A DNA stretch of 64,000 bases from an uncultured Hyphomicrobiales bacterium (GTDB lineage Bacteria > Pseudomonadota > Alphaproteobacteria > Rhizobiales > Devosiaceae). Of this stretch, positions 1-64,000 are shown one piece after another. The notes under the pieces are model-generated. The model searched no databases and was not told the origin of the DNA. It was given only the letters and a program-made list of their open reading frames with translations. The position numbers and the translations under genes are program-made. The stretch is from positions 124,001-188,000 of the forward strand of contig CAIMLX010000205.1 in NCBI GenBank assembly GCA_903842455.1, in the 5' to 3' direction. Positions within the stretch are counted from its first letter, which is position 1. Every line of letters begins with the position of its first letter.

Positions 1-163
1 CGCCAACGGCGCGCCGGTACGGGTGCGGATCGAACGGGCGCTTGGCTACAAGCAGCCCAAATACGTCCACACGATCGAGCTGGTCGATGGCTTCTCGACC
101 GTCGGCCGGGGGCAGGGCGGCTACTGGGAAGACAACGGCTACGACTGGTACGGCGGCATCTGA
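1..163 (+). CDS. C-terminal end of a sulfite oxidase-type molybdopterin oxidoreductase (5' truncated)
   Basis: Only the last 53 codons are present, read from base 2 to the TGA at 161-163. The tail contains GYKQPKYVHTIELVD and then GGYWEDNGYDWYGGI. A lysine-rich strand followed by a Gly-Gly-Tyr-Trp-Glu-Asp end is typical of the last part of SUOX/MsrP-like molybdopterin-dependent oxidoreductases. The molybdenum site lies outside the window, so substrate and export cannot be judged. The family call rests on this short tail alone. Confidence 0.65.
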   Translation, partial: ANGAPVRVRIERALGYKQPKYVHTIELVDGFSTVGRGQGGYWEDNGYDWYGGI

Positions 164-458
164 GGCTGCCAACCGAACGCCAGGGATACGGCTCGCATGC
201 CTCCCATGCGGGCATTCCGCTTGCGTTATCGTGGGTTATGGCTCATATGAGCGCCATTCGCCCTCAGCGGTGATGGACTTCTCTTCTTACTGGCCAATGC
301 GGTGAGCGGCGAAGTGCCCCGAGGGATCGATCCCCGGGTAAATCGCAACCGCGCGGCAATCCCTGTCGCCATTGCTTTGATGAACCGGCTCCGCCGCGAT
401 TATTCGCGCGGGCCCTCAAGCGCTCCGATTGGCCCGGCGCGCCAAAAAGGACTTACCT
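164..458 (+). other. Non-coding leader before the DEAD-box helicase
   Basis: This 295-bp gap has no convincing gene; the short frames in it have poor starts and arginine/proline-rich translations. It holds a perfect 12-bp palindrome, GCTCATATGAGC, at 241-252, and an ATGC-rich inverted pattern around 195-225. DEAD-box helicase genes often have long regulated leaders, so a long 5' UTR is a fair inference. No terminator or promoter was recognised with confidence. Confidence 0.3.
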
Positions 459-2030
459 TTGACCAATACCTTTACCGCACTCGGCCTGCCGGCGCCCATC
501 GTGGCTGCCCTCACCGCTGCCGGGTTCGATACGCCGACGCCGATCCAGGCCAAGGCCATCCCGCCGCAGCTGCAGCGCCGTGACATCATGGGCATCGCCC
601 AGACCGGCTCGGGTAAGACCGCGGCGTTCGGCCTGCCGATCCTCGCCGGCATTGCCGAGCTCACCGGCCGCGCCGCGCCGATGACGACCCGCGCCCTGAT
701 CCTCGCTCCGACCCGCGAACTCGCGGTGCAGATCGATGAAGTGCTGCACAAGCTCGACGGCTCCAAGCGCCTCTCGACCGTGCTGGTGCTCGGTGGCACC
801 TCGCGCCACGCGCAGGTGACCAAGATCGCCCGTGGCGTCGATGTGGTGGTTGCCACTCCGGGCCGCCTCAAGGACCTCATCGACGACCGCAAGCTCAAGC
901 TCGACCAGACCCGCTGGCTGGTGCTCGACGAAGCCGACCGCATGCTCGACATGGGCTTCATCGGTGCGGTCAAGCAGATCGCCGCCCAGATCGGCCCGCG
1001 CCGGCAGACAGCGATGTTCTCGGCCACCATGGCCCCCGAGATCGCCGAGCTGGCCAAGGGCCTGCTGAACGATCCGGTCCGCGTCGAGGCCAATCCGGCA
1101 GCGACGACCGTCGGCACCATCGAGCAGCGCGTGATCTTCTCGGGCTCGAAGGAAAAGCGTGCGGTGCTGAACACCCTGCTCGCCGACAAGTCGCTCGAGC
1201 GCGTCATCATCTTCTCGCGCACCAAGCACGGCGCCGATCGCGTGGCCAAGAACCTTGCGGCCGACGGGCATGTCGCGGCGGCGATCCACGGCAACAAGAG
1301 CCAGAACGCCCGCCAGGCGGCGCTCAAGGGCTTTGCCTCCGGTCAGGTTCGCCTGCTGGTCGCCACCGATATCGCGGCGCGCGGCATCGACGTGCCCAAC
1401 ATCACGCACGTCATCAATTTCGAACTGCCGGACGATGCCGAGAACTACGTGCACCGCATCGGCCGCACCGCGCGCAACGGCGCTTCGGGCTTTGCCATCT
1501 CGCTGGTCGACGGCACCGAGACCGACAAGCTGCGTGACGTCGAAAAGCTGATCCGCAAGACGCTGCCGGTTTCCGGTGAGTTGAAGGGCGCAGGCGGCGA
1601 GGCTATTCCCGCGGCAGACGCGCGGCTCCGTCGCGCCCCGCCGAAGGCCCAGCCGGCCCGGCCGAACGGCCAGCGCAAGCAGGCCAATGCCGGCCGTCAT
1701 TTCTCCGGCGCCAAGAAGGCCGCGATCATGGGCGAACGTCGCGACCATGGCGGTCCGGGCGCCGGTGGCCAGGTGCAGCGGACGCGTACCCCAGAGGCTG
1801 GCGTCAGCGCCCGTCCGGCGCGTGTCGAAGGCGGCAACGCCCAGCAGGTCCGTGGCGGTGCCAGCACCGCCAGCAACGTGTCGCGCAATGGCGGCGCGCC
1901 GCCGACGGCGTCGGCATGGTGGGAAAAGCCGACGGGTTCGGGTCCGGCCGCTCCCAATGGCAACAAGCCGCGCTGGGACAAGAAGCAGAAGGACGCCGGC
2001 AAGGTGCGCCGCGAGTCCGCAGCGAGCTGA
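459..2030 (+). CDS. DEAD-box ATP-dependent RNA helicase (RhlE-like)
   Basis: ATP-driven RNA duplex unwinding, likely in ribosome assembly or RNA decay in the cytoplasm. All core motifs are visible: Q motif near residues 5-30, Walker A AQTGSGKT at about 47-54, PTRELA, TPGR, DEAD near 157, SAT near 189, RGID and HRIGRTAR near 332. A long basic tail rich in Gly, Arg, Gln and Asn follows from about residue 370, as in RhlE-type enzymes. The start is placed at TTG 459 because AAGGA at 447-451 sits 7 bases upstream; the frame extends 10 codons further to TTG 429 without a binding site. A hairpin terminator follows. Confidence 0.93.
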   Translation: MTNTFTALGLPAPIVAALTAAGFDTPTPIQAKAIPPQLQRRDIMGIAQTGSGKTAAFGLPILAGIAELTGRAAPMTTRALILAPTRELAVQIDEVLHKLDGSKRLSTVLVLGGTSRHAQVTKIARGVDVVVATPGRLKDLIDDRKLKLDQTRWLVLDEADRMLDMGFIGAVKQIAAQIGPRRQTAMFSATMAPEIAELAKGLLNDPVRVEANPAATTVGTIEQRVIFSGSKEKRAVLNTLLADKSLERVIIFSRTKHGADRVAKNLAADGHVAAAIHGNKSQNARQAALKGFASGQVRLLVATDIAARGIDVPNITHVINFELPDDAENYVHRIGRTARNGASGFAISLVDGTETDKLRDVEKLIRKTLPVSGELKGAGGEAIPAADARLRRAPPKAQPARPNGQRKQANAGRHFSGAKKAAIMGERRDHGGPGAGGQVQRTRTPEAGVSARPARVEGGNAQQVRGGASTASNVSRNGGAPPTASAWWEKPTGSGPAAPNGNKPRWDKKQKDAGKVRRESAAS

Positions 2031-2100
2031 TGTCCTGCCCGGCCCTCCGTCCTGCAACACCTGCAGGATGAGGGCCGAGAGGCACTGAATGAGAAGAAAA

Positions 2101-2125
2101 GGGGAGGCCGCTGGCCTCCCCTTGT
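2101..2125 (+). terminator. Rho-independent-type terminator after the helicase
   Basis: GGGGAGGCC (2101-2109), a 3-base loop and GGCCTCCCC (2113-2121) form a 9-bp stem followed by TTGT. On the other strand the stem is followed by TTTTCTTCTC, so it could also serve the convergent gene ending at 2172. A second hairpin lies just upstream at 2041-2076 (GGCCCT/AGGGCC around CCTGCA/TGCAGG) and may help to end the helicase transcript. Confidence 0.7.
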
Positions 2126-2171
2126 CATTGTTCGTCATCCCGTCGAAAGACAACGGTCGGCGGAACGCTCC

Positions 2172-3038
2172 TCAGCGAATGCCCGCAACCCCGGGCACAA
2201 GGCTCACGCTATCGGTCGTGGCCGATGCCTCGCCCATGGCGCCACCGTCCGGACGCCGGCCGCTCGGGGGATCGCCCATCGGGGCGCCACCGCCGACACC
2301 TTCGAACCCCGCAGCCCCCTGGGCGGTCGGATCGACGCCGACGATCATGGCGACGAGGTAGCGCTCCTCGAGCTCCTTCACATAGGCGAACGAGGCTCGG
2401 GTCGCCTGGGCGGCAATGTTGTCGTTGCCGTTCAGCACATCACGGTCATGGCCGTGTTCAGTGTAGGGCGGCACGTTCTGGTAGATGAACTGGCTCAGCG
2501 CGTCGGGAAAGAAGATCTGTCCCGTGAGCACGGTCTGCTCGTCGAGGAAGACCTTGAAGTGGATGTGCGTGGTGCGGCCGGCATACCAGCCCGGGTAGAT
2601 GGTCTGGAATTCGACGATGCCGCTCTCCCCCGCGAACTGGGTACCGCGCAGGAAGGTCTCCCCGGTGGTGTCGACACCGCCCGTCTGGTTGGGATAGCCC
2701 GAATAGAGGCCGACGGCGTTGCAGTGCCAGATATCGACGCGCGCGCCGGCGATCGGCTTGCAGGTGCCATCGACGATCTGCAGCCGAACATTGGTCGGAA
2801 CGCCGGTCTGCGTGCCTTCGGTGATATCCGATCGCTCCAGCGCCGGGTCGAAATAATACGGACCCTCGGTGACCTCGGGCGTGAGCACGCAGACATCGGC
2901 GCCCGGCATCAGCGTGCTCTCGGCGGCAATGGTCGCCGCTTCCTGTGCGAAGGCGGCTCGGCTCATCAGCGCGCCGCCAGCGGCGGTCACGGCTACGAGC
3001 TTGAGGGCGTTGCGGCGGCTCAGGCCAGATTCGGTCAC
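2172..3038 (-). CDS. Tat-exported intradiol dioxygenase-like protein
   Basis: Related to the non-haem Fe(III) intradiol ring-cleavage dioxygenases (catechol/protocatechuate type). The N-terminus has a twin-arginine signal (SRRNALK, then a hydrophobic stretch ending in AFAQEA), so the protein is probably folded in the cytoplasm and exported. The core has VTEGPYYFD, ADIWHC-type strands and GWYAGRTTHIHFKV, which supplies Tyr, His and His iron ligands. The start is GTG with AGGAGA 6 bases upstream. Cytoplasmic ring-cleavage enzymes lack such a signal, so the exported form may act on other phenolic substrates; the true substrate is unknown. It stands alone between two convergent or divergent small genes. 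Confidence 0.82.
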   Translation of the reverse strand: MTESGLSRRNALKLVAVTAAGGALMSRAAFAQEAATIAAESTLMPGADVCVLTPEVTEGPYYFDPALERSDITEGTQTGVPTNVRLQIVDGTCKPIAGARVDIWHCNAVGLYSGYPNQTGGVDTTGETFLRGTQFAGESGIVEFQTIYPGWYAGRTTHIHFKVFLDEQTVLTGQIFFPDALSQFIYQNVPPYTEHGHDRDVLNGNDNIAAQATRASFAYVKELEERYLVAMIVGVDPTAQGAAGFEGVGGGAPMGDPPSGRRPDGGAMGEASATTDSVSLVPGVAGIR

Positions 3039-3202
3039 GTTGGTCTCCTGTCGTTATCAGCGATAGTCGATGTAGGGACGGCGGCGACAAAGGCCACGTT
3101 ACAAGTTGGTCGGCGGGGTTACGAATTGGAAATGCCGGGAAGGCTCTGACGGAACGATGATGGGCGGGCACCGTTGAGTCCCTGAAACCAAAGGAGGCCG
3201 CC

Positions 3203-3385
3203 ATGAGTGAACAGAAGCGCCCGAGCGTTCCGCAGCCCAGCGAAGTTCCGTCGGATATTCCCGAAGCGGAACAGCGCAACCGCGTGTTGCCAGCAGGGCA
3301 GATTCCCGGGCTGCCGATCGGTAGTGACCCGCTGCTGCAGCCGCAGCCCCGGCCCGCGCCGCGGGAAGTGCCGCCGCTCGACTGA
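3203..3385 (+). CDS. Small proline-rich hypothetical protein (60 aa)
   Basis: A 60-residue protein with no membrane segment, rich in Pro, Gln and Glu, ending in a Pro-rich tail (QPQPRPAPREVPPLD). It is very likely real: a strong AAAGGAGG site lies just before the ATG and a textbook terminator follows the stop. No family is recognised. It is transcribed away from the dioxygenase gene, so the 164 bp between them should hold both promoters. Confidence 0.65.
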   Translation: MSEQKRPSVPQPSEVPSDIPEAEQRNRVLPAGQIPGLPIGSDPLLQPQPRPAPREVPPLD

Positions 3386-3407
3386 CGCGGCCCACTCGAC
3401 AAGTTCA

Positions 3408-3442
3408 ACGGCCCGTGGAGAGCTCCACGGGCCGTTTTGTTT
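3408..3442 (+). terminator. Strong rho-independent terminator
   Basis: A 12-bp perfect stem, ACGGCCCGTGGA (3408-3419) with TCCACGGGCCGT (3424-3435), has a 4-base loop and runs into TTTTGTTT. It ends the transcript of the small proline-rich gene. Confidence 0.9.
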
Positions 3443-3595
3443 CGTTCCGGCCAACCCATTGGCCGGCCCCACGATTTAATATCTTCCTGAACGGCAGATA
3501 AACGGATAATTCCGGGAACGTTCAAGGCGCGCGCCGCATTGTCGCCCTCAAGATGAACACCACGGGGCAAAGTCCCCGGCACCCAAGGGACGCAA

Positions 3596-3703
3596 ATGAT
3601 CAAGGTCGCGCTTTTCGCACTGTTCGTGATGTCGATGGGGACACTCGGGATTGCCGCGTCCGGCCTGCCGGTGCCGAATGCCGTTGCAGCCGAGCTGCGC
3701 TGA
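3596..3703 (+). CDS. Very small single-span membrane protein (35 aa)
   Basis: The ATG at 3596 is preceded by AAGGGA with good spacing and opens a 35-residue frame: MIKVALFALFVMSMGTLGIA begins it, followed by a short polar end (PVPNAVAAELR). The hydrophobic block could be one membrane helix or an uncleaved signal. No family is recognised. A second small hydrophobic frame follows 57 bases downstream, so the two may form a small-protein operon. Confidence 0.45.
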   Translation: MIKVALFALFVMSMGTLGIAASGLPVPNAVAAELR

Positions 3704-3759
3704 GCCTGCACCCCTTCGCACGAGGCGCCGTCCCGAAGGGCCGGCGAGGGCCTTCGCCG

Positions 3760-3855
3760 ATGAACATCTCCTTGCGGATCCTGCTGATCGTCCTGTTCGC
3801 CGCCGCCCTGGCGGTGCTGACATTCGCTGCTGCCGCGGTCGTCAACCTCGGCTGA
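3760..3855 (+). CDS. Very small single-span membrane protein (31 aa)
   Basis: A 31-residue frame (starting MNISLRILLIVLFAAAL) that is almost wholly one transmembrane helix. A purine-rich GGCGAGGG lies about 9 bases before the ATG. It ends 4 bases before the 3' end of the convergent deaminase gene. It is kept because its binding site and hydrophobic pattern match its neighbour at 3596; there is no homology evidence. Confidence 0.4.
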   Translation: MNISLRILLIVLFAAALAVLTFAAAAVVNLG

Positions 3856-3859
3856 CGCC

Positions 3860-4483
3860 TCAGCTGAGCGGGATGCCCTTTTTCCCCTTGTCTGCCTGAT
3901 AGGTTGCCGAAAGGTCGTTGTAGACGGCGTTGAGGTTGTCGACGCGTTCCACCAGCCGCTCCTTCGACGAGCGGTCCTGCCCGGCGATCATCTGCTGGAT
4001 GTCGTGGGCGGTGAAGAACGCATTCTTCCGATTGTAGAGCGGCCGGTCCTCTGGGACGAAGCCCCGGTCCGGGTCGGGCACGGCGTACACCTCGCGCAGG
4101 ATGCGGATGTCGTGCGGAATGCCGAAGCTATCGCGCGTCTGCTCGTAGCTGAACAGATAGTAGAAATTGTCGAAGCCCGACCACGTGATGCCGCTCAGGC
4201 AGAGCGAGCATGGCTCATGCGTGGCGAGGAAGATGCAGTCCTTCGGGTCGGGACGCCCCTCGGCCGGCAGCTCGAAGAAGCGGCGGATGGCGTGCATCTC
4301 GCCGTGCCAGATCGGGCTTTCGGTCTCGTTGTTGGTTTCGGCCACCACCACCGAGAGATCGGATTTCCTCAGGATCGCCGCGCCGAACAGCTTGTTGCCG
4401 CCGCCGACGCCGCCCTTGGTGCGGGCGACGATGTCGGTTTCGATGACGTCGAGCAGGCGAGAGATGAGGGCAGGGGTGTCCAT
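3860..4483 (-). CDS. Nucleoside/nucleobase deaminase of the CDA zinc fold
   Basis: A zinc-dependent deaminase of 207 residues. WHGEMHAI carries the His and catalytic Glu, and ATHEPCSLC carries the two zinc cysteines. The fold is shared by cytidine, guanine and tRNA-adenosine deaminases. Its place beside ureide genes suggests a purine base or nucleoside substrate, but the sequence alone does not fix this. The start is ATG 4483 with GGAG 6 bases upstream; the frame runs on far beyond this only in the wrong part of the next gene. A separate amidohydrolase-type guanine deaminase is present at 21842, so this one may have a different substrate. Confidence 0.8.
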   Translation of the reverse strand: MDTPALISRLLDVIETDIVARTKGGVGGGNKLFGAAILRKSDLSVVVAETNNETESPIWHGEMHAIRRFFELPAEGRPDPKDCIFLATHEPCSLCLSGITWSGFDNFYYLFSYEQTRDSFGIPHDIRILREVYAVPDPDRGFVPEDRPLYNRKNAFFTAHDIQQMIAGQDRSSKERLVERVDNLNAVYNDLSATYQADKGKKGIPLS

Positions 4484-4548
4484 GGGCGCTCCGGATTGCC
4501 GCAGGACGTTGGCGGAGCCGGTGCCCGGGGTCAAGGCGTCGGCGTCAC

Positions 4549-5334
4549 CTAGTACCGCGACTTCTCCAGCACCGCGAGTTCGGCGCCGGCGACATCCAGC
4601 AGCGTCAGGCTGCTCCCATCGACCCGCCAGAAGCGCGTGCGCGCCAGGACGTCGAAGAACGCCGTCTCCTGCGCCGACAACGTGTCGTCGATGCAGGCCA
4701 TGCGCGTGGCGGCGACGGCGGACAGCGCCAGCGTCTGCTCGCCGACCTGAGCCTGTGCGAACCACGAATTGCAGCCGCCGCGCCCGCCGGCACGCATGTC
4801 CGAGCCGATCGACAGCGACGACACCGAGCCGCGCGCGACCGGCGTTCCTCCGATGCTGGCGGCGTTCCACGTAGTCCCGAGTATGGCGGGCGGTACAGGC
4901 GGAGCCACCGGCGCATCGGCGAGGGGCGCGTCGGCCCCGCCCTGGAAATTCACGACGATGAGGATGGGTTCGGTTGGCGCCAGCGGGTCGATGGGGTAGG
5001 GCTCGACGTTGCGGAACCACACCGCGCCGTCCGCCCCGGCAATCTGGGCCACCAGCGCGTAGTCGTGCGTGAGATCAAGCGTGTTTGTGTCGAGGTTGAG
5101 CGTGAAGGTCAGAGGCACCTGGCCGGGCGTCGCAATCGCGGCGGTGGCGGCGAGGCCGGGCTTTTCGGGCTGCGCCAGATCGATCAACGCCACGGTCAGG
5201 GTGCCGGCTTCCGGCAGCGCGATCCGCTCCCGGTAGGTGACGTCGCCGGTGAGCGTCACGCGTTCAGCCATCGCTGGCGCGACGGTGAGCAGCAGCAGCG
5301 TTGCTGCCATGGCAACGAGATCGAGGATACGCAT
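4549..5334 (-). CDS. Secreted YbaY-like plus META (HslJ-like) domain protein
   Basis: A 261-residue exported protein of two beta-rich domains. After a signal peptide ending in APAMA, residues about 25-125 resemble the YbaY family (sugar-transport-neighbour or heat-shock lipoprotein type). A Pro/Ala linker follows. Residues about 150-260 form a META domain, with the GGCNSW loop and a second Cys in RMACID that often forms a disulfide. There is no lipobox cysteine, so it is probably soluble in the periplasm. The start is chosen at ATG 5334 because GGAGGG lies 6-7 bases upstream. Function is unknown; META proteins are linked to stress and envelope integrity. Confidence 0.72.
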   Translation of the reverse strand: MRILDLVAMAATLLLLTVAPAMAERVTLTGDVTYRERIALPEAGTLTVALIDLAQPEKPGLAATAAIATPGQVPLTFTLNLDTNTLDLTHDYALVAQIAGADGAVWFRNVEPYPIDPLAPTEPILIVVNFQGGADAPLADAPVAPPVPPAILGTTWNAASIGGTPVARGSVSSLSIGSDMRAGGRGGCNSWFAQAQVGEQTLALSAVAATRMACIDDTLSAQETAFFDVLARTRFWRVDGSSLTLLDVAGAELAVLEKSRY

Positions 5335-5405
5335 GCAAGAGCCCTCCATTCCCTTTGCGCCAGCATGGCTCAGGAATGTGGACGAAATACAACGGTTGCC
5401 CAGTC

Positions 5406-5903
5406 TCAGTGCGGTCCGACGATGATCCAGGGCTGGTCGAAGAAGTATTCCTCGAGGTTGTTGCCGTCGCCGCCCCGGTCGATGATCAGGAAGTCGGTGA
5501 CCTCGCCAAGCGGCGTCAGCACGCCGTGCCAGGTGTTCATCGCCATGTTGATGCCCTGGCCGGGCGAGCACATGAAGGCGCGCGGCGTGCCGGGGATGCC
5601 GCCTTCGTCGGGGCAGACGATCGACAGGAACGGCCGCGGCGCCAGAGGGTAGAAAGCCTGGCTGCCGAACGGATGCCGTTCCACCATCTTCAGCGTCAGG
5701 GGCAGGGAGTAAGGCTGGCCGCGGGCGATGGAAATGAGCGGGCGAGCGTGCACACCGCCCAGTTCGACCCGCGCAAGGTCATGGTAGCGCTCCGTCATGC
5801 CGCCATTGATCGGATAGTGGTGCGCGCCCTCGATTTCGATGACCTGTCCAAACGGGGCGTAGGCCTCACGGGTCAACGGCTCGATGGAAATGGCGCGGCT
5901 CAT
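5406..5903 (-). CDS. allA: Ureidoglycolate lyase
   Basis: Splits ureidoglycolate into glyoxylate and urea, the last ureide step. The 165 residues match the AllA family in length and pattern: an N-terminal LTREAYAPFGQVIE, a central NGGMTERYHDLA, and MNTWHGVLTPLG near residue 130, which carries a conserved His. The glyoxylate could feed malate synthase G at 23152. The gene starts 2 bases after the stop of the ureidoglycine aminohydrolase gene, so the two are translationally linked. Confidence 0.92.
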   Translation of the reverse strand: MSRAISIEPLTREAYAPFGQVIEIEGAHHYPINGGMTERYHDLARVELGGVHARPLISIARGQPYSLPLTLKMVERHPFGSQAFYPLAPRPFLSIVCPDEGGIPGTPRAFMCSPGQGINMAMNTWHGVLTPLGEVTDFLIIDRGGDGNNLEEYFFDQPWIIVGPH

Positions 5904-5905
5904 GC

Positions 5906-6727
5906 TCACAACCCCAGCTTCATGTGACGGTTGACGTCCTTGTAGAGCAGGTAGCGGAAGCGGTTGGGGCCGGCATAGCAGGCCTGCGGGCAGAAGGCGC
6001 GCAGCCACATGAAGTCGCCAGCCTCCACCTCCACCCAGTCGCGGTTGAGCCGGTAGACCGCCTTGCCCTCGAGCACGTAGAGGCCGTGCTCCATGACGTG
6101 CGTCTCCTCGAACGGGATGACGGCGCCTGGTTCGAGCGTCACGATATTGACGTGCATGTCGTGGCGCAGGTCGGTGGGGTCGACGAAGCGGGTGGTGCCC
6201 CAGGTCCTGTTGGTGTCGGGCATCCAGACGACCGGCTCGTCCTGCTCGTTGGCAACGAACGCGGCCGGGATGTCGATGCCGTCGACGACCTCGTAGCGCT
6301 TGCGCACCCAGTGGAAGCGGGTGGGAACCTCGCCCTTGTTGCTGAGGGTCCAGTTGCTGGCTGGCGGAAGGTACGCGTACCCGCCGGGCCGGAGCGTGTG
6401 CGACTTGCCGTCGACGACGAGCGTCGCGAACCCCTCGACGACGAACAGGATGCCTTCGGCTTCCGGGTTGGTTTCTGGCCGCTGGCTGCCGCCGCCGGGA
6501 AACACTTCCATGATGTACTGCGAAAAGGTCTCGGAAAAACCGCTCATCGGCCGGGCGATGACCCAGGCGCGCGTCTCGCTCCAGTGCGGCAGGTAGCTCG
6601 TCACGATGTCGCGCATCACCCCATGCGGAATGACGGCGTAAGCCTCGGTGAAGATGGCGCGCCCGGTGTGGAGCGCGCTCTGCGGCGGCAACCCGGCAAT
6701 CGGGCTGGCGTAGGTGGTGGGGGCCAT
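5906..6727 (-). CDS. allE: (S)-ureidoglycine aminohydrolase (bicupin)
   Basis: Hydrolyses (S)-ureidoglycine to ureidoglycolate and ammonia. The protein has two cupin domains: residues about 45-135 (EGILFVVEGFATLVVDG) and about 180-260, with HVMEHGLYVLEGKAVYRL providing Mn-ligand-type residues. The length of 273 is normal for the family. ATG 6727 is chosen; an upstream GTG at 6760 would add 11 residues but has no spaced binding site. It is followed at once by allA. Its substrate would come from allantoate, whose amidohydrolase is not in this window. Confidence 0.88.
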   Translation of the reverse strand: MAPTTYASPIAGLPPQSALHTGRAIFTEAYAVIPHGVMRDIVTSYLPHWSETRAWVIARPMSGFSETFSQYIMEVFPGGGSQRPETNPEAEGILFVVEGFATLVVDGKSHTLRPGGYAYLPPASNWTLSNKGEVPTRFHWVRKRYEVVDGIDIPAAFVANEQDEPVVWMPDTNRTWGTTRFVDPTDLRHDMHVNIVTLEPGAVIPFEETHVMEHGLYVLEGKAVYRLNRDWVEVEAGDFMWLRAFCPQACYAGPNRFRYLLYKDVNRHMKLGL

Positions 6728-6906
6728 GTGACTCGTGGGTCTGCTCGAAAAGTGAGCCACCCTATGATGAAACGACCCGGCCGCAATAGGGGATTGCGAG
6801 GCCTGCGCGAGCCCGGGATCAACCTGCGGGAAGGTTTTTGCAGGTAGCTGCGCTCTGACATGTCAGTGTCAGAAATCCTTTAGAATTGGAGCGCAGCATC
6901 GGTGGC

Positions 6907-7089
6907 ATGAGCACACGTCCCGCCCCCGAGCACCAACCGCTGATCGATCCCCTGGCCTTCGAGGAAGCCGGCCGGCATTTCCGCGAATGGCTCGACCGGC
7001 TGCTCGGCCGCTCCCGCTCCGAGGGCGATACCTCTATCGCCTGGGAGAGCGGCGAGCCGGACGAGGACGCTCCACCCCCTGCGCTTTGA
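6907..7089 (+). CDS. Small acidic hypothetical protein (60 aa)
   Basis: A 60-residue polar frame (begins MSTRPAPEHQPLIDPLAFEE) with an amphipathic middle (HFREWLDRLLG) and an acidic end. A longer version from TTG 6886 is possible; neither start has a strong binding site. It is transcribed away from the ureidoglycine gene and sits 5 bases before the next small gene, suggesting a two-gene unit. No family is recognised. Confidence 0.5.
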   Translation: MSTRPAPEHQPLIDPLAFEEAGRHFREWLDRLLGRSRSEGDTSIAWESGEPDEDAPPPAL

Positions 7090-7094
7090 CCCTC

Positions 7095-7238
7095 ATGGAC
7101 CCGCTTAGCTGGATCGGTATCGCGGTCATCTTGCTGGTCGCCGTCGTTGCTGTGTTTTCGCGGCGTGGTGGCCGGGATGGCGGTGCCGGCGACGGCGGAG
7201 ACAGTGATGGCGGTGGTGGAGACGGGGGCGGCGACTGA
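7095..7238 (+). CDS. Small membrane protein with Gly/Asp-rich tail (47 aa)
   Basis: One transmembrane helix (MDPLSWIGIAVILLVAVVAV) is followed by a short basic stretch and a tail of only Gly, Asp, Ser and Ala. This layout recurs in small uncharacterised proteobacterial membrane proteins. The gene ends inside a perfect hairpin that should act as its terminator. No binding site of good strength is visible, so it may depend on the gene upstream. Confidence 0.5.
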   Translation: MDPLSWIGIAVILLVAVVAVFSRRGGRDGGAGDGGDSDGGGGDGGGD

Positions 7239-7250
7239 CCCGCCCCCGTC
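7221..7250. terminator. Hairpin between convergent genes
   Basis: GACGGGGGCGG (7221-7231) and CCGCCCCCGTC (7240-7250) form an 11-bp perfect stem with an 8-base loop that includes the stop of the small membrane gene. There is no T-run on either side, so it may slow or stop polymerase only weakly. Confidence 0.5.
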
Positions 7251-7253
7251 GCC

Positions 7254-7721
7254 CTACTTGCCGGCGTAAGCCGCCTGCAGGTCGGCGATCACCAGCTTGT
7301 GCATCTTGAACATCGCCTGCTGCGCCCGCGCGGCGCCCTCGGGGTTGGCCGAGTCCCAGACCACGCTCATGACGTTGTTGGGGACGATCTGCCAGCTCAG
7401 CCCGTACTTGTCCTTGAGCCAGCCACACATCGATTCCTCGCCGCCATCGGCAGTGAGCGCATTCCAGTAGTGGTCGATCTCGGCCTGATCCTCGCAGTCG
7501 ACGGTGAACGAGATCGACTCGTTGAACTTGAAATGCGGGCCGGGGCCGCCGTTCAGCGCCATGAACTCCTGGTCCTTGAGGCGGAAGTGCATGGTCAGCA
7601 CGCTGCCGCCGGGGCCGGGGGTCTTCGAATGGATCTCGGCGTCCTTGAAGGTGGCGACGTAGAAATTGACCATCTCCTCGATGCGGTTGTCGATCCACAG
7701 GCAGGGCATCATCTTGGGCAT
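7254..7721 (-). CDS. VOC-fold PhnB-like protein (glyoxalase superfamily)
   Basis: A 155-residue vicinal-oxygen-chelate protein of the PhnB / 3-demethylubiquinone methyltransferase-like type. It has the usual opening (PCLWIDNRIEEMVNFY), QEFMALNGGP, and a middle FTVDCEDQAEIDHYWNAL, with WQIVPNN and LQAAYAGK near the end. Members of this family often have no known enzyme activity. It precedes an AHSA1-type and an ArsR-type gene on the same strand, a trio common in alphaproteobacteria. Confidence 0.85.
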   Translation of the reverse strand: MPKMMPCLWIDNRIEEMVNFYVATFKDAEIHSKTPGPGGSVLTMHFRLKDQEFMALNGGPGPHFKFNESISFTVDCEDQAEIDHYWNALTADGGEESMCGWLKDKYGLSWQIVPNNVMSVVWDSANPEGAARAQQAMFKMHKLVIADLQAAYAGK

Positions 7722-7808
7722 TTTGGTCTCCTCGTTGGGTTGAGTATTCCCGCTCCCCGAAGCGGAGCGCTTCGGCGGCGGCAGAGTCGTCGCAGGTGAC
7801 GTCGTCGG

Positions 7809-8300
7809 TCAGTCGATCAGTCGGTCGGACGGCCGGCGCTCGAGCAGCTCGTCGAGCCGCTTGAAGCCCATCTCCATGCCCTCGGCCATCGGGGTGGCGC
7901 GGGCGCCATCACGGGCTTCCTTGCTGGAGTAAAGAACGGTCACGACGGACGTGGTGACCCCGTCCTTTTCAGTGATGGTGTTGGTGACGATGGTCTCTCC
8001 GCCGGTCCAGTCCATATCGTAGAGCTCGGTCATCTTGATCCAGTCCGGGCGGGTGATCTCCAGCACCTCGCCGGATGAGCCCATCTCGAAGCCGTCGGGG
8101 CCGCGGGTGACGAAGCGCCATTTGCCGCCGACGCGGGCGTCGAACTCGCAGGTGACGAACACCCAGTCGGCCGGGCCGAGCCAGCGGCGGATCAGCGCCG
8201 GGATGGTCCAGCAATCGAAGACGAGTTCGGCCGGAGCGGCGAAGGAGCGGGTGATCGCTATTTCTCGATCGGAGGGCAGGGTGATGCTGAGCGGCGGCAT
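7809..8300 (-). CDS. SRPBCC / AHSA1-type ligand-binding protein
   Basis: A 163-residue START-like domain protein. Residues about 15-45 (AAPAELVFDCWTIPALIRRWLG) and WKMTELYDMDW-type strands fit the AHSA1 group, which binds hydrophobic ligands in a helix-grip pocket. The start at ATG 8300 has GAGGA about 7 bases upstream. It lies 10 bases after the ArsR regulator gene, and the pairing of ArsR and SRPBCC proteins is frequent, so the regulator probably controls this gene. Ligand unknown. Confidence 0.85.
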   Translation of the reverse strand: MPPLSITLPSDREIAITRSFAAPAELVFDCWTIPALIRRWLGPADWVFVTCEFDARVGGKWRFVTRGPDGFEMGSSGEVLEITRPDWIKMTELYDMDWTGGETIVTNTITEKDGVTTSVVTVLYSSKEARDGARATPMAEGMEMGFKRLDELLERRPSDRLID

Positions 8301-8310
8301 GGCGGGTTCC

Positions 8311-8664
8311 TCAGTTCTTCCTGTCGGACTTTGGGGTGAGGCTCTGGAGCTCGGCAAGCAAACCATCGAGCCGATTGTAACTCTGCTCCCAGAACTTCCG
8401 GTAGGTCTCGAGCCAACCCACCGCATCGGCGAGGGGCAGGCCCTCGATGTGGACCGGCCGACGCTGCGCCTCCTGCCGGCGCGACACAAGGCCGGCCGCT
8501 TCCAGGACCTTGAGGTGCTTCGAGATGGCCGGCTGGCTCATGGCGAACGGTTCGACCAGTTCGTTGACGGTGGCATCGCCCTGCGCAAGACGCGCCAGGA
8601 TGGCCCGGCGCGTCGGGTCGGCGAGGGCGGCAAAGGTGAGATCGAGCTGCGAGGAAGTCGGCAT
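8311..8664 (-). CDS. ArsR-type winged-helix regulator without metal-site cysteines
   Basis: A 117-residue DNA-binding protein. DPTRRAILARLAQG and MSQPAISKHLKVLEAAGLV form the ArsR winged helix. It has no cysteines, so it is not a classic metal sensor; it belongs to the group usually found before SRPBCC genes. ATG 8664 is used because the upstream extension runs into the palindromic repeat. The AT-containing stretch at 8660-8700 (TATAACTCAGTGTTTCTATAACTGAAAGGTTATGCATA) is the likely promoter and operator region. Confidence 0.87.
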   Translation of the reverse strand: MPTSSQLDLTFAALADPTRRAILARLAQGDATVNELVEPFAMSQPAISKHLKVLEAAGLVSRRQEAQRRPVHIEGLPLADAVGWLETYRKFWEQSYNRLDGLLAELQSLTPKSDRKN

Positions 8665-8767
8665 TGCATAACTCAGTGTTTCTATAACTGAAAGGTTATG
8701 CATAGGGCGCGGAGAGTCAAGAGGATTGTGGGAGGGTGCCCTTGGGGGAGGATGCTCAAGAAATGCC

Positions 8768-8865
8768 GTCATCCCGGCGAAGGCCGGGATCCAGTTTGAG
8801 AGGTGGCCGCACGCCCACCCAGGTGGAGAGCGGTCAGGATGGATCCCGGCCTTCGCCGGGATGAT
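8768..8865. repeat. Palindromic extragenic repeat pair (ATCCCGGC type)
   Basis: Two arms of about 26 bases (8768-8793 and 8840-8865) are inverted copies with one mismatch. Each arm is itself a hairpin built on CCCGGC and GCCGGG. They flank 46 bases of unrelated DNA. A second pair of the same design is at 40300-40381. These look like dispersed REP-like elements. Confidence 0.75.
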
Positions 8866-8889
8866 AGTGGGCATTGTGAAGGAGTGGCT

Positions 8890-10305
8890 TCAGCCCAGAA
8901 TTGTCCGGATCCGCAACTCGGCGATCCGTTCGACCTGCCTGCAGGCGGTGACGAACTCGGTCTGCCGATCATTGGCGACGCGCTTTTCCATCGCCGCCAT
9001 GATCTGCGCCTTGGTGTTGTCCCGCACGGCGATGATGAAGGGGAAGCCATGCTTCTCCACATAGGCGCCGTTCAGCTCCCCGAACCTCGCCCGCTCGGCG
9101 TCGGTCAGCGCATCCAGCCCGGCGCTGTGCTGCTCGGCCTCCGAAGCCGCCGTAAGCCGCTTCGCCGCCGCGAGCTTTCCGGCAAGATCCGGGTGCGCAT
9201 TCAGCACACCGAGCTTTTCCTCATCGGAGGCGGCGCGGAACACTTGGGTCATCAGGGCATGCAGCCCGGTTGCCGTGTCGTGTACCGGCCCCATCTCACG
9301 CTTGAAGGCGCGCTCGGCGATCCATTCGGAGTGCTCGAACACGTTGCCGAACAGCTGGCTGAAATCGTCGTAGGCGAGCTTCGACGGTTCGATTGCCGGC
9401 TTCACCCAGGGGTTGGTGGCGATCCAGTGCTCGGCGATGTCGATACGCTTGGCCACCCACACCTTTTCCTTCGACAGGATGTAGTCGACGAAGCGCTTCA
9501 GCCCGGCGAAGCGGCCGGGCATGCCGACGAGGCGGCAGTGGAGCCCGATCGACATCATCTTTGGGGAACCGGCCTCGCCCTCGTCCCACAGCACGTCGAA
9601 CGTGTCCTTGAGCAGCTGGAAATACTCCTCGCCATTGGCGAAGCCCGACGCGGTGGTGAAGCGCATGTCGTTGGTGGCGAGCGAGTAGGGGATGATCAAC
9701 TGCGGCGCACCCATGTGCTCGCGGTAGTAGGGCAGGTCGTCGTCATAGGTGTCGGAGACGTAAGTGAAGCCGCCTTCCTCGGACGCGAGGTCGACCGTGT
9801 TGATCGAGGTACGGCCGCAATACCAGCCGGTGGGGCGGGTGCCGACCACTTCGGTATGCAGCTTGATCGCCGCGTGCAGGTCCTGCCGCTCGTGCTCGAT
9901 ATCGTGGTCGCGATAGTCGATCCACCTGAGCCCGTGGCTGGCGATTTCCCAGCCGGCATCGAGCATCGCCCTGGTCTGCTCCGGTGCGCGCTGCAGCGCG
10001 GTGGCGACGCCGTAGACGGTGACCGGCAGGTTGAGGCCGGTGAACAGCCGGTGCAGCCGCCAGAAGCCGGCGCGGGCCCCATACTCGTACATCGACTCGA
10101 CGTTCCAGTGCCGCTTGCCCTGCCACGGCACCGCGCCGATCACGTCGACCAGGAAAGCCTCCGAGGCGGCGTCGCCGTGGAGCACATTGTTCTCGCCGCC
10201 CTCCTCGTAGTTGAGGACGAACTGCACCGCCACGTTGGCGCCGCCCGGCCATTGGGCGTGGGGCGGATTGGGGCCGTAGCCCTGCATGTTGCGGGGGTAT
10301 CGCAT
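8890..10305 (-). CDS. puuE: Bifunctional allantoinase (PuuE type) / OHCU decarboxylase fusion
   Basis: Two consecutive purine steps in one protein of 471 residues. Residues about 1-300 are a PuuE allantoinase of the polysaccharide deacetylase fold (MYEYGARAGFWRL, SHGLRWIDY, GWYCGRTS), opening allantoin to allantoate. Residues about 305-471 are an OHCU decarboxylase (NAHPDLAGK, then FGELNGAYVEKHGFPFI), which makes S-allantoin. The start at ATG 10305 has GGAG 8 bases upstream; a longer frame reaches 10434 but crosses the promoter region. It is transcribed away from the HIU hydrolase gene. This fusion is known in alpha- and gammaproteobacteria. Confidence 0.93.
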   Translation of the reverse strand: MRYPRNMQGYGPNPPHAQWPGGANVAVQFVLNYEEGGENNVLHGDAASEAFLVDVIGAVPWQGKRHWNVESMYEYGARAGFWRLHRLFTGLNLPVTVYGVATALQRAPEQTRAMLDAGWEIASHGLRWIDYRDHDIEHERQDLHAAIKLHTEVVGTRPTGWYCGRTSINTVDLASEEGGFTYVSDTYDDDLPYYREHMGAPQLIIPYSLATNDMRFTTASGFANGEEYFQLLKDTFDVLWDEGEAGSPKMMSIGLHCRLVGMPGRFAGLKRFVDYILSKEKVWVAKRIDIAEHWIATNPWVKPAIEPSKLAYDDFSQLFGNVFEHSEWIAERAFKREMGPVHDTATGLHALMTQVFRAASDEEKLGVLNAHPDLAGKLAAAKRLTAASEAEQHSAGLDALTDAERARFGELNGAYVEKHGFPFIIAVRDNTKAQIMAAMEKRVANDRQTEFVTACRQVERIAELRIRTILG

Positions 10306-10378
10306 GGGTGCACTCCGGGATCGGTTGTCAAAGGTTATGGCCGACCGCGCACCGCTGGGGCAAGGTGCGCAAAAGTGG

Positions 10379-10428
10379 ACCAGTTGGTAAAAATCCGTTG
10401 CGAACCCTCTTTCGCCCAACACGGATTT
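10379..10428. promoter_or_regulatory. Candidate operators between the two purine operons
   Basis: The 201 bp between the divergent allantoinase and HIU hydrolase genes hold two symmetric motifs. ACCAGTTGGT (10379-10388) has perfect ACCA/TGGT arms, the style bound by GntR/FadR-type regulators. AAATCCGTTG (10391-10400) pairs with CAACACGGATTT (10417-10428), with one extra base. No purine regulator gene is in the window, so the protein that binds is unknown. Confidence 0.35.
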
Positions 10429-10506
10429 GCTCAATAGTCGGGCAATCTTGAGGACGTGCCTGTCTCAGTGGCGCGACTCGACGGGGCGGGCAAAAGGACG
10501 AAAACT

Positions 10507-10863
10507 ATGGCGGGTGCTGGACGCCTGACGACGCACGTGCTCGACACGACTCACGGCAAGCCGGCCGCGGGGATGCGGATCGATCTGCTGATGGTGCATG
10601 GCGACCATACCCACCACGTCTGGAGCGGACTGACCAATGCCGATGGCCGCGTCGACCAGCCGCTGCTCGAAGGCGACCGTTTCCATCCGGGCAGCTTCGA
10701 ACTCACCTTCCATGTCGGGCAGTATTTCGAGCGCATGGGCGTCGACATGAGCCGGCAGTTCCTCGACACCGTGCCGGTGCGCTTCGTCATCAGCGAAAAT
10801 TCGCACTACCATGTGCCGCTGCTCTGCTCGCCCTTCGGCTACTCGACCTACCGGGGCAGCTGA
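10507..10863 (+). CDS. uraH: 5-hydroxyisourate hydrolase (transthyretin-related)
   Basis: Hydrolyses 5-hydroxyisourate, the product of urate oxidation, to OHCU. The 118 residues end in the family signature YRGS and contain THVLDTTHGKPAAG and HYHVPLL, which carry the conserved His and Arg residues. ATG 10507 is used because AAGGA lies about 7 bases upstream; the reading frame runs back to 10456 without a site. The stop is followed directly by the xdhA ATG, so this gene leads the operon. Confidence 0.95.
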   Translation: MAGAGRLTTHVLDTTHGKPAAGMRIDLLMVHGDHTHHVWSGLTNADGRVDQPLLEGDRFHPGSFELTFHVGQYFERMGVDMSRQFLDTVPVRFVISENSHYHVPLLCSPFGYSTYRGS

Positions 10864-12327
10864 ATGACCGCCTCCCGCAACGCGCTCCGCTTTATCCTCA
10901 ACGGCGAGGATATCGCGCTGACCGAGATTTCGGCGACGCGGACGCTGCTCGACTATCTCCGCCTCGACAAACGGCTCAAGGGCTCGAAAGAGGGCTGCGC
11001 CGAGGGCGATTGCGGCGCCTGCACGGTGCTGGTCGGCCGCCTCAGCGGCGATGAACTGGTCTACGAATCGATCAACGCCTGCATCGCCTTCGTCGGCTCG
11101 CTCGATGGGGCGCATGTGGTGACGGTGGAGCATCTGAGCGCCGCCAACGGTCCGCTGCATCCGGTACAGCAGGCGATGGTGGATTTCCACGGCAGCCAGT
11201 GCGGCTTCTGCACGCCGGGCATCGTGATGTCGCTCTATGGCTTGTGGATGCAGCAGCCGCAGCCCAACGGCTATGCCATCGAGAAGGCGCTGCAGGGCAA
11301 CCTCTGCCGCTGCACCGGCTATTCGCCGATCGTCCGGGCGGCCAAGGCGATCTCCTCCTACGGCGAGGCGGCGAACGATCCGCTGGTCGCCGAGCGCGAG
11401 AGCATCACGGCGCGGGTCAAGGCCCTGCGCGACGGAAGCCGCGTCGACATCGGCACCGGCAAGGACCGGGTGATCATCCCCGCCTCGGTCGACGATCTCG
11501 CGGCCGTCTATGCCGAGCATCCCACCGGCACGCTCGTGTCAGGTGCCACGGATGTCGGCCTCTGGGTCACCAAGTTCATGCGCGATATCGGGCCGATGAT
11601 CTTCATCGGCGAGGTGCCGGGGCTTGATCGGATCGTCGACGCCGGTGAAACGGTCACCTTCGGCGCCGGCGTCACCTACACCGCGGCCCGGCCGACGATT
11701 GCGGCACGCTACCCGCAACTGCTTGAACTTTGGGACCGCATCGGCGGCGACCAGGTGCGCAATGCCGGCACCATCGGCGCCAACATCGCCAACGGCTCGC
11801 CGATCGGTGACACGCCGCCGCCCTTCATCGCGCTCGGCGCGACGGTGACGCTCAACAAGGGCGGGGTGCGGCGCACGGTGCCGCTCGAAAACTACTTCAT
11901 CGCCTACGGCAAGCAGGACCGGCAGCCCGGCGAGTTCGTCGAGAGCGTCACGGTTCCGGTGCTGCCGGCCGATGAACTGCTGGCCTGCTACAAGATCAGC
12001 AAGCGCAAGGACGAGGATATCTCGGCGCTTTGCGGCGCCTTCCGGGTGAAGATCGTGGCGGACGTCGTCGAGAGCGCCATCGTCGCCTTCGGCGGCATGG
12101 CGGCAACGCCGAAGCGCGCCGCGGCCGTCGAGGCGGCGCTGGTCGGCAAGCCATGGACAACCGCCACCATCGAAGCCGCCATCCCCTTCTTCGCCACCGA
12201 CTACCAGCCGCTCACCGACATGCGCGCCAGCGCCGAATACCGCCTGCTGGCCGCCCAAAACCTCCTCCGCCGCTTCTTCTTCGAAACGACGGGCGAAGGC
12301 GAACGGCTGAAGCGGGAGGTGGCATGA
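10864..12327 (+). CDS. xdhA: Xanthine dehydrogenase small subunit (2Fe-2S and FAD)
   Basis: Electron-transfer subunit of xanthine dehydrogenase, oxidising hypoxanthine and xanthine to urate with XdhB. The first 2Fe-2S cluster has Cys45, Cys50 and Cys53 (GCAEGDCGACTV). The second uses CGFCTPG near 113 and NLCRCTG near 148. The FAD domain follows from about residue 190 (VSGATDVGLWV, NAGTIGANIANGSPIGD), with a C-terminal CO-dehydrogenase flavoprotein domain. Length 487 fits. It begins right after uraH and overlaps xdhB by ATGA. Confidence 0.96.
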   Translation: MTASRNALRFILNGEDIALTEISATRTLLDYLRLDKRLKGSKEGCAEGDCGACTVLVGRLSGDELVYESINACIAFVGSLDGAHVVTVEHLSAANGPLHPVQQAMVDFHGSQCGFCTPGIVMSLYGLWMQQPQPNGYAIEKALQGNLCRCTGYSPIVRAAKAISSYGEAANDPLVAERESITARVKALRDGSRVDIGTGKDRVIIPASVDDLAAVYAEHPTGTLVSGATDVGLWVTKFMRDIGPMIFIGEVPGLDRIVDAGETVTFGAGVTYTAARPTIAARYPQLLELWDRIGGDQVRNAGTIGANIANGSPIGDTPPPFIALGATVTLNKGGVRRTVPLENYFIAYGKQDRQPGEFVESVTVPVLPADELLACYKISKRKDEDISALCGAFRVKIVADVVESAIVAFGGMAATPKRAAAVEAALVGKPWTTATIEAAIPFFATDYQPLTDMRASAEYRLLAAQNLLRRFFFETTGEGERLKREVA

Positions 12328-14651
12328 ACAAGCTGACCCCCATCGTCACCGGCTCGCCGCTGCACGTTTCCACCCCGCACGATTCCGCCATCAAGCAGGT
12401 GGCGGGCCGGGCCGACTATATCGATGACCTCGCCGAGCCCGAGGGCCTGCTGCACGCCTATCTCGGCCTCTCCACTCGCGCCCATGCCGAACTCGCCTCG
12501 GTCGATCTCGATGCGGTCCGCTCCGCTCCCGGCGTCGTCGGCGTACTCACCCACGCCGATATCCCGGCCGAGAACGACGTCAGCTCCGTGCACAAGCACG
12601 ACGAGCCGGTGTTTGCCGAAACCAAGGTGCACTACTGGGGCCAGCCCATCTTTGCCGTGATCGGCGAGACGCGCGAGGCCGCCCGCCGGGCCGGCAAGCT
12701 GGCGCGGATCGAGTACCGCGACCTGCCGCACGTCACCGATGTCGAAGCGGCGATGATCGCCGGCGGCAAGCTCGTCACCGAGCCGCTGAAGCTCGAGCGC
12801 GGCGATGTCGAGGCTGGGCTGGCGAAGTCCGAACGCCGGGCCAAAGGCAAGGTGGTGATCGGCGGGCAGGAGCATTTCTACCTCGAAAGCCAGATCGCCC
12901 TCGCCATTCCCGGCGAGGACGATGAACTCACCCTGCAGGTCTCATCCCAGCACCCGACCGAAATCCAGGTGATGGTGGCGCAGGTGCTCGGCATCCCGCA
13001 CGCCTCGGTCACCGTGAACATGCGCCGCATGGGCGGTGGCTTCGGCGGCAAGGAAACGCAGGGCAACCTTTTCGCTGCCGTGGCAGCGGTTGCGGCCAAG
13101 AAATTCAACAAGGCGGTGAAGATCCGCCCGGACCGCGACGACGATTTCCAGATCACCGGCAAGCGCCACGATTTCGTCGTCGACTACGATGTCGGCTACA
13201 ATGCCGACGGCAGGATCCAGGCGGTGACCGCCACCTACGCGGCCCGCGCCGGCTACTCGGCCGACCTCTCTGGCCCGGTCACCGACCGCGCGCTGTTCCA
13301 CGCCGACAATGCCTACTGGTATCCGGCAGTGCGGGTGAACTCGCTGCCGCTCTACACCAATACAGTGTCGAACACTGCCTTCCGCGGCTTCGGCGGCCCG
13401 CAGGGCATCGTCGCGGCGGAGCGCTGGATCGCGCACATCGCCTACGATCTCGGGCTCGATCCGCTCGAAGTGCGGAAGCGCAATTTCTACGGCACCGACA
13501 CCGACAACATCACGCCCTACCACCAGACGGTGGAGGACAACGTCATCCACCGCGTCGTCGACGACCTCGAAAAGTCGTCGGACTACCAGGCCCGCCGCGC
13601 CGCGGTCCTCGCCTTCAACAAGACCAGCCGGGTGTTGAAGAAGGGCATCGCGCTCATCCCGGTGAAGTTCGGCATCTCCTTCACCGCAACCTGGCACAAC
13701 CAGGCCGGCGCGCTGATCCATGTCTATCGCGATGGCTCGGTGCATCTGAGCCATGGCGGCACCGAGATGGGGCAGGGGCTCCACATCAAGGTGGCGCAGG
13801 TGGTGGCCGACGCGTTCGGCATCCCGCTCGACAAGGTGAAGATCACTGCATCGAACACCGGCAAGGTGCCGAACACCTCGGCGACCGCTGCGTCGTCGGG
13901 CACCGACCTTAACGGCATGGCGGCGCTCGATGGCTGCAACCAGATCAAGGCGCGGATGGCCGCGCACGCCGCGAAAATGTACGAGGTCGAGCCGCACGAA
14001 GTGGCGTGGGAGTTCGGCGGCATCCGCTGCGGCCAGCAGTTCGTCGAGTTCGGCGAACTGGCGACCAGCTGCTGGATGAACCGCGTGCAGCTCTCGGCCG
14101 CCGGCTTCTACATGACGCCGAAGATTCACTGGAACCGCGCCAACGGCACCGGCCGGCCATTCTACTACTTCGCCTATGGCGCGGCGTGCTCCGAGGTGAC
14201 CATCGACACGCTCACCGGCGAGTACCAGGTCGAGCGTGCCGACGTGCACGAGGATGTCGGCCGCTCGCTCAACCCCGCGATCGACATCGGGCAGGTGGAA
14301 GGCGGCTTCGTGCAGGGCATGGGCTGGCTCACCACCGAGGAACTGTGGTGGGACCAGAAAGGCCAGCTCCGCACCCACGCCCCCTCGACCTACAAGATCC
14401 CGCTCGCCTCCGACGTGCCGCCGATCTTCAACGTCACCCTCGCCGAATGGTCGGTGAACCAGGAGCCGGCGATCGGCCGCTCCAAGGCCGTCGGCGAACC
14501 GCCGCTGGTGCTCGGCTATTCGGTGGTCGAAGCGCTGGCGATGGCCGTGGCCTCGGTCGCCGACTACAAGGCCGACCCCGCCCTCGACATGCCGGCCACG
14601 CCAGAACGCGTGCTGATGGCGGTGGAGCGGATGCGGGTACTCAACAAGTGA
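12324..14651 (+). CDS. xdhB: Xanthine dehydrogenase large, molybdopterin-binding subunit
   Basis: The catalytic subunit, 775 residues. It has GRADYIDD at the start, the glycine-rich MRRMGGGFGGKETQ that binds the cofactor, FRGFGGPQG, and GQGLHIKVAQ. The catalytic glutamate lies in VGEPPL (Glu725), as in Rhodobacter XdhB. ATG 12324 has GGAGG 3-7 bases upstream and overlaps the end of xdhA, so the subunits are made together. Insertion of the sulfurated cofactor should need XdhC, encoded 204 bp downstream. Confidence 0.96.
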   Translation: MNKLTPIVTGSPLHVSTPHDSAIKQVAGRADYIDDLAEPEGLLHAYLGLSTRAHAELASVDLDAVRSAPGVVGVLTHADIPAENDVSSVHKHDEPVFAETKVHYWGQPIFAVIGETREAARRAGKLARIEYRDLPHVTDVEAAMIAGGKLVTEPLKLERGDVEAGLAKSERRAKGKVVIGGQEHFYLESQIALAIPGEDDELTLQVSSQHPTEIQVMVAQVLGIPHASVTVNMRRMGGGFGGKETQGNLFAAVAAVAAKKFNKAVKIRPDRDDDFQITGKRHDFVVDYDVGYNADGRIQAVTATYAARAGYSADLSGPVTDRALFHADNAYWYPAVRVNSLPLYTNTVSNTAFRGFGGPQGIVAAERWIAHIAYDLGLDPLEVRKRNFYGTDTDNITPYHQTVEDNVIHRVVDDLEKSSDYQARRAAVLAFNKTSRVLKKGIALIPVKFGISFTATWHNQAGALIHVYRDGSVHLSHGGTEMGQGLHIKVAQVVADAFGIPLDKVKITASNTGKVPNTSATAASSGTDLNGMAALDGCNQIKARMAAHAAKMYEVEPHEVAWEFGGIRCGQQFVEFGELATSCWMNRVQLSAAGFYMTPKIHWNRANGTGRPFYYFAYGAACSEVTIDTLTGEYQVERADVHEDVGRSLNPAIDIGQVEGGFVQGMGWLTTEELWWDQKGQLRTHAPSTYKIPLASDVPPIFNVTLAEWSVNQEPAIGRSKAVGEPPLVLGYSVVEALAMAVASVADYKADPALDMPATPERVLMAVERMRVLNK

Positions 14652-14663
14652 CGTGGGCGCGCA

Positions 14664-14836
14664 CCCCCCTCCTAGCTTCGCTACGTCGCTTTGCGACTAG
14701 CTGCGCTACCTCCCCCGAAGGGGGGCGGTGACGATGTCGCTTGATCACCGCTCTATCAACAAACGCCTACCCTCCCCCTTGCGGGGAGGGTACCGCAGCT
14801 TGGCGCTTCAGCGCCTAGCGAAGGTAGGGAGGGGGT
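14664..14836. repeat. Mosaic palindromic repeats in the xdhB-xdhC gap
   Basis: Two C/G-rich palindromic blocks fill most of this 204-bp gap. Block one (about 14664-14727) has CCTCCTAGCTTCGCTAC facing TAGCTGCGCTACCTCC, and then CCCCCGAAGGGGGG. Block two (about 14766-14836) has CCTACCCTCCCCC facing GGTAGGGAGGGGGT with an inner CTCCCC/GGGGAG hairpin. They resemble the element at 20477-20596 in composition and design but are not the same sequence. They could weaken transcription from xdhB into xdhC. Confidence 0.6.
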
Positions 14837-14855
14837 ACGCAGTACCGTCGGCCCA

Positions 14856-15755
14856 ATGGCACTCCCACCCATGACCCTCACCGCCGCCGCCATCGACAGT
14901 TTCCTCGCACGCGCCGGCAGTGTCACATCTGTCATCATCGCCGAGCTATCCGCCGTTCGCGGCTCCTCGCCCCGCGAGGCCGGCGCCTTCATGCTCGTCT
15001 CGGCAACCGGCCAAACCGGCACCATCGGCGGTGGGGCGCTCGAATACATGGTCATCGACCGCGCCCGCCAGGTGCTGCGGAACGGCGAGCATTCCGACGA
15101 CCTCGACATCCCGCTCGGCCCGGAGATCGGTCAGTGCTGCGGCGGTCGCGTCGATGTGGCGCTCCGGCGGCTCTCCGACGACATAGTCACGCGGCTGAAG
15201 GCGCGGATCGCGAACGAACTCGCGGCCCGCCCGCACATTTATCTCTTCGGCTCCGGCCATGTCGGCCACGCCCTCGCCCGCGCCCTGTCGGCCCTGCCGC
15301 TGCATGTCCACGTCGTCGATACCCGTCCCGACGAACTCACCGACCTGCCGGCGAACATCACCACCCACGCGGTCCCGATGCCCGAAGCCCTGGTGCGCGC
15401 GGCACCCGTTGGCTCGTCCTACGTCATCCTCACCCACGACCACGCGCTCGATTTCCTCATCGGCGCCGAGGCGCTGCAGCGGGCCGACGCCCCGTATGTC
15501 GGCATGGTCGGCTCGAAAACGAAGCGCGCCCGCTTCCGCTCCTGGTACCTCGAAGAGGGCTACCCGGCCGCCGCTCTCGACAGGCTGGTGCTGCCGATCG
15601 GCGGCAAGGCCTTCCCGGATGGCATGGGAGACAAGCGTCCCGAGGTGATTGCGGCGCTGGCGGCGGCTGAAATTATGGTCCATGTTGGCCGGCGGGAAGT
15701 CATTGTGAACACGCGGCCGGTCACGACGCAGTCGGGAGCCGTTGTTGCAGACTAG
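14856..15755 (+). CDS. xdhC: Xanthine dehydrogenase accessory protein XdhC
   Basis: XdhC binds the molybdenum cofactor, promotes its sulfuration and inserts it into XdhB. The 299 residues have RGSSPREAGAFMLV, GTIGGGALEY, EIGQCCGGRVDVA with the two conserved cysteines, a Rossmann-like FGSGHVGHALARAL near 130, and YVGMVGSKTKR. A start at ATG 14871, five codons on, is also possible. The stop overlaps the start of the ABC ATPase gene by 14 bases. Confidence 0.93.
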   Translation: MALPPMTLTAAAIDSFLARAGSVTSVIIAELSAVRGSSPREAGAFMLVSATGQTGTIGGGALEYMVIDRARQVLRNGEHSDDLDIPLGPEIGQCCGGRVDVALRRLSDDIVTRLKARIANELAARPHIYLFGSGHVGHALARALSALPLHVHVVDTRPDELTDLPANITTHAVPMPEALVRAAPVGSSYVILTHDHALDFLIGAEALQRADAPYVGMVGSKTKRARFRSWYLEEGYPAAALDRLVLPIGGKAFPDGMGDKRPEVIAALAAAEIMVHVGRREVIVNTRPVTTQSGAVVAD

Positions 15756-17292
15756 CCCAGTTCCCCGCCTCGAACTGACCGGCATCACCAAGCGCTTTCC
15801 AGGCGTGCTGGCCAACGACAATGTCGGTTTTGCCGTCAAGCCGGGCGAAATCCACGCCTTGCTCGGCGAAAACGGGGCGGGCAAGTCCACCCTCGTCAAG
15901 ATGATCTACGGCATCATGCAGCCGGACGCGGGCCAGATCCGCTGGAACGGCCAGGCCATCACCGTTTCCAACCCCAAGGCGGCGCGGAAGCTCGGCATCG
16001 GCATGGTGTTCCAGCATTTTTCCCTGTTCGACGCCATGACGGTGCTCGAAAACATCGCCCTCGGCCTCGATACCCGGGTGCCGCAGCGCGAGCTCGAAGC
16101 GAAAATTCGCGCCGTGATGCAGCAATATGGCCTGCTGCTCGATCCGCACCGCACCGTCTCCACCCTGTCGGTGGGCGAGCGGCAGCGCATCGAGATCGTG
16201 CGCGCCCTGCTGCTCGACCCTGAGCTGCTGATCATGGACGAGCCGACGTCGGTACTCACCCCGCAGGAGGTGGAGCAACTGTTCGTGGTGCTGCGGAAGC
16301 TGGCATCCGAAGGCTGCTCGATCCTCTACATTTCGCACAAGCTGCACGAGATCAAGGCGCTGTGCGACACCGCGACCATCCTCCGCGGCGGCAAGCTGGT
16401 CGATACGTGTGACCCCAAGGTCGAGACCAGCCGCTCGATGGCCGAAAAGATGATCGGCGCCGGTCTCAAGGAGATCAGGAAGCCCGCCGGCCGCTCGTTC
16501 GGGCAGGAGCGGCTGATCGTCAACCGGCTGAACCTGCCCGGCGTGGGGCCGTTCGGCATCACCCTCAGCGACATCACCTTCACGGCGCGGGCGGGCGAAA
16601 TCTTCGGCATCGCCGGGGTCGCCGGCAACGGCCAGAACGCACTGCTGCTGGCGCTTTCGGGCGAAGCCCCGTCGGAGGATGCCGATGCCATCTCCGTCGA
16701 TGGCGCGCGCGTCGGACGCCTCACCGCCAAGCAGCGCCGGATGAAGGGCATGGCGAGCGTCCCCGAGGAGCGGAACGGCCACGCGGCCGTGCCCGACTTC
16801 AGCCTCAGCGACAACACCATCCTCACCGCCCGCGACCGGCTCGGCATGGTGCAGGGCGGATTGATCAACTCGGGCGCCGCCAGGACCTATGCCGGCGAGG
16901 TCATCACCTCGTTTGCGGTCAAGGCGCAGGGGCCGGGTTCGCTGGCGGGCTCGCTGTCGGGCGGCAACCTGCAGAAATACATCATGGGCCGCGAAATCAT
17001 GCAGAAGCCCGGCGTTCTGGTGGTCAGCCAGCCGACCTGGGGCGTCGACGCGGGTGCCGCAGCCGCCATCCACCAGGCGCTTGTCGACCTGGCGGGGCAG
17101 GGTTCCGCCATCGTCGTCATCAGCCAGGACCTCGACGAGCTGCTGTCGCTCTGCGACACGCTGGCGGTGATCAATGGCGGGCGCCTGTCGAAGCCGATGC
17201 AGGTCGCCGGGGCCGACATCCACGAGATCGGCCTCCTCATGGGCGGCATCCACGGCGATCACGCTGCACCGGAGCCCGCCCATGCGCATTAA
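15742..17292 (+). CDS. ABC importer ATPase with two nucleotide-binding domains (BMP/purine type)
   Basis: Drives import for a BMP-type transporter, probably for purine bases or nucleosides given its place after xdhC. Domain one has Walker A GENGAGKST near 40 and signature LSVGERQRIEI with MDEPTS. Domain two starts near residue 255; its P-loop is degenerate (AGVAGNGQNALLLAL) while the signature LSGGNLQKYIM is intact. The 516 residues are typical of YufO/RbsA-like proteins. The start is TTG 15742 (or TTG 15745) inside the end of xdhC. Confidence 0.92.
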   Translation: MLQTSPVPRLELTGITKRFPGVLANDNVGFAVKPGEIHALLGENGAGKSTLVKMIYGIMQPDAGQIRWNGQAITVSNPKAARKLGIGMVFQHFSLFDAMTVLENIALGLDTRVPQRELEAKIRAVMQQYGLLLDPHRTVSTLSVGERQRIEIVRALLLDPELLIMDEPTSVLTPQEVEQLFVVLRKLASEGCSILYISHKLHEIKALCDTATILRGGKLVDTCDPKVETSRSMAEKMIGAGLKEIRKPAGRSFGQERLIVNRLNLPGVGPFGITLSDITFTARAGEIFGIAGVAGNGQNALLLALSGEAPSEDADAISVDGARVGRLTAKQRRMKGMASVPEERNGHAAVPDFSLSDNTILTARDRLGMVQGGLINSGAARTYAGEVITSFAVKAQGPGSLAGSLSGGNLQKYIMGREIMQKPGVLVVSQPTWGVDAGAAAAIHQALVDLAGQGSAIVVISQDLDELLSLCDTLAVINGGRLSKPMQVAGADIHEIGLLMGGIHGDHAAPEPAHAH

Positions 17293-18376
17293 GCTCGAGA
17301 AGCGCCCCGAACCCAGCCGGCTGATGCTGGTCGTCACCCCCATCGCCTCGGTGCTGCTCACCATGGCGATCGGCGTGGTGGTGTTCGACCTGCTCGGCAT
17401 CGACGGCTTCCGCGCCGTGGTCGACATCTTCATCTCGCCGATCCTGCTGTCGTACAAATGGCAGGACGTGGCGGTGAAGGCGGCGCCGCTGATCATCATC
17501 GCGCTCGGCCTGTCGGTCGGCAACCGGGCCAATGTCTGGAACATCGGCGCCGAGGGGCAATACATCATCGGCGCCGTGTGCGCGGCGGGCATCGGCATTG
17601 CCGCCGGAACGACCGGCGGACCGCTCATCATCCTCGTCATGCTGCTGGCCGGCATGGTGGGCGGCACGGCCTGGGCCACGGTGCCGGCGGCGCTCAAGAC
17701 CCGCTTCGGCGTCAACGAAATCCTCACGAGCCTGATGCTGACCTATGTCGCCACCCAGGTGCTCGGCTACCTGCTCAGCGGCCCGTGGAAAAACCCCGAG
17801 GGCCGCAACTTCCCGGCCACGGCGCCGCTGCAACCCGACCAGACCCTGCCGATCCTGTTCCCCGGCACCACGGTGCATCTCGGCATCGCCATCGCCCTCG
17901 TGCTGCCCTTCGCCTTCTGGCTGCTGATGTCGCGCTCGGTGTTCGGCTACCAGATCCGCGTCGTCGGTTCGGCCCCCAATGCGGCGCGGCATGGCGGCTT
18001 CGACAGCAACCAGACCGTGTGGCTGTCGATGCTGATCGGCGGCTGCATGGCCGGGCTGGCCGGTGCGCTGGAATTTGCCGGGGCGCTGAAGGCGCTCAAC
18101 CTCGGCTTCCCGTCGGGCTACGGCTTCACCGCGATCATCGTCGCCTTCCTCGGCCGGCTCCACCCGATTGGCGTGCTGATCGCCGGCATCGTGCTCGCCA
18201 TCACCTATGTCGGCGGGCAGGTGGCGCAGACCACAGTGAAGATCCCCAACGCCACGGCGGGTATCTTCCAGGCGCTGATGCTGTTCTTCATCCTCGCGAG
18301 CGACGTGCTGGTGCGCAACCGCATCCGCATCATCCCGTCGCGCAAATCGGCTGCGGCCGCGGTTCGGGGGGAGTAG
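17282..18376 (+). CDS. ABC importer permease 1 (BMP/purine type)
   Basis: A polytopic membrane protein of 364 residues, related to YufP-type permeases. NRANVWNIGAEGQYIIGAV near 85-105 is the family signature, followed by FGVNEILTSLMLTYVA and an EFAGALKALN stretch. About nine membrane helices are visible. It starts 11 bases inside the ATPase gene, at ATG 17282, and is followed after 4 bases by the second permease, so the pair form the channel. Confidence 0.92.
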   Translation: MRIKLEKRPEPSRLMLVVTPIASVLLTMAIGVVVFDLLGIDGFRAVVDIFISPILLSYKWQDVAVKAAPLIIIALGLSVGNRANVWNIGAEGQYIIGAVCAAGIGIAAGTTGGPLIILVMLLAGMVGGTAWATVPAALKTRFGVNEILTSLMLTYVATQVLGYLLSGPWKNPEGRNFPATAPLQPDQTLPILFPGTTVHLGIAIALVLPFAFWLLMSRSVFGYQIRVVGSAPNAARHGGFDSNQTVWLSMLIGGCMAGLAGALEFAGALKALNLGFPSGYGFTAIIVAFLGRLHPIGVLIAGIVLAITYVGGQVAQTTVKIPNATAGIFQALMLFFILASDVLVRNRIRIIPSRKSAAAAVRGE

Positions 18377-18380
18377 GGCG

Positions 18381-19310
18381 ATGCAGATGACACCGGAATT
18401 CTTCATCCTCGCCATCGTCACCATCGTCGGCATCTCGACGCCGATCCTGCTCGCCGCGCTCGGCGAACTGGTGGTCGAAAAGGCCGGCGTGCTGAACCTC
18501 GGCGTCGAGGGCATGATGCTGGTCGGCGCCATCGCGGGCTTCGCCACCACGGTGTTCACCGGCAACCCCTGGGTCGGCGTGCTCGCCGCCGCCGCGGCCG
18601 GCGCCACGTCATCGCTGATCTTCGGCTTCCTGACCCTGTCGCTGAACTCCAACCAGGTGGCGACCGGGCTGGCGCTGACCATCTTCGGCACCGGCGTGTC
18701 GTCGCTGATCGGCACGGCCTTCGTCGGCCGCATCGTGCCGCAGTTCGGCTCGATCTTCCCGCCCGAGCTGGCCCGCGACCCGATACTGAAAGTGCTCTTC
18801 GGCTATTCGCCGATCGTCTATTTCAGCATCATCATGGTCGTGCTGGTCTGGTGGTTCCTCACCTCGACCCGCGCCGGGCTGATCCTCCGCGCGGTGGGCG
18901 AGAACGATCTCTCTGCCCATTCGATCGGCTATTCGGTGATCGGCGTCCGCTACCTCGCGGTAGCCTTCGGCGGCGCCATGGCGGGGATCGGCGGGGCGTA
19001 TTTCTCGCTCGTCATCACCCCGATGTGGGCCGAACGCATGACCGCCGGGCGCGGCTGGATCGCGCTGGCGCTGGTGGTGTTCGCCTCGTGGCGGGCGCCC
19101 CGGCTGCTGGTCGGCGCGTATTTCTTCGGCGTGCTCGTCTATCTCGAGCTGTTCGCCAAGGCTTCGGGCCTGTCGATCCTGCCGAGCCAGTTCTGGGCCG
19201 CCATGCCCTATCTCATGACCGTTGTCGTCCTCACGCTGATCTCGATGCGCGATCGGATAGGCCTCAACGCGCCAGCTTGCCTCGGCAAGCCCTTCCTCCC
19301 CGCAACCTAG
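18381..19310 (+). CDS. ABC importer permease 2 (BMP/purine type)
   Basis: The partner permease, 309 residues, YufQ-like. The signature LVVEKAGVLNLGVEGMMLVGA is at about 32-52 and LSLNSNQVATGLALTIFGTG at about 85-105. A G-rich site precedes two close ATG codons (18381 and 18387). About eight to nine membrane helices are seen. It works with the ATPase and the binding protein next to it. Confidence 0.92.
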   Translation: MQMTPEFFILAIVTIVGISTPILLAALGELVVEKAGVLNLGVEGMMLVGAIAGFATTVFTGNPWVGVLAAAAAGATSSLIFGFLTLSLNSNQVATGLALTIFGTGVSSLIGTAFVGRIVPQFGSIFPPELARDPILKVLFGYSPIVYFSIIMVVLVWWFLTSTRAGLILRAVGENDLSAHSIGYSVIGVRYLAVAFGGAMAGIGGAYFSLVITPMWAERMTAGRGWIALALVVFASWRAPRLLVGAYFFGVLVYLELFAKASGLSILPSQFWAAMPYLMTVVVLTLISMRDRIGLNAPACLGKPFLPAT

Positions 19311-19337
19311 ACAACAACGACAACAGGAGACGTCCAC

Positions 19338-20420
19338 ATGGCAATTTTCAACCGCCGCCACTTCCTCGCTACCGCCGGTGCCGCCGCAGCGGCGCTGCCG
19401 CTCGTCGGCCCCGCCTTGGCGCAGGAGAAGGTGAAGATCGGCTTCGTCTATCTCGGCCCGATCGGTGACTTCGGCTGGACCTGGGCCCACAACAAGGGCC
19501 GCGAGGCGCTGGAAGCCGCGCTCGGCGACAAGGTCGAGACCGTCTACGTCGAGAACGTCGCCGAAGACGCCTCGGCCATCCCGGTGATCCGCGACCTCGC
19601 CCAGCAGGGCTGCAAGCTGATCTTCACCACGTCCTACGGCTACATGGACCAGACCATCGAAGTCGCCAAGGAGTTCCCGGACGTCAAGTTCGAGCACTGC
19701 ACCGGCTTCAAGCTGGCCGACAACGTCTCGGTCTACAACTCGCGCTTCCATGAAGGCCGTGCCGTGCTCGGCACGATCTCGGGCATGATGACCAAGACCG
19801 GCACGCTGGGCTACCTCGGCTCCTACAAGGTGCCTGAAGTCGTGCTCGGGGTGAACTCGTTCCTCCTCGCCGCGCAGAAGAAGAACCCCGACGCGACGCT
19901 GAAGGTGGTGTTCATCGACAGCTGGTTCGATCCCCCGAAGGAAGCCGCCGCCACCGAGACGCTGCTGAACCTCGGCGCCGATATCGTCACCACCCACACC
20001 GACAGCCCGGCTGCCCTGCAGATTCTCGAGCAACGCGGCCTCTACGGCTTCGGCCAGGGCGCCGACATGTCGGCCTTCGCACCGAACGCCCACCTCAGCG
20101 CCATCGAGGACATCTGGGGCCCGTACTATATCCTCCGCGCCCAGGCGATCATCGACGGGACCTGGACCTCGTCCAACACCTGGGACGGAATGGTCGACGG
20201 CACCGTGGTGGTGTCGCCCTATAACGCCGCCGTGCCGGCCGACGTCGCTGCCGAAGCCGACAAGATCAAGGCCGGCTACATGGATGGCACCTTCGACATC
20301 TTCACCGGCCCGATCTACGACCAGGACGGCAACCTGAAGGTCGAAGAGGGCAAGACCCTGACCCTCGAAGAACTCGCGGTGATGGACTGGTTCGTCAAGG
20401 GCGTCGAAAGCGCCGCATAA
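19338..20420 (+). CDS. BMP-family substrate-binding protein
   Basis: The periplasmic binding protein of the importer, 360 residues. The N-terminus has a twin-arginine-like signal (NRRHFLATAG) and a cut after PALAQ. KIGFVYLGPIGDFGWTW begins the mature BMP fold, with TTSYGYMDQTIEVA and GVNSFLLAAQKKNP later. In this family the ligands are nucleosides or purine bases such as xanthine and urate. The site AGGAGA lies 8 bases before the ATG. A terminator follows, closing this transcript or trimming the message before puuD. Confidence 0.92.
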   Translation: MAIFNRRHFLATAGAAAAALPLVGPALAQEKVKIGFVYLGPIGDFGWTWAHNKGREALEAALGDKVETVYVENVAEDASAIPVIRDLAQQGCKLIFTTSYGYMDQTIEVAKEFPDVKFEHCTGFKLADNVSVYNSRFHEGRAVLGTISGMMTKTGTLGYLGSYKVPEVVLGVNSFLLAAQKKNPDATLKVVFIDSWFDPPKEAAATETLLNLGADIVTTHTDSPAALQILEQRGLYGFGQGADMSAFAPNAHLSAIEDIWGPYYILRAQAIIDGTWTSSNTWDGMVDGTVVVSPYNAAVPADVAAEADKIKAGYMDGTFDIFTGPIYDQDGNLKVEEGKTLTLEELAVMDWFVKGVESAA

Positions 20421-20434
20421 CGAGCGTATGGATC

Positions 20435-20465
20435 AAGGGAGCGGGCGCAAGTCCGCTCCCTTACT
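20435..20465 (+). terminator. Hairpin after the binding-protein gene
   Basis: AAGGGAGCGG (20435-20444) and CCGCTCCCTT (20453-20462) form a 10-bp stem with an 8-base loop. The T-run is short. It may end the importer transcript or protect its 3' end. Confidence 0.65.
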
Positions 20466-20476
20466 CTGACTGACCT

Positions 20477-20596
20477 TCCCCTCACCCGGCGCTGCGCGCC
20501 ACCTTCTCCCTCAAGGGGAGAGGGGAGAAGTGGGCCACCTCTGCCCCTCTCCCCTTGAGGGAGAGGGTGCCTCGCGACGCGAGGCGGGTGAGGGGA
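20477..20596. repeat. Mosaic palindromic element (RIME-like), copy B
   Basis: A 120-bp imperfect palindrome. TCCCCTCACCCG at the left end is answered by CGGGTGAGGGGA at the right end; inside, CTTCTCCCTCAAGGGGAG pairs with CTCCCCTTGAGGGAGAG. Two small GCGCTGCGCGC- and CTCGCGACGCGAG-type hairpins sit in the shoulders. The design matches the element at 46976-47115 and recalls the intergenic mosaic elements described in rhizobia. Confidence 0.75.
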
Positions 20597-20624
20597 CGAA
20601 CACCAATGCGGCAGGGGCAGCCGA

Positions 20625-21845
20625 ATGACCGATTATGCGATCTTCTGGGAGTGGCTGAGTTTCGCGGTGCGCTGGACGCACGTGATCACCGCCATCGCCT
20701 GGATCGGTTCGAGCTTCTACTTCATCGCGCTCGACCTCGGCCTGCGCAAGACGCCCAGCCTGCCGCCGCTCGCGCATGGCGAGGAGTGGCAGGTGCATGG
20801 CGGCGGCTTCTACCACATCCAGAAATACCTCGTGGCGCCCGACTTCCTCCCCGAGCACCTGACGTGGTTCAAGTGGGAGAGCTACGCCACCTGGCTCAGC
20901 GGCGTCATGCTGCTGATCGTCGTCTACTATTTCGGCGCCGACCTGTTCCTGATCGACCGCCACGTGCTCGACATCCCCGCCTGGGGCGCCATCGCCCTGT
21001 CGATGGGGTCGATCGTGCTCGGCTGGCTGATCTACGACACGCTCTGCAAGAGCCCCATCGGCAACTCGACCACCGGCCTGATGCTGGTGCTGTTCGCCGT
21101 GCTGGTGGCGATGAGCTGGATCTACACGCAGCTCTTCACCGGCCGCGCCGCGATGCTCCACATGGGCGCGTTTACGGCGACCATCATGGCGGCGAACGTG
21201 GCGATGATCATCATCCCCAACCAGAAGATCGTCGTCGCCGATCTCAAGGCGGGCCGCACGCCCGATGCCAAGTACGGCAAGATCGCCAAGCAGCGCAGCC
21301 TGCACAACAACTACCTGACGCTGCCCGTCATCTTCTTCATGCTGTCGAGCCACTACCCGCTGGCCTTCGCCACGGAGTGGAACTGGGTCATCGCCTGCCT
21401 GATCTTCCTCGAAGGCGTGCTGATCCGGCACTTCTTCAACAGCCGCCATGGCCGCAAGGGCAACCCACACTGGGTATGGCCGCTGGTGGTGGTGATCTTC
21501 GTCCTCTGCGCCTGGCTGTCGAGCGGCCCGAAGCTGCCGACCGGCGCCGAGACCCTGCCGTCGCCGCAGGCGAGCCTGCTGATGCAGTCGCCGCATTTCG
21601 AGGAAGCCGCGAACACGGTGATCTCCCGCTGCTCGATGTGCCACATGGCCGAGCCCGATTTCATGGGCGTGCTGCAGCCGCCCAAGAACGTCATCCTCGA
21701 CAACCCCGTCGCCGTCGCCAACCACGGCGAGCAGGTAGCGATCCAGGCCGGCTACAGCCACGCCATGCCGCCCGGCAACGTCACCGAGATGACCCCCGAC
21801 GAGCGGGCGCTGCTGGTCGCCTGGTTCCGGGACGGCAGCAATTGA
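20625..21845 (+). CDS. puuD: Membrane urate oxidase (urate hydroxylase) with cytochrome c domain
   Basis: Oxidises urate to 5-hydroxyisourate at the inner membrane and passes electrons to the respiratory chain. The first ~300 residues hold about eight membrane helices with RWTHVITAIAWIGSSFYF and HGGGFYHIQKYL. A C-terminal cytochrome c domain has CSMCH near residues 336-341 and a later Met (HAMPPGN) as the likely sixth ligand. Length 406 is normal. No soluble uricase is in the window, so PuuD fills that step. The stop overlaps the guanine deaminase start. Confidence 0.95.
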   Translation: MTDYAIFWEWLSFAVRWTHVITAIAWIGSSFYFIALDLGLRKTPSLPPLAHGEEWQVHGGGFYHIQKYLVAPDFLPEHLTWFKWESYATWLSGVMLLIVVYYFGADLFLIDRHVLDIPAWGAIALSMGSIVLGWLIYDTLCKSPIGNSTTGLMLVLFAVLVAMSWIYTQLFTGRAAMLHMGAFTATIMAANVAMIIIPNQKIVVADLKAGRTPDAKYGKIAKQRSLHNNYLTLPVIFFMLSSHYPLAFATEWNWVIACLIFLEGVLIRHFFNSRHGRKGNPHWVWPLVVVIFVLCAWLSSGPKLPTGAETLPSPQASLLMQSPHFEEAANTVISRCSMCHMAEPDFMGVLQPPKNVILDNPVAVANHGEQVAIQAGYSHAMPPGNVTEMTPDERALLVAWFRDGSN

Positions 21846-23140
21846 GCCGAAGCATCCTGCGCGGCCGCGTCCTGAGCTTCGTCAGCGAGCCGCAGGGGCG
21901 CGACGACCACGGCTCGTACCGCTACATCGAAGATGGCGCGGTGGAAGTCGAGAACGGCATCATCGTCCGAATGGGGGCGTTCGAGGGCGCCCACGCGCCG
22001 GATGCCCAGATCATCGACCACCGGCCAAACCTCATCATGGCCGGCTTCATCGACCCCCACATCCACTTTCCGCAGATGCAGGTGATCGGCGCCTATGCCG
22101 GGGCGCTGCTCGAGTGGCTCAACACCTACACCTTCGTCGAGGAGCAGAAGTTCGGCGATCTCGACCACGCCACCCGCATCGCCAGCCGCTTCTTCGACGA
22201 ACTGGTCCGCCACGGCACCACCACGGCTGCCGCCTACTGCTCGGTGCACCCGCAATCGGTCGATGCGTTCTTCTCGGAGGCCGAGAAGCGCAACATGCTG
22301 ATGGTCGGCGGCAAGGTGATGATGGATCGCAACGCACCGCCGGGCCTCTGCGACACGCCGCAATCGGGCTACGATGACACCAAAGCCGGCATCGCCAAGT
22401 GGCACGGCAAGGGCCGCGCCCACTACGCCATCACCCCCCGCTTCGCCATCACCTCGACGCATGAGCAGATGGCGATGGCCGAGGCGTTGGCGCGGGAGTT
22501 CCCCGACCTCCACATCCAGACCCATGTCAGCGAGAACCTCGCCGAGATCGCCTTCGCCAACGAGCTCTATCCGAACTACGGCGACTATGTCGGCATCTAC
22601 GAGAAGTTCCACCTGCTCGGCCCGAGGACGCTGCTCGGCCACTGCATCCACCTCAGCCACCGCGAGACCCAGGTGATCGCCGAGACGCGGTCGGTCGCGG
22701 TGTTCTGCCCGACCTCGAACCTGTTCATCGGTTCGGGTCTGTTCGACTACGAGCGCCAGCACCAGCACGGCGTCCGCATCGCCACCGCCACCGATGTGGG
22801 CGGTGGCAGTTCCTACTCGATGCTGCGGACCATGGACGAGGGCTACAAGGTGATGCAGCTGCGCGGCCAGCGCCTCACGCCCTTCCGCTCGTTCTACCAC
22901 ATGACCCTCGGCAACGCCCGGGCGATGAGCCTCGATGGCCGCATCGGCACGCTCGAGCCGGGCAAGGAAGCCGACATCGTCGTCCTCAATTCCGGCGCGA
23001 CACCGCAGATGAAACTGCGTATGGAAACCGTGGATTCACTGGAGCAGGAACTGTTCCTGCTGCAGACCTGCGGCGACGATCGCGCGGTGGTGGAAACCTA
23101 CGTGATGGGCGAGCCGCAGAAGTCGAAATTGGCAGCTTGA
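21842..23140 (+). CDS. guaD: Guanine deaminase
   Basis: Converts guanine to xanthine, feeding xanthine dehydrogenase. An amidohydrolase-fold protein of 432 residues: DPHIHFPQM (HxH metal motif) near 64-72, HVSEN near 220, GHCIHLS near 262, and [12 protein letters not shown] near 318 with the catalytic Asp. The start is TTG 21842, which shares bases with the puuD stop (aTTGa). The frame is open far upstream, but that part reads across puuD and is not used. Confidence 0.94.
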
Positions 23141-23151
23141 GGGATTTGCAC

Positions 23152-25401
23152 ATGGCCTACGTCGAAAAATCCGGCCTGAAGGTCGATCAGCTGCTGGTGG
23201 ATTTCGTCGAGCAGGAAGCCATCCCCGGCACCAGCGTTTCCCCCGCGCAGTTCTGGGACGGCTTCGCCGGGCTGGTGGCCGAGTTCGCCCCGAAGAACCG
23301 GCAGCTCCTCGCGCTGCGCGACCAGATGCAGCACCAGATCGACGAGTGGCACACCGCCAACGGCCCGATCAGCGCCAACCCCGGCGGCTACGAGGCCTTC
23401 CTGCGCGAAATCGGCTACCTCGTGCCCGAGCCGGCCGATTTCACCATCGAGACTGATGGCCTCGACCCCGAGATTTCGTCGATCTGCGGCCCGCAACTCG
23501 TCGTGCCAGTCTCGAACGCCCGCTACGCCCTCAACGCCGCCAACGCCCGATGGGGCAGCCTCTACGACGCTCTCTATGGCACTGACGTGATCCCGCGCGA
23601 TGGCGAGTTGGCGCCTGGCAAGGGCCTGAACCCAGCCCGTGCTGCGGCGGTGGTGACGCGGGCGGCGGAGTTCCTGGACAGCGCCGTTCCGCTTGACTCG
23701 GGCAGCCACGCCTATGTCACTGCCTACCATGTCGAAAAGGGCGCGTACGAGAAGCACTCGTCCGACATTCTCGGCAACCATTCCACCGAGACAGGGGAGA
23801 TGCGGGCACTCGTCGCTGAGTTGCCCTCGGGCCGCCGCGTCCACTTCAAGAACCCCCGACCGGATTGGGTGAACAACGAGCCCGTGGTCCGGCACACCTT
23901 CGTCGGCTATGGCGGCAACGAGGAGCGTGGCGAGCTGGTGCTTCGGCACAACGGCCTCCACATCATCCTCGTCATCGATCCATCAAGCCCGATCGGCAAA
24001 CTGCACCCAGCCGGTCTCGCGGACGTCATCGTCGAGTCCGCCCTCACCACCATCCAGGACTGCGAGGACTCCGTCGCTGCCGTCGATGCCGAGGACAAGG
24101 TCGGCGTCTACCGCAACTGGCTCGGGCTGATGAACGGCACGCTCGAGGATACCTTCGAGAAGGGTGGCAAGCCGGTCACCCGCAAGCTCAACGCCGACCG
24201 CACTTACAAGGATATCCACGGCCAGCCGCTTACGCTGAAGGGCAGGGCGCTGCTGCTCGTCCGCAATGTCGGCCACCTGATGACCACCAAGGCTGTGCTC
24301 GATGCCGAGGGCAACGCCATCGGCGAAGGCCTGATGGATGCCGCGATCACCGTGCTCTGCGCCCTGTCGGACAAGGTGAACTCAACCACCGGCGCCATCT
24401 ACATCGTGAAGCCCAAGATGCACGGGCCGGAGGAAGTCGCCTTCGCCTGCGAGATTTTCGGTGCGGTCGAGACGATGCTGGGGCTCGCGCCCAACAGCAT
24501 CAAGATCGGCATCATGGACGAGGAGCGGCGAACCTCCGCCAACCTCAAGGCCGCCATCCATGCCGCCCGCGCCCGGGTGTTCTTCATCAATACCGGCTTC
24601 CTCGATCGCACCGGCGACGAGATCCACACCTCGATGCTATCAGGCCCCGTGCTCCGTAAGGACGACGTGAAGGCCGAAAAGTGGATCCAGTCCTACGAGG
24701 ACCGGAACGTCCTGATCGGCCTCGCTGCCGGCTTCTCGGGCCGCGCGCAGATCGGCAAGGGCATGTGGGCCCGCCCCGATGACATGGCGGCGATGATGGC
24801 GGCGAAGTCGGGTCACCCGAACGCCGGCGCCAATACCGCCTGGGTACCGTCGCCGACCGCCGCGACCCTCCACGCGCTGCACTACCATCAGATCGACGTG
24901 TTCGAGGCGCAGAAGCGCCGCCACAACCAGCCCACGCCGAGCCTCGATGCGCTGTTCTCGATGCCGGTGCTCGATGCTTCCACCCTCGACAGGCCGACCA
25001 TCCTCCGCGAACTCGACAACAATGCGCAGGGCATTCTCGGTTACGTCGTGCGTTGGGTCGATCAGGGCGTAGGCTGCTCCAAGGTGCCCGACATCAACGA
25101 TGTCGGCCTGATGGAAGATCGCGCCACCTGCCGTATCTCCTCGCAGGCGGTTGCCAACTGGCTGAAGCACGGCCTCGTGTCCGAAGCCGAGGTGCAGGCC
25201 TCGTTCGAGAAGATGGCGGCCGTAGTGGACGGCCAGAACTCGGGCGATCCGCTCTACCAGCCGATGGCGGGGAGCTTTCACCGCTCCATCGCCTACCAGG
25301 CCGCACTGGCCCTCGCCCTCGAAGGGGCGACGCAGCCCTCGGGCTACACCGAGCCGATCCTGCACGCTGCGCGCGAACAAATCAAAGCCCGGGCTGGCTA
25401 A
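23152..25401 (+). CDS. glcB: Malate synthase G
   Basis: Condenses glyoxylate with acetyl-CoA to give malate. The 749 residues cover the whole family, with [46 protein letters not shown], and [12 protein letters not shown], which holds catalytic arginine and acidic residues. ATG 23152 has GAGGGA 7-8 bases upstream. It follows guaD by 11 bases, in the same operon as the purine genes, so the glyoxylate released by ureidoglycolate lyase can be used directly. It can also serve glycolate use. Confidence 0.95.
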
Positions 25402-25546
25402 TTACGTAGTCGCCGCAATTAGTTAGGTTGCGAAAGGTTCCATCGTCGTCGTCAGATTAAGTCTGCAACCATCGCTCACTCCCAGTGTTTATTCGGCAGG
25501 CCCCGCCCCACGGCCTCAACGAAACAATTCGTACTGGAGTGAACCA

Positions 25547-25894
25547 ATGAAGCTTTCCCTGATCTCGTCGATCGCCCTGTCGACCGCCATGCTGTTCTCG
25601 ACCGCCGCCTTCGCTCAGGAGACGACTGTTGCCGAGCCGACCATGATCGGTGGCCAGGCCCTGTCGGCCGACGACCTGCCGAAGGTCCAGGCCCAGTGCA
25701 ACACGCTCGCCAGCGTCGACATGGAGTCGATGGCTACCGAGACGACCGCTACCGAAGGTTCGGACGAGCCGGATGGCGCCGGTGATCTCGGCACCGATAG
25801 CGAAGTTCCGAACGGCACCGACCAGGCTGTGACCACCGTCGACCTGTCGCTGATCACCATCGAAGAGTGCAAGGCTGCTGGCCTCGCCCAGTAA
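25547..25894 (+). CDS. Small secreted two-cysteine protein, copy 1
   Basis: A 115-residue protein with a clean signal peptide (cut after AAFA). The mature part is acidic and rich in Thr, Glu and Asp. One Cys lies near 50 (KVQAQCNTL) and one near the end (ITIEECKAAGLAQ). The spacing and flanks match the gene at 26012, so the two are diverged tandem copies. The two cysteines could form a disulfide. No known family is recognised. Confidence 0.6.
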   Translation: MKLSLISSIALSTAMLFSTAAFAQETTVAEPTMIGGQALSADDLPKVQAQCNTLASVDMESMATETTATEGSDEPDGAGDLGTDSEVPNGTDQAVTTVDLSLITIEECKAAGLAQ

Positions 25895-25918
25895 GCCCGG
25901 CATTAGCCGAAATTGATG

Positions 25919-25949
25919 AAAGCGCGATGCTCCGGCATCGCGCTTTTGT
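25919..25949 (+). terminator. Rho-independent terminator between the two paralogues
   Basis: AAAGCGCGATGC (25919-25930), a 4-base loop and GCATCGCGCTTT (25935-25946) make a 12-bp stem followed by TTGT. It separates the two paralogous genes, so the second probably has its own promoter. Confidence 0.85.
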
Positions 25950-26011
25950 CATGTGTGCCCCATTGATCCTGGGTAACCGCAGGGCTACTCCCGACCCACA
26001 CGGAGGTTTCG

Positions 26012-26329
26012 ATGCGCACGTTCTCACTGGCACTGCTCGTAACACTCGGCCTCGTGGCGCCCGCCGCCGCGTGGTCGATAAAGGGCGTCGAGCTTTCTCC
26101 CACCGATGCGGCGAGGGTCGATCGACAGTGCGACTCGCTGCGCTTCCGCACCTCCGGATCGCTGATGGACAGCCCGCCGCCTGAGCCGCTGGCCGGCACC
26201 ATCGTCTCCGATCCGTCCAGCTACTGGGCCGAGAATGCCGATGTGAGCGACGCTGCCCTGGTCAAGAGTGTGAACCTCGACACGATCACGGTGCGCGATT
26301 GCCGCGCCGCCGGGTTCTACGACAACTGA
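26012..26329 (+). CDS. Small secreted two-cysteine protein, copy 2
   Basis: A 105-residue protein with a signal peptide (cut near APAAA). Like copy 1 it has a QC(D/N)(S/T)L motif after the N-terminal third (VDRQCDSLRF) and ends in LDTITVRDCRAAGFYDN, which aligns with the end of copy 1. The middle is less acidic. A site GGAGG lies 6 bases before the ATG. Its 3' end overlaps the end of the CocE-like gene on the other strand by 13 bases. Confidence 0.6.
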   Translation: MRTFSLALLVTLGLVAPAAAWSIKGVELSPTDAARVDRQCDSLRFRTSGSLMDSPPPEPLAGTIVSDPSSYWAENADVSDAALVKSVNLDTITVRDCRAAGFYDN

Positions 26330-27981
26330 GGATCGACCCGGCTGCCGTCACCCAGCTCATACACCGGCAGGTGGATGGTGCTGGGGCGCTGCGGATCGTG
26401 GAACACCTCGATGTCGGCCGCCACCAGCGTCACCGCATCGCCGAGCTTCTCGTCCGTACCGGTATTGCGCGCATAGCGGGGGTGCGCTCCCGATGCCACC
26501 ACCACGCGCAGGCGATGGTCGCGCTTGAAGGTGTGGGCCGTGGCGTGCATCCGCAGCGTGATCTTCCAGATATCGTCGGGCATGGCCGGGTCGGCCGAGG
26601 TCTTCCGCACCAACCCGTCGCAGATATTTGTCGATACGCCCTTCTCGTCGACATCCGACAGCCGCACGAAGAAATCGGTATTCACGAGGCTGGAGCGGGC
26701 GTGAAGGATCACCCGCACCTGGCCCATCACGGTTACGTCGGTGAACAGCGGCTCCGAGGTGTAGACCAGCACGTCCTTGCGCGTCTCGAGCGGCGTCTGG
26801 TCCACCGGGCCGGCGCCGGTGAACGCGAACATTGCGCCGCCCACCGCCGGGGTGGGGTGGCGGGGGTCGTAGAGATAGGTGTCTGACTCGGACGCCACGA
26901 CCGGGCGCGGCGACAGCACGCTGCCGGGGTGCAAGTGCCAGATCTGTGTCTCGGTCGGCCCCGGCGGCCAGGCGTCGAAGTCGTGCCACTCGTTGCGCCC
27001 GGAGACATGGATACGCACCGCCTTGCGGTCGGGCGCCGGTTCGCCGAGCAGCTTCTCGTTCATCCATAGCAGCGTCTGCCGGGCGCTTTCGGCCTGCAGT
27101 TCGGGCGAGACGTGGAACCACGGCCCGATGGTCAGCTGCGGCCTCTGCCGCGCGTCCGCCAGCAGCGCATAGTCGCGCAGCAACTGGTCGAGCATGAAGT
27201 CGTACCAGCCCGAGGTGAAGCTCACCGGCGGCGTGCGGCTGCCGATCCGGTGGGTATGGTCAATCGGCTCCCAGAACGCGTCGTTGCCCACCGCGTCGGT
27301 CATCCACCGCTGCCAGAACGGCACCTCGTGGCCCGCGACCCGCCTGTCGGCGTCCCTCAGCGGCAGTTTCATGCTGGCCCGCAGGCTCGTCTTGTCGATA
27401 CCCCCGGTGAACATGCGCTGCACCAGCCCGAGCGGGTTGGAGCGTATGCCCTCCACCGTCTGCAGCCAGCTGAGCCACAGCCCCACCGCAAAGCTGCCAC
27501 CGGGGAAGACGATCGACTTGAACTCGGCGCTCGTCACCTTCACCGCCATGGCCGACTGCTTGGGCAGGGCATCGCAGATCGCCCACTGCGTGTAGCCGAG
27601 ATAGCTCGGGCCCGAGGTCCCGAGCCGCCCATCGTACCAGGGCTGGCGCTTGATCCAGTCGAGCGTCGCGAGGCCGTCATCGCGCTCGTGGCTCAGCGGA
27701 TCGAACTCGCCGCCGGACTTGTCGGTGCCGCGGCAGGCCTGCAGCACCACGTTGTAGCCGCGCTCGGCATAGATCTCGCCGATCGAAGAGAACCCGGAGA
27801 GGCCGTAGGGCTCGCGCATCAGGATGGTCGGGTGCGGACCGGGCATCACCGGCTCGAACAGCATGGTGGCGAGTTCGACGCCGTCGGGCATCGCCACCAT
27901 GATGCCCTTGGTGGTCCGGGCACGGCAGCGACCCTTGCCCAGCCGCATGCGGTCGGCAACAAAACGGCTGGTCAGGCTCAT
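26317..27981 (-). CDS. CocE/NonD-type serine hydrolase
   Basis: A 554-residue alpha/beta hydrolase of the CocE/NonD family. The nucleophile is in GTSGPSYLGY near residue 125. An Asp and His follow in the fold (GWYDFMLDQL; IGPWFHVS near 300), and the last 200 residues form the jelly-roll C-terminal domain (LVYTSEPLFTDVTVMG). Such enzymes act on esters or peptide bonds; the substrate cannot be read from sequence. It overlaps adenine deaminase by ATGA, so the two are co-translated. Confidence 0.85.
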   Translation of the reverse strand: MSLTSRFVADRMRLGKGRCRARTTKGIMVAMPDGVELATMLFEPVMPGPHPTILMREPYGLSGFSSIGEIYAERGYNVVLQACRGTDKSGGEFDPLSHERDDGLATLDWIKRQPWYDGRLGTSGPSYLGYTQWAICDALPKQSAMAVKVTSAEFKSIVFPGGSFAVGLWLSWLQTVEGIRSNPLGLVQRMFTGGIDKTSLRASMKLPLRDADRRVAGHEVPFWQRWMTDAVGNDAFWEPIDHTHRIGSRTPPVSFTSGWYDFMLDQLLRDYALLADARQRPQLTIGPWFHVSPELQAESARQTLLWMNEKLLGEPAPDRKAVRIHVSGRNEWHDFDAWPPGPTETQIWHLHPGSVLSPRPVVASESDTYLYDPRHPTPAVGGAMFAFTGAGPVDQTPLETRKDVLVYTSEPLFTDVTVMGQVRVILHARSSLVNTDFFVRLSDVDEKGVSTNICDGLVRKTSADPAMPDDIWKITLRMHATAHTFKRDHRLRVVVASGAHPRYARNTGTDEKLGDAVTLVAADIEVFHDPQRPSTIHLPVYELGDGSRVDPQLS

Positions 27982-29687
27982 TTGATGAAGTCGAACTTGT
28001 CGACGTCGAACAGGCCCTTGTCTGTCAGCTTCACATGCGGGATCACCGGCAGGGCGAGGAACGACACCTGCAGGAACGGCTCGGGCAGGGTGCAGCCGAG
28101 CGCATAGGCCGCCTCGCGCAGGATGTGCAGCTTGTCGGCGACCGCCTCGAAGCTCAGGAGACTCATCAATCCGGCGATCGGCAGCGCCAGTTCGGCGACC
28201 GGCCGTCCACCATCGGCGACGACGAAGCCGCCACCAAGCTCGATCAACCGGTTCACCGCCGTCGCCATGTCCTCGTCGGTGGCGCCGACGACGGTGATAT
28301 TGTGACTGTCGTGCCCAACCGACGAGGCAATGGCGCCGCGCTTCAGGCCAAACCCCTTGGCAAAGCTGCGCGCGATATTGCCGTTCTTGCCGTGCCGCTC
28401 GATCACCGCGATCTTGATCACGTCGTTCTCGAGATCGGGCAGGGTGCCCTTGTCGCTCACTTCGAGCGTCGCGTTCTCGCGATAGGTCAGGATCAGCCCG
28501 GGCCGCACCGCGATCACCGGCGTCTGGTTGCGGCTGGGGTCGGGCGGCACGATGAACGTGCTTGGCTTCACCGGCTTCGCCTTCATCGAGGCGAGACCCA
28601 CCGGCGGCACCGGCTTGCGGTCCTTGAACAGTTCCGGCCGCACCAGCCGGCCGGCGGAGATCACCTCGCCGACGCGGCAATCCTCGAGGCTGTCGAGCAG
28701 CGCGATATCGGCGCGATAGCCTGGGGCCACCAGGCCGCGATCCTTGAGCCCGAAGATGCGGGCGGCCGAGTGCGAGGCGGCCCGGTAGACGTGGTGCAGC
28801 GGGCGCCCGCGGGCGATCAGCCGGCGGATGGAGCTGTCGAGGTGCCCCTCCTCGGTGATGTCGAGCGGGTTGCGATCGTCGGTGCACAGCGCGACATAGG
28901 CCGACGTATTGGCGTCGAGCACTTCGGCCAGCGCATCGAGGTCCTTCGATACCGACCCCTCGCGGATCAGGATCGCCATGCCCTTGCGCAGCTTCTCCCG
29001 CGCTTCGGTCGCCGTCGTCGCCTCATGGTCGGTGCGGATGCCGGCGGCGAGATAACCGTTGAGCGGCAGGTCGGTGAGCAGCGGCGCGTGGCCATCGATA
29101 TGGGCACCCTGGAAGGCGACCAGCTTGTCGATGATCCCCTTGTCGCCCGCCAGCACGCCGGGGAAGTTCATCATCTCGGCGAGGCCGATCACCTGCTTGT
29201 GGTGCCGGAACTTCTCGAGGTCGGCGATTTCGAGTCGCGCGCCCGAGGTCTCGTGCGCGGTCGCCGGCACGCAGGACGAGAGGTTGACGCGGATATCCAT
29301 GATCGCGCGCTCGGCGCTTTCGAGGAAGTAGCGGATGCCTTCGGCGCCCAGCACGTTGGCGATCTCGTGCGGGTCGCAGATCACCGTGGTGACGCCGTGC
29401 GGCAGCACGCAGCGGTCGAATTCCAGCGGCGTCACCAGCGAGGATTCGATGTGCAGGTGCGTATCGATGAAGCCCGGCACCGCATAGCGGTTCTCGCCTT
29501 CGATCAGCCGCTTGCCGTTGTAGTAGCCGTAGGTGCCGACGATCCGGTCGGCGACGATGGCGATATCGGTATGGATGACCGAGCCCGAAATGACGTCGAG
29601 CAGCCGGACATTCTTGATCACCACGTCGGCGGGCACTTCGCCGGCCCCGGCCTTGATCATGCGGGTGAGGAGTTCAGCTGTGATCAT
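27978..29687 (-). CDS. ade: Adenine deaminase (amidohydrolase type)
   Basis: Deaminates adenine to hypoxanthine, which xanthine dehydrogenase can take on to urate. The 569 residues show PGFIDTHLHIESS (metal HxH), ITVVICDPHEIANV, the GLAEMMNFPGV stretch, CTDDRNP, and a C-terminal part with VGHDSHNITVVGATDEDM. This is the long bacterial form. ATG 29687 is chosen; a GTG five codons upstream is an alternative. It lies apart from the main purine operon but serves the same path. Confidence 0.95.
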   Translation of the reverse strand: MITAELLTRMIKAGAGEVPADVVIKNVRLLDVISGSVIHTDIAIVADRIVGTYGYYNGKRLIEGENRYAVPGFIDTHLHIESSLVTPLEFDRCVLPHGVTTVICDPHEIANVLGAEGIRYFLESAERAIMDIRVNLSSCVPATAHETSGARLEIADLEKFRHHKQVIGLAEMMNFPGVLAGDKGIIDKLVAFQGAHIDGHAPLLTDLPLNGYLAAGIRTDHEATTATEAREKLRKGMAILIREGSVSKDLDALAEVLDANTSAYVALCTDDRNPLDITEEGHLDSSIRRLIARGRPLHHVYRAASHSAARIFGLKDRGLVAPGYRADIALLDSLEDCRVGEVISAGRLVRPELFKDRKPVPPVGLASMKAKPVKPSTFIVPPDPSRNQTPVIAVRPGLILTYRENATLEVSDKGTLPDLENDVIKIAVIERHGKNGNIARSFAKGFGLKRGAIASSVGHDSHNITVVGATDEDMATAVNRLIELGGGFVVADGGRPVAELALPIAGLMSLLSFEAVADKLHILREAAYALGCTLPEPFLQVSFLALPVIPHVKLTDKGLFDVDKFDFIK

Positions 29688-29807
29688 CTTGGCGCCATCC
29701 ACATGAGCCTGAACGTCCCGCGCCACCGGGCCCCGGTCAAGGGGGCACGGAACCGCAGGCATGAGTATGGCGTTCCTTTTTACGATTGATCTTAAAGGGA
29801 AATGGCC

Positions 29808-30050
29808 ATGGAAACCTACGACGCCAACAAGACGACGCCCGAGGTTCGCCAGGGTAGCCGCCGGATGGGCAACTTTCGCGTGCTGATCCTGTCGCTTGTG
29901 GGCATCGTTGTGGCGTTCGGCATCCTGTTCGCCATTTCGACGGCGATCCAGCCGGGTGGCGAAGGGTCCGTCACCCAGCCCGGCGTGCAGCCGACCCCGT
30001 CCGCGGTTCCCGCCGACGACAGCATCACGACGCCCACCCCGGCGTCCTGA
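29808..30050 (+). CDS. Small single-span membrane protein (80 aa)
   Basis: A polar 25-residue N-terminus, one membrane helix (VLILSLVGIVVAFGILFAI) and a Pro/Thr-rich tail. The second of two in-frame ATGs (29808) is favoured because AAAGGGA lies 8 bases before it; the first, at 29802, is too close. It ends 5 bases before the topoisomerase start. No family is recognised. Confidence 0.6.
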   Translation: METYDANKTTPEVRQGSRRMGNFRVLILSLVGIVVAFGILFAISTAIQPGGEGSVTQPGVQPTPSAVPADDSITTPTPAS

Positions 30051-30055
30051 TCGCG

Positions 30056-31051
30056 ATGGCACGGCTCAAGCGGGCTGGGCGCGAGGACCTCACGGTGCGT
30101 CGCGTCCGGCGTGGTCGCGGGTTCGGATATGTCGATGCCACGGGCCTGACGCTGCGCGATCCGGATCTGGTCGCGCGCGTCCGGGCACTCGGCATTCCGC
30201 CGGCATGGACCGAGGTGCGGGTCGCTCTTGATCCCCGGCACCATATCCAGGCCCTCGGCCAAGATGCGGCGGGCCGGCTGCAATACATCTATCACGCCGA
30301 CTGGGAAGTTCGCCGCAGCCGGCGCAAGCAGCTGCAACTGGCGCTGCTATCCGAGTCGCTGCCGCGTATCCGTCGCCGGGTCCGAGAGGACCTTGAGGCC
30401 GAGCCGGGCAGCCGGCAACTGGCGCTGGCGCTCGGTGTCGCGCTCATCGACCGTACTGCCATGCGCGTCGGTCGCGAGCGCTATCTCGAGACCAACGGCA
30501 CGCGGGGGGCCGGAACTCTCTTTACCCGCGACATCACGATCTCGGGCGATACGGTAAGCATCCGCTTCCCGGCCAAGAGCGGCAAGACGGCTACCTACGA
30601 ACTCGCGGACGCCCATGTCGCCAGCGCCGTCCGCAAGGTGAAGACCGTGCCTGGAGCGCGGCTGCTGATGTATCGCAACGCCGAGGGTGTCCCGAAGGCG
30701 ATCCGCACCGACGACCTCTGCCGCTACCTTCGTGAGATCGCCGGCGTCCCGGTGACCGCCAAGGACTTCCGCACCCTGCACGCCAGCGCGCTTGCCGCCG
30801 AGGCACTGGCGAAGCTCGAGCCGGCCGAGTCGCCCTCCGCCCGCAAGCGCCAGATGGCGGCGGTGACCAAGCAGGTCGCGACGTTCCTCCAGAACACCCC
30901 GGCGATCTGCCGAGCCAGCTACATTGCGCCTTGCCTCTATGCGCTGTTCGACAAGGGCAAACTCGCCCCCCTGTGGGCAGGCGTCACCGAGACGCGCGGA
31001 CTGCGGCAGCGCGAGGCGCGACTGAGTGGCGTCCTCGCGGCCGCTGGGTAG
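30056..31051 (+). CDS. DNA topoisomerase IB (poxvirus-like)
   Basis: Relaxes supercoiled DNA by a 3'-phosphotyrosyl link. The 331 residues match the small bacterial TopIB group. GFGYVDATG starts the N-terminal domain; RVGRERYLETNGT, KSGKTATYELAD and VTAKDFRTLHAS carry catalytic Arg and Lys residues; NTPAICRASYIAP holds the active-site Tyr near 288. KDFRT is usually followed by WxG/A in this family, and here by LHA. The gene is convergent with the GGDEF/EAL gene, 4 bases apart. Confidence 0.92.
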   Translation: MARLKRAGREDLTVRRVRRGRGFGYVDATGLTLRDPDLVARVRALGIPPAWTEVRVALDPRHHIQALGQDAAGRLQYIYHADWEVRRSRRKQLQLALLSESLPRIRRRVREDLEAEPGSRQLALALGVALIDRTAMRVGRERYLETNGTRGAGTLFTRDITISGDTVSIRFPAKSGKTATYELADAHVASAVRKVKTVPGARLLMYRNAEGVPKAIRTDDLCRYLREIAGVPVTAKDFRTLHASALAAEALAKLEPAESPSARKRQMAAVTKQVATFLQNTPAICRASYIAPCLYALFDKGKLAPLWAGVTETRGLRQREARLSGVLAAAG

Positions 31052-31055
31052 GGCG

Positions 31056-33248
31056 TCAGGCAACCCGCGCGGCGGGCAATGGTGTCGGCACGTCCAGCAG
31101 GCGCTCGAGCGCCGGGGCCTCGAGCGGCTTCGAGAACAGGAAGCCCTGGAAGGTGTTGCAACCCATCGATGCAAGGATGCGGAACTGCTCGTCGGTCTCG
31201 ACGCCCTCCGCCGTCACCTCGATGTCGAGGGCGTGCGCCAGCGTCACCAGGGCCTGCACGATAGCAACCGAGGCAGCTGCCGTGGACAGCTGGCTGATGA
31301 AGGAACGGTCGATCTTGATGCGATCGACCGGGTACCGCTTGAGGTAGTTGAGCGACGAGTATCCGGTGCCGAAATCGTCGAGGGCGATCTTGATGCCGGC
31401 GCGGCGGAAGGCGCGGATGGCGTCGAACGCGACAAGCTCGTCGTCCAGCAGGATCGACTCGGTAATCTCGATCTCGAGGTCCTGCGGCCGCATGCCGGTT
31501 TCCTGCAGCACCGCGAAGATGCGTTCGGTGAAGGTCGGGTTACGCAGCTGCGCGGGCGAAATATTCACCGCCATGGTCAGGCCCGGCCAGCGGGCGCCGA
31601 TCTGGCAGGCGCGGCGCAGCACCACGTCGCCCAGCGCCTCGATCAGTCCCGAGCCCTCGGCAATGGGAACGAAGTCCATGGGCGCGATCGGGCCGCGGCG
31701 CGGATGGGTCCAGCGCACCAGGGCCTCGGCGCCGACGATCTCGCCATCGCGCCGACCGAACAGGGGCTGGAACGCCACCCAGAGCTGGTCGCCGACCTTC
31801 AGCGCCTCGCGCAATTCAGCTTCCATCGAGTGGCGTGTCTGCACGAGCTCGTTCATCGATTCGACGTAGACGGCAGCGCGGTTGCGGCCGGACGACTTGG
31901 CTTCATACAGCGCGATATCCGCCCGGCGGGTGAGCTCATGCCGGTTGCGGTCCTGTGGCCGTGCCATCACCACGCCGATCGAGACACCGACGAAGGCCTC
32001 GTTGCCGCCAATGCGGAACGGCCGGCCGATCGCCTCGATGATGCTGCGGCACATTGCCATCACCTCCGGCTCATTCAGGTCGTTGATGCAGAGAATTCCA
32101 AACTCGTCCCCACCCAGGCGCGCCAGGATCTCATCGGGCCCGACGATGTGGCGCAACCTGTCGCCGACGGCGCGGATAAGGTCATCACCAGCGTGGTGGC
32201 CGAGCGTATCGTTGACCTGCTTGAAGCGGTCCAGATCGAGCATCAGCAGGGCAGGGAGCTCCCGCGTCGTGTCAGGATCGCGCAGGATGCGGTCGAACTG
32301 CTGCTCGAACATCAGCCGGTTTGGCAGATGGGTGAGGGGGTCCTCGGTGGCCTGACGCTCGGCGTCGATACGCTTGTTTTCGAGCGCGCGCGACGAGCGC
32401 CACAGCCGGTGCAGCAGCAGGGCGACCACGAGGCCGAGAACGCCGAAGCCGGAAGCAAAGGCCGGGACCGTCTGGGCCAGCAGTTCGGTGCCGGGCAGGT
32501 AAGGTTGCCACTCGTAGAAAGCGACGATCCTGCCGTAGCGGTTGGTGACCGGGAAGACCGACAACCCGGTGTCGCTGGGGTTGATGGTAAAGCGCCCGGC
32601 CTCGAGCATGTACCGGTCGATGATCCCCAGCTCGTAGCGCAGGTCGAGCTTCACCACGCTGACCAGGATCGGCTCTTCTCCCGGTCGCCGCTCGTCCTCG
32701 CCGTTCGCCGAGACCACCGGGAATACCCCGACAATGGCAGGGGCGCCGCCGACAACCGCGAAGTCGGCGATCGACGGGGGGATGTCGAGGTAGCCGAGTC
32801 TGGTCCTGGCGCGCAGTTCGGCCACCATTGGAGCCACCACCGGTGCCACGTCGTCGTACGCGCTGCTGGCGACTCTTCTTCCCGCCTGGGCGGCGAAGAT
32901 GGGGGTGTCGTCGCCCTCGAGGATGTAGGACGCATCGTGCTGGAAATAGCTCGACATCTGGCGCGCGACATTGTGGTTGAGCCAGGTGAAGTCGCGGTGT
33001 GAAATGGCGGACAGCGTATTGTCCCAGACGCCGACGCTTTCCTGGTCCTTGGCGATCTGACGCAGCTGCTGGCTCAGCGAGCTGATGATTCGGGTGGCCT
33101 GCCGGTCGATGCCAACCTTGTCGACCTGGGCACCCGACCAAAATACGAAGAAACCCAGCAGCGCCGCGGTGGCAACGAACACGACCAACACCGAGCCGAG
33201 AACGACCAGCGAGAATGAGCTGCCTGACCTTATTCCAGTCGATTGCAT
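31056..33248 (-). CDS. Membrane CHASE4-GGDEF-EAL cyclic-di-GMP protein
   Basis: Makes and/or breaks cyclic-di-GMP in response to an outside signal. Layout: one membrane helix at about 15-40, a CHASE4-like periplasmic domain to about 255 (DQESVGVWDNTLSAI, DFTWLNHNV), a second helix (FASGFGVLGLVVALLL), GGDEF at about 295-460 and EAL to the end. The GGDEF motif is intact (RLGGDEFGI) and so is EAL (GAEALVRW), with DDFGTGYSSL and the late EGVET also present, so both activities are possible. ATG 33248 is used; TTG 33293 would add 15 residues. Confidence 0.92.
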   Translation of the reverse strand: MQSTGIRSGSSFSLVVLGSVLVVFVATAALLGFFVFWSGAQVDKVGIDRQATRIISSLSQQLRQIAKDQESVGVWDNTLSAISHRDFTWLNHNVARQMSSYFQHDASYILEGDDTPIFAAQAGRRVASSAYDDVAPVVAPMVAELRARTRLGYLDIPPSIADFAVVGGAPAIVGVFPVVSANGEDERRPGEEPILVSVVKLDLRYELGIIDRYMLEAGRFTINPSDTGLSVFPVTNRYGRIVAFYEWQPYLPGTELLAQTVPAFASGFGVLGLVVALLLHRLWRSSRALENKRIDAERQATEDPLTHLPNRLMFEQQFDRILRDPDTTRELPALLMLDLDRFKQVNDTLGHHAGDDLIRAVGDRLRHIVGPDEILARLGGDEFGILCINDLNEPEVMAMCRSIIEAIGRPFRIGGNEAFVGVSIGVVMARPQDRNRHELTRRADIALYEAKSSGRNRAAVYVESMNELVQTRHSMEAELREALKVGDQLWVAFQPLFGRRDGEIVGAEALVRWTHPRRGPIAPMDFVPIAEGSGLIEALGDVVLRRACQIGARWPGLTMAVNISPAQLRNPTFTERIFAVLQETGMRPQDLEIEITESILLDDELVAFDAIRAFRRAGIKIALDDFGTGYSSLNYLKRYPVDRIKIDRSFISQLSTAAASVAIVQALVTLAHALDIEVTAEGVETDEQFRILASMGCNTFQGFLFSKPLEAPALERLLDVPTPLPAARVA

Positions 33249-33400
33249 TGGCTTCTGCCAAGGAGTGACGCGCCGGACACTGTTCTCAGCCAAGCTTTGC
33301 CAAGTCGTTACCCGCCTGCGGTCAAACGTGAAATATCAGAAGAATTGACTGAAATGGGAGTTGGTGCCTCCTGAGGGCGCGCCCACTTGCCCGGATTTCT

Positions 33401-33418
33401 CCCCGCAACTGTGCGGGG
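33401..33418 (-). terminator. Hairpin after the ROK regulator gene
   Basis: TGCGGGG and CCCCGCA arms (33412-33418 and 33401-33407) form a 7-bp stem directly after the stop of the ROK gene on the minus strand. No T-run follows, so the call is weak. Confidence 0.35.
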
Positions 33419-34645
33419 TCACGCATTGTCCTTGAACAGGACTTCGCGATCCTGGGTGAAGTTGGCAAGGAGCGGCAGGCAGGCGCCACCCATGGCGCGC
33501 GCCGCATTGCCGATACTCCCGGGCAGCAGGCGAAAGTTCGACAGTCCCTGCCGGTTCACCCGGCCGATGGCCGCCTCGGTTCGCGCGATGACTTTTTCCC
33601 GAACGTGTGGGGGGAAGGCGCCATCGATCAGCACCGTTTCGACATCGATCACCGCGATGGCGGCAACGATCGCGTAGGCAAGGCTCTCGGCAACCTCGTC
33701 GACCCAGTCTTCGAGCAGGGCGCCGAGGTCATCGCCCCAGTCGTCTGGTGACTGCCACAGCACGGCCGGTGAGCGACCGATGTCCATAAGCTTGCGCTCG
33801 AGCACGTAGATGGAGGCGACGTGCACCAGTTGGGAGCCCGTTCCGATCCCGCTTCCGGCCCTCTGGGGCGCCGGCATCGAACCGAGCGCTCCAGCATTGC
33901 TGGTCCGTCCCGGGAAGAGGTGGCCATCGAGGACCAGCCCGCCGCCGATGAAGGAGCCGATGAAGATGTACAGGTAGTCCGGATAGCTCGCCCCCTGGCC
34001 GAACATCAGTTCGGCAGCGCAGGCGGCGGTGATGTCGTTGGCGAAATACACCGGCCACTCGGAATCGCGTGCCAGCAGCTCGCGCATGTCGATGTCGCGC
34101 CATGCGTCGATTTCCGCCTTGGGTGCGCCGATCTCCTCGTGCCAGGTCCACATCTCGTACGGTGCCGCTATGCCGAGGCCGGCGATGCGCTTGTCCAGAC
34201 GCGATGGCAGTTTGGCCCGCATGGCGGCAATGCCCTGGCGCGCGAACTCGGTGACGCCTTGCGGGGTTGGATAGGGATAGACCTCGTGGCGGAGCGCGAG
34301 GACTTTTCCGACGAAGTCGATGAGATACAGGTCGACGCTTCGGCGCCCGATCTTCAGCCCGAACGAAAGCGCACCTTCGGGGTTGAGCGAGTAGGGGGCG
34401 GATGGCTGTCCGACCCGTCCACGCTGAGGCTGCCCCTTCAGCAGCAGCTCCTCGTCCGTCAGTTGATTGACGATGATCGAGATGGTCTGCATCGACAGGC
34501 CGCTGAGACGCACAAGTTCGGCCTTGTGCAACTGCTTGTGCAACCGGATCAGCGACAGGACGAGCCGCTCGTGGTGGGCGCGCAGGCCGGATTGGTTTGA
34601 CCCTCGAAGTGTCGTCGAAGGTGTTGCGCTTGCGAAAGTCGACAT
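33419..34645 (-). CDS. ROK-family transcriptional regulator of the sugar locus
   Basis: A sugar-responsive repressor of 408 residues. The winged helix at about 15-75 (LVRLSGLSMQTISIIVNQLT) precedes a ROK sugar-kinase-like domain with GLGIAAPYEMW and FANDITAACAAELMFG. The kinase DNDA and zinc motifs are not fully kept, as in regulators. ATG 34645 is used; TTG 34660 is an alternative. It follows the FucU-like gene and both face the FrcBCA operon, the same layout as FrcR in rhizobia, so it probably controls that operon. Confidence 0.88.
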   Translation of the reverse strand: MSTFASATPSTTLRGSNQSGLRAHHERLVLSLIRLHKQLHKAELVRLSGLSMQTISIIVNQLTDEELLLKGQPQRGRVGQPSAPYSLNPEGALSFGLKIGRRSVDLYLIDFVGKVLALRHEVYPYPTPQGVTEFARQGIAAMRAKLPSRLDKRIAGLGIAAPYEMWTWHEEIGAPKAEIDAWRDIDMRELLARDSEWPVYFANDITAACAAELMFGQGASYPDYLYIFIGSFIGGGLVLDGHLFPGRTSNAGALGSMPAPQRAGSGIGTGSQLVHVASIYVLERKLMDIGRSPAVLWQSPDDWGDDLGALLEDWVDEVAESLAYAIVAAIAVIDVETVLIDGAFPPHVREKVIARTEAAIGRVNRQGLSNFRLLPGSIGNAARAMGGACLPLLANFTQDREVLFKDNA

Positions 34646-34686
34646 CCGTGTGCTCGTCAAAGGCCTTGCGGCAAGTCAGCGATACG

Positions 34687-35112
34687 CTACGCCCCTACCA
34701 CACCCTTGCGCAGGATCACATTGGCAAACAGGGCACCCTCGGACGTCGCCACGATTGTGTGGGCGGCCCGAATCCGAGGGTAGAGCTCGTCCGCCGGCAG
34801 CGGTCGGGCGACGGCGCCATGACCCAGCCGGAAGCACAGCTCATCGACGGACTGGTGGAACGGACTGGTTCGCATCGGATCGTTTGAAGGGGCGGCGCGA
34901 AAGACCGGGTGGCTGTCGCGATCGAGCGGAGTCACGGTAAGGATGGCCTCGAGCAGCGGCAACAGGCCCAGGCCGTCGGCCCGTACCAACCGACGCGCAT
35001 GCTCCTGGGCGGGATAGTTCCCGTCCACCAGGGCGATCTCGTCGCCATGCCCCATTGCCCGCAGTGTGTACAGCAAGTCTGGGCCGAGAATTTTCGGTAT
35101 GCCGATCAGCAT
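34687..35112 (-). CDS. RbsD/FucU-family sugar mutarotase
   Basis: Speeds the exchange of alpha and beta sugar forms. The 141 residues match FucU: opening LGPDLLYTLRAMGHGDEIAL with the conserved His, and closing IVATSEGALFANVILRKGVV. The start is ATG 35112; no good binding site is seen and a longer frame exists. The gene is transcribed with the ROK regulator and away from the ABC importer. It hints that the imported sugar has anomers needing fast exchange, such as L-fucose, ribose or another furanose/pyranose sugar. Confidence 0.85.
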   Translation of the reverse strand: MLIGIPKILGPDLLYTLRAMGHGDEIALVDGNYPAQEHARRLVRADGLGLLPLLEAILTVTPLDRDSHPVFRAAPSNDPMRTSPFHQSVDELCFRLGHGAVARPLPADELYPRIRAAHTIVATSEGALFANVILRKGVVGA

Positions 35113-35215
35113 GTTAGGCGAGGGTCGGGCCAACGTTCCCGCCCACGAAACAGGGTCAGTTTCATGTTTTTTTCCGTGCTCCCTGTGCCGGAGATTGCGG
35201 GTAGCCGGCACCCCT

Positions 35216-35250
35216 GTCAATAACTAAATAAGGTTGATATATTAATTGAC
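35216..35250. promoter_or_regulatory. Candidate operator/promoter of the divergent sugar genes
   Basis: In the 259 bp between the FucU-like gene and the importer there is one clearly AT-rich island. GTCAAT (35216-35221) and ATTGAC (35245-35250) are perfect inverted arms around an AT-rich centre that includes TTGATATATTAA. ROK repressors bind AT-rich palindromes of this kind. TTGACA at 35247-35252 could be a -35 element of the rightward promoter. Confidence 0.4.
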
Positions 35251-35371
35251 ATGTCGCCCGGAAATGAGGTTGATAGCGCCAGACGGCCTGGGGAGGAACG
35301 TCAGATTGCCACCCAGGAAGTTCAGCGCAGCGCGGCATCGCCTGCGTCGCAATCCAATGGGAGGACCACTC

Positions 35372-36391
35372 GTGAAGCATCTGAAGACATCCCTGATCCT
35401 GGGCGCCGCCGTGTTCGCGTTCATGGCCGTGCCGGCCGCCGCCGCCGACCTGGCGTGCCTGATCACCAAAAACAACACCAACCCGTTCTTCGTGAAGATG
35501 AAGGAAGGCGCCGAAGCCGCCGCAAAGACCGCCGGCCTCGATTTCCAGGCCTTTGCCGGTGAGAAGGACGGCGACGCCGCCCCGCAGATCACCGCCATCG
35601 AAAACTGCGTTGCCGCCGGTGCCAAGGGTATCCTGATCACCCCGTCGAACGACTCCGTCGGCCCGGCCCTCAAGGACGCCCGCGCCGCCGGCATCCTGGT
35701 GATCGCGCTCGATACGCCGCTCGCCGATGCCGATGCACAGGACATCACGTTTGCGACCGACAACTTCGAAGCCGGCCTGCTGATCGGCAAGTGGGCCGCG
35801 GCGAAGCTGGGGCCTGAGGCTGCCGCCAACGCCAAGATCGCCATGCTCGACATCAACAAGGACAACATCTCGGTCGACGTCCAGCGCGACACCGGGTTCC
35901 TCGTCGGCTTCGGTATCGAAGTGCCGGACCTCAAGGTGCTCGGTTCGGAAACCGACCCGCGCGTCATCGGCCATGAAACAACCGATGCGAACCCCGAAGG
36001 CGGCCTGCGCGGCATGGAAACCCTGCTCGCCAAGGACCCCGACATCAACGTCGTCTACACCATTAACGAGCCCGCAGCTGAAGGCGCCTACCAGGCCCTC
36101 AAGGCTGCCGGCAAGGAAGGCCAGGCGATCATCGTGTCCGTCGACGGCGGCTGCCCGGGCGTTGCCTCGGTCAAGTCGGGCGTAATCGGCGCGACCTCGC
36201 AGCAGTACCCGCTGCAGATGGCCTCCAAGGGCATCGAAGCCATCGTGGCCTTCGCCAAGGACGGCACCCGTCCGGCCGTCACCGAAGGCCTGAGCTTCTT
36301 CAACACCGGCGTGAACCTGGTGACCGACCAGCCGGTCGAGGGCGTGCCGTCGATTGACACCACCAAGGGCACCGAGCTCTGCTGGGGCTGA
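35372..36391 (+). CDS. frcB: Sugar ABC importer binding protein (FrcB-like)
   Basis: Periplasmic sugar-binding protein of 339 residues. A signal peptide ends near VPAAAA. The mature protein begins [19 protein letters not shown] and has the FrcB-like stretches [25 protein letters not shown] and the C-terminal CWG. These resemble Sinorhizobium FrcB, which takes fructose, mannose and ribose. GTG 35372 is the start, with GGGAGGA 7 bases upstream; the frame runs on upstream through the regulatory region and is not used there. Confidence 0.88.
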
Positions 36392-36412
36392 TCCAGCCTG
36401 AATGACAGCGAC

Positions 36413-36434
36413 GGGGGCGGCGCAAGTCGCCCCC
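36413..36434 (+). terminator. Hairpin between binding-protein and permease genes
   Basis: GGGGGCG (36413-36419) pairs with CGCCCCC (36428-36434). No T-run follows. Hairpins in this place commonly shield the binding-protein message or cut read-through into the permease gene. Confidence 0.5.
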
Positions 36435-36492
36435 TGACCGCGTTAATCTGCGCAGGGCAGGGACCGGGGATCGACTTTTTCGAGGGGGAGTG

Positions 36493-37572
36493 ATGAGCAG
36501 TTCAGGGCCGCCCGGCCAAGCGGGCGCAGACTTCGAGAAGCGGCTGGCCGAAGCAGATACCAGCGTCGCCAGCTTCGCCGAGGACGACAAGAGCCTGTAC
36601 CGCGTGGTGCAGACCTTCCTCCGGGCCAATCCGACCACCATCCCGACTCTCGTGCTGGTGATCAGCATCCTGGCCTTCGGGCTGATCGCGCCGCGCTTCC
36701 TCGGTCCGGGTGCGCTCTCGACCGTGCTGCAGCAGGTGACCGTGGTGGGCATCATCGCGGTGGCGCAGACCCTGGTCATCCTCACGGCGGGCATCGATCT
36801 GTCGGTTGGCGCCATTCTCGTCGTTACCTCGCTGGTGATGGGCAACCTGGCCGTCAACCTGGGCCTGCCGGTCTGGCTTGCGGTCCCGCTTTCGATTGCG
36901 GTCGGCGGCTTCATGGGCTGGCTGAACGGCGTGCTGGTCGCGGTGATCAAGCTGCCGCCATTCATCGTGACGCTCGGAACGCTGTCGGTCTTTACGGCGC
37001 TCAAGCTCTGGTACTCCGGGTCGGAATCGATCCGCAACGTCGACATTGTGGAGAAGGCGCCGGAGCTGCTGTGGTTCGGCGAAGCCATCCGCTTCGGCGG
37101 CTTCAAGCTGACCTACGGCTCGATCTCGCTGGTCGTGGTGGCCATCGTGGTCTGGTACGCACTCAATCGGACTGCGTGGGGCCGGCATGTTCATGCGGTG
37201 GGTGATGATCCGGACGCGGCGCGTCTGTCCGGTATTCCCACGCGCCGGATACTGATTTCCGTTTATGTCGCGGCCGGCGTGATCTGCGGTTTTGCTGCCT
37301 GGGTGGCGATCGGCCGCGTCGGGTCGATCTCGCCGATCGCCTTCGACACGGTGAACCTCGGCTCGATCACTGCCGTGGTGATTGGCGGAACATCGCTGTT
37401 CGGTGGCCGGGCCTCGATCGTAGGCTCCGTGCTCGGAGCGCTGATCGTGGGCGTATTCAATACCGGCCTGTCGCTGGCCGGCGTCGACGACTACTGGCAG
37501 ATGTTTGCCGCCGGTACGCTGGTGATCATCGCGGTCGCTCTCGACCAGTGGCTGCGGAGGGCCACGCAATGA
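36493..37572 (+). CDS. frcC: Sugar ABC importer permease (FrcC-like)
   Basis: A 359-residue membrane protein of the ribose/fructose permease family. After a polar 45-residue N-terminus it has about eight to ten helices, with ILTAGIDLSVGAILVVTSLV, the conserved PPFIVTLGTLSVF, and IGGTSLFGGRASIVGSVLGA near the end. GAGGGGG precedes close GTG and ATG codons; ATG 36493 is used. It overlaps the ATPase gene by ATGA. Confidence 0.9.
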   Translation: MSSSGPPGQAGADFEKRLAEADTSVASFAEDDKSLYRVVQTFLRANPTTIPTLVLVISILAFGLIAPRFLGPGALSTVLQQVTVVGIIAVAQTLVILTAGIDLSVGAILVVTSLVMGNLAVNLGLPVWLAVPLSIAVGGFMGWLNGVLVAVIKLPPFIVTLGTLSVFTALKLWYSGSESIRNVDIVEKAPELLWFGEAIRFGGFKLTYGSISLVVVAIVVWYALNRTAWGRHVHAVGDDPDAARLSGIPTRRILISVYVAAGVICGFAAWVAIGRVGSISPIAFDTVNLGSITAVVIGGTSLFGGRASIVGSVLGALIVGVFNTGLSLAGVDDYWQMFAAGTLVIIAVALDQWLRRATQ

Positions 37573-38348
37573 CCATTCAGCCAATCCTGCAGGCGCGCGG
37601 GCTCCTCAAGCGCTACGGCACCGTGGTGGCGCTCAACGGCGCGGACTTCGACCTCTATCCGGGCGAGATCCTCGCCGTCATCGGGGACAACGGCGCTGGC
37701 AAGTCCACCCTGATCAAGGCGATCAGCGGCGCCATCATCCCCGACCATGGCACCATCGAACTCGAGGGCCAGGCGGTCCACTTCCGCTCGCCGGACGATG
37801 CGCGGAAGGCGGGTATCGAGACGGTCTACCAGAACCTCGCCCTGTCGCCCGCACTCTCGATCGCCGACAACATGTTCCTCGGGCGCGAACTGCGCAAACC
37901 GGGGCTGCTGGGATCGGTCTTCCGGTTGATGGACCGGGCAGCCATGCAGAAATTCTCGCGCGACAAGCTCAGCGAGCTTGGCCTGATGACCATCCAGAAC
38001 ATCAACCAGCCGGTCGAAACGCTCTCGGGCGGCCAGCGGCAGGGCGTGGCGGTGGCGCGGGCGGCGGCGTTCGGCTCCAAGATCATCATCCTCGACGAGC
38101 CGACTGCGGCGCTTGGCGTCAAGGAATCGCGCCGGGTGCTCGAACTGATCCTGGATGTCCGGGCGCGCGGCATTCCCATCATCCTCATCTCGCACAACAT
38201 GCCACATGTGTTCGAGGTGGCCGACCGCATCCACATCCACCGGCTGGGCAAGCGCATTGCCGTCATCAATCCCAAGGATTATTCGATGAGCGACGCCGTC
38301 GCCATCATGACGGGCGCGATGAAACCGCCGCAGCCCGTGGCGGCCTGA
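37569..38348 (+). CDS. frcA: Sugar ABC importer ATPase (FrcA-like, single domain)
   Basis: A 259-residue ATPase with one nucleotide-binding domain, as in FrcA and unlike the two-domain RbsA type. Walker A is GDNGAGKST near 38-46, the signature LSGGQRQGVAVARA near 150, and Walker B IILDEPTAALG follows. The start at ATG 37569 overlaps the permease stop. A dehydrogenase gene follows after 15 bases. Confidence 0.93.
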   Translation: MTIQPILQARGLLKRYGTVVALNGADFDLYPGEILAVIGDNGAGKSTLIKAISGAIIPDHGTIELEGQAVHFRSPDDARKAGIETVYQNLALSPALSIADNMFLGRELRKPGLLGSVFRLMDRAAMQKFSRDKLSELGLMTIQNINQPVETLSGGQRQGVAVARAAAFGSKIIILDEPTAALGVKESRRVLELILDVRARGIPIILISHNMPHVFEVADRIHIHRLGKRIAVINPKDYSMSDAVAIMTGAMKPPQPVAA

Positions 38349-38363
38349 TCCACCGAGACCACC

Positions 38364-39413
38364 ATGACCCTGCAGCGTGCCCTGGTGCTGGAAAAGCAGC
38401 ACGAACTGACCCTCCGCGAGATCGACCTGCCGGCCGATCCCGGTCCCGGCGAGGTGAAGATCAAGCTCCACACGGTCGGTGTCTGCGGGTCGGATGTGCA
38501 CTACTATACCCACGGCCGCATCGGCCCGTTCGTCGTCAACGCGCCGATGGTGCTGGGCCACGAGGCCGCCGGCACGGTGGTCGAACTGGGGGCAGGGGTG
38601 ACAAGTCTCAAGGTGGGCGACCGTGTCTGCATGGAGCCGGGCGTCCCCGACCCCGGCAGCAGGGCGGCGCGCCTCGGCATGTACAATATCGATCCGGCGG
38701 TCACCTTCTGGGCCACCCCGCCGATCCACGGCGTGCTGACGCCGTTCGTCGTCCACCCGGCCAACTACACCTTCAAGTTGCCCGACAACGTCAGCTTCGC
38801 CGAAGGGGCCATGGTCGAACCCTTCGCCGTCGGCATGCAGGCCGCGACCAAGGCGAAGATCACCCCCGGCGATACCGCCATCGTCATGGGCGCCGGGCCG
38901 ATCGGCACCATGGTGGCGCTGGCGGCGCTCGCCGGCGGCTGCTCGCGCGTCATCATCACCGACCTGGCGCAGCCCAAGCTCGATATCGCCGCACAGTACC
39001 AGGGCATCATCCCGGTCAATATCCGCGACAGGAAGCTGGTCGACGAGGTCAACGCCCTCACCGGTGGCTGGGGCGCCGACGTGGTGTTCGAGTGCTCCGG
39101 CTCGCCGCGCGCCTGGGCCGGCATTACCGATGTCGTCCGCCCCGGCGGCACCATCGTAGTCGTCGGCCTGCCGGTAGAGCCGGTGAACTTCGACATCGCC
39201 ACGCTGAGCGTCAAGGAAGTCACCATCACCTCGGTGTTCCGCTACGCCCACCAATACGACCGCGCCATCGCGCTGATGGCCTCGGGCCGCGTGGATCTGA
39301 AGCCGCTGATCTCCGAGACCTTCTCTTTCGCCGATTCGATCAAGGCCTTCGACCGTGCCGTCGAGGCGCGGCCGACGGACGTGAAGCTGCAGATTGTGAT
39401 GGATGACGCATGA
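38364..39413 (+). CDS. Zinc-dependent polyol dehydrogenase (xylitol/sorbitol type)
   Basis: An NAD-dependent medium-chain dehydrogenase of 349 residues. Catalytic zinc residues are in [10 protein letters not shown] (Cys near 40) and GHEAAG (His and Glu near 65). The structural-zinc lobe, normally four cysteines, is replaced by [18 protein letters not shown] with none. [13 protein letters not shown] near 170 is the NAD-binding motif. It is related to xylitol and L-iditol dehydrogenases. It follows the importer, so a polyol or sugar taken up by FrcBCA is the likely substrate. Confidence 0.88.
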
Positions 39414-39467
39414 TGCTTCCTCTTACCCGCCTCGGGTGAGGGGAGGTTTAGCTCAAGGGGCAAACCG

Positions 39468-40250
39468 ATGGACCTGAATCTCAAATCGAAGCTCGCCGTC
39501 ATCACCGGCGGTAGCGTCGGCATTGGCCTCGCGGTGGCAAAGGGCTTTGCTGCCGAGGGCGCCCGCATCCTCATAACCGCCCGCGGCCGTGACCGGGTCG
39601 AGGCCGAAGTCGCCCAGATCCGTGCCAACTACGGCGTCGAAACCCGCGGTGTCGCCGCCGATGTCGCCACCGCCGAAGGCTGCAACGCGGTCATCGCGGC
39701 TGCCGCCGCGATGGGCGGCGCCGACATCCTCATCAACAATGCCGGCACCGGCAGCAACGAAACCATCGCCGAAGCCGACGACGCCAAGTGGCAGTATTAC
39801 TGGGACCTGCATGTCATGGCCGCCGTCCGGCTCGGCCGCGGGCTGGTGCCGCAGATGAAGGCGCATGGCGGCGGCGTCATCCTCCACAACGCCTCGATCT
39901 GCGCCGTGCAGCCGCTGTGGTACGAGCCGATCTACAACACCACCAAGGCGGCGCTGATGATGTTCTCCAAGACCCTCGCCAACGAGGTGGTCGGCGACAA
40001 TATCCGCGTCAACACGGTGAACCCGGGACTCGTCCTCACCCCCGACTGGATCAAGACGGCGAGGCAGATCGCCGGCGAAGACGGCTGGGAAGCGCACCTG
40101 CAGGGCGTCGCCAACGAAGCCGGCGGCATGAAGCGCTTCGCCACCCCCGAAGAACTCGCCAACTTCTTCGTCTTCATGAGCTCCGACAAGGCGAGCTACT
40201 CGACCGGCAGCACGTACTTCGTCGATGGCGGGTGGTTGAGAACGGTGTGA
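39468..40250 (+). CDS. Short-chain dehydrogenase/reductase
   Basis: A 260-residue SDR. The cofactor motif is TGGSVGIG near 14-21, followed by NNAGTG near 90 and the active site with Ser (HNASICA) and YNTTK near 158. The C-terminus YFVDGGWL is typical. AAGGGG lies 7 bases before the ATG. A short G-rich gap separates it from the dehydrogenase gene. The pair may oxidise a sugar or polyol in two steps. Confidence 0.87.
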   Translation: MDLNLKSKLAVITGGSVGIGLAVAKGFAAEGARILITARGRDRVEAEVAQIRANYGVETRGVAADVATAEGCNAVIAAAAAMGGADILINNAGTGSNETIAEADDAKWQYYWDLHVMAAVRLGRGLVPQMKAHGGGVILHNASICAVQPLWYEPIYNTTKAALMMFSKTLANEVVGDNIRVNTVNPGLVLTPDWIKTARQIAGEDGWEAHLQGVANEAGGMKRFATPEELANFFVFMSSDKASYSTGSTYFVDGGWLRTV

Positions 40251-40299
40251 CGGTCAGCGGGCCGTGCCAGCGGCACACTGAGGGCAGAACGCTCCCAAC

Positions 40300-40381
40300 G
40301 TGTCATCCCTGCGAACGCAGGGACCCACCTCACCACCTGCGCAGGTCCTGGTTTGGGTCCCTGCGTTCGCAGGGATGACAC
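40300..40381. repeat. Perfect 28-bp inverted repeat (ATCCCTGC type)
   Basis: Arms at 40300-40327 and 40354-40381 are exact reverse complements. Each arm is also a hairpin (CCCTGCG/CGCAGGG). The layout, including the GTCATCCC outer end, matches the element at 8768-8865, with a different inner stem. It sits between convergent genes and could end transcription from both. Confidence 0.8.
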
Positions 40382-40416
40382 CTCAGTGAGGTTGCCGGTT
40401 AGCGGCCCAGGGCATG

Positions 40417-41871
40417 CTACTCCGCCGGCTGCTCCACCACCGGCGCCCCGGCCCGTCCATTCCGCGCAATCCCCCAGATCACCGGGATGGCAATCAGCGG
40501 GGCCAGCGCGAACAGCCAGTAGAGCCAGCCGGCGGCACTGATCGTCACCGGCACCGACTCGCTCGCGGCGAGTCCCGCCGCATTGACGATCACCCCCGCC
40601 ACTGCCGCGCCAAAACCCGAGGCGAACAGTTGCACCATCGAAATCGCCGCCGAGGTCAGGTCACCTTCGCCGGCTGGGGCCGAGTGCAGCAGGCGGGCCG
40701 AGACATGCGGCCAGGAGATGCCGATGCCGGTGCCGAGCAACAGCAGCGCTACACCCACCGGCACCAGCGGCAGGATCGCGCCCGCCGTGTTGTCGACACC
40801 GATGAACAGCGCCAGCCCTACGAGACCGAGCAGCTGCAGCGTCGGCCCGAGCACCAGCACCAGCCGCTCGCGCGCCCCCGTCCAGTTGGCGACGACGATC
40901 GATCCGGCGCTCCAGCCCACCGCCACCAGCGCCACCATGTAGCCGGCGATCAGTGGCGCCTGACCATGCAGGTTCTGCACGAACAGCGGCACGAACATGT
41001 CGCTGACGATGGCGAGGTTCAGCAGCAGCATGGCGAGGAACAGTGCCGGCAGCGGTCCGCGCAGCCTGAAGGTGCCGCGCGGGAACAGATGGTTTTCGCG
41101 GTGCTGGTCGATCACGCCCAGCGCGAGGATCGCCAGCACCGCGAGCCCGACCAGAAGCGCAGGCAGCACCACGCCTCCGGTCAGGATGGAAGCCACCGAG
41201 ATCAGCGCCACGGCGCTGATCAGCAGCATGATCTGCAGCACCGGGACGCGCGCCATCCCGGTCTCGCCGCTCGAGCGCGGAATGACCCGCAGCGCCAACA
41301 GCCCGAGCAGCGCGGAGCAGGGCACGATGACGAAGAAGGCCAGCCGCCAGGCATCGAACGCCGCGAATACCCCACCGATCGCCGGACCGATCACCGTCGA
41401 CACTCCCCACACCGACGAAATCAGCGCGAAGGCCCGGCCCCACAGTTCCTGTGGGAAAATCACCCGGATCATCGAATAGCTCATCGCCGTCAAGAGCCCG
41501 GCTCCGAGGCCCTGGATGGCCCGGCCGGCCAGCATCACCGGCATGTTCGGCGCCAGCCCGCAGATCAGGCTGCCGAGCCCGAAGCCGAAGGCCGCCACGA
41601 GGTAAATGCCACGCGGCCCGAGGTTGAACGGCCGCACCGCCGCAAAGACCGAGGCCATGATCGAGGCGACGATGAACACCGTGGTGTTCCAGGCGAACAG
41701 CTCGAGCCCGCCGATCTCGCCCACCACCGAGGGCAGCAGCGTCGAGACGATGAACGTCTCCATCGCCTGCAGGCCGACACCGGAGGCAAGCGTGATGGCG
41801 GCGAGCCCACGCGCACCCTGGAACATCGCGCCCCAGGAATTGTCGGCCGGAGCTGCTACCGCCGCTGCCAT
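40417..41871 (-). CDS. MFS exporter of the DHA2 type under a SoxR box
   Basis: A proton-driven drug or redox-compound exporter, about 14 membrane helices, 484 residues from ATG 41871. It shows [17 protein letters not shown] and the motif C-like [13 protein letters not shown]. The frame starts at ATG 41901, but that codon lies in the -10 element of the SoxR-type promoter next to it, so a transcript from there could not include it. ATG 41871 has GAGGA 4 bases upstream and is preferred. The neighbour soxR gives the likely inducer class: redox-cycling compounds. Confidence 0.87.
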
Positions 41872-41900
41872 GTCGTCCTCGCTATCCAGATCGTGGGGCA

Positions 41901-41931
41901 TGCTCTACAACCTCAACTGCACTTCAGGTAA
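41901..41931 (-). promoter_or_regulatory. SoxR box and SoxR-type promoter
   Basis: CCTCAACTGCACTTCAGG at 41910-41927 is a close match to the symmetric SoxR site CCTCAAGTTAACTTGAGG. Read leftward, TTTACC (41931-41926) is a -35 element like that of soxS, followed by a 19-base spacer and TAGAGC (41906-41901) as the -10. A long 19-base spacer is the hallmark of promoters activated by MerR-family twisting. The box may also repress soxR, 21 bases to its right. Confidence 0.75.
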
Positions 41932-41948
41932 AGGGGCAAATTCATCAA

Positions 41949-42407
41949 ATGTCGCGCGAACTGACTGTGGGACAGGTGGCCGAGCGCAGCGGCCTCGCCG
42001 TTTCGGCGCTGCACTTTTACGAGAAGAAGGGGCTTATCCGCTCGCACCGCACGTCCGGCAACCAGCGGCGCTACGATCGCGACGTGCTGCGGCGCCTCGC
42101 CATCATCCGAATGGCGCAGGAACTGGGAATCCCGTTGAGCGAAGTTGCCGAAGCGCTGTCGCGCGTGCCGCTCGGTCATATCCCGAGCGCCGAGGATTGG
42201 CGAGGCATGTCGGCGGTCTGGTACGAAAAGCTCGATCGCCGCGTCACCATGCTCATCCGCATGCGCGATGAGCTCAACGGCTGCATCGGCTGCGGCTGCC
42301 TGTCCACCACCAGTTGTCCATTGATGAATGCCGGCGACCGGCTGGCCGACGAAGGCCCCGGCCCGCGCCGGCTGCTGCGGGAAGGCGGGGACACCTACCA
42401 GAGCTAG
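41949..42407 (+). CDS. soxR: Redox-sensing activator SoxR
   Basis: A MerR-family sensor with a 2Fe-2S cluster, 152 residues. The winged helix has [20 protein letters not shown] and then [11 protein letters not shown]. The cluster ligands are Cys112, 115, 117 and 123 in [12 protein letters not shown], the exact C-x2-C-x-C-x5-C spacing of SoxR. No soxS gene is nearby, as is normal outside enterics, where SoxR acts directly on exporters and oxidoreductases. The divergent MFS gene with a SoxR box is the obvious target. Confidence 0.96.
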
Positions 42408-42470
42408 GAGCCCGGAACCGCCGCGCGCGCTCCGCCGTTCTGGGGCAAAGCGTCAACACCGGAACTCCCC

Positions 42471-42971
42471 ATGGACCTGCTCGCCACGATTGGCCTCGAG
42501 GAAACCCACACACCGCTCCACATCATCCTGATCCGCCTGGTGATCGCCGCGGCCCTCGGCGCGCTGATCGGCCTCGAGCGTGGGTCCACCTCGGGGGTGG
42601 CGGGCCTCCGCACCCATATCCTGATCGCCCTTGCGGCGGCGCTCTTCACGACCCTCACCTTCGAAATCTACCACGCCTCGCTGGAGTTCAGCCCGCAGCA
42701 GGGGCCCGATCCGATCCGCGCTGTCGAGGCGGTGACGGCCGGCATCGCCTTCCTCGGCGCCGGCGCCATCTTCCAGCAGCGTGGCAGCGTGCAGGGGCTG
42801 ACCACGGGGGCGGGGATGTGGCTGGCGGGCGCCGTCGGCCTGTCGGCGGCGCTGGGCTTCTACATCATCGCCGCAGCAGCCGCCCTGCTGGCCGTGCTGG
42901 TGCTGGCCGCCATGCGGGGGTTCTCGCACAAGGTGGTCAGCAAGAACGATGCCCCGCCGGGCGGCGACTAG
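42471..42971 (+). CDS. MgtC/SapB-family membrane protein
   Basis: A 166-residue inner-membrane protein of the MgtC/SapB group, with about four to five helices. The signature LGALIGLERGSTSGVAGLRTHILIAL spans residues about 30-55, followed by TAGIAFLGAGAIFQQRGSVQGLTTGAGMW. It lacks the extra cytoplasmic domain of Salmonella MgtC. The family is linked to Mg2+ limitation and acid or host stress. The non-coding repeat-hairpin region starts just after its stop. Confidence 0.9.
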   Translation: MDLLATIGLEETHTPLHIILIRLVIAAALGALIGLERGSTSGVAGLRTHILIALAAALFTTLTFEIYHASLEFSPQQGPDPIRAVEAVTAGIAFLGAGAIFQQRGSVQGLTTGAGMWLAGAVGLSAALGFYIIAAAAALLAVLVLAAMRGFSHKVVSKNDAPPGGD

Positions 42972-43004
42972 CGATTGGCAAAAGAGAATTGTCTTCGGGC
43001 TGAC

Positions 43005-43482
43005 GAGCGCGGCCGCGGCCCGGGAGGTGGCCGCAACCGCGCTTTGCTCGCTTGCTCGGGTCCAGACACGCGAGCCGTCAGTCTAGCGGGGCGGAGCAGC
43101 GACAGGGCGCGCTCCGCCTCGGCAGTCTGGACCACCGCCCGTGGGGAGGGAACACGGGGGCAGTCCGCAGGGGGCCGGCAAACTTGGGGTGACCGGCCCG
43201 GCCATCCGGGAGCCGCAGGGAGTCGGCACCGGATGGATTCCAGAAAGAGTGGCACTGGATCGGCCGCCGCGGGAGGGAACGCGGCGGCCGGCCAGGCATC
43301 GGATCGGCGTACTTGGGGTGGCCGATCCGCCGTCCCGCCTCAGCTTGCCGCAGGGAGTCGGCGCGAGGCGGAATTCTTCGAAAATGATCGCCGGAGGCCG
43401 CTTGGGACAGCCTCCGGCGGGAGAAACGAGGAGCGCGCTTGGGAATGCAATCGGCAGTGGCCTGCCTAGAGCAACGCGCTCC
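43005..43482. ncRNA. Candidate structured RNA made of tandem hairpin modules (strand uncertain)
   Basis: A 541-bp gap between convergent genes that does not look coding on either strand. At least ten strong hairpins follow one another. A three-hairpin module occurs twice with a period of about 130 bases: stems 43138-43158, 43173-43198, 43203-43235, and again 43262-43289, 43301-43328, 43335-43371. The matching loops are GGGAGGGAA/GGAGGGAA, ones holding CTTGGGG, and CAGGGAGT (identical 16-mer GCCGCAGGGAGTCGGC at 43212 and 43347). Two more CTTGGG hairpins follow (43390-43418, 43430-43482). A 9-bp stem GGTCCAGAC/GTCTGGACC (43059-43133) and a hairpin at 43007-43042 precede. It matches no RNA I know (RNase P, tmRNA, SRP and 6S features are absent). 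Confidence 0.5.
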
Positions 43483-43487
43483 CCGTC

Positions 43488-43521
43488 GGCACGTAACCTG
43501 TGGACGCAGTAGTTACGTGCC
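43488..43521. terminator. 10-bp inverted repeat at the right edge of the hairpin region
   Basis: GGCACGTAAC (43488-43497) and GTTACGTGCC (43512-43521) are perfect arms around 14 bases. The right arm includes the stop codon of the receiver gene. There is no T-run on either strand, so it may end the receiver transcript weakly or bound the RNA region. Confidence 0.4.
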
Positions 43522-43959
43522 AACCGCTTCAAGGCGCTGATGACGCACCCAGAAACTCACGATCGCCGCAGCTTCGCGACGATAGAAATCGATATCCGCC
43601 TGACGCTCGAACACCGCATCGGCGCCCGCCTCGATCAGCACGTCGCGAACCTCGCGGTCGAGCGTCGGTGCCATGGCGGCAATCAGCAGGGCGGTGCCAT
43701 CGCGCATCCCCCGCAGCTTGCGGATGAAGTCGGCGGTGGCGGTGCTCGAGGACTTGAGGTCCACGATCACCAGGCCCGGCAGCGTGGCCTTGGGGTCATC
43801 CAGCAGCCGGTCCAGTTCGGTGCTCGCAACGGTCTCGCCGTCAAGCCAGTTGACCGACGGCGCGCCATGGGCGAGCAACATCCGGATCATCAGCCGGGCC
43901 GAATGAGAGTCGTCATCGACCAGCGCCATGAAGGGCTGGGCGGCACCATGCGAGTTCAT
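43513..43959 (-). CDS. Divergent stand-alone receiver domain protein
   Basis: A 148-residue protein with one response-regulator receiver fold and no output domain. The acidic pocket (FMALVDDDSHS) and the phospho-acceptor Asp (VIVDLKSSS) are kept. The Thr/Ser after beta-4 is replaced (LLIAAMAP) and the conserved Lys before the usual Pro is Arg (VFERQAD), so phosphorylation switching may be lost or altered. ATG 43959 is used, with AGGAAG about 5 bases upstream. It is transcribed away from the TPR protein gene. Confidence 0.7.
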   Translation of the reverse strand: MNSHGAAQPFMALVDDDSHSARLMIRMLLAHGAPSVNWLDGETVASTELDRLLDDPKATLPGLVIVDLKSSSTATADFIRKLRGMRDGTALLIAAMAPTLDREVRDVLIEAGADAVFERQADIDFYRREAAAIVSFWVRHQRLEAVGT

Positions 43960-44151
43960 AAAGCTTCCTTCTTGCCGCGCCGCGCGGCAATGGGCGAACC
44001 GACTGATACGTAGAACCCGTCGCGCACCGGGGACGAACCCGCGTCGTGGGTCACCGGGATCGATCCGGTCACCGGCACCATGCAGCGACGGGCCTGATAT
44101 GACGATCACATGACGAAGTTGAAAGGAACACCGGGGTAACGGTCGCGTAAC

Positions 44152-45939
44152 GTGACTTGCGTTTTACATGTAAATCAGGAACATCTTGGAACGTCTCATG
44201 GACGGGAGAACACCCTGACAGACCCCGCACAGCCCGACGCGCCAGTAACGGCAGCGCTCGAGCAATTGCTGAACTGGCCGGGTCTGTCGCGGTCGCCGCA
44301 ACTTGCCAAGTTTCTCAACTACATAGTGCGGGCTAAGCTTGGTGGCGACGAGGCCTCGATCAAGGCCTATTCCATCGCCGTGGACGTCTTCGGCCGGCCC
44401 CCTACCTTCGATCCGCAGAGCGATCCCATTGTCCGCGTGCAGGCGCGCCGCCTGCGTGCCGCGCTTGCGGAGTATTACGCGGGCGAAGGGAGCGACAGCC
44501 CGGTCAGAATCTACCTCCCCGTGGGACGATATATCCCGGAATTCCGTGGGCGTGACGACGCTGCAGCGCCCGAAGTGCCGATTCCGGAGCCGCCACGGGA
44601 ACCGGTTCCACAACTGCAGCTCCAGCGCTCCCGGCGCCGGATCAGCGGGGGCGCCGACTGGCTGCTCTACGGCATTCTCCTGCTCATCGGAACCGGGATC
44701 GTCTTCGCCCTGACCCAGGTGCTGATGCCCCGTCCGACGCGTATCGAAGTGCCCGGCTACCCGACGATCGGCATCGCCGAGTTCACCGTAATCTCGCCTG
44801 GGGCGAGGGAAGCGCCGGCATTGAACATTTCCGGCCTCGCCATCGAACTGGTGACCGACCTGCAGCTGTTCGACGACGTCCAGCCGACCTACACGCAGGG
44901 CGGCCCGCCCGAGGACGACGATCCGGACTACCAGCTGACCGGGATTGCGCGGCAGGAGGCGGGCCTCGTGCAGGTTACCGCCAGCCTCCGGCGCCGCGGC
45001 TCGGATACGGCCCTGTGGAGTTTGACGCAGACGGTTCGGGCGGATCAATTGCAGGGCAGCATCGACGATATCTCGCAGGCGTTTGCGGCGCAGCTCGGTT
45101 CGCACCGCGGGCCGCTGTTTTTCGACGCCTACAAGTGGCTGGAGGACAACCCCAGCATTGCCGGCAACGAGACGGTGTTCCTCTGCGGCCTGCTGTTCAG
45201 CCGCTACCGCGACAGCGCCGAGGTCGTCGACGCGGCGCGGGCGCGCGACTGCATTGCCTCGGTGCTGGCCCGCGGCGAGGACGCGCTGGCGCTGGCGATG
45301 CGCGGTGGGCTGCTGCTCGACGATGTGGCGGCAACGCAGCTTCGGATCGACCCCGAGCCGCTGGCCGAGGCGGAGCGCTTGCTCACGCAGGCCCTGAGGC
45401 TTGATGCGACCTCGAGCACCATCTGGCGCGAGTATGCCAGCTACCTGTCCTGGGCCGGGCGGTGGGGCGAGGCGGATGCGGCCTATGCCTCGGCGTTGCA
45501 GCTCAACCCGGCCAACCTCGATGCCGTGGCCGGCTTCGCGCGCATGCTGTCGGTCCGCGCCGCCTCGCTGCAGGGCATCGAACTGGCGGCTCGGGCCCTC
45601 AGGGGGACCGTCGATCCGCCGCACTGGTACAACATGGCGCCTGCCATCAATGCCCTGCGCGCCGGCAAGGACGAGGAGGCCATCGCCTTCGCCGAGAAGC
45701 TGGCGGAGGGTGATGCGGAGATGGGCGCGACGATCGCCACCGTTGCGGCGCTGCGATCCGCGGACGTCGATGTGCTGAACCGCTACTTTGCGCAGTTGCT
45801 CGACGTGACGCGCTTCCGCCGCTTCGGTATCCTGCCGGTGTTGCAGCAGCGCATTTTCGACTCGGCCCTCCTTGACGAGATCGCGGCGCAGCTCAAGCGG
45901 GCGGGCGTCGCCGATGCGGCGCTCGATGGTAATTTCTGA
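44152..45939 (+). CDS. Membrane-anchored TPR protein with conserved N-terminal domain
   Basis: Up to 595 residues. The N-terminus (FLNYIVRAKLGGDEASIKAY, then DPIVRVQARRLRAALAEYY) is a domain seen in rhizobial regulator- or cyclase-like proteins. One membrane helix lies near 170-192 (LLYGILLLIGTGIVFAL). The outside part has an FlgO/adenylate-cyclase-like strand region and TPR helices from about 380. The GTG at 44152 has no binding site and covers a palindrome; CTG 44215 has GGGAG 6 bases upstream and may be the true start, giving 574 residues. Function unknown. Confidence 0.7.
   Translation: MTCVLHVNQEHLGTSHGRENTLTDPAQPDAPVTAALEQLLNWPGLSRSPQLAKFLNYIVRAKLGGDEASIKAYSIAVDVFGRPPTFDPQSDPIVRVQARRLRAALAEYYAGEGSDSPVRIYLPVGRYIPEFRGRDDAAAPEVPIPEPPREPVPQLQLQRSRRRISGGADWLLYGILLLIGTGIVFALTQVLMPRPTRIEVPGYPTIGIAEFTVISPGAREAPALNISGLAIELVTDLQLFDDVQPTYTQGGPPEDDDPDYQLTGIARQEAGLVQVTASLRRRGSDTALWSLTQTVRADQLQGSIDDISQAFAAQLGSHRGPLFFDAYKWLEDNPSIAGNETVFLCGLLFSRYRDSAEVVDAARARDCIASVLARGEDALALAMRGGLLLDDVAATQLRIDPEPLAEAERLLTQALRLDATSSTIWREYASYLSWAGRWGEADAAYASALQLNPANLDAVAGFARMLSVRAASLQGIELAARALRGTVDPPHWYNMAPAINALRAGKDEEAIAFAEKLAEGDAEMGATIATVAALRSADVDVLNRYFAQLLDVTRFRRFGILPVLQQRIFDSALLDEIAAQLKRAGVADAALDGNF
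44163..44174. promoter_or_regulatory. 12-bp palindrome TTTACATGTAAA
   Basis: A perfect AT-rich palindrome in the gap between the divergent receiver and TPR genes. It lies inside the first codons of the longest TPR frame, which argues that translation begins further on. It may be an operator. Upstream at 44050-44080, GGTCACCGG occurs twice around GGATCGATCC. Confidence 0.35.
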
Positions 45940-45954
45940 GTGCGAGTGTAGCCC

Positions 45955-46956
45955 ATGAGTTTTTCTGCCCTGGTCACGCGACAGGCTGCTGGCGGCGGCG
46001 TGTCGAGCGCAGTCGAACATCTCGACGACAGCGCGCTGCCCGATGGCGATGTGCTGGTGTCGGTGGAGTGGGCCGGCCTCAACTACAAGGATGCGCTGGT
46101 CTTTAGCGGGCAGGGCAACCTCGTCCGCACGTATCCGCATGTCGGCGGCATCGACTTCGCCGGTCGGGTCGTCGAAAGCCGCGACGATCGCTACCACCCC
46201 GGGCAGCCGGTGGTGCTCACCGGCTGGCGGGTCGGGGAAAACCGCTGGGGTGGCTATGCCCAGCGGGCCCGCGTCGATGCGGGCATGCTGGTGCCGCTAC
46301 CGAAACCGTTCTCGTCCCGCACCGCCATGATGCTGGGCACCGCGGGCCTCGCCGCCATGCTGGCGATCAACCGGCTGCAGGGGGAAGGTATCAAGCCCGG
46401 CGACGGCGAGGTGCTCGTCACCGGCGCCGGCGGCGGGGTCGGCACCATCGCGGTGATGCTGCTGGCCCGCCTCGGCTACCATGTCGCCGCACTGACCGGT
46501 CGCGCTGAACTGGGCGACCAGCTCACCCGCCTCGGCGCTTCGCGCATCGTCGCGCGACAGGACCTGCTGGTCCCGACCGGCAAGGTGCTCGACAAGGAGA
46601 CCTGGGCCGGCTGCATCGACACTGTCGGGGGTCCGCTGCTCGGCGAAGTGCTCAAGAAGATCCGTTATGGTGGCGTCGTCGCGGCGGTCGGCCTCGCGGG
46701 CGGTGCGCAATGGGACGCCAGCGTTGCGCCCTTCATCCTGCGCGGCGTGAGCCTGAGCGGCATCGATACGGTCATGCAGCCCTTCGCGGCCCGCCAGGCC
46801 GCCTGGGGCCGCCTCACCAACCTGTTCGTCCCCAACGCCTACGAGCCACTGCTCCGCGAAGCGCGCCTCGCGGACCTCCCCGCGCTGGCCTCGGAACTGC
46901 TCGCGGGAAGGGTAGCCGGCCGGGTGCTGATCAACCTCCGTGATGTGGAGACGTAA
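45955..46956 (+). CDS. acuI: Medium-chain oxidoreductase of the YhdH/AcuI (acryloyl-CoA reductase) group
   Basis: An NADPH-dependent, zinc-free medium-chain reductase of 333 residues. Visible are GLNYKDALVFSGQG, YPHVGGIDFAGRV, TGWRVGENRWGGYAQ and the cofactor motif VTGAGGGVGTIAVMLLARLG near 160. AcuI-type enzymes reduce acryloyl-CoA to propionyl-CoA, which matters in 3-hydroxypropionate and DMSP use and in detoxifying acrylate; substrate is inferred from the family. It stands alone, 15 bases after the TPR gene. Confidence 0.85.
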   Translation: MSFSALVTRQAAGGGVSSAVEHLDDSALPDGDVLVSVEWAGLNYKDALVFSGQGNLVRTYPHVGGIDFAGRVVESRDDRYHPGQPVVLTGWRVGENRWGGYAQRARVDAGMLVPLPKPFSSRTAMMLGTAGLAAMLAINRLQGEGIKPGDGEVLVTGAGGGVGTIAVMLLARLGYHVAALTGRAELGDQLTRLGASRIVARQDLLVPTGKVLDKETWAGCIDTVGGPLLGEVLKKIRYGGVVAAVGLAGGAQWDASVAPFILRGVSLSGIDTVMQPFAARQAAWGRLTNLFVPNAYEPLLREARLADLPALASELLAGRVAGRVLINLRDVET

Positions 46957-46975
46957 GAAGCAGCCTGCGGCTGCA

Positions 46976-47115
46976 CCCCTCATCCGCCCTTCGGGCACCT
47001 TCTCCCACAAGGGGAGAAGGCGCACGCTCGCCCGTCTTGTTCCACCTTGGCCGCTGCGCTTCCAACATCGCCTTCTCCCCTTGTGGGAGAAGGTGGCGGC
47101 AGCCGGATGAGGGGT
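46976..47115. repeat. Mosaic palindromic element (RIME-like), copy C
   Basis: A 140-bp imperfect palindrome between convergent genes. ACCCCTCATCCG on the left answers CGGATGAGGGGT on the right; CACCTTCTCCCACAAGGGG pairs with CCCCTTGTGGGAGAAGGTG. Short hairpins (GCCCTTCGGGC) lie in the shoulder. The layout is the same as the element at 20477-20596. It probably also acts as a two-way terminator. Confidence 0.8.
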
Positions 47116-47143
47116 GGTCGACTGCAGCACAAGGCTGCAAATT

Positions 47144-47479
47144 TCAATGCCCCGTCGTCTTCGAGAACAGGTTGATCACCACCACGCCGGCCATGATCAG
47201 GCCCATGCCGAGCATGGCCGGCAGGTCCAGCACCTGCTTGTAGATCACCAGCGCCACCAGCGAGACCAGCACGATGCCGACGCCCGACCAGATGGCATAG
47301 GCGACGCCCACCGGCATGGTCTTCAGCGTCAGCGACAGGAAATAGAACGCCACCACGTACCCCACCACCGAAACCACCGATGGCAGCAGCACGGTGAACC
47401 CTTCGGCCGCCCGCAGCGCGCTCGTGGCGATCACCTCGGCGATGATGGCGATGCCGAGAAACAGGTAGGCGAGGCTCAA
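47144..47479 (-). CDS. Small multidrug resistance (SMR) exporter
   Basis: A 111-residue, four-helix proton antiporter of the EmrE group. The essential glutamate lies in IAIIAEVIATSALRAAEGF near residue 15, with WSGVGIVLVSLVAL in helix 3. It overlaps the murD2 stop by ATGA, so it is made with the wall-precursor enzymes. Co-translation with peptidoglycan genes is unusual; a role in exporting quaternary amines is the family default. Confidence 0.87.
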   Translation of the reverse strand: MSLAYLFLGIAIIAEVIATSALRAAEGFTVLLPSVVSVVGYVVAFYFLSLTLKTMPVGVAYAIWSGVGIVLVSLVALVIYKQVLDLPAMLGMGLIMAGVVVINLFSKTTGH

Positions 47480-48795
47480 GACGCGGCCCCGAAATACCGC
47501 TCGGCCAGCTTCACGAACGCGTCGCCGCGCTGCTCGAAATTCTTGAACACCACGCCCGGCGCCTCGAGCTGCCCATAGCTCGGCGCGCCCGGTGACAGGA
47601 TCACCGTGTCGAATTTCTCCCGCCGTCCGGCCAGCGCTTTCAGCGCATCTTCGAGCGTCCCGGCTTCCAGCACGTCGATATCGGGCGCCGCCGCATAGGT
47701 CAGCGTCGCCAGCCGGTCGCCGGTCACCGGCAGGCAGACCAGCGTCGTCACGCCACGCGGCGCCAGCAGCGTCGCCAACTCCGCATAGTCCTGCTGCCGC
47801 TCATGCCCGCCGGCGATCAGCGCGATGCGCGTCCCCTCATAGGCCGCCAGCGCCGCCTTGGTGGCCTCTGGCGTCGTCGAAATCGAGTCGTTGACGAACA
47901 CCACGCCGCCGAACGCATGCTCCTCCAGCCGGTGCGGCAGCGGCCGGAATGCCGCGATGCCGCGCACCACGCCTTCGAGGTCAGCGCCCGCCTTCAGCGC
48001 CACCTGCGTGGCGAGGATGGCGTTGTTCAGATTGTGTTCACCTTTGAGGCGCGAGCGCGACACTGCCGTGGCAATCCGGTCGCGGATGAACGGCGCGAGT
48101 ACCGGGATCATCCGGCTACGGTCGCGCAGCGCCTCCAGCACCAGCGGATGCTCGTCCGCGCCCACGCCGAGCGCCACCGGGAACGGCGCATCGCGTTCGA
48201 TCAGGTTCAGCTTGTCCTGGTAGTAGCGCTCCACCGTGCGGTGCCAGTCGGTATGCTCGGGCGACAGGTTGGTGATGGCGGCGATATCCGGCGTGAATGC
48301 CAGGTCGGCGGTCTGGTAGCTCGACAACTCGAACACCACGATGCCGTTCTTGTCGGCAATCTCCAGCGGCGCGAGGCCCACATTGCCGGCGAGCCCGGCG
48401 TCGAGCCCCGACTCGGTCAGCATCAGGTGCACCAGCGTCGCGGTGGTCGATTTGCCCTTGGTACCGGTAATGGCGATCACCTTGCGCCCGGCGCGATAGG
48501 TCTCGCCCCAGAGGTTGAGGTTGGAGGTCACCGCGATCCCCGCCTCGCGCGCCATGGCGAACACCGGCCGGTAGCGCGACACGCCGGGGCTCTTGACGAT
48601 CGTCCCGAACCCCCTGGCTTCGATCGCCGCCGGCAGGTCGGCGGGGGCGATGAACTCGGCCCCGGGGATATCCGCCTCGCCCGAATCCACGGTCACGAAC
48701 AGCTTCGTCTCCGGCGAGCGGGCCTTGATGAAGCCGGCGGTGGAGCGGGCCTCGCGGCCGGCGCCATAGAGCAGGACGGGGGCATCAAAACGCAT
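47476..48795 (-). CDS. murD2: UDP-MurNAc-L-Ala:L-glutamate ligase (MurD2)
   Basis: A Mur ligase of 439 residues: P-loop ITGTKGKSTT near 109-118, ELSSYQTADL, NLSPEHTDWH, and NDSISTTPEAT in the C-terminal part. It is next to and overlaps a MurL epimerase gene, not in a cell-wall (dcw) cluster. In Xanthomonas, MurD2 adds L-Glu to UDP-MurNAc-L-Ala, and MurL then epimerises it. By that pairing this is MurD2 and not the ordinary D-Glu ligase. ATG 48795 (overlap of 11 bases with murL) is used; ATG 48816 is an alternative. Confidence 0.88.
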   Translation of the reverse strand: MRFDAPVLLYGAGREARSTAGFIKARSPETKLFVTVDSGEADIPGAEFIAPADLPAAIEARGFGTIVKSPGVSRYRPVFAMAREAGIAVTSNLNLWGETYRAGRKVIAITGTKGKSTTATLVHLMLTESGLDAGLAGNVGLAPLEIADKNGIVVFELSSYQTADLAFTPDIAAITNLSPEHTDWHRTVERYYQDKLNLIERDAPFPVALGVGADEHPLVLEALRDRSRMIPVLAPFIRDRIATAVSRSRLKGEHNLNNAILATQVALKAGADLEGVVRGIAAFRPLPHRLEEHAFGGVVFVNDSISTTPEATKAALAAYEGTRIALIAGGHERQQDYAELATLLAPRGVTTLVCLPVTGDRLATLTYAAAPDIDVLEAGTLEDALKALAGRREKFDTVILSPGAPSYGQLEAPGVVFKNFEQRGDAFVKLAERYFGAAS

Positions 48796-50113
48796 GGGCG
48801 GCGACTCGCTGGGCAATGTCGGGCGGGATCAGGTGTTCTGTCGTATCGGCCAGCAGTTCGTCCAGCGCCGCCGCAAGCCGGGCGCTGCCGTACTGAGTCA
48901 GCAGATCGGGCTTCAGCATTGAAACGATTGGTTCATCGGCCCATTCGGGCATCGCGGTCAGCGCCCACAGGCACGCCGCCGCCTCCTCGATCTCGCCGAC
49001 GCATTCCCATGGCTTCTGCCCGGCCAGCCCCGTCAGCTCGCGAAAACTGCGCTCGTGCCCCGGCTGCGCCAGCAGGTTCTGGCCGAAAATGCTGACCAGT
49101 CGTTCCTTCGGCATGACGGGTGCGAAGATCAGGAACACGAAGTGGCATTTCGGGCAGTTGCCGCACCACAGTGGCCCCGTGTGCCCGGCCAGCTTGAAGT
49201 TCTCGTTGCAGCTCGAAAACACGTGGTCGTACTCGGTCCGCCGCGCAAAGATCCGCGCGATCCTCGCCTCGGAGTAGGGCCGCAGCAGCGAGAAATAGCC
49301 CAGCGCCCCGCCGGTCGCGCCGGCCAGCACCCCGGCGATCAGCCGCTCGAAATCCAGCGACTTCGAATGCTGATGGTTGGCCTCGCGTCCGTCGAACTCG
49401 ACATTGCCCTCGCTGGCCGAGCGCTCGTTGGAGAGGACGATGCGGTTGTAGCCGAACAGCAGGGCGGTGAGTGCCGCGATCACCGAGTTGATCGCCGTCG
49501 AGGGCACGTGGCCGTTGTAGAAGCCCGGCTCCTTGCTCAACCGGATCATCTCCGGATCGAGCCGGCGCTGCACATACAGCGGCGCGCGGCCGATCTTCTC
49601 CACCGAGCCGAGGATCGGCCCCTTGGGGTTCACCGCAAACGGGGTGAAATCTATCCCCGCTTCTTCCAGCAGTTGTACGCTCACCAGCGAATCCTTCCCG
49701 CCGCCGATCGGCAGCAGGGCCCGGTCGGGGAGGGCCGGAGCGGGTGGAGCAGGGCGGTCATCGTCGGGCGCCGAAATCGAAATCTGCCCGAACCGCTTCA
49801 GGTTGTTGCGGGCATAGAACTCGCCCAACCCGTTCTCGTACACGTCCAGCATAAGTGAACGTTCATTTACATTGAGCGGAATGGCCGTTTCGATGCTGAA
49901 AGGCGCACGGAGCTTGAAGTAACTGACCCCCAGCACCACCGCCGTCAGGTCCAGCAGCCTGGCAAAACTTTGTGGCCCATACGCGTTGGGATCGCCGTGT
50001 TCCGGAAAAGTCAGCGTCTCTGTGAACACCCGGTCGGCAATGCCATAGCGGAACCGCGCCACCCCCGTCGCGGCGTCGAACTCCGGCTTCTCGATGACGA
50101 ACCGCTCGCTCAT
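48785..50113 (-). CDS. murL: UDP-MurNAc-L-Ala-L-Glu epimerase (MurL)
   Basis: Epimerises the terminal L-Glu of UDP-MurNAc-L-Ala-L-Glu to D-Glu using ATP. The 442 residues carry a PP-loop ATP motif (LLPIGGGKDS, 134-142) and a zinc-like set CSNENF-type Cys plus WCGNCPKCHFVF near 340. NERSASEGNVEF is a further family stretch. The overlap with murD2 is what identifies it. Start ATG 50113; a longer frame reaches into the metallophosphoesterase gene. With MurD2 it offers a way to D-Glu in peptidoglycan without glutamate racemase. Confidence 0.88.
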   Translation of the reverse strand: MSERFVIEKPEFDAATGVARFRYGIADRVFTETLTFPEHGDPNAYGPQSFARLLDLTAVVLGVSYFKLRAPFSIETAIPLNVNERSLMLDVYENGLGEFYARNNLKRFGQISISAPDDDRPAPPAPALPDRALLPIGGGKDSLVSVQLLEEAGIDFTPFAVNPKGPILGSVEKIGRAPLYVQRRLDPEMIRLSKEPGFYNGHVPSTAINSVIAALTALLFGYNRIVLSNERSASEGNVEFDGREANHQHSKSLDFERLIAGVLAGATGGALGYFSLLRPYSEARIARIFARRTEYDHVFSSCNENFKLAGHTGPLWCGNCPKCHFVFLIFAPVMPKERLVSIFGQNLLAQPGHERSFRELTGLAGQKPWECVGEIEEAAACLWALTAMPEWADEPIVSMLKPDLLTQYGSARLAAALDELLADTTEHLIPPDIAQRVAAHAF

Positions 50114-50118
50114 GGTGC

Positions 50119-51012
50119 TCAGTAGATCCTCATCGACAGCCGCAGCACGATATCGGTCGAGAGCCGCTGGAATCCAAATTCGCGCATCGTGCACTGCCAG
50201 CCGCTGCCCAGCCGCTGGATGTTGAACAGGTTATACCGGGCAGGATCGTGACCGCCCGTGTCCGCCTGCGCCGCCCCTGCAGCCGCCACGCCGACCACCG
50301 GCACATCGCCCGATGGTCCGGGGATGGCATAGATCGAGGATCGGTGCGTATGCCCGTGCAGCACCAGCTCCGCGCCCGCCTCGGCGACCGCGTCCCGGAA
50401 CAGCTTGGCGCCCCACAGCCCGAGCCGCGGCTTGAACAGCTCCTGGTTCGGCGGGTGGTGAATCAGCACGACGCGGAAAAATCCACCTTCGCCAAGCAGT
50501 TGCAGGCAGCGCCTTAGCCGCGCTGCCTGGGCCACATCGATTCGCCCCGCCGCGATCCAGGGTGCCGTCGGCACCGCGCTAGAGCACGACACGATCGCCA
50601 CCTCGCCGACCCGGCGCACGAAGGGGAACGCCTCGGGCCCGATGGTTTCGCCCGCCATGTAATCGCCCCAGCGGACCAGCGCCTTGTCGAGCTGGCCCTT
50701 GATGTAGGCGTCATGGTTGCCGGGCGAGACGCAGACCTGCTCGGGCAGCCCCAGCGTTTCCAGCCAGTTGTGGGCGGTGTTGATCTCGGCATCGAGCGCG
50801 AGGTTCATCAGGTCGCCGGTGACCGCGGTGAAATCGGGGTTCTGGCCGCGCAGGTGCCGCACCAGCTTCATCAGGCTTTCGCCCGCAAGTGTATGCTCGC
50901 GCTTGATCTTCCAGTTGATATAGCCCGTAATCCGCTTGTTCACGAGGTCGCGCACCCGCAGGGGTGGCAGTGGAGCGAGGTGGACGTCGCTGAGATGGGC
51001 GAGGGTGATCAT
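50119..51012 (-). CDS. Calcineurin-like metallophosphoesterase
   Basis: A 297-residue metal-dependent phosphoesterase. The motifs are in order: LSDVHLA (DxH), TGDLMNLA (GD), SPGNHDAY (GNHD), LIHHPP (H) and LHGHTHRSS (GHTH). It lies 5 bases upstream of murL on the same strand, so it is the first gene of this operon. Relatives include LpxH-like and cyclic-nucleotide phosphoesterases. A role in wall or lipid precursor turnover is suggested by context only. Confidence 0.88.
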   Translation of the reverse strand: MITLAHLSDVHLAPLPPLRVRDLVNKRITGYINWKIKREHTLAGESLMKLVRHLRGQNPDFTAVTGDLMNLALDAEINTAHNWLETLGLPEQVCVSPGNHDAYIKGQLDKALVRWGDYMAGETIGPEAFPFVRRVGEVAIVSCSSAVPTAPWIAAGRIDVAQAARLRRCLQLLGEGGFFRVVLIHHPPNQELFKPRLGLWGAKLFRDAVAEAGAELVLHGHTHRSSIYAIPGPSGDVPVVGVAAAGAAQADTGGHDPARYNLFNIQRLGSGWQCTMREFGFQRLSTDIVLRLSMRIY

Positions 51013-51096
51013 CGGTCGCGCTCATGCCACGAGCGAGTGGCCAAGGGAAAGCACTTGTCGCCCGGCCGCGGCGATTCGATCCAGCGGAGTTCGCTT

Positions 51097-51567
51097 ATGG
51101 CGATGGGCCCGAGGCAGCGCGTGACGACCACCATCCACCTGTTCCTCGCCGGAATCAGGCGGCGGATGACCCTTGGCGCCCGCGTTGCGATGCTCGATGG
51201 CGACAAGGTGCTGCTGCTCAGGCACACCTACGTACCCGACTGGCATTTCCCCGGCGGCGGCATCGAGCCGGGGGAAACTGCCGCCGAGGCTGGTACCCGG
51301 GAAATGCTCGAGGAAACCGGCTTCGAGGCGACCGGGCCGCTCGCGCTGCTCGGCTTCTACCACAACCTCAACGAGGCCACCGTCCGCGACCACGTGGCGG
51401 TCTATGTCTGCCGGCAGTTCAAACAGGTCCGGCAGTTCCGGCCCAACCACGAGATCGCGGCGATCGGCTGGTTCGGACCTGACGAACTCCCCGCCGACGT
51501 GGATCCGGGCACGGCGCGTCGGGTCGCGGAAATCCTGTCAGCCGCCGAGCCGGCGCATCGCTGGTAG
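51097..51567 (+). CDS. Nudix hydrolase
   Basis: A 156-residue pyrophosphohydrolase. The Nudix box GGGIEPGETAAEAGTREMLEE begins near residue 50 and is intact, ending in TGF. ATG 51097 is used because GGAG lies 7 bases upstream; the frame is open far upstream, antisense to the phosphoesterase gene. The N-terminus TTTIHLFLAGIRRRMTLGARV is typical of a sub-group of alphaproteobacterial Nudix proteins. Substrate unknown. Confidence 0.85.
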   Translation: MAMGPRQRVTTTIHLFLAGIRRRMTLGARVAMLDGDKVLLLRHTYVPDWHFPGGGIEPGETAAEAGTREMLEETGFEATGPLALLGFYHNLNEATVRDHVAVYVCRQFKQVRQFRPNHEIAAIGWFGPDELPADVDPGTARRVAEILSAAEPAHRW

Positions 51568-51663
51568 CCGCAGGGGGCTTCCCCCGGGCTCCTCCCTGCA
51601 ACCGAGACACTACTGCCGCATTGCGAGTCTAGACACGAGGCCAGTCGATTTCGGGAGGCCATC

Positions 51664-51789
51664 TTGAAAAGTGAAGCTCCGGTCCTGATTTATCGTGGAC
51701 GCAGAAGCCGCCCAGGTGCTAATGCGCCTTTCAGACGTCAGGAGGCGTCCAGGATGGAGAAGGACTTTCACGTGACCCGACGACCGTAA
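51664..51789 (+). CDS. Possible small basic protein (41 aa)
   Basis: A 41-codon frame from TTG 51664 with a strong GGGAGG site 6 bases upstream. The product is very basic (ends in DFHVTRRP) with many arginines. It lies in the 291-bp gap between the Nudix and GNAT genes. The binding site is the main evidence; there is no homology support, and the site could belong to a chance frame. Confidence 0.25.
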   Translation: MKSEAPVLIYRGRRSRPGANAPFRRQEASRMEKDFHVTRRP

Positions 51790-51858
51790 CCGGTCGCAAC
51801 CGCTGGCTCGTTCGGCCGGCGTACCTGTCCTTGTCCCTGTTCTCGGACTCTGAGTCAC

Positions 51859-52419
51859 ATGATCGCTCCCGCCGTCTCCGTCGCTGCTGAAGCCGCGCCT
51901 CCGCACCTCGGCCTGCCAACCATCCGCTTTGCGACGCCCGCCGACGATCGTTTCGTCGAGGACCTGCAAGCGATCGCCTTCGGTCCGGGCCGCTTTGCCC
52001 GCACGGCCTATCGTGTGCGCGAGCGCTTCCCCATCGACCCGACGCTGAGCCTCATCGCCGAAGTCGATGGCCAGCCCTGCGGCTCGGTCTGGATGACGCC
52101 GATCTCGGTTGGCGGCATCGATGGCTACATGCTCGGCCCGCTCGCCACGCACCCGGATTTCCGCAAGCGCGGCGCCGGCAAGCTGCTGGCGCGGGAAGTC
52201 AGCCGCATCGCGCTGGAGCGTGGCGAAGGCAGCTTCGTGCTGCTGGTCGGCGACCGCGACTACTACTGCCCGCTCGGCTGGGTGCCGACCATTCCCGGCG
52301 CCGTCGTCTGGCCCGGCCCGGTCGATCCGACCCGCGTGCTGTGCTATTCGCAGGACCCGACCATGGCGGTGCGTCTCGCCGGCCCGATCAAGGCTTTCGG
52401 CGCCAAGAAGCGCTCCTGA
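51859..52419 (+). CDS. GNAT-family N-acetyltransferase
   Basis: A 186-residue acetyl-CoA-dependent acetyltransferase. GPLATHPDFRKRGAGKLL near 95-112 is the acetyl-CoA-binding motif A (R/QxxGxG/A type: RKRGAG). YYCPLGWVPT-like stretches (DRDYYCPLGW) mark the YhbS-like sub-group. It precedes the CoA pyrophosphatase gene by 16 bases. Substrate unknown. Confidence 0.87.
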   Translation: MIAPAVSVAAEAAPPHLGLPTIRFATPADDRFVEDLQAIAFGPGRFARTAYRVRERFPIDPTLSLIAEVDGQPCGSVWMTPISVGGIDGYMLGPLATHPDFRKRGAGKLLAREVSRIALERGEGSFVLLVGDRDYYCPLGWVPTIPGAVVWPGPVDPTRVLCYSQDPTMAVRLAGPIKAFGAKKRS

Positions 52420-52435
52420 ACCACCGGAGCCCGGC

Positions 52436-53059
52436 TTGGCTGCCGACGACGACCTCATCGCCAGAATCGCCAGTAGGCTGCTGGCGTCACCCGAGCCGGT
52501 GGCGCCCGCGGCGATGATTCCCGACTGGGCGCCCGACATCCCGCCCGACCGCCCGCCGGTTCCCGCTGCCGTGCTGATCAGCCTCGTCCGCCGGCCTGAG
52601 GGGGTGTCGATCCTCTACACCGAGCGCTCGCCGGACCTGCGCTCCCACTCGGGGCAGATTGCGTTCCCGGGCGGCAAGATCGACCCCGAGGACAGCGGTC
52701 CCGGCGCCGCAGCGGTGCGCGAAGCGGGCGAGGAAGTTGCGATGCACGCCGGCGATGCGCGCATCCTCGGCTACATGCCGCTCTACTATACCGGCACCAA
52801 CTACCTGATCACCCCGGTGATCGCCGAAGTCACGCCCCGCGGCCCGTTCATCCCCAATCCAGGCGAGGTTCGATCCGTGTTCGAGGTGCCGCTCGCCTAC
52901 CTGATGGAGCCCGGAAGCTACTCGACCTTTCGTATCAATCGGGCAGGGCGCGAGCACTCGACCTGGCAGATCAATCATTCCGGGCTTGTCATCTGGGGAA
53001 TAACGGCGAACCTTACGCGACGTTTCCACGATCTGGCGTTGCGCCCGGAGGGCGGTTGA
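52436..53059 (+). CDS. CoA pyrophosphatase (Nudix, NudL/PCD1-like)
   Basis: Splits CoA or its oxidised forms to 4'-phosphopantetheine and 3',5'-ADP. The 207 residues carry the CoA-specific element LYTERSPDLRSHSGQIAFPGG just before the Nudix region (DSGPGAAAVREAGEEVAMH). An Ala at the end of the box is normal in this sub-family. TTG 52436 is the start, with GGAG 6 bases upstream. It overlaps the start of the CCA-adding enzyme gene by 4 bases. Confidence 0.88.
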   Translation: MAADDDLIARIASRLLASPEPVAPAAMIPDWAPDIPPDRPPVPAAVLISLVRRPEGVSILYTERSPDLRSHSGQIAFPGGKIDPEDSGPGAAAVREAGEEVAMHAGDARILGYMPLYYTGTNYLITPVIAEVTPRGPFIPNPGEVRSVFEVPLAYLMEPGSYSTFRINRAGREHSTWQINHSGLVIWGITANLTRRFHDLALRPEGG

Positions 53060-54249
53060 ACACGGGGGATGCAGAAGGCCGGCTGAAGCGCTCCGAGTGG
53101 CTGATGCGCCCGGAAACGCAGCGCCTGATGGCGATGCTCGATGGCGCGCAGGGCCGTACCCGCGCCGTTGGCGGCATCGTTCGCGACACGCTGCTCGACC
53201 TGCCGCGCGAGGCGGCCGACATCGACCTGGCCACCGAACTGACGCCGGCCGAGGTCATCGAAAGGGCAGGGCGCGCGGGTGTCTCCGTCTACCCTACCGG
53301 ATTGGCCCACGGCACCGTCACCCTCAAGCTCGACAGCCTCGCCGCCGAGGTCACCACGCTGCGCGAAGACGTCGAGACCGATGGCCGCCACGCCGTGGTC
53401 CGCTTCGGCACGAGCTGGCGACACGACGCCTCGCGGCGGGACTTCACCCTCAATGCGCTCTACGCCGGGATGGACGGTACGCTGTTCGACCCGCTCGGCG
53501 GCCTCGACGATCTGCTGGCGCGCAAGGTGCGCTTCATCGGCAATCCGGCCCGCCGGATCGAGGAGGATCGGCTGCGCGTCTACCGTTTCTTCCGCTTCTC
53601 TGCGAGCCACGCGGCCGAGCGCCTTGACCCCGACGGCTATGCCGCCTGCCAGGCCGCCGCAGGGACGCTGGGACGTCTGGCAGCCGAGCGGGTCGGCGCC
53701 GAAATGCGCCGGATGCTGTCGCTCGCCAAGGTCTCCAACACGCTCGCCGCGATGGTTCGCGCCGATGTTCTGGCGATCCCCGAGGACGCGTTGAAGCTGC
53801 TGCATCATTACGAGCGCCGCGGCAGGCGCTCCGACCTGACCGGCCGCCTCGCCATCCTGCTGACCGCGATGCCCGCCGAAGCGTTGCAGGAGAGCTGGCG
53901 GCTGTCGAACGACGAGATGCGCACGGCGCAGGCCGTATTGACGGTGGCGCAACTGCTGGGCGACTTCCGGATCTACGAAGCGGCCTACCGGCACCCGGCA
54001 GCGTTGGCCGACGGCGTGGAGGTGGCGATGGTCCTGGCGCACTGGGGTGAAGCGGGACGGGCGGCCGTGCTCGAACAACTCGAACGGCTCGACGTGCCGC
54101 AATTCCCGCTTGGCGGCGAGCATCTCATGGCAGCGGGAATAAAGCCCGGTCCGGCACTCGGCACGGAACTCGAGCGGCTTGAACGGCTCTGGATCGAGGG
54201 CGGGTTCGCCCTCGACCGGGATGCGCTACTGGCGCTGGCGCGCCGTTGA
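53056..54249 (+). CDS. CCA tRNA nucleotidyltransferase / poly(A) polymerase family
   Basis: Adds or repairs the 3' CCA end of tRNA. The 397 residues show RAVGGIVRDTLL, then ADIDLAT with the catalytic Asp pair near 55, RRDFTLNALYA near 125, and RFIGNPARRIEEDRLRVYRFFRF. The start is TTG 53056, which overlaps the Nudix stop; GGAGGG lies 4 bases before. The Nudix-CCA gene pair is common in Hyphomicrobiales. Confidence 0.93.
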   Translation: MNTGDAEGRLKRSEWLMRPETQRLMAMLDGAQGRTRAVGGIVRDTLLDLPREAADIDLATELTPAEVIERAGRAGVSVYPTGLAHGTVTLKLDSLAAEVTTLREDVETDGRHAVVRFGTSWRHDASRRDFTLNALYAGMDGTLFDPLGGLDDLLARKVRFIGNPARRIEEDRLRVYRFFRFSASHAAERLDPDGYAACQAAAGTLGRLAAERVGAEMRRMLSLAKVSNTLAAMVRADVLAIPEDALKLLHHYERRGRRSDLTGRLAILLTAMPAEALQESWRLSNDEMRTAQAVLTVAQLLGDFRIYEAAYRHPAALADGVEVAMVLAHWGEAGRAAVLEQLERLDVPQFPLGGEHLMAAGIKPGPALGTELERLERLWIEGGFALDRDALLALARR

Positions 54250-54438
54250 TCAGGTCGGCTGCGCGCCTTTGTCCTGCACCCGCGCCTTGATCTGCTCGAC
54301 CAGGCTGGGGCGAACTTCGTCCTCGCCGTGCGCCGAGCGCAGGTGTTCGGCGGCGCGACGCACCACCTCGGCACTCTCCTCGCCTTCGGTATGCCACTGA
54401 CACCCAGGAACAAGAGTGCCGCACTCGAACGATTTCAT
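54250..54438 (-). CDS. DUF1059 small protein
   Basis: A 62-residue protein with the DUF1059 pattern: MKSFECGTLVPGCQWHTEG, then EHLRSAHGEDE and a basic KARVQDK end. The two cysteines and a His recall a small metal or redox site, but no function is known. ATG 54438 has GGAG 7 bases upstream. It ends exactly beside the stop of the convergent CCA enzyme gene. Confidence 0.82.
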   Translation of the reverse strand: MKSFECGTLVPGCQWHTEGEESAEVVRRAAEHLRSAHGEDEVRPSLVEQIKARVQDKGAQPT

Positions 54439-54606
54439 GAATCTGCTCCGGTTGTACGAGCCCCGTGGGTAAACGCTGGTTGTCGTTGTTCGTTCCTTCA
54501 TCGACTGCTGCGGCCGGGACAAGAAACCTTAATACTTGTCAGAGATAGATCAGTGGGAGGGCATGCGGCGCGGGCGTTTTACTGCCGCATTGGAGTTGGC
54601 AGGCGA

Positions 54607-55776
54607 ATGGTTATCCCAAGGGTTGAGCAACCCCGATATCTCACGATCGTTGTCTGCGACGAAGACACTGCCCCTGAGGCCGACAGCCTGGCAGGGCAGC
54701 TGGAATTGCCGTTGTGGCTGCTCGGCTGCCAGAACCACATCGTTCTTGACGACGTCGCCCAGGTCATTGTGGGCATCAACATGCGCAACGCGGCGTCCGT
54801 CGACGCCCTGAAGCTTCTTCTGTCGAAACTGCCTCCCAAGGTGCTGCGCCGCTTCATCGTCGACAATGGCACGGCCACCTATGTGACGCGCGTTCAGGCC
54901 AATGCTCTCGGGGCGACCCACCACGTCACCCGTCACCGGGCTGTCGCGGAACTGCGACGCGACCTGTCGAGCACGGCCGAGCTCGCCGCACCCATCCCGC
55001 CCGCCAAACGCGCGCTGATCGCAGCCGCACCGGGTGGAAGGTCCGCGTTATCGGCAGGCAAGGCCATCGCAGGGCTGTTCGAGGGGCTGGTCGGGGACAG
55101 GGTGATCGACGCCGACATAGTCGATTTGGCCAGCTCCGAGGTGCTTGCGGATGTCACGGCCATTGGTGGCGAGCGGTGGCTGGACACAGTGCGCCAGCAT
55201 CACGAAAGCACGTTTCAGCACTGTCTGCTGGTCGCCGGCGTCGCTGCGACTTACGCCGCAAAGAACGGCCTCAATCACTACGCTGCCCATGCCCTGGTGA
55301 ACGCCGCGCTGCTGCATGACGTCGGCAAGGCCGTGGTACCCAAGCAGATCCTCGACAAGCCGGGCAAGCTGACGGACGGCGAACTCTCGGTCATCAAACG
55401 CCATCCGCGCGCCGGCTACGACTACCTGAAGTCGCACGCCGAGCTGCCCGAGGCGGTCCTCGACGCGGTGCTGCACCATCACGAGGCGCTCGACGGCAGC
55501 GGCTATCCGGATGGCCTCAAGGGCGATCAGATCCCCCCGCTGACTCGCATCCTCACCGTCTGCGATGTGTTCGCGGCGATCGTCGAGAAGCGGTCATACA
55601 AGTCGGCGCAGCCGACTACATCCGCCATCATGACGCTGGTCGACATGGCGCTGCGCAGCCGCGTCGACTACGAGGCGGTCCGCCGCCTCGCGTCCGCCTT
55701 CAGCATCCCGCTGCCGCAGACACTGGAAGAACTCGCCGCTTCGCTGGCACAGCCGACCCGCGCCCAAGCCTCTTAG
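54607..55776 (+). CDS. HD-GYP domain protein (likely cyclic-di-GMP phosphodiesterase)
   Basis: A 389-residue soluble protein. The first ~190 residues resemble no domain I can name. The HD-GYP part from about 195 has [27 protein letters not shown] (HD), [12 protein letters not shown] and [21 protein letters not shown] (GYP), so the metal and signature residues are intact. It could break cyclic-di-GMP, in contrast to the GGDEF/EAL protein at 31056. ATG 54607 is used. It overlaps the end of hemF by 4 bases. Confidence 0.86.
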
Positions 55777-56645
55777 GGCCACTTCACCGCCGGGGGCATC
55801 GAGGAGAGAATGGCCTCGACGTTGCCGCCGGTTTTCAGTCCGAAGGTCGTGCCGCGGTCGTAGAGCAGGTTGAACTCCACATAGCGGCCCCGGCGGACCA
55901 GTTGCTCTTCGCGGTCGGCCTCCGTCCACGGCATCTCGAAATTGCGGCGGACGAGCCGGGGATAGACGTCGAGGAACGCCCGGCCGACATCTTGGGTGAA
56001 GGCGAAGTCCGCTGCCCAGTCCTCGGTCGAGTGCCGGTCGTAGAAGATCCCGCCGATGCCGCGCGGCTCGTTGCGGTGGGCCAGCCAGAAATACTCGTCG
56101 CACCACTTCTTGTAGGCGGCATAGTCGACGCCCGGGTGCGCGTGGCAGGCGGCCTGGTACGCCGCGTGGAAATCGGCGGAGTCGGGATCGGACTGGACGC
56201 GCCGCCGATCCAGCACCGGCGTCAGGTCGCCGCCGCCGCCGAACCAGTACTTCCCGGTCACGATCATCCGCGTGTTCATATGCGCTGCCGGGACATTGGG
56301 GTTCCAGGGGTGGATGATCACCGAAACCCCGGCGCTCCAGAACTCGGCGCCCGCCTCGGTGTGCGGCATCTGCCGGGCGAATTCCTCGGTGAACTGCCCG
56401 TGCACGACCGAGATGTGGACGCCGGCCTTTTCGAACACCCGGCCGTGCAGCATGCCCATCTCGCCGCCGCCGCCATCCTCGCGCGACCACGGCTTCAGCT
56501 CGAACCGGCCGGCCGGGCGGTCGGCGTGCGGGCCCCGCACGTCATCCTCGATGGCCTCGAGCCGCGCCACCAGATCGTCGCGGACCTGGCGAAACCAGAG
56601 GGCAGCGCGCTCCGTCTTTGAGTCAATGTCGGCGGGCAAGGTCAT
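55773..56645 (-). CDS. hemF: Oxygen-dependent coproporphyrinogen III oxidase
   Basis: Oxidative decarboxylation of coproporphyrinogen III in haem synthesis. The 290 residues show [22 protein letters not shown]-type sequence near 50-70, [12 protein letters not shown] near 145, and [24 protein letters not shown] and SMPPAVKWP near the end. It overlaps the methyltransferase stop upstream by ATGA. Haem supply fits the cytochrome bc1 operon close by. Confidence 0.96.
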
Positions 56646-57118
56646 GTCAGTGCTTCAAAATGGCCGGTCTGGCGGAGTGCTTCCCCTAGCACGAGGCTGG
56701 CGGCCACCGCCACGTTGAGCGAGCGCATTGCTTGTCGCATGGGGATGCGGACCCGCATTTCCGCCACCTTAGCTACCGCGTCAGGTACGCCGGCGCTCTC
56801 GCGGCCCATCAACAGGATATCGTCCGGCGCATAGCGCGCCGCATAAACCGACGTTGGCGCCTTGGTCGTCAGCAGCACGAGGCGGCGACCCGATTCCAGC
56901 TGCCAGCCACGAAAGTGGGCCCAGCTCGCATGCTCGGTGAACTCGGCATGCTCGAGGTAGTCGAGCGCGCCGCGTTTGATCGACTTCGCCGAGAAGGCGA
57001 AGCCGGTCGGGTGGATGATGTGGACATGCACGCCAAGGCAGGCGCCGAGTCGCAGCATGGTGCCGGTATTCTGCGCGATGTCGGGCTGGTAGAGGGCGAG
57101 GGCGATGCTGATTTTCAG
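56642..57118 (-). CDS. trmL: tRNA (cytidine/uridine-2'-O)-methyltransferase TrmL-like
   Basis: A SPOUT-class methyltransferase for the wobble 2'-O position, about 158 residues. It has [21 protein letters not shown], then [30 protein letters not shown], and [27 protein letters not shown], which covers the knot. No ATG, GTG or TTG sits at the expected start; the frame reaches CTG 57118 (then AAA ATC AGC) just where homologues begin. Upstream codons run through the promoter region (ACTATAG near 57165). CTG use is therefore suggested but unproven. Confidence 0.85.
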
Positions 57119-57337
57119 TGGACTCGTGTTGTAAGGTTTGACGGAGTTCTGCAGCGGGTTGCTATAGTGTCGCAGCGGCGGAAAGTCATCTGTGGCGGCG
57201 CTGGACAAGCTGGCATGACAGTGCCACAAGAACGCCCAAATCACGCGCCTTTGAGGGCGGGGTCGGCTATGCTCGCACAAGCGGGGAGCCAGACGGCACC
57301 GAGGCGCTGATCAAGGCACAATAGACGGAAGCTAACC

Positions 57338-57880
57338 TTGGCGACGCAATCCAATTCGGCACATCAGGAAGGCCCCGCTGCGGGCCGGCGCGACTTTCTT
57401 TATGTCGCGGCAGGCGCGGTTGGCGCAGTTGGCGTGGCAGGCATTGCCTGGCCGCTCATCAACACGCTCAACCCCGACGCTTCGGTGCTGGCGCTTGCCA
57501 GCATCGAGTTCGACATTTCGAACATTGCCGAGGGCGAGTCGGTCACCATCAAGTGGCGCGGGCTGCCGGTATTCATCCGTCACCGCACGGCCGCCGAGAT
57601 CGAAGCGGCCAAGGCCGTGCCGATGGGCGACCTCAAGGACCCCGAGACCGACGAGCAGCGCACCAAGCCGGGCTACGAGCAGTGGCTGATCATGATCGCA
57701 AACTGTACGCACCTCGGTTGCATCCCGGTCGGCGAAGCCGGCGAGTTCGGCGGCTGGTTCTGCCCATGCCACGGCTCGGATTATGATACCGCCGGCCGTA
57801 TCCGAAAGGGCCCCGCACCGACCAACCTGGTGCTGCCGCCCTATGAATTCGTCACCGATACGCTCGTGCAGATCGGCTAA
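57338..57880 (+). CDS. petA: Ubiquinol-cytochrome c reductase Rieske iron-sulfur subunit
   Basis: Rieske protein of complex III, 180 residues. A twin-arginine-type anchor (GRRDFLYVAAGAVGAVGVAG) leads into the soluble domain. The 2Fe-2S ligands are in CTHLGC near 126-131 and CPCHGS near 146-151. TTG 57338 is the start with GGAAG 6 bases upstream. It begins the petABC operon, 12 bases before petB. The divergent trmL-hemF pair shares the promoter region. Confidence 0.96.
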   Translation: MATQSNSAHQEGPAAGRRDFLYVAAGAVGAVGVAGIAWPLINTLNPDASVLALASIEFDISNIAEGESVTIKWRGLPVFIRHRTAAEIEAAKAVPMGDLKDPETDEQRTKPGYEQWLIMIANCTHLGCIPVGEAGEFGGWFCPCHGSDYDTAGRIRKGPAPTNLVLPPYEFVTDTLVQIG

Positions 57881-57892
57881 GGGACAACAAGA

Positions 57893-59179
57893 ATGGCTCA
57901 CGAATCCAGTTACGTCCCGGGCAACGCCGTCGAGAAGTGGGTCGACGAACGACTGCCGATCGTCAGGTTTGCCAAAGAGCACCTCGTCGATTTCCCCACG
58001 CCGAAGAACCTCAACTACTGGTGGACCTTCGGCGGCATCCTCGCCTTCATGCTCGTGGTGCAGATCGTCACGGGGATCATCCTCGCCATGCACTACACCC
58101 CGCATGTCGCGATGGCCTTCGACTCGGTCGAGCATATCCGTCGTGACGTGAACGGCGGGCGCATCATCCAGGCTGTCCACGCCGTGGGCGCTTCGATGTT
58201 CTTCTTCGCGGTCTACATCCACATGTTCCGCGGGCTCTACTTCGGCTCGTACAAGGCGCCGCGCGAGATTCTCTGGATCCTCGGCGTGCTGCTGTTCGTG
58301 CTGATGGTGACGACGGCGTTCATGGGATACGTGCTGCCGTGGGGCCAGATGAGCTTCTGGGCCGCTACCGTGATCACCAACATCGTGGCCGCCATCCCGG
58401 TGGTCGGTGACCCGATCCTGCAGCTGCTGCGTGGCGGCTTCGCGGTCGACAATGCCACGCTCAACCGGTTCTTCTCGCTGCACTACCTGCTGCCATTCGT
58501 CATCGCGGCGGTGGTCGGGCTGCATGTGTGGGCACTGCACATTCCGGGCAATAACAACCCGGTCGGCGTCGATGTGAAGTCCACGCGCGACACCGTCCCC
58601 TTCCATCCGTACTACACGATGAAGGACCTGTTCGCGATCGTGGTGTTCTGCATCCCGTTCGCCTGGTTCGTGTTCTTCGCGCCCGACCTGCTGGGTCACG
58701 CCGACAACTACATCATGGCCAACAGCCAGGTGACGCCGGCCCACATCGTGCCCGAATGGTACTTCCTGCCGTTCTACGCGATCCTGCGCGCCATCGACTT
58801 CAACATCCTGTTCATCGACTCTAAGCTTGGCGGCGTCATCTTCTTCGCCGGCTCGCTGCTGGTGCTGTTCTTCGTGCCATGGCTCGACACCTCCAAGGTG
58901 CGCTCGGGTTCGTTCCGGCCGGTGTTCAAGTGGTTCTACTGGCTGTTCATCGTCAACTTCGTGATGCTGGCCTACCTCGGCGCCTCGGCGGCCGACGGCA
59001 ATGTGCTCGGCATCCCCGTGGCGGACTTCTCGAAGATCTGCACCGTCTACTACTTCGCCTACTTCATCGTCATCCTGCCGCTGCTCGGCCGGTTCGAAGT
59101 TCCGCGGCCCCTTCCGCCGTCGATCTCCGAGTCCGTGCTCAAGCACGATGCCGCTCACGCGGCGCAGGCGACACACTGA
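57893..59179 (+). CDS. petB: Cytochrome b of complex III
   Basis: The 428-residue membrane core with two b haems and both quinone sites. It has [38 protein letters not shown] with haem His, [12 protein letters not shown], and [14 protein letters not shown], the Q-site PEW motif. About eight to nine helices are visible. It follows petA and is 19 bases before petC. Confidence 0.97.
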
Positions 59180-59198
59180 GTTTCGGGGCTGCTACCAA

Positions 59199-60065
59199 AT
59201 GAACAAGATCAAGAGCATCCTCAGCGCCCTGTGCATCGGCCTGATTGCCGCTGCCACCCCGGTCCTCGCGGCCGAGGCGGGTCCGGAGATCAAGAAGGAG
59301 CCGTGGTCCTTCGCCGGTCTCTTCGGCACCTATGACCAGAACCAGCTGCAGCGCGGCTTCCAGGTGTTCCGCGAAGTCTGCTCCAGCTGCCACGGCGCCC
59401 GGCTGATCGCCTTCCGCAACCTGTCGGAAAGCGGCGGCCCGGAGTTCACGGAAGGCCAGGTGAAGGCGCTTGCTGCCGAGTACAGCATCGCCGACATCTC
59501 TGCCGAAGGCGGCACCCGTACCGCCGTCCCGGCCGATCGCTGGCCATCGCCGTTTGCCAACGACCTCGAGGCTGCCGAAGCCAATGGCGGCATCGCACCG
59601 CCCGACCTGTCGGTCATGGCCAAGGCCCGCAACACCAGCCAGCCGTTCCCGTGGTGGCTGCTGAACTACGTCACCCCCTACGCCGAAGGCGGCCCGGACT
59701 ACATCCATGCGCTGTTGACCGGCTACGAGGACGAGGTGCCCGAGGGCACTCACAATTCGGACGGTACCCCGTTCGAGCTGCCCGAGGGCAAGTACTACAA
59801 CCACTACTTCCCCGGCCACGCGATCGGCATGCCGCCGCCGCTTTCGGATGGTCTCGTCACCTATGCCGAGGCCGAGAACGGCACAGCCGTGCCGATGACG
59901 GTGGACCAGTACTCGCGCGACTTCGCCGCTTTCGCCATGTGGATGGCGGAGCCGCACCTCGTGGCCCGCAAGGAATCCGGCCTGCAGGTCATGGTGTTCC
60001 TGATCGTGCTCGCGGGTATCATGTACGTGGTGAAGCGCCGCCTGTGGGCAAAGGTCGAGCACTGA
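59199..60065 (+). CDS. petC: Cytochrome c1 of complex III
   Basis: A 288-residue protein with a signal peptide (cut after PVLA), haem motif CSSCH near 61-65, the RWPSPF and APPDLSVMAKAR stretches, an acidic patch, and a C-terminal anchor (VMVFLIVLAGIMYVVKRRLW). Met in HAIGMPPPL is the probable sixth haem ligand. ATG 59199 is used; the long upstream frame reads over petB. A terminator follows. Confidence 0.96.
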   Translation: MNKIKSILSALCIGLIAAATPVLAAEAGPEIKKEPWSFAGLFGTYDQNQLQRGFQVFREVCSSCHGARLIAFRNLSESGGPEFTEGQVKALAAEYSIADISAEGGTRTAVPADRWPSPFANDLEAAEANGGIAPPDLSVMAKARNTSQPFPWWLLNYVTPYAEGGPDYIHALLTGYEDEVPEGTHNSDGTPFELPEGKYYNHYFPGHAIGMPPPLSDGLVTYAEAENGTAVPMTVDQYSRDFAAFAMWMAEPHLVARKESGLQVMVFLIVLAGIMYVVKRRLWAKVEH

Positions 60066-60088
60066 GGCTCGCACTGACCCGTGATCTC

Positions 60089-60117
60089 GAGGGGCCCGCG
60101 CGGGCCCCTCTTCATTT
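60089..60117 (+). terminator. Terminator of the petABC operon
   Basis: GAGGGGCCCG (60089-60098) and CGGGCCCCTC (60101-60110) make a 10-bp stem with a 2-base gap as read (effectively a 4-base loop) followed by TTCATTT. Confidence 0.75.
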
Positions 60118-60185
60118 GTAGGCGACCGGACTTGCGATCCCGTGCGCTGTCGCAGATATTGGCGCTACCAAACATGGAGCCGCGC

Positions 60186-60377
60186 ATGTCTATCCTGCGT
60201 ACCGCACTCACCGCCGTCACGCTGGCGAAGCGTGTCGCCACGCATCCCGTGGTGCTCGCCGCCGCTCCGGTGCTCTTCAATCCCAAGGTGCAGGCGGCCG
60301 CCCGCGACGCGACCCTCACCGGTGCCTACAAGGCCGGCCAGCTGGCGCGGAAGATCATGCAGAGCACCAAGCGCTGA
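60186..60377 (+). CDS. Small hypothetical protein (63 aa)
   Basis: A basic, helical 63-residue protein: MSILRTALTAVTLAKRVATH begins it and KAGQLARKIMQSTKR ends it, with a hydrophobic centre (PVVLAAAPVLFN). ATG 60186 has GGAG 6 bases upstream; ATG 60174 is possible too. It lies between the bc1 operon and apt. No family is recognised. Confidence 0.6.
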   Translation: MSILRTALTAVTLAKRVATHPVVLAAAPVLFNPKVQAAARDATLTGAYKAGQLARKIMQSTKR

Positions 60378-60481
60378 GGCCTGTGCGCAACGCCTTGAGG
60401 CGCGACAGATTCGGGCTTTCGCAGGACGCTGCGAGACCATAGGGTCACCGGCGTTCTTTCGTTTCCCGCCCGGCTTTACCC

Positions 60482-61012
60482 ATGCTCGACCTGAAATCCC
60501 TCGTCCGCACCATCCCCGACTATCCGAAAAAGGGGATCCTGTTCCGTGACATCACCACGCTGATCGAGAATCCCGCCGGGTTCCGCGCCAGCATCGAGCG
60601 CATCGCCGACGCCCACCGTGGCGTCGGCATCACGCATGTCGCCGGCATCGAAGCGCGCGGCTTCATCTTCGGGGCAGGGGTGGCGATCGCCCTTGGCGTC
60701 GGCTTTGTGCCGGTGCGCAAGAAGGGCAAGTTGCCGGGTGAGACCATCGGGCAGAACTACGCCCTCGAATACGGCGTCGATACCATTGAAATCCATGCCG
60801 ACGTGATCAAGCCTGGCGACCACGTGCTGCTGGTCGACGACCTTATCGCGACTGGCGGCACGGCAGTGGCGGCCGTGTCGCTACTCCGCCGCACCGGCGC
60901 CGAGGTGAAGCATGCCGGCTTCGTCATCGACCTGTTTGACCTGGGTGGCGCGGAAAAGCTGCGCGCTGCTGGTGTCGACGTGTTCAAGCTCATCGACTTC
61001 GAAGGCCACTGA
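60482..61012 (+). CDS. apt: Adenine phosphoribosyltransferase
   Basis: Salvages adenine to AMP with PRPP. The 176 residues have the family opening [17 protein letters not shown], the EARGFIFGA stretch, [11 protein letters not shown], and the PRPP site [14 protein letters not shown] near 120-133. It competes with adenine deaminase (27978) for the same base, salvage against breakdown. It stands between a small gene and the sensor kinase pair. Confidence 0.96.
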
Positions 61013-61105
61013 GGCCGCATTCTCGATACGGCGTATCGCGCCCCGGCGGTTCGCGTCAGGGTTGCGATCGGTGCTAGGCTCAGGTGGGGGAGCAAGATCG
61101 CCGGC

Positions 61106-62529
61106 ATGAGCATTCGGGCACTGATAGCGGCGCTGGTCCTGTGGGGGATGCTGGTCCTTGGCGGAGTAGGCGCAATCGCCGCTTACGCCCTGTGGCAGTC
61201 CGGCTATCTCGCCCACCGCGTCAGCAGCGTACACGAGCGGCTGGTGGCACTGGCGGCCATTGACGGGGCAGCCAACCAGTATGGCGAGAACGTCGCCATG
61301 GTGCTGCTGCTCAACCGAAACGGTCTCGATATTCTGGGCAACTCGCGCGTGGCGATGGAGCGGCATTTCGCTCGCCTGTCGCAGGTAACGCGCGAGCAGA
61401 TCGCTGCGCTCGCCGGGGTGGGCAACGTGGAGGGCGCACTACCGGAGCTCGACAACACCCGTCGCATGACCGAACTCTACCACGCGATCGACCGCTCCAC
61501 CGCCCGCATGCTGATCCAGCTGCGCGAAGGCCGGCAGGACGAGGCGCGGTCGCTGTTCAACCTCGAGGTCGCATTCCGTCTGGCCAACGAGCTGCAGCCG
61601 CTGATCGACAAGGAGATGCAGGGGGAGCAGCTGGAGGTAGCCGAGGTGGAAGCGGCGGCGGCCCTGGCGCAGCAGCGGGTGACGATGCTCGCCATCGGTG
61701 TCGGCGGGGCCGGGCTCGTCGGAATGCTCCTCATCGCCGGGCTGGCCCTGCGGACAGTGCGCCGCAGCGAAGCACGGACACGGCTCGACAGCACGGTCGC
61801 TGACCAGGCGGTGCGCGACGCCGAGCGGCGACTGGGAGCACTCGAGATGCGGCGGGCGCAGTTTCTCGCCGATATCAGCCACGAGCTGCGCACACCCGTC
61901 ACCATCCTCCGCGGCGAGGCCGAAGTCGGGTTGCGCGGCTCGCCGGGTCCCAGCGACCTCCGGGAGACGCTGGAACGCGTACAGGGGCAGGCCACCGAAC
62001 TCGGTGAGCTGCTCGAAGACCTCATCACCTATGCCCGCGCCGAGTCGGGTGATCAGGATTTCCGCCCGCTTGTCGTCCCCCTCGCCGAAATCGTCACCGG
62101 CGCCGCGGGGGAGGGCTCCAGCCTTGCCGAGCCGCGAGAAGTCACCATTGCCACCGAACTGGCAGACGATGACGCCCTTGTCGAAGGCGACCCGCGCCGC
62201 TTGAAGCGCGTGCTGCTGATCGGCCTCGACAATGCGATCAAGCACTCCGCGCCGGGCAGCAAGGTCACCATCCGTACGCGCCGGGAGGGCAACAACGCCG
62301 TGATCGAAACGGTGGACGAGGGGCCAGGCCTCACCGACGAAGAGAAGCCACGCGTGTTCGAGCGGTTCTTTCGCGGCAGCGGCGAGCGTGAACTGCACAA
62401 TCGCGGCATCGGCATTGGCCTCGCCATCGCGCGGGAGATAATCGAACTGCATCGTGGCCGTATCAGCCTCGACAACCGGCCCGAAGGCGGCGCCACGCTC
62501 ACCGTCACGTTGCCCATCAGGGAGGCAAG

Positions 62530-62533
<4 letters not shown>
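61106..62533 (+). CDS. Sensor histidine kinase
   Basis: A 475-residue membrane kinase. Two helices (about 8-30 and 195-215) enclose a periplasmic helical sensor of about 165 residues. The dimerisation helix has the phospho-His in ISHELRTPVTIL near 257. The ATPase part shows the N box (LDNAIKHSAPG), DEGPGLTDEE and GIGIGLAIA. No HAMP domain is clear. It overlaps the regulator gene by ATGA. The signal is unknown. Confidence 0.92.
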
Positions 62534-63210
<677 letters not shown>

Positions 63211-63296
63211 CGTTCTCTCCAAATTCTAATCGTCGGCTCAACGGCATCTAACTTCAACGCCTTAGCATCCGTGTGGTTGGATCACGGGAGAGTGCT

Positions 63297-63494
63297 ATGG
63301 ACGGGTGGCCGCCAGTCAATGTCAGTCGGTTCGATGGCGAGAGCGAGCGTTCGTTCCGCTGGCGTGCGTCGCGTATCAACGAGATCGTCACCACCTTCCG
63401 TAACGGTCGCTACGACTCGGACAGCGGCGAACAGCTGGAGCAGGAATTGATCACGCTGCAGACCCCCAGCCACCGCGAGCTGCTTCTGAACTGA
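63297..63494 (+). CDS. Small hypothetical protein (65 aa)
   Basis: A 65-residue polar protein with a helical middle (FRWRASRINEIVTTFRNG) and acidic second half. ATG 63297 has GGGAG 7 bases upstream, and a clear terminator follows, which supports it as a single-gene unit. No family is recognised. Confidence 0.6.
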   Translation: MDGWPPVNVSRFDGESERSFRWRASRINEIVTTFRNGRYDSDSGEQLEQELITLQTPSHRELLLN

Positions 63495-63517
63495 TCGCTG
63501 CGACGAGTTCTGAACAG

Positions 63518-63542
63518 CGCCCGGTCCCGCCGGGCGTTTTTT
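63518..63542 (+). terminator. Rho-independent terminator
   Basis: CGCCCGG (63518-63524) and CCGGGCG (63530-63536) form a 7-bp stem with a 5-base loop followed by six T residues. It ends the small gene just upstream and faces the end of the gene at 63548. Confidence 0.9.
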
Positions 63543-63547
63543 GTCGT

Positions 63548-63910
63548 TCAGCCGCGCGGCGTGCAGGTGAGGACGTTCTTTTCGGCGGTGAACAGCTGCA
63601 GCACGTCCCGACCGCTCTCGTCGAAACCAAGGATGGCGGTGGTGATGCCCGCGCCGACCACCAGGTTGCCGTCGAGGAAGGTGACGCCATTGCTCGCCAG
63701 CTCAGCCATGCCGGTGCCCGAGGCAGACGAGCCAAAATTGGCCGAGGCATAGGAATAGGCTCCGGCATACACCGTCAGCAGCCCGGCGCGCTTGCCATCG
63801 ATATTGGCGCGGCAGCCCCAGTTGCCCTCCACCCCCACGCCGCTCATCGTCTGGGCGGCGGCAGGGGCTGCGAGAGCGAGCAGCAGCAGGGCAGCAAGGG
63901 CGTGACGCAT
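63548..63910 (-). CDS. Small secreted hypothetical protein (120 aa)
   Basis: A signal peptide (cut after APAAAQ) is followed by a beta-rich mature part of about 100 residues with Cys in NWGCRAN and at the end in VLTCTPRG, which could form a disulfide. ATG 63910 is used; ATG 63928 would add six residues before the signal. No family is recognised. Confidence 0.6.
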   Translation of the reverse strand: MRHALAALLLLALAAPAAAQTMSGVGVEGNWGCRANIDGKRAGLLTVYAGAYSYASANFGSSASGTGMAELASNGVTFLDGNLVVGAGITTAILGFDESGRDVLQLFTAEKNVLTCTPRG

Positions 63911-64000
63911 GGTGCGATTCAACTCCATCTGGTCAGCAATTTCCTAAATCCGGGGATGCTGGTCAACGCCTCCAGAATGCGCTGCCGAAGCGGCATTTTG

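Follow-up and report, generated by a model that had tools for sequence, protein, structure and literature searches.

Devosia and related bacteria appear to carry a so far undescribed structured RNA, whose structure they have kept while its sequence changed. We found it in a window of 64,000 nucleotides from an uncultured member of the Devosiaceae, where it forms an array of hairpins between a gene for a receiver-like protein and mgtC (Table 1). Comparison of related loci shows on which strand the RNA is read, how it folds, that it has conserved C-rich single-stranded motifs, and that it persists after loss of the receiver gene. We propose that it is a riboregulator acting through C-rich, anti-Shine-Dalgarno loops, like ar14/NfeR1 or sX13 in action and a member of neither family, and we give this proposal about an even chance of being right.

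The hairpin array and its neighbours

Folded with base-pair spans of at most 70 nt, the minus strand from 43521 to 43006 forms twelve hairpins, in keeping with the original prediction of at least ten stems in about 480 bp. The limits proposed there, 42972-43512, take in the array and cut off the start of hairpin 1 (H1), because the RNA begins at 43521, inside the receiver gene's final codons; H1 takes up that gene's stop codon (43513-43515) in its left arm. Against dinucleotide shuffles of 576 nt, the fold has a z-score of -10.6 on the minus strand and -4.8 on the plus strand, and on neither strand did any of 100 shuffles score as low. CCC occurs in nine of 14 minus-strand loops at the same span limit (shuffles 2.5, sd 1.3; 0 of 100 as high) and GGA in none of the 14, while the plus-strand loops read GGGA and ANGGA occurs five times on that strand. 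The enriched, conserved, C-rich unpaired motifs that characterize the functional class of anti-Shine-Dalgarno riboregulators are present.

Table 1 Genes and predicted hairpins at the locus (window coordinates)
Feature	Position	Strand	Basis or remark
Receiver-like gene, 148 aa	43513..43959	-	3' end overlapped by RNA
mgtC, convergent neighbour, outside RNA	42471..42971	+	PF02308, 108.8 bits
Large divergent gene upstream of receiver gene, outside RNA	44152..45939	+	Synteny conserved
H1, arms GGCACGUAAC...GUUACGUGCC, apical CUGCGUCCACAG	43488..43521	-	Fold; R1 match
H2, GGGGAGCGCG stem, UUCCCAA in side bulge, small apical stem	43425..43487	-	Fold; R1 match
H3, 13-bp stem, apical GUCCCAAG, then AUCAUUUU	43389..43419	-	Fold; terminator-like
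Module 1 hairpin A, apical CUCCCUG	43333..43373	-	Fold
Module 1 hairpin B, apical CACCCCAAGU	43300..43329	-	Fold
Module 1 hairpin C, apical UUCCCUCC	43252..43297	-	Fold
Module 2 hairpin A, apical CUCCCUG	43200..43241	-	Fold
Module 2 hairpin B, apical CACCCCAAGU	43172..43199	-	Fold
Module 2 hairpin C, apical UUCCCUCCC	43129..43166	-	Fold
Hairpin D, loop CCCUGU	43080..43128	-	Fold
Hairpin E, loop GACC	43046..43075	-	Fold
Hairpin F, loop ACCUCCCG	43006..43043	-	Fold

Two copies of a three-hairpin module, A-B-C, make up the middle of the array, and the spacing of about 130 that had been predicted for it agrees with a repeat search that placed 34-nt copies (74% alike) at a distance of 129, 23-nt copies (83%) at 127 and 16-nt copies of GCCGCAGGGAGTCGGC (100%) at 135. 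We compared 21 stem pairs between the copies, namely seven outer pairs of A, eight pairs of B and six inner pairs of C, leaving out A's inner stem, which does not differ between them, and the irregular outer region of C. Twelve pairs are the same, one has changed on one side, eight have changed on both sides with pairing kept, and none is broken. The loop cores are alike: CUCCCUG does not differ between copies, and CACCCCAAGU agrees over 10 nt and UUCCCUCC over 8 nt; the original observation that stems change while loops are retained is borne out. Counterparts of hairpin D carry the loop ACCUCCUGA in locus L059 and ACCCUCCUGA in L064 and L066. Hairpin F resembles, judging homology by eye, H5 of a longer form of the H1-H2 RNA (loop ACCUCCC) found in the g15 clade, and its CACCUCC also occurs at the 3' end of 16S rRNA.

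The upstream gene was assigned to receivers through its relatives: a profile from 11 of them matched PDB 5tqj, a receiver protein (E 5.5e-05), and seven of the 11 matched PF00072 with E no higher than 1 (best 2.5e-06). The window's own protein scores just 12.9 bits against PF00072, the cut-off being 30.2, and the C-terminal end, FWVRxQxLxAVG, is near-constant across the 11 relatives. A Pfam scan at 0.001 gave no match for the large divergent gene. Close to the start of that gene, at 44163-44174, stands a palindrome, TTTACATGTAAA, which recurs upstream in L182, L184-L187 and L189, six of the seven receiver-less loci aligned, and is perhaps an operator. A promoter scan of 42400-44200 found no sigma-70-type promoter, and no promoter common to all seven was visible in the aligned upstream regions of the receiver-less loci. 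The sole terminator-like site on the minus strand is at H3, within the array, and the T run is absent at the corresponding place in L067. The window contains no tRNA. Open frames traverse the array on both strands; we set a coding reading aside on the grounds that covarying pairs with G-U are kept and that the module copies are unequal in length.

Covariation, strand and distribution

The 88 receiver loci gave 83 distinct 3' flanks, of which 69 entered alignment A2 over H1-H2 (L071, the genus g16 rows and L145-L147 were left out). Alignments A3 (41 sequences) and A4 (44 sequences: 37 receiver-bearing loci and seven of ten receiver-less loci) are a selection from, and not the whole of, the g15 clade, where the RNA extends about 285 nt as six hairpins. 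In A3, 19 of 35 pairs show two-sided changes, and 0 of 500 shuffles were as high on all five measures. A4 and a further alignment, A5, lean towards structure: the structure counted on A4 came from that same alignment, and A5 was aligned to fit R1, a covariance model built from 41 sequences over H1 and H2; controls with slid partners and a tree lessen this bias without removing it. Read with that bias, A4 has two-sided changes at 63 of 87 pairs, 90.6% of its cells pair (38-45% with slid partners), and 0 of 500 shuffles reached any of the five measures. Tree parsimony on A4 counts 129 two-sided changes spread over 54 of the 87 pairs, where slid partners give 9-20 over 6-13 pairs; it also counts 296 changes involving a non-standard pair, which speak against the structural reading, compared with 561-625 for slid partners. 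Helices 4, 5, 6-7 and 11, which are the tops of H2 and H6 together with H3 and H4, are weak, pairing in just 69-82% of cells. Across 97 matches of the H1-H2 unit, all 35 pairs have two-sided changes in an alignment fitted to the model; a broader H1-H2 model, R2, rests on 97 matches.

Sequence constancy in A4 is confined to motifs. The majority base holds in 100% of cells for CGUCCA of H1 and UUCCCA of H2, 96% for ACCUCCC of H5, 91% for the H6 apical motif and 82% for the H3 loop; the corresponding figures are 64% for unpaired columns overall and 82% for paired columns. The covariation across homologues, together with an Rfam 15 scan in which no family reached its gathering score in the window, supports the earlier proposal of a new structured RNA. 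Searching seven homologous loci against Rfam up to E 1 gave one match, mir-7359 (26 bits of 90), which we judged to be chance, and a thin search of the literature on Devosia small RNAs found no description of such an RNA.

G-U pairs indicate the strand. In A4, read on the receiver strand, there are 313 G-U against 86 A-C cells; the folded opposite strand gives 145 against 258. In A2 the receiver strand gives 252 G-U against 56 A-C, and this short alignment is less clear-cut because the opposite strand's own fold also has a G-U excess (169 against 121). Together the counts favour an RNA read leftward, in the same direction as the receiver gene; the loops quoted in the original prediction were those of the plus strand, and the counts place the RNA on the other.

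R1 scores 79.9 bits on the window over 43521-43422. The following counts come with rough E-values, and searches of more than 40 genomes used strict filters that lose weak matches. R1 matched 84 of 136 genomes of the Devosiaceae (52 without a match under the strict filters) and 12 of 397 drawn from the order, all of them Devosiaceae. R2 matched 17 of the 397, every one from the same family, and one of 385 drawn from the class, which was the window's own genome. The receiver was found in 85 of the 136 family genomes, and the 31 named loci with a related receiver comprise 30 from Devosia, a genus of the family Devosiaceae and order Hyphomicrobiales, and one from an 'Alphaproteobacteria bacterium'. 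Devosia insulae DS-56 and Devosia riboflavina IFO13584 are among the named carriers of the receiver locus.

These comparisons show the basic unit to be two hairpins, H1 (CGUCCA) and H2 (UUCCCAA), to which the module is added one to three times in the window's genus: L059, L064, L066 and L068 have one copy, the window has two and L067 has three, hairpin C of its middle module having lost the C-rich loop. The R1 and R2 searches returned at most two H1-H2 matches per genome. Solo units lie 3' of LuxR-type genes in L169 and L172 (GerE 36.6 and 53.9 bits), with L173 similar by eye, and 3' of an AMP-binding enzyme gene in L174, from genus g10; units in tandem occur in L146, L174 and L178, three of them close together in L178.

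L169 is a second H1-H2 unit in the window's own genome (G000:C32:2947-3032; R2 48 bits), directly 3' of a small LuxR-type (GerE) gene. Genus g10, with genomes of about 2 Mb (L174, L175, L178), has two or three neighbouring units, whose loop motifs are much alike and whose G+C content is lower (0.43-0.52 in most).

The receiver stop codon and receiver loss

The unit search covered 94 of the loci, 73 of them receiver-bearing. In 66 of the 73, the unit starts 6 nt (64 rows) or 4 nt (two rows) before the stop codon, which thereby becomes part of H1's left arm and, in the 64 rows, fixes U at the seventh pair of H1. The other seven (L071, L138-L140 and L145-L147) have no unit at the stop at E <= 0.05.

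R1 matches in eleven g15 genomes for which no receiver is listed (E <= 1e-10), and we examined ten of these, all but G132. All ten keep the RNA between the two flanking genes and contain no receiver match better than E 0.048, which indicates that the RNA outlives the receiver gene. The seventh H1 pair is C-G in eight of these ten loci, so the pair is usually stronger once the stop codon is not needed. In the window as in the ten receiver-less loci, mgtC lies convergent, 3' of the RNA.

Possible functions and known systems

As an anti-Shine-Dalgarno riboregulator, the RNA would be transcribed from the receiver promoter as the 3' untranslated part of the message and cut from it. Its loops, ACCUCCCG, UCCCUCC and CCCCAAG, could then pair with G-rich ribosome-binding sites and block translation of target messages, and the presence of many similar loops might serve many targets or give a high capacity. 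With the receiver stop codon placed within H1, in its left arm, a ribosome terminating there should open the hairpin, and receiver translation could in this way control how the RNA folds or is processed. For a leftward reading, the original prediction had noted loop complementarity to Shine-Dalgarno sequence; the CCC content of the minus-strand loops agrees with this, and pairing with Shine-Dalgarno sequence remains a candidate role. Several observations speak against it. CGUCCA is a poor anti-Shine-Dalgarno sequence, and the invariance of CGUCCA and UUCCCAA in a fixed place suits recognition by a protein at least as well; the promoter scan was negative and the sole minus-strand terminator-like site is inside the array; and the unpaired columns of A4 are, overall, less conserved than the stems.

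The hairpins might instead be sites for an RNA-binding or ribosomal protein that recognises CGUCCA in H1 and UUCCCAA in H2, the RNA acting as a sponge or scaffold and the length of the array setting its capacity. Neither motif varies, in sequence or in its place within the structure, across the 44 A4 rows, and both persist, some slightly altered, in the AT-richer genomes of genus g10, and the unit stands alone 3' of LuxR-type genes or in tandem elsewhere, with one to three modules. However, what the later hairpins have in common is their C-richness and not a single fixed motif, and CsrA has no match in the family; we regard this explanation as possible, if doubtful. A related reading, rather unlikely when all its parts are taken jointly, is that the H1-H2 unit is a new recognition module of Devosia-family RNAs, carried on the ends of regulator genes and bound by a protein or the ribosome, that the stop codon built into the first stem would let translation termination switch the module, and that further hairpins would enlarge capacity. 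The position of the stop codon in 66 of 73 receiver-bearing loci, and the convergent mgtC in the window and all ten receiver-less loci, would also be expected of a cis-acting 3' element of the receiver message, serving stability, termination or insulation against mgtC with no targets in trans. We consider this clearly unlikely: all ten examined loci that lack a receiver match retain the RNA, the stems are less constant than several of the loop motifs, solo units lie 3' of LuxR-type and AMP-binding-enzyme genes, and in L010 and L013 the mgtC match is about 1.3-1.5 kb past the receiver end.

We assign very little probability to the rightward alternative in the original prediction, a plus-strand sponge for CsrA/RsmA. 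The GGGA loops, the five ANGGA occurrences and the z-score of -4.8 on the plus strand would fit it, but PF02599 (CsrA) had no match at E <= 0.001 in the window's own genome or in any of the 136 family genomes (119 with a completeness of 90% or more), in a search whose control matched in three of 14 named genomes, and the G-U and A-C counts favour the minus strand. The sponge is refuted, save for the case that Devosia has some unrelated protein that binds GGA. It is just as hard to credit an intergenic palindromic repeat, that is, mobile DNA of the REP or BIME kind without RNA function: its tandem copies of variable number and GC-rich palindromes are seen here, but each genome has at most two unit matches in the R1 and R2 searches, the syntenic place is fixed, and two-sided changes keep the pairs, with G-U on one strand. 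Such a repeat is ruled out by copy number, many dispersed copies not having been found in those searches.

Devosia is a genus from soil and rhizosphere, and the locus adds to it a structured RNA family with strong comparative support; nothing in Rfam 15 reached gathering score in the window. The arrays, being of unequal length, form a ready-made series in which to study why anti-Shine-Dalgarno loops are multiplied in bacteria. Coding constraint can here be told apart from RNA constraint, as a stop codon sits within a conserved stem and the gene was later lost in some genomes. If the anti-Shine-Dalgarno reading is true, the RNA may silence other genes by masking their ribosome-binding sites.

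The best Rfam score in the window belongs to ar14 (RF02344), on the minus strand at 43378-43255 (26.1 bits, E 0.0071). A diverged member of this sRNA family (NfeR1, 'cuckoo') would share the array's building plan, with stems that diverge between hairpins and anti-Shine-Dalgarno-like loops, and would account for the match, but the score is below the gathering score of 58.8, the defining loop CCUCCUCCC has 0 occurrences on either strand of 42965-43540, and another site in this genome has ar14-like matches whose loops carry CUCCUCCUCCC. We rejected membership and hold it to be highly unlikely. The two ar14-like matches (G000:C40:11930-12422, L199) score 39.6 and 35.8 bits, below the RF02344 gathering score though their loops hold CCUCCUCCC. 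Across the family, 117 of 136 genomes match ar14 at E <= 0.01 and five of 136 do so above the cut-off, so the Rfam cut-off may miss ar14 members in Devosiaceae.

Tandem order and a C-rich motif also characterize CcsR1-4 of Rhodobacter sphaeroides. CcsR/cuckoo tandem RNAs lie 3' of a DUF1127 (ccaF1-like) gene, ccaF1 itself belonging to DUF1127. The array differs in having a receiver-like host gene, and a Pfam scan of six locus proteins gave no DUF1127 match. CcsR1-4 are made from a 3' UTR with the involvement of RNase E, according to the available part of PMC8625941. SisA-D (aR8) and the sponge CrfA of Caulobacter, likewise an alphaproteobacterium, resemble the array in their anti-Shine-Dalgarno-signature motif, and SisA-D repress messages by C-rich or anti-Shine-Dalgarno motifs; they are unlike it in that one core motif is spread across four separate sRNAs, with no hairpin array described in the part of the source available (PMC12559287). 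PmaR of Agrobacterium shares an accessible C-rich loop that binds targets, but it has a single loop and is limited, in the portion of the source available, to Agrobacterium and one Rhizobium strain (PMC6234868).

As far as the available accounts go, sX13 of Xanthomonas (RF02232) has stable stems with apical C-rich loops, which repress messages carrying G-rich motifs (PMC3771888); it shows no model homology to the array (13.5 bits, E 5.3, gathering 50) and comes from another class of bacteria. The ar14/NfeR1/SmelA075 RNAs are, in the parts of the sources available, alphaproteobacterial and have several hairpins, which differ in their stems and carry C-rich anti-Shine-Dalgarno loops (PMC10746234, PMC3927594), NfeR1/ar14 having three hairpins with the same loop and silencing messages by pairing (PMC10746234). 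The array, unlike these, has twelve hairpins rather than three, another loop motif, and a junction with the end of a receiver gene. On its predicted architecture it would work like ar14 or sX13, but it is not a member of ar14.
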